This document shows positions 1-20,975 of a stretch of 20,975 bases of DNA, one piece after another (positions within the stretch are counted from its first letter, which is position 1; every line of letters begins with the position of its first letter). Under the pieces are notes generated by a model. It had not been told where the DNA came from. It saw only the letters and a program-made list of their open reading frames with translations, and searched no databases. A program made the translations under genes and the position numbers. The stretch is from Proteiniphilum sp. UBA5267 (GTDB lineage Bacteria; Bacteroidota; Bacteroidia; Bacteroidales; Dysgonomonadaceae): the NCBI GenBank assembly GCA_002411515.1, contig DHTF01000032.1, forward strand, positions 24,222 to 45,196, read 5' to 3'.

Positions 1-480
1 CCGCTTGCTGTGACCGAGGTGAGTGTCCCTGCGGAAGATATTGTCATCGGTACCATCCTGCGTGCAGGTCTTCCTTTCCATCACGGAATGCTCAACTATT
101 TCGACGGTGCAGAAAACGCTTTTGTTTCGGCATACAGAAAGTACAGGGAGACTGGACATCAATCTTTCGACATCCACATCGAATACATTGCTTCTCCTTC
201 CATTGAGGGAAAAACGCTGATTCTCGCTGACCCGATGCTTGCCACCGGCAGCAGCATGGAACTCACTTACAGGGCGCTGCTCACAAAGGGAACTCCAGCG
301 CACATCCATATTGCCACCATCATTGCCAGCAGACAGGCCATCGACTATTGCAAGGCAAACTTTCCCGCAGATAAGACCACGATCTGGGCTGCAGCCATTG
401 ATCCGGAGTTGAACGAATCGGCTTACATTGTCCCCGGAATAGGTGATGCGGGTGACCTGGCATACGGTCAAAAAAGCTAA
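1..480 (+). CDS. upp: Uracil phosphoribosyltransferase, C-terminal part (5' end outside window)
   Basis: The reading frame is open from base 1, so about the first quarter of the protein lies outside the window; 159 codons are visible. The enzyme joins uracil to PRPP to give UMP, the salvage route for uracil in the cytoplasm. The visible part carries the PRPP-binding loop DPMLATGSSM and the C-terminal uracil-recognition segment PGIGDAGDLAYG, both hallmarks of the UPRTase family. The GTG at base 10 is an internal codon, not a start. The TAA stop (478-480) overlaps the stop of the convergent glycosyltransferase. A uracil permease at 8070-9272 supplies the same substrate but is in a separate transcription unit. 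Confidence 0.95.
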   Translation, partial: PLAVTEVSVPAEDIVIGTILRAGLPFHHGMLNYFDGAENAFVSAYRKYRETGHQSFDIHIEYIASPSIEGKTLILADPMLATGSSMELTYRALLTKGTPAHIHIATIIASRQAIDYCKANFPADKTTIWAAAIDPELNESAYIVPGIGDAGDLAYGQKS

Positions 481-1466
481 TCGTAGAATTTTTTATCAAA
501 AGCACGGAACTCATTCTGCTTCCTGACGAGACGACGCCAAGCCGCAGAGAGGAAACCGGTTCCGTAGCCTGTAGTTTGTACCCAGGCAGCCACAATGCTA
601 TAGGCTGCTACTTTCGCAGATCGGTGTAGTCGCATGGCATCTGCAAAAATAGCGAGGCTGTATAGGAAGGGTATGATCAGGAAGATCGGATAGCGCAGTG
701 AAAGCAGGAAGATCATCGCCATGCCGGTGACAAACATTGCGGGAAGAGCATGCACCATTTTCAGCGAACCTGGATGTGCCAGATGAAGGTTGATGCGCGC
801 AATGCCCGAGTTGTGTACCTGTTTAAAAAACTGTTTGAAGGTCGATCTCCTTTTATGATACACAAAGGCTTCGGGTATGAGTGCTGTACTGAATCCGGCT
901 TTCAGCAGACGAAGGCTGAAATCGATATCTTCACCAAACCGCATGGTGCCATAGCCACCTATGACATTGAATGCTTCCCGTGAAACTCCCAGGTTAAAAC
1001 TGCGGGGATGAAACTTGTCCATCGATTGCTTTTTTCCCCTGATACCGCCGGTCGTAAAGAAAGAGGTCATGGAGTAGTTTATCGCTTTCTGTATCGTCGT
1101 AAAAGAGGGTAAAGCCGCATCGGGTCCACCAAACGCATCTACGTAGTTCGTACTTAATGAACGGGAGACAGTTTCCATGTAGTGCGGTGGAATGATGCAG
1201 TCGGAATCAAAAAAAATCAAATAGCTATTTTTTGCCCTGGCAGCTCCCGCATTTCTGGAGAGTCCGGGTCCGGAATTGTCCTTCAGAAAATAGGTGATGT
1301 CGAGTCGGTCGTGATATTTTTCCACAACATCCTCGCTTTTGCGGGTAGAACCATCTTCCACGATGATCACTTCAAACTCCTTCATGGTCTGCTCGCACAG
1401 GCTTAAAAGCAGTTCGTTCACTTCTTCGGGACGGTTATAGAGTGGGATGATGATGGAGAATGACAT
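477..1466 (-). CDS. Family 2 glycosyltransferase, membrane associated
   Basis: A 329-residue GT-A fold glycosyltransferase that probably transfers a sugar from a nucleotide or lipid-linked donor onto an envelope glycan; acceptor and sugar cannot be read from the sequence. It opens with the typical SIIIPLYNRPEEV strand, has a nucleotide-binding VEDGS near residue 36, a metal-binding DSD at residues 87-89 in FFDSDC, and the catalytic-region motif GED at 178-180 followed by FSLRLLKAG. The last 90 residues contain two or three hydrophobic stretches (about 240-278 and 286-300), which suggest membrane attachment. The ATG start is supported by a TAGTTTTG -7 box 23 bases upstream. It stands alone on the minus strand, and its stop codon overlaps that of upp. 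Confidence 0.9.
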   Translation of the reverse strand: MSFSIIIPLYNRPEEVNELLLSLCEQTMKEFEVIIVEDGSTRKSEDVVEKYHDRLDITYFLKDNSGPGLSRNAGAARAKNSYLIFFDSDCIIPPHYMETVSRSLSTNYVDAFGGPDAALPSFTTIQKAINYSMTSFFTTGGIRGKKQSMDKFHPRSFNLGVSREAFNVIGGYGTMRFGEDIDFSLRLLKAGFSTALIPEAFVYHKRRSTFKQFFKQVHNSGIARINLHLAHPGSLKMVHALPAMFVTGMAMIFLLSLRYPIFLIIPFLYSLAIFADAMRLHRSAKVAAYSIVAAWVQTTGYGTGFLSAAWRRLVRKQNEFRAFDKKFYD

Positions 1467-1488
1467 GGTGCGCTTTTTTAAGTCGGTG

Positions 1489-1496
1489 CAAAACTA
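1489..1496 (-). promoter_or_regulatory. Likely -7 element of the glycosyltransferase gene
   Basis: Read on the minus strand this is TAGTTTTG, a match to the Bacteroidota -7 consensus TAnnTTTG, placed 23 bases before the ATG. No TTTG -33 element is seen at the expected spacing, so the promoter is only half supported. Confidence 0.45.
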
Positions 1497-1581
1497 GCAA
1501 TTTTATTTCGAATTCCGGCGAAAGTGTTGAAAGAGGAATGGGAACAAGGAATAAAAAACAGTTAAAAAAACAGTTAAAATG

Positions 1582-1612
1582 TTTGAATATTTAAAAAAAC
1601 AACTTACCTTTG
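1582..1612 (+). promoter_or_regulatory. Bacteroidota-type promoter (TTTG-N19-TACCTTTG)
   Basis: TTTG at 1582-1585 and TACCTTTG at 1605-1612 are separated by exactly 19 bases, the consensus arrangement for the main sigma factor of this phylum. Just upstream lie two copies of CAGTTAAAA (1559-1567 and 1571-1579) in an A-rich stretch, which may act as an UP-like element. It drives the lipoprotein and probably comM behind it. Confidence 0.85.
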
Positions 1613-1694
1613 TTCCTCTATTATTATTGGCACTTATATCGAACAGAAAGGTATGAAACCAAGAAGAATAGGATCGATAAAATCGGGTGGTATT

Positions 1695-2813
1695 ATGGTT
1701 ACGTGGTATAAAATATTAATCTATAGTTTCATTTTATGTAGCGCTATTTCTTGTCGGCATGAAGATGGGACATTTATCAAAGGGAGAATCACCAATCTGC
1801 AGTCTCCTTTTATACTTGCATCTTATTTGTCGGCCGACACGCTTACCATCGATACCATTACCACCGATAACAAAGGACGTTTCAGCTACAGGAGTCATAT
1901 TGATACACTGACCACCTTTTCGCTTTATCTGAACAACTACGAGAGTACCGCGGTTGTTTTCGCCAATAAGGGCGAGAAGATCCAGGTAGACGGCGATGCA
2001 AAGCTACCCGATCTCATCAAGGTAACCGGGAACGAAATAAACGACGACATAACCTCTTTTAAAACCAGCAATGTCGATTTGCTGACCCAACGTGGACAAT
2101 TGCTTATTCACCTGGGTAAAGAAAAAGAATCGGATACCGTCACCGGAAACTCGCTCACGATTCAGGATGAGCTTGTTCAGCTGAATCTGCTGAATCACGA
2201 ACTGACGCTGAAAGCGGAGGAATTCATCAAAGAACATCCAACACAATTATCGAGTCTGATTCTGATCAACAACTTTTTTACGAACAGCGACAATCCGCAG
2301 GCACTGGAAAGGGTGTTGGATTATATGCAGGGTGAGGTAGTGGAAACGCAATTTGCACAGAGACTGCGTTCCTATTCAAAGAAAATAAATCTTTCTGCAG
2401 AAGGTGCGCCCATGCCTTACTTCATGCTCAAAGACAAGGATGAGAAAGATGTTTATTCGCACGATTTTCAAGGAAAATACCTGCTTCTGTCGTTCGTTTC
2501 TACCGCAGGTGTTGAGTCGCGCGAGACGGTGTCATTGCTGAAAAATGCATACGCCAAAGTAAATAAAGACAGTGTGGCATTTGTCACTGTCTATATCGAT
2601 TCTGACATGTACCCCATTAACTATGCCGTAAACGATTCTATCCCCTGGGTCGTTGTTCCCGAGAAAAAAAGCTGGGGATCAGATATCGTAGAATCTCTCA
2701 ACGTCCAATTCATTCCGTTTAACATGTTAATTACCCCCGACGGCATCATCAAAGTGCGCAATCTGGCCGCCCAGGGAGTTGTGGATATGATTGGAAACAG
2801 GGGCGATAACTAA
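1695..2813 (+). CDS. Thioredoxin-fold lipoprotein without CXXC (DUF4369-like N-terminus)
   Basis: A 372-residue predicted lipoprotein of the cell envelope. A hydrophobic signal ends in SAISC with the lipidated cysteine at residue 20. Residues 25-100 look like the beta-rich DUF4369 domain common ahead of thioredoxin domains in Bacteroidota. A helical middle follows, then a thioredoxin/AhpC-TSA-like domain from about 238. At the place where redox-active relatives have WCxxC, this protein reads FVSTAGVESRE (267-277), so no disulfide chemistry is expected. The proline of the later IPFNML segment (about 341), in the cis-Pro position, is kept. An in-frame ATG at 1653 would add 14 basic residues; 1695 is preferred because it gives a normal signal peptide, but both lie after the predicted transcription start. 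comM follows 21 bases later. The precise role is unknown. Confidence 0.8.
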   Translation: MVTWYKILIYSFILCSAISCRHEDGTFIKGRITNLQSPFILASYLSADTLTIDTITTDNKGRFSYRSHIDTLTTFSLYLNNYESTAVVFANKGEKIQVDGDAKLPDLIKVTGNEINDDITSFKTSNVDLLTQRGQLLIHLGKEKESDTVTGNSLTIQDELVQLNLLNHELTLKAEEFIKEHPTQLSSLILINNFFTNSDNPQALERVLDYMQGEVVETQFAQRLRSYSKKINLSAEGAPMPYFMLKDKDEKDVYSHDFQGKYLLLSFVSTAGVESRETVSLLKNAYAKVNKDSVAFVTVYIDSDMYPINYAVNDSIPWVVVPEKKSWGSDIVESLNVQFIPFNMLITPDGIIKVRNLAAQGVVDMIGNRGDN

Positions 2814-2834
2814 GTATCACGCAATCTATGTTAC

Positions 2835-4373
2835 ATGCTGGTCAAGCTATTTGGAGCGGCTGTACAGGGTATCAACGCCACGCTCATAACCATTGAAGTA
2901 AACTGCTCGAGAGGTATCCGTTTTATGCTTGTGGGTCTGCCGGATACATCCGTCAAAGAAAGCCACGAAAGAATTGTCTCTGCAATCGAAGTCAACGGCC
3001 TGAAATTTCCTCGTCAACAGATTGTCATCAACATGTCTCCTGCCGACATCCGCAAGGAGGGATCGGCATACGACCTGCCATTGGCTATTGGTATCCTGGC
3101 TGCGTCGGGCGCGGTGAGCCCCGACTTGCTGAACGATTACGTGATGATGGGTGAGTTGTCGCTCGATGGCAGCATCCTCCCCCTCAGAGGAGCTTTGCCG
3201 ATTGCTATCATGGCAAAAGAGAATGGTTTCAAAGGCCTGATCGTACCCCTGGCCAATGCGAAGGAGGCTGCTGTAGTGGAGGGACTGGCTGTATTTGGGG
3301 TGAACAATATCAGCGAGGTTGTCGGCATGTGCAATGGACAACAGTTGCTTCAACGCATTGAGGTGGATGTGGAGCATGAGTTTCAGCAAGGACGCAACGT
3401 ATTCGATTTCGACTTCTCCGATGTAAAGGGACAGGAAAATGTGAAGCGGGCACTGGAGGTTGCTGCTGCCGGCGGGCATAACCTCATCATGGTGGGACCA
3501 CCCGGATCCGGCAAGTCGATGTTGGCCAAACGCATGCCGTCTATACTTCCGCCTTTTTCACTCGATGAGGCGCTAGAGACTACCCGCATTCACAGCGTGG
3601 CCGGTCAGATCGCTCTGAACAGATCGCTGATGACCCAAAGACCGTTCCGCTCACCGCACCACACCATCTCAGATGTGGCCATGGTAGGGGGCGGCTCTTA
3701 CCCGCAGCCGGGAGAGATTAGCCTGGCACATAACGGGGTGCTCTTTCTTGATGAACTGCCCGAGTTCAACCGGAATGTGTTGGAGGTTATGCGTCAACCA
3801 CTGGAGGACCGGAGAATCACCATCTCCCGGTCACGCTTCAGTGTAGATTACCCGGCCAGCTTCATGCTCGTAGCTGCCATGAACCCTTGTCCCTGTGGCT
3901 TTCACAATCATCCCGATAAGACATGTGTCTGTCCCCCCGGGGCGGTGCAGCGCTACCTCAACAAAATCTCAGGGCCTTTGCTGGATCGGATCGACATGCA
4001 AATTGAGATCACACCTGTGCCTTTTGATAAAATTGCCGACCAGTCTCAGGTTGAACATAGCGACGCTATTCGTCGTCGTGTGATGAAGGCAAGAGAGATA
4101 CAGATGCATCGTTTCCGGGACATAAAGGGTATCTATTGCAATGCCCAGATGACCAGCAAGATGTTGCATAAATATGTCTCCCCCGATAATGCCGGACTGA
4201 GTTTGCTGAAGAGTGCCATGGAGCGACTCTGTCTTTCGGCAAGGGCATATGATCGAATTCTCAAGGTATCGCGCACCGTGGCCGACCTGGAGGGCAGCGA
4301 ACAGATTAAACCGGCTCATCTGGCTGAGGCCATCAACTACCGAAACCTCGACAGAGAAAGTTGGGCGAGATAG
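2835..4373 (+). CDS. comM: YifB/ComM-family Mg-chelatase-like AAA+ ATPase
   Basis: A 512-residue cytoplasmic AAA+ protein. In naturally transformable bacteria ComM is a hexameric helicase that promotes branch migration during integration of incoming DNA; the family is also widespread in bacteria not known to be competent. Residues 1-175 form the Lon-protease-like ChlI domain (MLVKLFGAAVQGINA, then LVGLPDTSVKES). Walker A is GPPGSGKS (221-228) and Walker B is LFLDE (303-307). The family-specific GGGSYPQPGEISLAHNG precedes Walker B. A cysteine cluster C352, C354, C364, C366 matches the zinc-like element of the family. The C-terminal helical domain includes RAYDRILKVSRTVADLEG. It is probably cotranscribed with the lipoprotein upstream. 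It ends 27 bases from the convergent dnaX stop, with no clear terminator between. Confidence 0.93.
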   Translation: MLVKLFGAAVQGINATLITIEVNCSRGIRFMLVGLPDTSVKESHERIVSAIEVNGLKFPRQQIVINMSPADIRKEGSAYDLPLAIGILAASGAVSPDLLNDYVMMGELSLDGSILPLRGALPIAIMAKENGFKGLIVPLANAKEAAVVEGLAVFGVNNISEVVGMCNGQQLLQRIEVDVEHEFQQGRNVFDFDFSDVKGQENVKRALEVAAAGGHNLIMVGPPGSGKSMLAKRMPSILPPFSLDEALETTRIHSVAGQIALNRSLMTQRPFRSPHHTISDVAMVGGGSYPQPGEISLAHNGVLFLDELPEFNRNVLEVMRQPLEDRRITISRSRFSVDYPASFMLVAAMNPCPCGFHNHPDKTCVCPPGAVQRYLNKISGPLLDRIDMQIEITPVPFDKIADQSQVEHSDAIRRRVMKAREIQMHRFRDIKGIYCNAQMTSKMLHKYVSPDNAGLSLLKSAMERLCLSARAYDRILKVSRTVADLEGSEQIKPAHLAEAINYRNLDRESWAR

Positions 4374-4400
4374 AGAGCCGTGAAGTAGGAGTTTGTTTGA

Positions 4401-6179
4401 TCAACTCAGTTCCAGCCCGAATTCATCTGACAACTTTTGCAATGCCGGGTTCTGTTGCACCATTTCCTCGAATATCTCATGCGAGGTGAGTGGTTTTTTG
4501 ATGGCGTTGTCTTCTGCGATCCGGATGGTCATGGTAATCTCCCCGTTCTGCAACGTATCTCTGAGAAAGGATAGAATTACGAGGCTGTTGTCGGTGAGAT
4601 ACTGCTTGTTGAGTTCTGTGTTCACTTCCACTTCAAATAACACATCGCTCAGCATTCGTGGCAGGTAGAGCGACATGGTGTTTTTGAGCAGTACCTCCTC
4701 CTTTAGTGTGGCAGCATAAGATTTCCAGGCGGTAATCAGCTCATTCTCGGTGAAGAGGTTGGTTCCATTTTGCTGAACTTCTTCTTTGGCGAGGACAGTT
4801 TCTTCTTTTTGCATGCTTATAGAGGCAAGCGAAACCCCCATACCAGCCATGGACACATTTCTCCGTTTAAGAGTGGCTCGCTTTTCCAGCTCTTTCGCGG
4901 GTTGAGACTCCGTGTGAGGAGGTTCTTCCTCTTCTGGCTGCTCCGTGTTGTTCTCACGCTGGTGTTTTGCTGTTTCCTCAGCGGGTTTACGGGATGGAGG
5001 TGCTGCTGGTTCAGTTTGTGGGCCGTTCTTATGGGGTACTATCGGCTCAATAGTTTTTTTTTTTTCTTCATTTCCCATGTCGGGAACGGCCGTGAGTTGA
5101 CACAACTTGATCAGTGTCAGCTCCAGCAACAAGCGTTTGTTTTTGCTCAGTCGGTAGTTGAGATCACACTCGTTTGACAGTTCTATGGCGCGATATAGGA
5201 AACTATTGCTGCATTGCTGCGCCATGGCAATATATTTTTCCCGGATAGAAGCACCTACCTGAAAAAGCTCTGCCGTGGCCGGATCTTTACAAACCAGCAG
5301 GTCGCGAAAGTGTGAAGAGATGCCGCTGACGATATACTGTCCTTCAAATCCTCTGTTGAGAATATCGTTTAAAATAAGCAGGCTATTCACTACATCTCCC
5401 TTGAGGATGGCTTCGGAAAGCCTGAAGTAGTATTCATAATCCAACACGTTCAGGTTCTCGATTACTGCCTGATAGGTAATCTCTCCCCCTGTGTAGCTTA
5501 CCGTTTGGTCGAAGATGGAAAGTGCATCACGCATACCTCCGTCGGCTTTTTGCGCGATGATGTTGAGCGCCTCTACCTCGGTCTTTACCCCCTCCTCTTG
5601 TGCCACATACTCCAGATGTGACACGATGTCGCCAATGTGGATGCGGTTGAAATCGTACACCTGGCAGCGTGACAGAATAGTCGGGATGATTTTGTGTTTC
5701 TCCGTGGTAGCCAGAATGAAGATTGCGTGAGCCGGAGGCTCTTCCAGCGTTTTCAGGAATGAATTGAATGCAGCTTGTGAGAGCATGTGCACCTCATCGA
5801 TGATGTACACCTTGTATTTGCCAATCTGTGGCGGTACACGCACCTGGTCTATCAGGCTGCGGATGTCATCTACACTGTTGTTGGAGGCGGCATCCAACTC
5901 GTGAATGTTATATGACCGTTGTTCATTGAAGGCGACACACGACTCACATGCGTTGCATGCTTCGTTGTCGGCAGTCGGATTCAAACAGTTGATAGTTTTG
6001 GCAAAGATGCGTGCGCAGGTAGTTTTCCCCACACCACGCGGACCACTGAACAAATAGGCATGTGCCAGCTTACTGCCTGCAATGGCATTTTTCAGTGTGG
6101 TCGTGAGCGCTTCCTGACCGATGACTGATCGGAAGGTGGAGGGCCTGTATTTTCTTGCAGAGACAATGTAAGTATCCAT
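4401..6179 (-). CDS. dnaX: DNA polymerase III subunit gamma/tau
   Basis: This is the clamp-loader ATPase that loads the beta clamp, and in the tau form tethers the polymerase and helicase. The protein is 592 residues from the ATG at 6179; a TTG five codons upstream is less likely. Walker A is GPRGVGKT (46-53), the zinc site is C65, C75, C78 and C81, Walker B is IIDE (126-129), and the SRC motif is at 170-172. Domain III runs to about 366. A proline/glutamate-rich linker (about 376-440) leads to a tau-specific C-terminal domain (about 475-592). Codons 372-376 contain an uninterrupted A12 run in the mRNA (genomic T12 at 5054-5065). Slippage by one base in either direction leads quickly to a stop codon, which would make a 377- or 379-residue gamma-like protein. 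The frame is intact through the run, so the gene is not broken. Confidence 0.97.
   Translation of the reverse strand: MDTYIVSARKYRPSTFRSVIGQEALTTTLKNAIAGSKLAHAYLFSGPRGVGKTTCARIFAKTINCLNPTADNEACNACESCVAFNEQRSYNIHELDAASNNSVDDIRSLIDQVRVPPQIGKYKVYIIDEVHMLSQAAFNSFLKTLEEPPAHAIFILATTEKHKIIPTILSRCQVYDFNRIHIGDIVSHLEYVAQEEGVKTEVEALNIIAQKADGGMRDALSIFDQTVSYTGGEITYQAVIENLNVLDYEYYFRLSEAILKGDVVNSLLILNDILNRGFEGQYIVSGISSHFRDLLVCKDPATAELFQVGASIREKYIAMAQQCSNSFLYRAIELSNECDLNYRLSKNKRLLLELTLIKLCQLTAVPDMGNEEKKKTIEPIVPHKNGPQTEPAAPPSRKPAEETAKHQRENNTEQPEEEEPPHTESQPAKELEKRATLKRRNVSMAGMGVSLASISMQKEETVLAKEEVQQNGTNLFTENELITAWKSYAATLKEEVLLKNTMSLYLPRMLSDVLFEVEVNTELNKQYLTDNSLVILSFLRDTLQNGEITMTIRIAEDNAIKKPLTSHEIFEEMVQQNPALQKLSDEFGLELS
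5039..5065 (-). promoter_or_regulatory. Putative programmed slippage site in dnaX (A12 run plus out-of-frame stops)
   Basis: On the coding strand, GAAG is followed by twelve A residues and then CTATTGAG. Reading straight through gives EEKKKTIE. If one A is gained (or the ribosome slips -1), the frame becomes AAC TAT TGA, with the stop at 5047-5049. If one A is lost (or the ribosome slips +1), it becomes CTA TTG AGC CGA TAG, with the stop at 5039-5041. The run begins at codon 372, at the end of the conserved clamp-loader core. No convincing downstream hairpin or strong upstream Shine-Dalgarno-like stimulator was seen, so slippage by RNA polymerase, as known for Thermus dnaX, fits better than E. 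coli-type ribosomal frameshifting. The mechanism is inference. Confidence 0.6.
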
Positions 6180-6205
6180 GACTGAAACGAACAAATCGTA
6201 AATTA

Positions 6206-6213
6206 CAAAAGTA
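6206..6213 (-). promoter_or_regulatory. Likely -7 element of dnaX
   Basis: On the minus strand this reads TACTTTTG, a match to TAnnTTTG, 27 bases before the dnaX ATG. The -33 TTTG is not present at the usual spacing, so support is partial. Confidence 0.5.
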
Positions 6214-6234
6214 CGAAAAATATCGGTTTTTTAC

Positions 6235-6242
6235 TACCTTTA
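6235..6242 (+). promoter_or_regulatory. Possible -7 element of the DUF5106-type lipoprotein gene
   Basis: TACCTTTA differs from the TAnnTTTG consensus only at the last base and lies 27 bases before the ATG at 6269. No TTTG is found at the -33 position. It faces away from the dnaX promoter in the same 89-base gap. Confidence 0.35.
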
Positions 6243-6268
6243 CATCAAATTGAGACAAAGAGACCACT

Positions 6269-7243
6269 ATGAAGGATTTTACGCTCATTCTTGCCATCAT
6301 CGCCATCGCCATACTGGCCTTGATTTCTTGCTCCTCAAGTAAGAAGACTCAGGCAGACACACGCTCCGATGTTGCCTTAGCTCCGCAGACAATCGTGCCC
6401 GACACCTTCGTGTTGCCATTGATTCCGGAAGTCCTTACCGATCCCGGTGAACGGGCCGCCTATCTGCTTTCGCATTTTTGGGATCGTTTTGATTTCAGTG
6501 ACAGAGAACTGATTCAACGCCCCGAAATAACCGAACAGGCTTTTGTGGATTACATCAATATTTTACCTTCTGTATCCCGGGAAGAGGGCGATCGGTCACT
6601 GATGTATACCTTGGGAAAAGCAGCAAGTGATACCATGTTTTACAGACATTTTGCCACATTGTTCGAGAAATACTTTTATGACCCCAACTCTCCCTTTCGC
6701 AACGAAGAATATTACCTGCCCCTTCTGCAACAGTTTGTACAGTCGCCTCTTTTGCAAGAAGAAGTTGTTTCGCGGTATGCGTTTCAACTCGACATGGCAT
6801 TGAAGAATCGTATCGGACAAAAGAGCAACGATTTTCATTATACGCTTGAGTCGGGCTTAACCTTTTCCTTGTATGAATTGCAGAGTGAATATACGTTGCT
6901 CATGTTCTCCAACCCTGGATGCCCTACCTGTGAAGCCGTGATGGCACAACTAAACAGTTCGAAACCGCTGAACGATGCGTTGGCAATGAATACTACGTCC
7001 CGGACAATGCTTGCCATATTGAATCTCTATCCCGATGAGGATATAACAGCCTGGTTCTCCTATCTCCCACAGATGCCGGCGAGATGGATTAATGCATATG
7101 ATAAAGAGATGGAAATTACGCGAAAGAAACTCTATGATATCAAAGCGATTCCCACTCTTTACCTGTTGGACAAAGAGAAAAAAGTAATTTTGAAAGACAC
7201 TTCGATCGAAGCAATAGAGTCTTTCTTTTCCGTAGTACACTGA
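6269..7243 (+). CDS. DUF5106-type thioredoxin-like lipoprotein with CPTC active site
   Basis: A 324-residue predicted lipoprotein. The signal peptide ends in the lipobox LISC (lipid cysteine C21). Residues about 60-190 are helical and resemble DUF5106 (AAYLLSHFWDRFDFSD), a domain found ahead of thioredoxin domains in Bacteroidota. The C-terminal thioredoxin domain has a full active site, GCPTC with C218 and C221, and a cis-proline P295 in AIPTLYLLD. Thiol-disulfide exchange on the periplasmic face of an envelope membrane is therefore plausible; the substrate is unknown. It is the only one of the three thioredoxin-fold proteins in this window that keeps the catalytic cysteines. It is a single-gene unit, with its own promoter region facing away from dnaX and a strong terminator 14 bases after the stop. 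Confidence 0.85.
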   Translation: MKDFTLILAIIAIAILALISCSSSKKTQADTRSDVALAPQTIVPDTFVLPLIPEVLTDPGERAAYLLSHFWDRFDFSDRELIQRPEITEQAFVDYINILPSVSREEGDRSLMYTLGKAASDTMFYRHFATLFEKYFYDPNSPFRNEEYYLPLLQQFVQSPLLQEEVVSRYAFQLDMALKNRIGQKSNDFHYTLESGLTFSLYELQSEYTLLMFSNPGCPTCEAVMAQLNSSKPLNDALAMNTTSRTMLAILNLYPDEDITAWFSYLPQMPARWINAYDKEMEITRKKLYDIKAIPTLYLLDKEKKVILKDTSIEAIESFFSVVH

Positions 7244-7257
7244 TATATAGCTATATG

Positions 7258-7303
7258 CTTTCCTTCCAAATGTTAATTTTAACATTTGGAAGGAAAGTTT
7301 TTG
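7258..7303 (+). terminator. Rho-independent terminator after the CPTC lipoprotein
   Basis: Arms 7258-7276 and 7279-7297 form a perfect 19-base inverted repeat (CTTTCCTTCC ... GGAAGGAAAG) with almost no loop. TTTTTG follows directly. It separates this gene from the next thioredoxin-fold gene. Confidence 0.9.
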
Positions 7304-7336
7304 TTCAGAAATAGGACCGATTCAAAAAAGTAGACG

Positions 7337-7344
7337 TACTTTTG
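7337..7344 (+). promoter_or_regulatory. Likely -7 element of the small thioredoxin-fold gene
   Basis: TACTTTTG matches TAnnTTTG. Transcription would begin near 7351, leaving a leader of about 97 bases before the ATG at 7448. No TTTG is found 19 bases upstream. Confidence 0.55.
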
Positions 7345-7350
7345 CACACT

Positions 7351-7447
7351 GTATAGAGAGACTTTTAGTGAAAAGTCCCTAAAGTTAAGGGGTTTGGCAT
7401 CTGCGTGAAGCAACCGCCAAATCTGAGTAGTAACATAATATTTTTTT
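7351..7447 (+). promoter_or_regulatory. Structured 5' leader of unknown class
   Basis: The leader can fold into a small hairpin (ACTTTT 7361-7366 with AAAAGT 7371-7376), then a longer one: GGTTTGGC (7391-7398) pairs with GCCAAATC (7416-7423), enclosing TGC-GTGAA-GCA (7402-7412). CCC at 7377-7379 could compete by pairing with the GGGG at 7389-7392. The leader is long for this organism, whose other leaders here are mostly 10-30 bases. I could not assign it to a known riboswitch class; the loop GTGAAGCAACC recalls part of SAM-I RNAs, but the rest of that fold is absent. Confidence 0.4.
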
Positions 7448-7939
7448 ATGAAGTACGTGAACTTTTGTCTTGTAGCGATATTGACACTTGTGTTGACATC
7501 GGGTTCCGTGAAGCAAACAGCTCCTTCTATAGGTTATTATCCGGGAGAAATGATACCTGATATTGTTTTGACTGGTTTGAACGGAGATCGTGTGCACCTG
7601 AGCGATTACAAAGGCAGAAAAGTCGTGGTTAACTTCTGGGCTTCTTATGATGCCCAATCCAGAGTTTCCAATGTGAGTTTGCACAACTATTTGAAAATGA
7701 ATAACAGCGATGCAACGTTTGTTTCCATCTCACTCGATGAAAACATCCACGTAGCAGAGAGAACATTGGCAATGGATAACCTCGACACAATTTCGCAGTT
7801 CTGTGAAATAAAAGGAAGCGCCTCGGCGCTCTATAGAGATTTTAAACTCAATCGGGGGTTCAGAAGTTACTTGATTGATGAAGAGGGCGTAATCAGAGCG
7901 ATGAACATGACGCCGGATGATTTACGCAGCCTCCTTTGA
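7448..7939 (+). CDS. Exported thioredoxin-fold protein lacking active-site cysteines
   Basis: A 163-residue protein with an N-terminal hydrophobic segment (residues 3-18) that is either a signal peptide or a membrane anchor, followed by an AhpC/TSA/TlpA-like domain. The fold is clear from PGEMIPDIVLTGLNGDRVHL and VVVNFWAS at 59-66. Where relatives have WCPPC it reads YDAQS (67-71), and the GIPTTFLID segment has become GFRSYLID, so the cis-proline is gone too. The only cysteines are C7 and C119, so thiol-disulfide exchange is unlikely. It may bind something or may be a decayed but expressed paralogue. It is monocistronic, with its own promoter, a folded leader and a terminator. Confidence 0.75.
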   Translation: MKYVNFCLVAILTLVLTSGSVKQTAPSIGYYPGEMIPDIVLTGLNGDRVHLSDYKGRKVVVNFWASYDAQSRVSNVSLHNYLKMNNSDATFVSISLDENIHVAERTLAMDNLDTISQFCEIKGSASALYRDFKLNRGFRSYLIDEEGVIRAMNMTPDDLRSLL

Positions 7940-7953
7940 GTTAGAAAAAGAAT

Positions 7954-7991
7954 AAAGAACGGACATCGGCAATGCGATGCCCGTTCTTTTT
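7954..7991 (+). terminator. Rho-independent terminator after the small thioredoxin-fold gene
   Basis: AAAGAACGG and CATCG (7954-7968) pair with CGATG and CCGTTCTTT (7975-7989) with one A/C mismatch and a six-base loop. The U-tract continues to 7991. Confidence 0.9.
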
Positions 7992-8009
7992 GTATTTACT
8001 CTTGGCGTT

Positions 8010-8043
8010 TTTGTTTTCATCTCAAAAAAATAATTTAACTTTG
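8010..8043 (+). promoter_or_regulatory. Promoter of the uracil permease gene
   Basis: TAACTTTG at 8036-8043 is a full -7 match. TTTG at 8010-8013 is 22 bases upstream, slightly longer than the usual 19-21. The ATG follows 26 bases after the -7 box. Confidence 0.65.
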
Positions 8044-8069
8044 CGGCCAAAACTCAGTTAAACAATTTG

Positions 8070-9272
8070 ATGGAAAACAAACAACTTGCCCCGGTACAAA
8101 AAACCATTGTGGGGGTACAATTTCTCTTTGTTGCTTTCGGTGCAACCGTATTGGTCCCTTTGTTAGTCGGTCTCGATCCTTCCACTGCACTTTTTACCGC
8201 AGGGGTAGGTACCTTGATCTTTCATCTGGTGACGAAAGGCATGGTCCCTATTTTTTTGGGGAGTAGTTTCGCATTTATTGCCCCCATTGTGAAGGCAACC
8301 GAATTGTATGGCATGGCAGGAACATTGTCAGGGCTGGTTGCCGTAGGGCTGGTTTATTTTTTAATGAGCGCCCTGGTGAAATGGCAGGGAGTGAGACTCA
8401 TCAGACGGCTTTTTCCACCTGTGGTGATTGGTCCGGTGATCATGCTCATCGGTCTCTCGCTGGCTGGTACAGGCGTTAACATGGCCAAGGAAGACTGGCT
8501 CCTGGCGATCATTTCACTCGTTACCGCAATCCTGGTGAGTATGTTCGCCAAAGGTCTCTTGAAGCTGATTCCCATATTTGCCGGGATCATCGTGGGTTAT
8601 CTTGCTGCTGTTTTCATGGGGAAAGTCGATTTTAGCGTTATTGCCGAAGCCTCCTGGTTCAGTCTACCGCAATTTGTCAAACCTGAGTTCTCGTGGGGAG
8701 CAATCTTGTTTATGATTCCGGTTGCCATTGCCCCGGTGATTGAGCATGTGGGTGATGTGTACGCCGTGAGTCAGGTGGCGGGAAAAGATTATGTGAGAAA
8801 CCCCGGACTTCACCGCACCATGTTGGGCGATGGAATTGCATGTGTTGTGGCAGGCTTCATTGGAGGTCCTCCAGTGACAACCTATTCGGAAGTGACCGGT
8901 GCCATGGTGCTGACAAAAGTAACCGATCCCGTGGTGCTTCGCATCGCTGCCATCACAGGGATACTTTTCTCCCTGATAGGAAAGATCAGTGCATTTCTCA
9001 AGTCGATACCCGGAGCGGTGCTCGGAGGAATCATGCTGTTGTTGTTCGGAATGATCGCCGCCACCGGTGTAAACAACATGATACAAAACAAAACAGATAT
9101 GGGTAATACCCGCAACCTGATTATCGTGTCACTCATTCTCACCACCGGTATTGGAGGGGCTGTACTGCAAATAGGGAACATCAGCATGACCGGAATCGGT
9201 CTTTCGGCTTTGATAGGTGTCATCCTGAATCTGATCTTGCCTCGCACGAAGGCTGAGAAAGAGGAAGATTAA
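8070..9272 (+). CDS. uraA: Uracil permease, NCS2 family
   Basis: A 400-residue inner-membrane nucleobase transporter with a continuous series of hydrophobic helices, as in the 14-helix NCS2 fold; it probably imports uracil with protons. Two glutamates that coordinate uracil in E. coli UraA have counterparts: E225 in APVIEHVGD and E274 in GGPPVTTYSEVTG. They are 49 residues apart, the same distance as in UraA. The start is the ATG at 8070; a TTG one codon upstream is less likely. The nearby upp gene would convert the imported uracil to UMP. It is a single-gene unit that ends at a terminator shared with gpmA. Xanthine transport by a related NCS2 member cannot be fully excluded. Confidence 0.88.
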   Translation: MENKQLAPVQKTIVGVQFLFVAFGATVLVPLLVGLDPSTALFTAGVGTLIFHLVTKGMVPIFLGSSFAFIAPIVKATELYGMAGTLSGLVAVGLVYFLMSALVKWQGVRLIRRLFPPVVIGPVIMLIGLSLAGTGVNMAKEDWLLAIISLVTAILVSMFAKGLLKLIPIFAGIIVGYLAAVFMGKVDFSVIAEASWFSLPQFVKPEFSWGAILFMIPVAIAPVIEHVGDVYAVSQVAGKDYVRNPGLHRTMLGDGIACVVAGFIGGPPVTTYSEVTGAMVLTKVTDPVVLRIAAITGILFSLIGKISAFLKSIPGAVLGGIMLLLFGMIAATGVNNMIQNKTDMGNTRNLIIVSLILTTGIGGAVLQIGNISMTGIGLSALIGVILNLILPRTKAEKEED

Positions 9273-9319
9273 TGAACACGCCGTGACCCTGCTTTTTTGA
9301 ATTTGCAGACGAGAAGGGG

Positions 9320-9369
9320 CACAAAAAAAAGTTGAACCATCTACTTAGGCGGTTCAACTTTTTTTTGTG
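9320..9369. terminator. Bidirectional terminator between uraA and gpmA
   Basis: A perfect 19-base inverted repeat, CACA8GTTGAACC (9320-9338) with GGTTCAACT8GTG (9351-9369), has a 12-base loop. A8 on one side and T8 on the other give a U-tract in each direction, so the one element can stop both converging genes. Confidence 0.9.
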
Positions 9370-9408
9370 TGATGTATGAATCAGATTTGAATTCTGACCC
9401 TGAGCGCG

Positions 9409-10158
9409 CTACTTCGATTTTCCCTGATTGGCGACGGCCTCCATCAGCTTTTTGATCTCTTCGGGATCCCCCAGGAAGTAATCTTTTTGCAGGTTCATGT
9501 CGTCATCAAACTCAAACACGTATGGTATGGCGGTGGGGAGATTCAGGCTCACGATCTCCTCATCGGAAATGTTCTTGAGGTGTTTGATGATGCCCCGCAG
9601 GCTGTTGCCGTGTGCTGCCACAATGGTTTCGTTGTATTTGGTCTTCATCTCCGGCACAATGGTGTCGTTCCAGTAGGGCAGAATGCGTTCCACCGTATCT
9701 TTCAGCGCTTCGGTGAGTGGCAGGTCATTAGCATCTACTCCCTTGTAGCGTGGATCCTGAAACGGAGAACGGTCATCTTCCTTCTCCAGTGGCAACGGTG
9801 GCACATCGTAGCTGCGACGCCACACAAGCACCTGCTCATCGCCATACTTAGCTGCAGTTTCAGCCTTGTTCAGACCCTGCAGCATGCCATAATGCTTTTC
9901 GTTCAAACGCCAGGTTTTCTCTACCGGGATCCAGTCGAGATCCATCTCATCAAGCACCACGTTCAATGTTTTTACTGCTCTTTTCAGGAAGGAGGTATAG
10001 GCCTTTTCAAATTGAAAGCCCTCTTTCTTCAGGTATTTGCCTGCTTTGTGGGCTTCTTCCACACCTTTCTCGGTGAGGTCTACATCGGTCCAGCCGGTAA
10101 AGCGGTTCTCTTTGTTCCAGGCACTCTCGCCATGGCGAATTAAAACTACTTTCTTCAT
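9409..10158 (-). CDS. gpmA: 2,3-bisphosphoglycerate-dependent phosphoglycerate mutase
   Basis: A 249-residue cytoplasmic glycolytic enzyme interconverting 3- and 2-phosphoglycerate through a phosphohistidine. The catalytic motif RHGES places the phosphorylated histidine at H9. The second active-site histidine is H183 in AAHGNSLRG, and E87 in WRLNEKHYG is the acid/base residue. The length agrees with the dimeric E. coli-type enzyme (250). [12 protein letters not shown] at 21-32 is typical of the family. It is a single-gene minus-strand unit with the uraA/gpmA terminator at its 3' end. Confidence 0.97.
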
Positions 10159-10218
10159 ACGATCATTTTATTATATTGGTAAATACTGCATATTTTCTTC
10201 TTTGCACATCGGTCCATA

Positions 10219-10226
10219 CAAATATA
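10219..10226 (-). promoter_or_regulatory. Likely -7 element of gpmA
   Basis: On the minus strand it reads TATATTTG, a TAnnTTTG match, 60 bases before the ATG, in the short gap after the MATE gene. A -33 TTTG is not present at the usual spacing. Confidence 0.45.
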
Positions 10227-10251
10227 CATAAAATAGGTCAGATTGGGGCCA

Positions 10252-11628
10252 TCACCCTTCCTTTTTTCTGATGAGTTCACCGGCTTCCATTTGCTTGAGG
10301 TGACGGAGTTGAATCATCAGCAGATAAAGGGACAACAGGGCCGCCAGGGTGTCGGAGACGGGCATGGCGATCCATAACCCGTCGAGTCCCCACAGACGGG
10401 GAAAAAGCAAGATGCCCGGCACCAGAAAGATCAACTGCCGGCTTACACTCTGAATGATGGACTTGGCAGCGAACCCGATGCTTTGGAAAAAGCTGGAGGA
10501 GACAATCTGAAATCCTACCAGCGGGAGGGCTGATACGGCGATGCGTAGACCTCTTTTTGTGATATAGAGCAGTTCCTGGTCCGACGTAAAGGCAGTGGCA
10601 AAGAGCCCCGGAAAGAATATGCTGACCAAAAAACCGACCAGGGTGATGAGAGATGCAACCTTGAACGAGTAATAAAGTGTTTCCCGTACTCGCTTCAGAT
10701 TCCCTGCTCCGTAGTTATAACCCATGATGGGTTGTGTGCCCTGATTGAGCCCCATGATCACCATCAGAAAGAGCATCAGCACGGTGTTGATGATGCCGTA
10801 AGCACCTACTGCCAGATCTCCTCCGAAGCGAAGGAGAGAAGTGTTCATCAACACGGCGACACCAGAAGCAGCTACTTGCATGCTGAAGGGAGACATCCCA
10901 ATAGAGACAATGGAGCCAATAATCTTCCTGTCCAGACGAATATTATGCCAACGCAACCGAATCAGGCTGCTCTCCTGCACAAAGTGGTGCATTACGAAAA
11001 GCATTCCGATGAACATGGAGATGACGGTAGCCCAAGCTACACCTTCGATGCCCAGGTCGAAACCATACAGGAAAATGGGCGTGAGGACCACACTGAATGC
11101 AGCACCTATGAGCATGGTGATCATCGCTTTCCTGGGATATCCTGAGGAACGCATCATCGCGTTGAAATTATAACAAAGACTCACGAACACATTTCCCAGT
11201 AAGACTATTTTTAGATAATCACGCGCATAGGGAAGTGTGAGGTCGCTGGCCCCAAATGCTCGTAAAATGGGATCGAGAAAGATAATGAAGAGGGTGATAA
11301 AGATTGCATTCAGGATCACCGTGAGAAGCAGGGAGTTACCAAGTATCTTTTCGGATGTTTCCTTGTCTCTTTTTCCCAGGCTGATGGAGATGCGGGCAGC
11401 TGCTCCAGAGCCCACAAGCATGCCCAATGAAGCGGTGAGATTCATGACCGGGAAAGTGATGGCCAGACCGGAAATGGCCAGAGCACCTACACCCTGCCCA
11501 ATGAAAATACGCCCGATCACGTTATAAAGAGCAGAAACAACCGTCCCTACAATGCCCGGTAGCGCATAATCCCAGACAAGGGTGCTTATTTTTTTTGTTT
11601 GAAAATCAATTTCTTTGTTTGTCTGCAA
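10252..11628 (-). CDS. MATE family efflux transporter
   Basis: A 458-residue multidrug/toxin extrusion type antiporter of the inner membrane, with about 12 hydrophobic helices in two halves. The N-terminal half shows LVWDYALPGIVGTVVSALYNV and an IGQGVGALAISGLA stretch typical of MATE proteins; the second half contains GLNQGTQPIMGYNYGAG, the family's best-conserved motif. Substrate and coupling ion cannot be inferred. No ATG fits the start: the frame upstream runs to a TAG at 11677-11679 with only TTG, ATT and ATA as candidates, so TTG at 11628 is chosen. An exact consensus promoter lies 101 bases upstream. The gene is divergent from the DUF2851 gene. Confidence 0.9.
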   Translation of the reverse strand: MQTNKEIDFQTKKISTLVWDYALPGIVGTVVSALYNVIGRIFIGQGVGALAISGLAITFPVMNLTASLGMLVGSGAAARISISLGKRDKETSEKILGNSLLLTVILNAIFITLFIIFLDPILRAFGASDLTLPYARDYLKIVLLGNVFVSLCYNFNAMMRSSGYPRKAMITMLIGAAFSVVLTPIFLYGFDLGIEGVAWATVISMFIGMLFVMHHFVQESSLIRLRWHNIRLDRKIIGSIVSIGMSPFSMQVAASGVAVLMNTSLLRFGGDLAVGAYGIINTVLMLFLMVIMGLNQGTQPIMGYNYGAGNLKRVRETLYYSFKVASLITLVGFLVSIFFPGLFATAFTSDQELLYITKRGLRIAVSALPLVGFQIVSSSFFQSIGFAAKSIIQSVSRQLIFLVPGILLFPRLWGLDGLWIAMPVSDTLAALLSLYLLMIQLRHLKQMEAGELIRKKEG

Positions 11629-11728
11629 AATGGATGTAATAACCTGTTCTATTGTTTTATTTCCGGTTTGTAACGGCTAAGCGTTTGGAATACCGCTGAT
11701 GTCTCACCTCCGAAAACAATCGACACTG

Positions 11729-11759
11729 CAAAGTTAATGAACTTTTTTGGTACGACAAA
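11729..11759 (-). promoter_or_regulatory. Consensus promoter of the MATE gene (TTTG-N19-TAACTTTG)
   Basis: On the minus strand, TTTG (11756-11759) and TAACTTTG (11729-11736) are exactly 19 bases apart. Transcription would start near 11723, giving a leader of about 95 bases. Confidence 0.85.
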
Positions 11760-11790
11760 TGAGCAGAAGAGGAGTTTTAAGACAGTAAGT

Positions 11791-11821
11791 TTTGACTTTC
11801 AAATAATTAATTTTATTTTTG
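11791..11821 (+). promoter_or_regulatory. Consensus promoter of the DUF2851 gene (TTTG-N19-TATTTTTG)
   Basis: TTTG (11791-11794) and TATTTTTG (11814-11821) are exactly 19 bases apart. The ATG at 11838 follows closely, so the leader is only about 10 bases. This promoter is back to back with the MATE promoter 31 bases away. Confidence 0.85.
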
Positions 11822-11837
11822 GATTTTAAACCTGCAG

Positions 11838-13130
11838 ATGATGAACACCAATGAACAACTTCTTCACTACGTGTGGATGTTCAGGCTCTTTCCTTCTGCC
11901 TCCCTTAAAACAGTTGATGGACAGGATGTGGAGGTGATCGATCCTGGGATGCATAACCGCGATGCCGGCCCCGATTTCTTTAACGCGAAGATAAAAATAG
12001 GAGATAAAGTATGGGCTGGGAACGTAGAGATTCACTGCTCGTCAGACGAATGGGTAAAACATGGACATCCGCATGATAAAGCTTATAACTCGGTCATCCT
12101 TCATCTGGCCGAAAACGTAAACGCTTTGGTGATGAATCAAAGAGGACAGCAGATACCCCAGTGTGTCTTGACTGTGCCGGACGATATCCGTGCAAATGCC
12201 GATTATCTCCTCTTCAGCCTGAATCGCATACCCTGTAAACAGTTTCTGAACATTCTACCCATCTCCATGCTCTATTCCTGGTTAAATGCACTTTCTGTTG
12301 AAAGGCTGGAGCGTAAAACAAACGAAATCTATGCGCATCTGGAGCGCTTCAATCATTCGTGGGATGAAACGTTTTATCTGTTGCTGACACGTAATTTTGG
12401 CTTTGGGCTGAATACGGAAGAATTTCAGAGCCTTGCTCTCTCATTACCGTTTAATTACATATTGCGGCACAGTGATAATCTTCTTCAGATTGAAGCGCTT
12501 ATGTTCGGACAGGCGGGGATGTTGAATGAGGAAGGTCTGCGTGACACCTACTATTGTAGCTTAAAAAAAGAATATACTTTTCTGAAAGCAAAATATGGAT
12601 TGAAGTGCAGGGAGGATCTTTTTTTTAAAAGTATGAGAATACGTCCCCGTTCATTTCCACAGTTACGCATTGCACAACTGGCATCCCTCTTGCAGCGTTC
12701 TGGACGCCTCTTCTCCCATATCCTGGAGGAAGAGGAGATCGGAGAGCTGCGTTCGCTGTTTCATACTGCTCCATCCGAATATTGGGAGACTCACTATAGC
12801 TTCGGTAGCACTTCACCGAAAATGGACAAACAACCCGGAGAGGCGTCACTCGATATACTGCTGATCAATACGGTGGTACCCATGCTGTTTGCGTATGGCA
12901 GAAAAACAAACTCAGAGAAGTGCTGCGACAGGGCTATCCGCCTGATGGAGGCGTTGAAGCCTGAAAGAAACAGCATCGTCAGAGAATTTGCTCAGGCGGG
13001 TGTCATACCGAGGCATGCATTTGATACGCAGGCACTCATCCAGTTGAGGAAAGAATATTGTGATACCCGAAAATGCCTCTATTGTAGAATAGGCCATAAG
13101 CTGCTTACATCAGCCCATGGCAACAAATAA
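11838..13130 (+). CDS. DUF2851 family protein
   Basis: A 430-residue cytoplasmic protein; no signal peptide or membrane segment is seen. I recognise it as the DUF2851 family, widespread in Bacteroidota and without an established function. The most conserved-looking part is the N-terminal domain: DPGMHNRDAGPDFFNAK (35-51) followed by WAGNVEIHCSSDEWVKHGH (59-77) and VILHL. The arrangement of an acidic residue after proline (D46) and then E64-x-H66 resembles a nuclease-type core, but this is inference. The C-terminus ends with a cysteine cluster, CDTRKCLYCRIGHKLL. A second ATG directly follows the first (11841). It is transcribed alone from a strong promoter. Confidence 0.85.
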   Translation: MMNTNEQLLHYVWMFRLFPSASLKTVDGQDVEVIDPGMHNRDAGPDFFNAKIKIGDKVWAGNVEIHCSSDEWVKHGHPHDKAYNSVILHLAENVNALVMNQRGQQIPQCVLTVPDDIRANADYLLFSLNRIPCKQFLNILPISMLYSWLNALSVERLERKTNEIYAHLERFNHSWDETFYLLLTRNFGFGLNTEEFQSLALSLPFNYILRHSDNLLQIEALMFGQAGMLNEEGLRDTYYCSLKKEYTFLKAKYGLKCREDLFFKSMRIRPRSFPQLRIAQLASLLQRSGRLFSHILEEEEIGELRSLFHTAPSEYWETHYSFGSTSPKMDKQPGEASLDILLINTVVPMLFAYGRKTNSEKCCDRAIRLMEALKPERNSIVREFAQAGVIPRHAFDTQALIQLRKEYCDTRKCLYCRIGHKLLTSAHGNK

Positions 13131-13192
13131 ATTCACCTTCTGCTCGTTACTTCACGAAATCGTTTGTCAAAGCTAGATCTTTTCTCGCAATG

Positions 13193-13220
13193 ACAGAATG
13201 CAAGTAAACTTGCCTTCTGT
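13193..13220 (+). other. Hairpin in the gap after the DUF2851 gene
   Basis: ACAGAA-T-GCAAG (13193-13204) pairs with CTTGC-C-TTCTGT (13209-13220) around a TAAA loop, with one mismatch. It lacks a U-tract, so it is a weak candidate terminator for the DUF2851 gene. It could also affect the following promoter, which begins three bases later. The rest of the 13131-13289 gap shows nothing else. Confidence 0.4.
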
Positions 13221-13222
13221 CC

Positions 13223-13251
13223 TTTGCATATCGAAAATAGTTGTATTTTTG
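13223..13251 (+). promoter_or_regulatory. Promoter of the Big_5 lipoprotein cluster
   Basis: TATTTTTG at 13244-13251 is a full -7 match. TTTG at 13223-13226 lies 17 bases upstream, slightly short of the usual 19. It probably drives 13290-16563. Confidence 0.6.
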
Positions 13252-13289
13252 CAGAGTAAAAGAGGCAAAGTCCATTCAAAATCGATCAC

Positions 13290-15278
13290 ATGTGGCAAAA
13301 AATTCTATCAATTTTTTCTTTTCTCTTTCTGGTGGTGTTGGGTGTCATGTTACTTCACGCATGCGCCAACATGGCATCACCCACGGGAGGAGCTTATGAT
13401 GTGGATCCTCCTAAAGTGAGGACTGCAACACCCGACTTCAACTCACTCCAAGCGACTCCGTCCAGAATAGAAATTGAATTCGATGAAAACATCAAGATCA
13501 AGTCACCTACAGAAAAGGTGATCATTACACCTCCACAACAGATATTGCCTGTAATTCGCTCCATGGGGAAAAAGGCCGTGGTAGAGTTAAAAGATGAATT
13601 GCTGCCCAACACAACTTACACCATCGACTTTACCGATGCTATTGCCGATAACAACGAGGAGAATCCACTGGAAAATTTTGTGTTTTCCTTTTCTACCGGC
13701 GATCAACTAGACACCCTCGCAATTTCCGGGAAAGTGATGACCGCAGAAAATCTTGAACCGGTGACAGGTACCTATGTGGGCATACATTCAAATTTCGATG
13801 ACACCATTTTTACCCGCGTACCTTTCGAGCGCATTTCGCGAACCGACTCGAGGGGTAACTTTACCGTGCGCGGTATGGCACCCGGGAAGTATAAGGTATT
13901 TGCACTGAATGACTTGAATAGAGATTATAAGTACGATAACCCGCAGGAAGCCATCGCCTTTCTCGATTCCATCGTCATCCCCTCCACCATGCCGGCTGTC
14001 CGCCAGGATACCGTGTTTGTAGACAGCATCACCATTGATAGTATCCGGACGGTTCATTATACTCGTTTTTTGCCCGATGATCTGGCACTTCGTTCCTTTC
14101 AGTCGGAATTCCAGCGACAATATTTGCAGAAGCACGAACGTACCGAACCTCATAAATTGACACTTTTTTTTGCTGCTCCCACTGCAATGCCTGACTTCAG
14201 TCTCCTGGAGCCAAAGGTCTCCGGTAACGACTGGTATGTGATGGAGCGAAGTGCTGGCAACGATACATTGATGCTCTGGATCACCGACTCATTGATTTAT
14301 CAGCAGGATACCATAAGGATGGAAATCAATTATACCCGCACCGACACACTCAACAAAAATTTTATCGATACCGATACCCTCAGCTTTAATATTCGTAAAT
14401 CGGCACGCGACAGGCGAGCGGAAAACAAGGAGAAGGAGAAGGAGAAGAAAAATGAGGAGGTGGAAGAAAAACAGATCCGTTTTCTGAATATCAATAGCAA
14501 TGTGCAGTCCTCTTTTGAATTATTCAATCCCATCCGGTTTGAGTTTGAACAGCCAGTATTTATGTTCGATTCATCTCTCGTGCGACTCGAGATGGCTGTG
14601 GACACGCTGTTTGAAAAAGTGCATTTCCAGATGGAATCCGATACGCTGAACCCCCGTAAGTTTACCATCCGACCCCGTTGGGAACCGGGAGGAAAGTATA
14701 AAATCACGGTTGACTCGGCCACCCTGATCAGTCACTATGGAATCTGGAACAACAAGTATGAACAATCTTTTACAGTGAAGGCTCTCGATCAGTACGGTAA
14801 CCTTGAAGTGAACATTAGTGGATTGCCCGAGGGTAAGAAGGCTTTCGTGGAGCTGCTCGACAAATCGGATAAACCTTTTCGGAAAAGCTTCGTCAAAGGA
14901 AACCAGGTGAGGTTTCAAGATCTGCTGCCTGGTGATATTTACGCACGCATGGTGATCGACGACAACGGAGATGGCGTGTGGACAACTGGCAATTACGAGG
15001 CTAAACGACAACCCGAAATGGTGTATTATTACCCAGGTAAGTGGGTCATAAGGGCTTACTCCGATCATTTGGAGGAGTGGCAAATTGATGCGGTTCCGGC
15101 GATCAGGCAGAAGCCACTCGAAATAACGAAAAATAAACCGGAAGAGAAAAAAAAGAGAGATCCCAACAGAGACCGGGATAATCAACAACAAAACCAGCAG
15201 AGCTCACCTTTTGGATCCGGCGGGGGACGTGGATCGGGTGGCATGACAGGTATGCAGCAAACTGGAGGAAGAAGGTAG
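13290..15278 (+). CDS. Large Ig-like (Big_5) lipoprotein
   Basis: A 662-residue predicted lipoprotein: a hydrophobic signal ends in LLHAC (lipid cysteine C25), followed by ANMASPTGGAYD. Residues about 38-138 form a Big_5/SbsA-like Ig domain (PPKVRTATP, FDENIKIKS, LPNTTYTIDFTDAIADNNEENPL, FSFST). A second beta domain follows, with SRTDSRGNFTVRGMAPGKYKVFALND, like a carboxypeptidase-regulatory fold. A strongly charged KEKEKEKK stretch lies near 372-395. The tail (about 617-662) is rich in Arg, Gln and Gly and looks disordered. Related proteins are common in Bacteroidota, usually with no assigned role. Two further exported proteins follow in the same direction, 25 and 42 bases apart. Confidence 0.82.
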   Translation: MWQKILSIFSFLFLVVLGVMLLHACANMASPTGGAYDVDPPKVRTATPDFNSLQATPSRIEIEFDENIKIKSPTEKVIITPPQQILPVIRSMGKKAVVELKDELLPNTTYTIDFTDAIADNNEENPLENFVFSFSTGDQLDTLAISGKVMTAENLEPVTGTYVGIHSNFDDTIFTRVPFERISRTDSRGNFTVRGMAPGKYKVFALNDLNRDYKYDNPQEAIAFLDSIVIPSTMPAVRQDTVFVDSITIDSIRTVHYTRFLPDDLALRSFQSEFQRQYLQKHERTEPHKLTLFFAAPTAMPDFSLLEPKVSGNDWYVMERSAGNDTLMLWITDSLIYQQDTIRMEINYTRTDTLNKNFIDTDTLSFNIRKSARDRRAENKEKEKEKKNEEVEEKQIRFLNINSNVQSSFELFNPIRFEFEQPVFMFDSSLVRLEMAVDTLFEKVHFQMESDTLNPRKFTIRPRWEPGGKYKITVDSATLISHYGIWNNKYEQSFTVKALDQYGNLEVNISGLPEGKKAFVELLDKSDKPFRKSFVKGNQVRFQDLLPGDIYARMVIDDNGDGVWTTGNYEAKRQPEMVYYYPGKWVIRAYSDHLEEWQIDAVPAIRQKPLEITKNKPEEKKKRDPNRDRDNQQQNQQSSPFGSGGGRGSGGMTGMQQTGGRR

Positions 15279-15303
15279 CTGCCGCGAATGTTTCACGAAA
15301 AAA

Positions 15304-16110
15304 ATGACAATGAGTAAAAAGTATCTTATTCTATCAGCCATATTGTTTTTTTTCCTGCCTTTAGCACCTGCAAAGGCGCAATGTAAGCTCACGAATACGG
15401 CTTTCAAGAGCGGAGAAAATATACAATACGATCTTTATTTCGATTTTGGCTTACTGAAAGCACGCGCGGGCAGAGGATCGATGCAGATAATGGATGCCAA
15501 TTACAGGGGTGAGAACGCGTACAAGACAGTGATGATGCTCAACACCTCCGGTCTGGCGGGTAACCTCTACACGGTGAATGATACCCTCACTTCCTATATC
15601 GATCATGATATCAGGCCTTTGTTGTTCACGAAAGAAGCTTTCGAGGGGAAAGATTACTCGGTAGAAAGACAGTCTTTTACCTATAAAGAAGGTAAGATAA
15701 GCATACGAGCACTCCGTTCCCGAAATAATGTGGAGCGTTTCGACGAGGTGGTCACAACCGATCAGTGTACCTACGACTATCTTTCGGTAATCTCATATGT
15801 GCGAAACCTCGATTACACCGATATGAAGGTAGGCAATAGACATTATATCCGTTTTATCTCCGGTAAAAAGCCTGTGGACATGTATGTGAATTATTTGGGA
15901 CCGTCATCTGTAAAAACAAATGACGGTAAAACATACAACGTGATTAACATATCCATGACCATCCATGATGATGCTTTTACCAACCCCAAGGAAGCACTCA
16001 GAGCATCAATAACAAATGATGAAAACCGCCTTCCCGTCATCATTGATACCAGTCTGAAAATGGGTTCGGTGAGGGCCGTTATGCGCCATGTCTCTGGGAT
16101 GAGGCACTGA
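15304..16110 (+). CDS. DUF3108 family exported protein
   Basis: A 268-residue protein with a clear Sec signal peptide (KKYLILSAILFFFLPLAPAKA, cleavage after AKA), hence periplasmic or surface located. The mature part begins CKLTNTAFKSGENIQYDLYFDFGLLKARAGRGSM, the typical opening of DUF3108 proteins, and remains beta-rich throughout (PLLFTKEAFEGKDYSVERQ, HYIRFISGKKPVDMYVNYLG). No catalytic motif is apparent. The function of the family is not established; members often occur near envelope genes. An alternative ATG lies two codons downstream (15310). It is probably cotranscribed with the Big_5 lipoprotein, whose stop is 25 bases upstream. Confidence 0.85.
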   Translation: MTMSKKYLILSAILFFFLPLAPAKAQCKLTNTAFKSGENIQYDLYFDFGLLKARAGRGSMQIMDANYRGENAYKTVMMLNTSGLAGNLYTVNDTLTSYIDHDIRPLLFTKEAFEGKDYSVERQSFTYKEGKISIRALRSRNNVERFDEVVTTDQCTYDYLSVISYVRNLDYTDMKVGNRHYIRFISGKKPVDMYVNYLGPSSVKTNDGKTYNVINISMTIHDDAFTNPKEALRASITNDENRLPVIIDTSLKMGSVRAVMRHVSGMRH

Positions 16111-16152
16111 CAAATTGTGCCATCACTAGAACAACCCTTTAATTTTAATGAT

Positions 16153-16563
16153 ATGAAGAAACAAATTATTCTTTCCTTCCTGTTGTGGAGTCTTCTATTT
16201 GTGTCCGGTACGTTGCCGGGGCAGGCACAGGAGACCAATGATCTTTATGCCATCATTGTGGAATTGACCTTCGATGAGCAGGATCTCGACACCGCCATCG
16301 ACCTGCTGCTGGAAGCACAGATGCTTACGTTGGAAAATGAAGAAGGGTGCATTGTTTACGACGTGCTGCTCAGTAAAGATGTTCCCAACACACTTTTTCT
16401 TTATGAAAGCTACGAGAGTGAGAAGGCCTATAAGATACATGAAAGCAGCAGCCATTATAAAACAATCATTGTTAATAAACTTACTCCGCTGATTAAAAAA
16501 TCGAGGACCACAAAAGTTGTTCCGTTGAACTTGCAGGACGATTTGATGGATGAAGAAATGTAA
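16153..16563 (+). CDS. Exported ABM-fold (quinol monooxygenase-like) protein
   Basis: A 136-residue protein with a signal peptide (MKKQIILSFLLWSLLFVSG, probable cleavage after GQA). Then comes a single ferredoxin-like antibiotic biosynthesis monooxygenase domain. Diagnostic parts are NEEGCIVYDVLLSKDVPNTLFLYESYESEKAYKIHESSSHYK, broken here only for recognition, with the conserved His-rich HESSSH near the end. Most ABM proteins act in the cytoplasm on quinols or aromatic compounds without cofactors; an exported form is less usual, and its substrate is unknown. The start is the ATG at 16153, which gives a normal signal peptide; a GTG 36 bases upstream would disturb it. It is the last gene of the exported trio. 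Confidence 0.8.
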   Translation: MKKQIILSFLLWSLLFVSGTLPGQAQETNDLYAIIVELTFDEQDLDTAIDLLLEAQMLTLENEEGCIVYDVLLSKDVPNTLFLYESYESEKAYKIHESSSHYKTIIVNKLTPLIKKSRTTKVVPLNLQDDLMDEEM

Positions 16564-16603
16564 GAATGGGGGGACAATTAAAGAAATAACTCTTTAAATA
16601 GCG

Positions 16604-16626
16604 GGTGAAAATTCTCGAATTTCGCC
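16604..16626. promoter_or_regulatory. Imperfect palindrome upstream of rex, possible operator
   Basis: GGTGAAAA (from 16604) mirrors ATTTCGCC (to 16626) around a short centre; eight of the eleven position pairs are complementary and two more are G/T. Its centre, about 16615, falls where the -33 box of the rex promoter should be. The half-site GTGAA recalls the Rex consensus, but the half-site spacing (11 bases rather than 6) does not match it. Confidence 0.35.
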
Positions 16627-16636
16627 TAAAAGAACG

Positions 16637-16644
16637 TATCTTTG
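16637..16644 (+). promoter_or_regulatory. Likely -7 element of rex
   Basis: TATCTTTG matches TAnnTTTG and lies 28 bases before the ATG at 16673. No TTTG is present at -33; the imperfect palindrome occupies that position. Confidence 0.55.
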
Positions 16645-16672
16645 TGGACGTTATCGTAAATTGACCGAATGT

Positions 16673-17308
16673 ATGCCCGTTCAGACTGATCCTGCTAAAA
16701 TACCTGAGCCCGCGCTTAGAAGGCTCCCCTGGTACTTATCGTATGTAAAATTATTGAAAAGCCAGGGAGAAGTCATTGTGTCGTCTACACAAATAGCCAA
16801 GAAGATTGATGTTTCTGCATCACAGATAGCCAAAGATTTATCCTATGTCGATGTAAACGGCAAAACAAGAGTGGGGTATGATATCGATGATCTGATCTCA
16901 GTACTTGAGACCTTTCTTGGCTTCAAACAAACCCACAAAGCGGTGGTGTTTGGCGTGGGTAGCCTGGGGGCTGCTTTGCTGTCCGACTCGGGATTGGAAC
17001 AATACGGCCTCAAGATTATCGCGGGATTCGATGTTAAACCATCCATCGTGAATCAGCAAGTACATCATATTCCGGTTTACCATACCAGTGAATTTTTTCA
17101 AAGGAACGAGAAGATAAAAGCTGAAATAGGTATCCTGACCGTACCGCCAGGCTATGCGCAGGAAGTATCCGACTTCATGATCCGCGGGGGCATCAAGGGG
17201 ATATGGAATTTTACTCCTTTCAGAATCCGCGTACCGGAAGGAGTTGTGCTGCAAAATACATCACTCTATGCACACCTTGCGGTCATGTTTAACCGTTTAC
17301 GCTCATGA
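16673..17308 (+). CDS. rex: Redox-sensing transcriptional repressor Rex
   Basis: A 211-residue cytoplasmic dimeric repressor that senses the NADH/NAD+ ratio and commonly controls fermentation and respiratory genes. The N-terminal winged helix (LPWYLSYVKLLKSQGE, STQIAKKIDVSASQIAKDLSYV) is followed by a Rossmann domain with GVGSLG (94-99) and the acidic residue D120 for NAD(H) binding. The C-terminal swap helix is NTSLYAHLAVMFNRLR. In the recognition helix the common QVRKDLS reads QIAKDLS, so an arginine is replaced by alanine. The ATG at 16673 is chosen over an upstream TTG (16661). Its stop overlaps the ATG of the next gene in ATGA, so the two are probably translated together. Confidence 0.95.
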   Translation: MPVQTDPAKIPEPALRRLPWYLSYVKLLKSQGEVIVSSTQIAKKIDVSASQIAKDLSYVDVNGKTRVGYDIDDLISVLETFLGFKQTHKAVVFGVGSLGAALLSDSGLEQYGLKIIAGFDVKPSIVNQQVHHIPVYHTSEFFQRNEKIKAEIGILTVPPGYAQEVSDFMIRGGIKGIWNFTPFRIRVPEGVVLQNTSLYAHLAVMFNRLRS

Positions 17309-17919
17309 AGATTTTTGCGATAGGTCTCAATTACGCATCACACAACAAAGAGATGAAGCGCACGTTTGAAAGCGAGGATCCGGTGCTCTTCATGAAACCC
17401 GATACGGCATTACTCAAGGGAGGTAAGCCTTTTTTTCTGCCTGATTTTTCGGAGGAAATGCACTACGAAACAGAACTGGTGGTAAAAATAAGCCGGTTGG
17501 GGAAAAACATTGCGGAACGCTTCGCCGATCGTTACTACGAAGAGGTTACCGTGGGAATAGATTTTACAGCCCGTGACCTGCAACGGAAACAAAAGGAGCG
17601 GGGACTACCCTGGGAGATCGCCAAGGCCTTCGATAATTCTGCGGCAATAGGATCTTTTATCTCAAAAGAGGAGGCGGGCTGTGTCGAAAAACTTGATTTT
17701 CATCTCGATATCAACGGAAAACTTGTGCAGCGGGGTAACACTGCCGATATGATCTATTCGGTGGATAAGATTATTTCGTATATTAGTCAATTCTTTACAC
17801 TGAAAATGGGCGATTTGATCTTTACCGGTACCCCTGCTGGTGTGGGACCGGTGATGCTTAACGACCATTTACAGGGATACATAGGCGAAAAAAAATTGTT
17901 GGATTTCAGAATAAAATAA
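17305..17919 (+). CDS. Fumarylacetoacetate hydrolase (FAH) family enzyme
   Basis: A 204-residue cytoplasmic enzyme of the FAH/FAHD1 superfamily. These enzymes use a divalent metal to cleave C-C bonds or remove CO2 from small keto acids, for example acylpyruvates or oxaloacetate. Metal-binding residues are visible: E55 and E57 in HYETE and D86 in GIDFTARD; the catalytic K107 sits in WEIAKAFD. The TGTPAGVGP loop near the end is also typical. The length matches FAHD1-like single-domain proteins. It overlaps rex by four bases, which suggests that its role is tied to redox balance, possibly oxaloacetate decarboxylation; that link is inference. Confidence 0.88.
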   Translation: MKIFAIGLNYASHNKEMKRTFESEDPVLFMKPDTALLKGGKPFFLPDFSEEMHYETELVVKISRLGKNIAERFADRYYEEVTVGIDFTARDLQRKQKERGLPWEIAKAFDNSAAIGSFISKEEAGCVEKLDFHLDINGKLVQRGNTADMIYSVDKIISYISQFFTLKMGDLIFTGTPAGVGPVMLNDHLQGYIGEKKLLDFRIK

Positions 17920-17921
17920 AC

Positions 17922-17940
17922 TTGCCCGGCCACAGGGCAA
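17922..17940 (+). other. Short hairpin in the FAH-porV gap
   Basis: TTGCCC (17922-17927) and GGGCAA (17935-17940) form a six-base stem with a seven-base loop in the 42-base gap. No U-tract follows, so it is a poor terminator; an RNA processing or stability role is possible. Confidence 0.35.
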
Positions 17941-17961
17941 TCAATAGTCAATCGATTCAAA

Positions 17962-19122
17962 ATGAACAAAACGACACGTGCTTTTTTGTGCAGCTGCCTT
18001 TTGGTGATGTGGAGCAGTCTGTTACCGGCACAGGAGTATAATCCCATACCGGTGGCCATGCCCTCTTTGCTATTTGCACCCGATGCAAGAGGCGGAGGCA
18101 TGGGAGATATGGGTGCGGCAACAATGCCCGATCTTTATTCACAACACTGGAATGCAGCCAAGTACCCTTTTGTCTCCTCACAGGCAGGAGTGGCACTTTC
18201 CTATACACCCTGGCTGAGCAAACTGGTGAGCGACATACACCTGCTTTATGCTTCCGGATTCTGGAAGCTGGGGGGTGACAACCTCGATGCACTGAGTGCT
18301 TCGTTGCGATACTTCTCCCTGGGCAGCATCGATATTGCCGATATGAATGGTGATTTCTGGCAAACTGTATCTCCCCATGAGTTTGCACTCGATCTTGCAT
18401 ACTCAAGAAGGTTGTCGGAGACCTTTGCCGGCGCCGTAACGCTCAGATATATCCGTGCCGATTACTCCACAGGTAGTGATGAAACAACACCCGGTAATGC
18501 CGTGGCTGCAGATATAGCCGGTTACAACGAATCCTATCTCTCGCTGGGACATTCAGAGGTGCTACTCGGTCTAGGCTTCAACCTCTCCAATATAGGGACT
18601 AAAATCTCATACGACGGCGGCACCAACTCCTATTTTCTTCCTGCAAATGTGAGGCTGGGTGCCTCTCTGGGATACCCTGTGGCTAAAGATCATACCCTTT
18701 CACTTAGTGTGGACATCAATAAGTTGCTTGTTCCCACTCCGCAATTAGCTGTAGAGGGAGAGACAGCTGAAGAGGCACAACAACGCATCGATGATTATCA
18801 GGCTATCTCCTCCTTTTCGGGCCTTTTCAAGTCATTGGGTGACGCACCGCGCGGATTAGAGGAAGAACTGCAGGAGATCATGTGGTCGGTGGGTATGGAA
18901 TACACTTACCTGAATCAGTTCTCCGTGCGAACGGGATATTATCACGAAAACGAATACAAGGGTAACAGGCGTTACTTTACTTTTGGAGCAGGGTTCAGAA
19001 TGAAATCTTTTCAGGTGGACGCTGCCTACCTCATTTCCACCGCCCAGTCGAACCCGTTGGATCAGACCTTGCGACTCTCGTTGGGATTCGACATTGAGGG
19101 CATCAGAAACATAATACGGTGA
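17962..19122 (+). CDS. porV: Type IX secretion system outer-membrane protein PorV (LptO)
   Basis: A 386-residue predicted 14-strand outer-membrane beta-barrel of the FadL-like PorV/PorQ family. PorV receives T9SS cargo from the translocon and delivers it to the PorU sortase at the cell surface. A signal peptide ends near LLPAQ. The mature start has the family signature PSLLFAPDARGGGMGDMGAA, then HWNAAKYPF. Alternating beta-strand patterns run to a terminal LRLSLGFDIEGIRNIIR. The length is close to that of Porphyromonas gingivalis PorV (about 391). The homologue PorQ is a less likely alternative because of the APDARGG start. porU is not adjacent: the FAH gene lies 42 bases upstream and ispF directly downstream. 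The gene is probably in the rex-FAH transcription unit. Confidence 0.88.
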   Translation: MNKTTRAFLCSCLLVMWSSLLPAQEYNPIPVAMPSLLFAPDARGGGMGDMGAATMPDLYSQHWNAAKYPFVSSQAGVALSYTPWLSKLVSDIHLLYASGFWKLGGDNLDALSASLRYFSLGSIDIADMNGDFWQTVSPHEFALDLAYSRRLSETFAGAVTLRYIRADYSTGSDETTPGNAVAADIAGYNESYLSLGHSEVLLGLGFNLSNIGTKISYDGGTNSYFLPANVRLGASLGYPVAKDHTLSLSVDINKLLVPTPQLAVEGETAEEAQQRIDDYQAISSFSGLFKSLGDAPRGLEEELQEIMWSVGMEYTYLNQFSVRTGYYHENEYKGNRRYFTFGAGFRMKSFQVDAAYLISTAQSNPLDQTLRLSLGFDIEGIRNIIR

Positions 19123-19124
19123 CC

Positions 19125-19604
19125 ATGCAGATACGGGTTGGTTTCGGATATGATATGCATCGTTTTGCGGAAGGCCGTGATCTCTGGATTGGTGGAGTGA
19201 AACTTGCTCATTCTAGGGGATTGTCGGGTCATTCCGATGCCGATGTATTGATCCACGCCATTTGCGATGCACTTTTGGGTGCTGCCAACCTACGTGACAT
19301 CGGCTATCACTTTCCGGATACTTCACCCGACTATAAGGATGCCGACAGCAAAATCCTCTTGAGAAAATGCATTTCTTTATTGTACGAGAAGGGATACAGG
19401 GTGGGGAACATTGATTCCACGGTCTGTGCAGAGCAACCAAAGCTGAATCCTTACATACCTGCCATGCAACAGGTGCTGGCTGAACTGATGGGCTTGGATA
19501 GTGATGACATTTCCATCAAAGCAACCACCTCCGAGAAAATGGGATTCGTGGGACGCGAGGAGGGAATCACGGCATATGCGGTAGCTTTAATTGAGAAAAG
19601 ATAA
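19125..19604 (+). CDS. ispF: 2-C-methyl-D-erythritol 2,4-cyclodiphosphate synthase
   Basis: A 159-residue cytoplasmic enzyme of the MEP isoprenoid pathway, active as a trimer. Zinc ligands are visible as D10 and H12 in GYDMH and H44 in DADVLIHAICDAL. The GHSDAD segment (35-40) and the late ATTSEKMGFVGREEGI, which helps bind the CDP part, are diagnostic. The length matches the E. coli enzyme. The ATG at 19125 is chosen; a GTG at 19119 would overlap the porV stop. Only two bases separate it from porV, so cotranscription is nearly certain. Confidence 0.97.
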   Translation: MQIRVGFGYDMHRFAEGRDLWIGGVKLAHSRGLSGHSDADVLIHAICDALLGAANLRDIGYHFPDTSPDYKDADSKILLRKCISLLYEKGYRVGNIDSTVCAEQPKLNPYIPAMQQVLAELMGLDSDDISIKATTSEKMGFVGREEGITAYAVALIEKR

Positions 19605-19611
19605 GTTCACA

Positions 19612-20268
19612 ATGGGGCACTTCAGGTGGTGGCTTCGATGGAAACAATCACGGGGACATGGGGTGCATTCACCCTTTGCTTTCGATTTGATCACCAACGT
19701 GATTTCTGGCCAACACGACTATTCTGCTTTTCAGGATCTCCCGCGCTATTTTGAAACTTTTGACTTGGCTCGTTATGCCCAGCCCCGTTTCAACCAGCTC
19801 TCTTTCCGTTTAATTAATTATTTTAAAGCAAAACGCATTCTTGAGATCAACGCTGCCGAGGGAGTGAATACTTGCTACCTTGTGGCACCCTCATCCGATA
19901 TTCGTTGTACTTGCGTGGTGAGTGGTGGAGACAGGGAGCATACCGGCATCACCAAAATGCTGCCGGAAGATGTTGTAAGCAGATGTGAATATGTGGCGAC
20001 AATGCCACCTGCCGGTTCGGAACCCTACGACGCCATCTTTGTCAACCTGAAAGAACACGAAGGCTTACAAGAGTTTTCTATCGACAGCCTATTACATCTG
20101 AGTCATGAGAATACGTTCTGGGTAATTTATCCAATAAGTAGTACAGAGAGCAAACAATTTTGGACGGCCATCGTTAAAGATAGACGATTCAGTAACACCT
20201 TCGACAGGCGGAAAATTGGCATTGCTTTCTTGCGGCCCTCCTTCTATAAGATGCATTATTGGGTATAA
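19612..20268 (+). CDS. SAM-dependent methyltransferase-like protein
   Basis: A 218-residue protein, seven bases after ispF. The N-terminus, HFRWWLRWKQSRGHGVHSPFAFDLI, is characteristic of a Bacteroidota family annotated as methyltransferase-like; the central strand AKRILEINAAEGVNTCYL (near 74-90) resembles motif I of class I Rossmann methyltransferases, although the usual glycine-rich loop is weak. PYDAIFVNLKE follows in the place of motif IV. No substrate can be suggested and loss of catalysis is possible. The start is the ATG at 19612 because the TTG at 19591 would overlap ispF. It is probably the last gene of the rex-to-methyltransferase unit. Confidence 0.7.
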   Translation: MGHFRWWLRWKQSRGHGVHSPFAFDLITNVISGQHDYSAFQDLPRYFETFDLARYAQPRFNQLSFRLINYFKAKRILEINAAEGVNTCYLVAPSSDIRCTCVVSGGDREHTGITKMLPEDVVSRCEYVATMPPAGSEPYDAIFVNLKEHEGLQEFSIDSLLHLSHENTFWVIYPISSTESKQFWTAIVKDRRFSNTFDRRKIGIAFLRPSFYKMHYWV

Positions 20269-20304
20269 TGGGAGATTAAATAATCTGATAAAAAGTTGTA
20301 TGCG

Positions 20305-20318
20305 TAGAATTCATTCTA
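20305..20318. repeat. Small inverted repeat before the adenosyltransferase
   Basis: TAGAAT (20305-20310) and ATTCTA (20313-20318) are perfect mirror half-sites two bases apart. They sit between a TTG (20296-20298) and a poor -7 candidate, TAAAACTG (20317-20324). It could be an operator or chance in AT-rich DNA. Confidence 0.25.
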
Positions 20319-20357
20319 AAACTGACTGCTAATCACGTCCATTTTAAATTAACAACA

Positions 20358-20918
20358 ATGAAAAAAAGTATTATATACACAAAGACCGGAGATAAAGGTA
20401 CTACCTCACTCGTAGGAGGAACACGGGTGCGGAAAACACATATCCGCCTCGAAGCGTATGGTACCATAGACGAATTGAACAGCTTTACCGGCTGGTTAAA
20501 TTGTGAAGTCACAGAGAAGGAGCACCACGATTTCCTACTTTTCATCCAGCACAAACTCTTCACGGTGGGCTCCTTTCTGGCTACCGAGACCGAAAGCAAA
20601 AAACCCAAAGCTGCCAGCATAATCAGCGACAGCGATATCGCCCGCATCGAAGAACAGATAGACCAGATTGACGCACTGTTACCCCGTCTGAACCGCTTCG
20701 TGCTGCCCGGCGGCAACGAGGCAGCCTCACGGGCTCATATCTGCCGCACAATCACCCGCAGAGCGGAACGTATCGTCTATCGCGTGGCGGAAGAATTCCC
20801 GGTATCGGAGAAGGTGGTAATCTTTCTCAACAGGCTTTCAGACTACTTCTTCGTGCTTGCCCGATTGGAGAGTAACAAAACATCGGAAGAAATATTTTGG
20901 GAACAGGGCGATATATAA
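20358..20918 (+). CDS. PduO-type cob(I)alamin adenosyltransferase
   Basis: A 186-residue cytoplasmic enzyme that transfers adenosyl from ATP to cob(I)alamin to make coenzyme B12. The N-terminal ATP-binding motif is YTKTGDKGTTSLVGG (7-21). This is followed by RLEAYGTIDELNS, FVLPGG (114-119) and the signature RAHICRTITRRAERIVYR (125-142) with the family's conserved Arg, Cys and Glu residues. The length matches the PduO domain alone. It is preceded by an 89-base gap that holds a weak promoter-like region and a small inverted repeat, so it is likely a separate unit. Confidence 0.95.
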   Translation: MKKSIIYTKTGDKGTTSLVGGTRVRKTHIRLEAYGTIDELNSFTGWLNCEVTEKEHHDFLLFIQHKLFTVGSFLATETESKKPKAASIISDSDIARIEEQIDQIDALLPRLNRFVLPGGNEAASRAHICRTITRRAERIVYRVAEEFPVSEKVVIFLNRLSDYFFVLARLESNKTSEEIFWEQGDI

Positions 20919-20928
20919 AAACTTTTCA

Positions 20929-20936
20929 TACATTTG
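20929..20936 (+). promoter_or_regulatory. Likely -7 element for the gene beyond the right edge
   Basis: TACATTTG matches TAnnTTTG just after the adenosyltransferase stop. It points out of the window, and no coding start follows before base 20975. Confidence 0.5.
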
Positions 20937-20975
20937 CGGAAAATTTGAAACGAACAACTAAAGAAAGGATTTTTC

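Follow-up and report, generated by a model that had tools for sequence, protein, structure and literature searches.

The dnaX gene of Escherichia coli is subject to -1 programmed ribosomal frameshifting; its slippery sequence A_AAA_AAG is preceded by AGGGAG and followed by a stem-loop. The dnaX gene of Thermus thermophilus carries a sense-strand run of nine A residues with stops close behind it in both other frames (Larsen et al. 2000, as cited in PMC1088944 and PMC5009743); according to the same two sources, tau is translated from run lengths differing by multiples of three and gamma from the rest, and slippage in dnaX is thus a known kind of event. Antonov et al. (2013) reported 17 two-ORF dnaX genes, all of the -1 type and nine of them with A10, for which a transcriptional mechanism was proposed (PMC3711429); the species of these nine genes may overlap with the Bacteroidota. 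Reversed two-ORF cases are described as "much fewer" in a 2016 review (PMC5009743), and the words Bacteroidetes and Flavobacter are absent from the part of that review that was searched. No paper on this dnaX site in Bacteroidota was found in a search of titles and abstract openings, which left subscription papers mostly uncovered.

The dnaX gene and its A run in the window

The window is a stretch of 20,975 nt from Proteiniphilum sp. UBA5267. Its dnaX gene starts with the ATG at position 6179 and ends with the stop codon at 4401-4403, comprising 592 codons plus the stop. The product matches NCBIfam NF011531 (PRK14971) with 853 bits (cut-off 685), and the Pfam domains PF13177, PF22608 and PF12169 (ATPase, lid and domain III) were found in it, so that clamp-loader domains I-III are present. 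By these matches, the predicted product is a typical gamma/tau protein. The features of the gene are as follows.

4401..6179, minus strand: dnaX, DNA polymerase III subunit gamma/tau, 592 aa (NCBIfam NF011531, Pfam)
5076..5465, minus strand: gamma/tau domain III, final domain of the clamp-loader core, residues 239-368 (PF12169, 41.8 bits, cut-off 24.4)
5054..5065, minus (coding) strand: A12 run, codons 372-376 of dnaX, read directly; T12 on the plus strand
5047..5049, minus strand: TGA, stop of the -1 frame, giving 377 aa when one A is gained (or the ribosome shifts by -1)
5039..5041, minus strand: TAG, stop of the +1 frame, reached after loss of one A or gain of two, product of 379 or 380 aa
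4404..5051, minus strand: codons 377-592, the tau-only linker and C-terminal part, which the short form lacks

The first A of the run is the second base of codon 372 and the last is the first base of codon 376, the reading being GAA AAA AAA AAA ACT. The twelve A residues at codons 372-376, as given by the original prediction, were confirmed on the sequence. The prediction had also placed the run at the boundary between the clamp loader and the tau-specific part, and this holds as well: the run is located at 63% of dnaX, directly behind domain III, whose PF12169 match ends at residue 368, and the alignment of the E. coli clamp-loader crystal construct (1jr3_A) to the window DnaX reaches residue 359.

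With A12 as in the genome, the 592-aa tau is encoded, frame 0 remaining open for 217 codons past the run; we refer to such a gene as one-ORF. The stops of the two other frames lie 2 and 4 codons past the run. The computed product is 377 aa (42.2 kDa, C-terminal KKKNY) after addition of one A and 379 aa (42.4 kDa, C-terminal KKKLLSR) after removal of one; the predicted ends at residues 377 and 379 were recomputed exactly.

Judged from the window gene alone, A12 could have arisen by chance. Outside the run, AAA makes up 23 of the 33 Lys codons and GAA 26 of the 55 Glu codons of this dnaX, and from the gene's own usage of these codons EKKK would be written GAA-AAA-AAA-AAA with P = 0.16; the mean probability under the same synonymous null is 0.30 across 209 run-bearing genes. 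These values speak for an explanation in which nothing is programmed at the site and a Lys-rich linker is written in A-rich codons and followed by chance stops. Because the synonymous-codon null is weak gene by gene, the argument rests on the comparison of orthologues.

In the 3.14-Mb assembly there are two exact A12 runs, that of dnaX included; the second is at G000:C26:1754-1767 (plus strand). Exact A10 runs number 20, of which 6 lie within sense ORFs of at least 120 codons, a coarse look at A10 avoidance. In four stretches of this assembly (L362, L364, L373 and L376, at position about 1201 or 947), a sense A10 lies within the first 6-38 codons of ORFs 331-427 codons long. These early runs are possible slippage or phase-variation sites, or the starts may have been set too far upstream.

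The run and the closed frames among orthologues

Sixty codons, beginning at the position that matches residue 352, were examined for their longest A stretch, and the run was scored as present at eight or more A residues. Related genomes are non-independent events in all counts that follow, and many loci come from metagenome assemblies. Two loci, L002 and L003, were dropped since they gave no DnaX match, and 20 extra loci chosen for short frames or stops were excluded from the prevalence counts. Duplicates of the junction were removed for the counts of control windows, G+C and stop geometry (305 to 302 and 355 to 352 loci) and kept for those of prevalence, length, layout and E. coli-type signals.

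The run was present in 28 of the 30 same-genus loci, the window's own included, with lengths of A8-A12, and both stops lie within 10 codons in 26 of these 28; relatives with the run broken by AAG codons, named in the original prediction as a refutation, are thus not the rule in this lineage. It was found in 56 of 111 loci from the rest of the order (from 109 of the 192 matching genomes listed, closest first, plus two more), in 62 of 64 loci from other orders of the class (64 of the 99 same-class genomes listed, closest first, several genera being repeated) and in 21 of 50 loci from other classes of the phylum (an outgroup of mostly one locus per family), the remaining 29 being without it. Among named Bacteroidota it was present in 60 of the 80 best of at least 592 stretches, a count that may favour the run since one of the six search peptides overlaps it, and some of these loci are duplicates of the genus set, being from the genus of the window (e.g. 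L033). By family, the named set has the run in 10/10 Flavobacteriaceae, 6/6 Sphingobacteriaceae, 4/4 Hymenobacteraceae, 4/4 Chitinophagaceae, 2/2 Saprospiraceae, 2/3 Rikenellaceae and 0/4 Bacteroidaceae. G+C-rich loci also carry it, namely 5 of 6 at 60% G+C or more and 20 of 39 at 50-60%.

Runs of at least eight A residues occur in 209 of 302 junction windows versus 16 of 2,104 other 60-codon windows of the same ORFs. Across the orthologues, this comparison decisively argues for a run at the junction beyond what chance would give.

The run starts at a median of 18 codons past the position matching residue 352. Its length in the 285 non-outgroup loci is A10 in 141, A9 in 32, A11 in 18, A7 in 10 and A8 in 9, and the mean is 9.8, 9.9 and 10.0 in codon phases 0, 1 and 2, respectively (s.d. 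0.7-0.8). By parsimony, 53 changes of phase were counted on a FastTree tree of 350 DnaX N-terminal domain sequences, counts on this tree being rough. Since the run occurs in all three phases at equal length despite these changes, selection acts on the nucleotides and not on the amino acids alone. In other parts of dnaX, 371 of 729 Lys pairs are written AAA-AAA and 2 of 38 Lys triples consist of AAA throughout; where a run is present, the corresponding figures at the junction are 71/71 and 122/171, which are conditioned on the presence of the run. Two runs lie close together at the junction of two loci: A10 and A9 at codons 371 and 382 of L005, and two A9 at codons 370 and 384 of L028 (0-based).

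The frames behind the run are closed in a regular manner. Exactly two frames are closed within 15 codons and the third is open for more than 60 in 231 of the 242 run-bearing genes whose sequence extends far enough, the other 11 being arranged otherwise. Both alternative frames stop within 10 codons past the run in 143 of the 160 one-ORF genes, compared with 370 of 1,376 A5-A7 control runs at other places in these genes and with 12 of 79 run-less orthologues.

The constant length of about 10 in all phases, the excess of junction over control windows and the rarity of all-AAA triples elsewhere in dnaX speak against A-rich codons with chance stops, as do the 64 two-ORF genes, described below, whose tau C-terminus is out of reach of frame 0; we consider that explanation hardly tenable.

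Two-ORF genes and loci without the run

In 67 of 355 loci, frame 0 itself stops right past the run (two-ORF genes); the 20 loci chosen for short frames account for 19 of these, and when that set and the outgroup are left out the layout is found in 43 of 206 run-bearing loci. The frame of the tau part was assigned by similarity to the C-terminal 115 residues of one-ORF relatives that carry the run (161 references), and is -1 in 55 genes and +1 in 9, with 3 unassigned. All three layouts were observed in the family of the window: frame 0 in the window's genus, and -1 (L121, A10, a single-contig genome) and +1 (L129, A11) in two other genera. One +1 layout, that of L245 (from a single-contig genome), is found again in L338, which represents another species of that genus and has 78.6% DNA identity to it; a second, that of L287, is found again in L339 and gives weak support as the two are 97.6% identical. 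The two-ORF layout is also shared by L272 and L274, species of one genus with 79.4% DNA identity. The tree has 29 changes of the tau frame, and 200 shuffles of the labels gave a mean of 60 changes and a minimum of 52. As the frame varies while the run and two closed frames persist, the genomic tau frame is readily swapped.

Single-base errors in the A runs of metagenome assemblies were considered as a source of the two-ORF genes, and gene by gene such an error is possible. Against it as a general source speak the A10 mode, which is kept in the two-ORF genes (48 of 67), the single-contig cases (for example L121, L245 and L274) and the recurrences across species.

The tau frames also bear on -1 programmed ribosomal frameshifting as in E. 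coli dnaX, in which tandem tRNA-Lys would slip on A_AAA_AAA/G and the +1 stop would be incidental. The -1 position of tau in 55 of the 64 genes with an assigned frame is what this mechanism would give; the nine genes with tau at +1 are beyond the reach of a -1 shift.

The run is missing from 79 of the 285 non-outgroup loci (including L059, which is cut off inside the tested stretch), and thus it is not needed in every lineage. Outside the genus, about half of the Bacteroidales in the sample are run-less, as are all four Bacteroidaceae of the named set (L037, L038, L040 and L047). No other homopolymer is common at the junction of the 79 loci, the longest T, G and C runs being 7 and each of these being seen in a single locus; an in-frame A_AAA_AAG is present in 5 of the 79. 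The original prediction of slippage gains from the survey as a whole; it had foreseen neither the two-ORF layouts nor the run-less half of the Bacteroidales outside the genus.

Two loci have a stop past domain III in the absence of an A run: in L086 the tau C-terminus follows behind a TAG in the same frame, and in L096 it lies in another frame. These stops may be due to assembly error or to another kind of recoding. The contig of L049 ends behind its dnaX fragment with CTGTCTCTTATACACATCTGACGC, which we take to be a transposase (Nextera) library adapter, so that this assembly end is probably artificial.

Proposed slippage: RNA polymerase or ribosome

The signals known from E. coli were looked for at the run-bearing junctions. 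Runs of this length hold a possible slippery heptamer, and of the 226 run-bearing genes 46 have A_AAA_AAG in frame 0; the window run has none. None of AGGAG, GGAGG and AGGGAG occurs in the window upstream sequence GACATGGGAAATGAAG; among the relatives a strict Shine-Dalgarno-like motif was found in 9 of 225 and none of the 225 combined it with a downstream fold of -15 kcal/mol or below. Loose Shine-Dalgarno-like 4-mers upstream are commoner than at control sites (20% versus 9%), a point on the side of ribosomal frameshifting. The E. coli dnaX control, subjected to the same tests, gave AGGGAG and a fold of -19.1 kcal/mol. The downstream fold of the window is -6.3 kcal/mol with a z-score of about 0, and folds of -19 kcal/mol or below were obtained in 9 of 225 relatives. 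The z-test is insensitive: the E. coli control itself scored -0.4 to -0.5 over the corresponding 55 bases and 113 of 246 junctions are at or below its value, so that the z-score was not used to discriminate.

Ribosomes of Bacteroidia reportedly fail to recognise Shine-Dalgarno sequences (PMC9976891), which counts against a stimulated -1 shift; the prfB frameshift motif is said to be kept in Flavobacterium johnsoniae, where its efficiency is low (PMC12421855), so that ribosomal frameshift signals would not be absent from the phylum. For a -1 shift a run of A6-A7 would be enough, yet the lengths centre on 10, and the +1 frame would not have to be closed, yet it is closed too (the 143 of 160 one-ORF genes above with both stops within 10 codons); in E. 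coli dnaX the -1 stop is 1 codon on and the +1 stop 12 codons on. Taking these points together, we regard -1 ribosomal frameshifting as an unlikely basis of the site.

The closure of both frames would be explained by sliding of the ribosome on the A stretch (Koutmou et al.), after which it would leave the run in another frame and stop nearby. Sliding has been seen on iterated AAA codons in E. coli systems, perhaps in both directions, and even on AAA-AAG with ribosomes stalled by missing factors (PMC4363877). At least 11 A residues were needed in E. coli cell-free translation according to the same paper, and while the A12 of the window is long enough for sliding to be possible in this gene, most runs here are A9-A10; moreover, A10 runs in phase 1 hold only two full AAA codons. 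We therefore consider ribosome sliding to be very improbable.

From the conserved anatomy of the junction, we conclude that the A run is very probably a programmed, transcriptional slippage site by which two clamp-loader subunits would be made from one gene. RNA polymerase would lose register on an A stretch about as long as, or longer than, its RNA-DNA hybrid, which is 8-10 bp (PMC6260861), and the dnaX mRNAs would carry A runs of mixed length. Those in one of the three frames would be translated through to tau, and those in the other two would stop within a few codons to give gamma, consisting of domains I-III with a short Lys-rich tail. Selection would then be directed at a run length of about 10 and at the closure of exactly two frames right behind it, leaving the choice of the genomic tau frame largely free and repeatedly changed. 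The anatomy of the site, its conservation and the switches of frame are seen in the sequences themselves; from them we infer that such slippage takes place in the cell, that RNA polymerase is its source and that the short form would function as gamma, the last by analogy with E. coli and Thermus.

For the window, the original proposal was that slippage yields a gamma-like product of about 42 kDa, and the conserved run and stops in relatives lend support to it. RNA polymerase had been preferred to the ribosome as the source; the length of about 10 in every phase, the occurrence of both -1 and +1 layouts and the rarity of E. coli-type signals point the same way. By a criterion of Antonov et al. 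(PMC3711429), ortholog groups that need both directions are assigned to transcriptional slippage, and the -1 and +1 layouts among the present orthologues would be so assigned. The Thermus dnaX run placed in E. coli is reported to give -1 and +1 shifts, mostly by insertions (PMC6260861), and the prevalence of insertions agrees with -1 layouts outnumbering +1 here. As a counterpoint to slippage by RNA polymerase, the base next to the run is G in 39 of 75 phase-1 A10 runs, which creates A_AAA_AAG.

As to how the site evolved, we lean, with reservation, towards a slippage gate ancestral to the Bacteroidota and indifferent to frame, in which the tau register drifted among 0, -1 and +1, followed by repeated loss in Bacteroidales including Bacteroidaceae. 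On this reading slippage on about 10 A residues would be heavy enough for tau to be made even where it is encoded out of frame, and run-less lineages would make gamma in another way or not at all.

If transcriptional slippage is the right explanation, the replicase gene in a large part of a major phylum would contain an obligatory transcription 'error', and some species would have full-length tau only through slipping of RNA polymerase. It may also explain why dnaX looks frameshifted or truncated in the annotation of such genomes. The role of gamma has long been controversial in E. coli (PMC5009743). The genes described here form a natural series (three frames, A8-A13, many lineages and repeated losses) for testing that role, and the series would also suit measurements of slippage by RNA polymerases outside the usual models. 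Within the limited literature search mentioned above, no printed account was found of how widely the site occurs in the phylum, of its equal length in every codon phase, of the +1 layout or of its repeated loss among Bacteroidales.

Among the described systems, E. coli dnaX resembles the window in being the same gene, with the site at the same end of the clamp-loader core and the same pair of products; it differs in that the window has neither A_AAA_AAG nor AGGGAG, and these are found in few relatives. Poly-A frameshifts in dnaX of Blochmannia, which are ant endosymbionts, lie further downstream in the tau-only part and not at the gamma/tau boundary (PMC3017870). The two-ORF genes of Antonov et al. 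share with ours a gamma stop in frame 0 behind poly-A and a tau part reached after a change of frame (PMC3711429); here -1 and +1 orthologues stand beside one-ORF genes, even in one family, and the window itself is one-ORF. The Thermus type is like the window in having an A run of nine or more before the tau-only part and nearby stops in both non-zero frames. Further marks of that type are an mRNA population of mixed A-run lengths and comparable amounts of gamma and tau. The present case, described from sequence alone, differs from it in phylum, in run length (mostly A10, with A12 in the window) and in its recurrence through a phylum with tau in any register.
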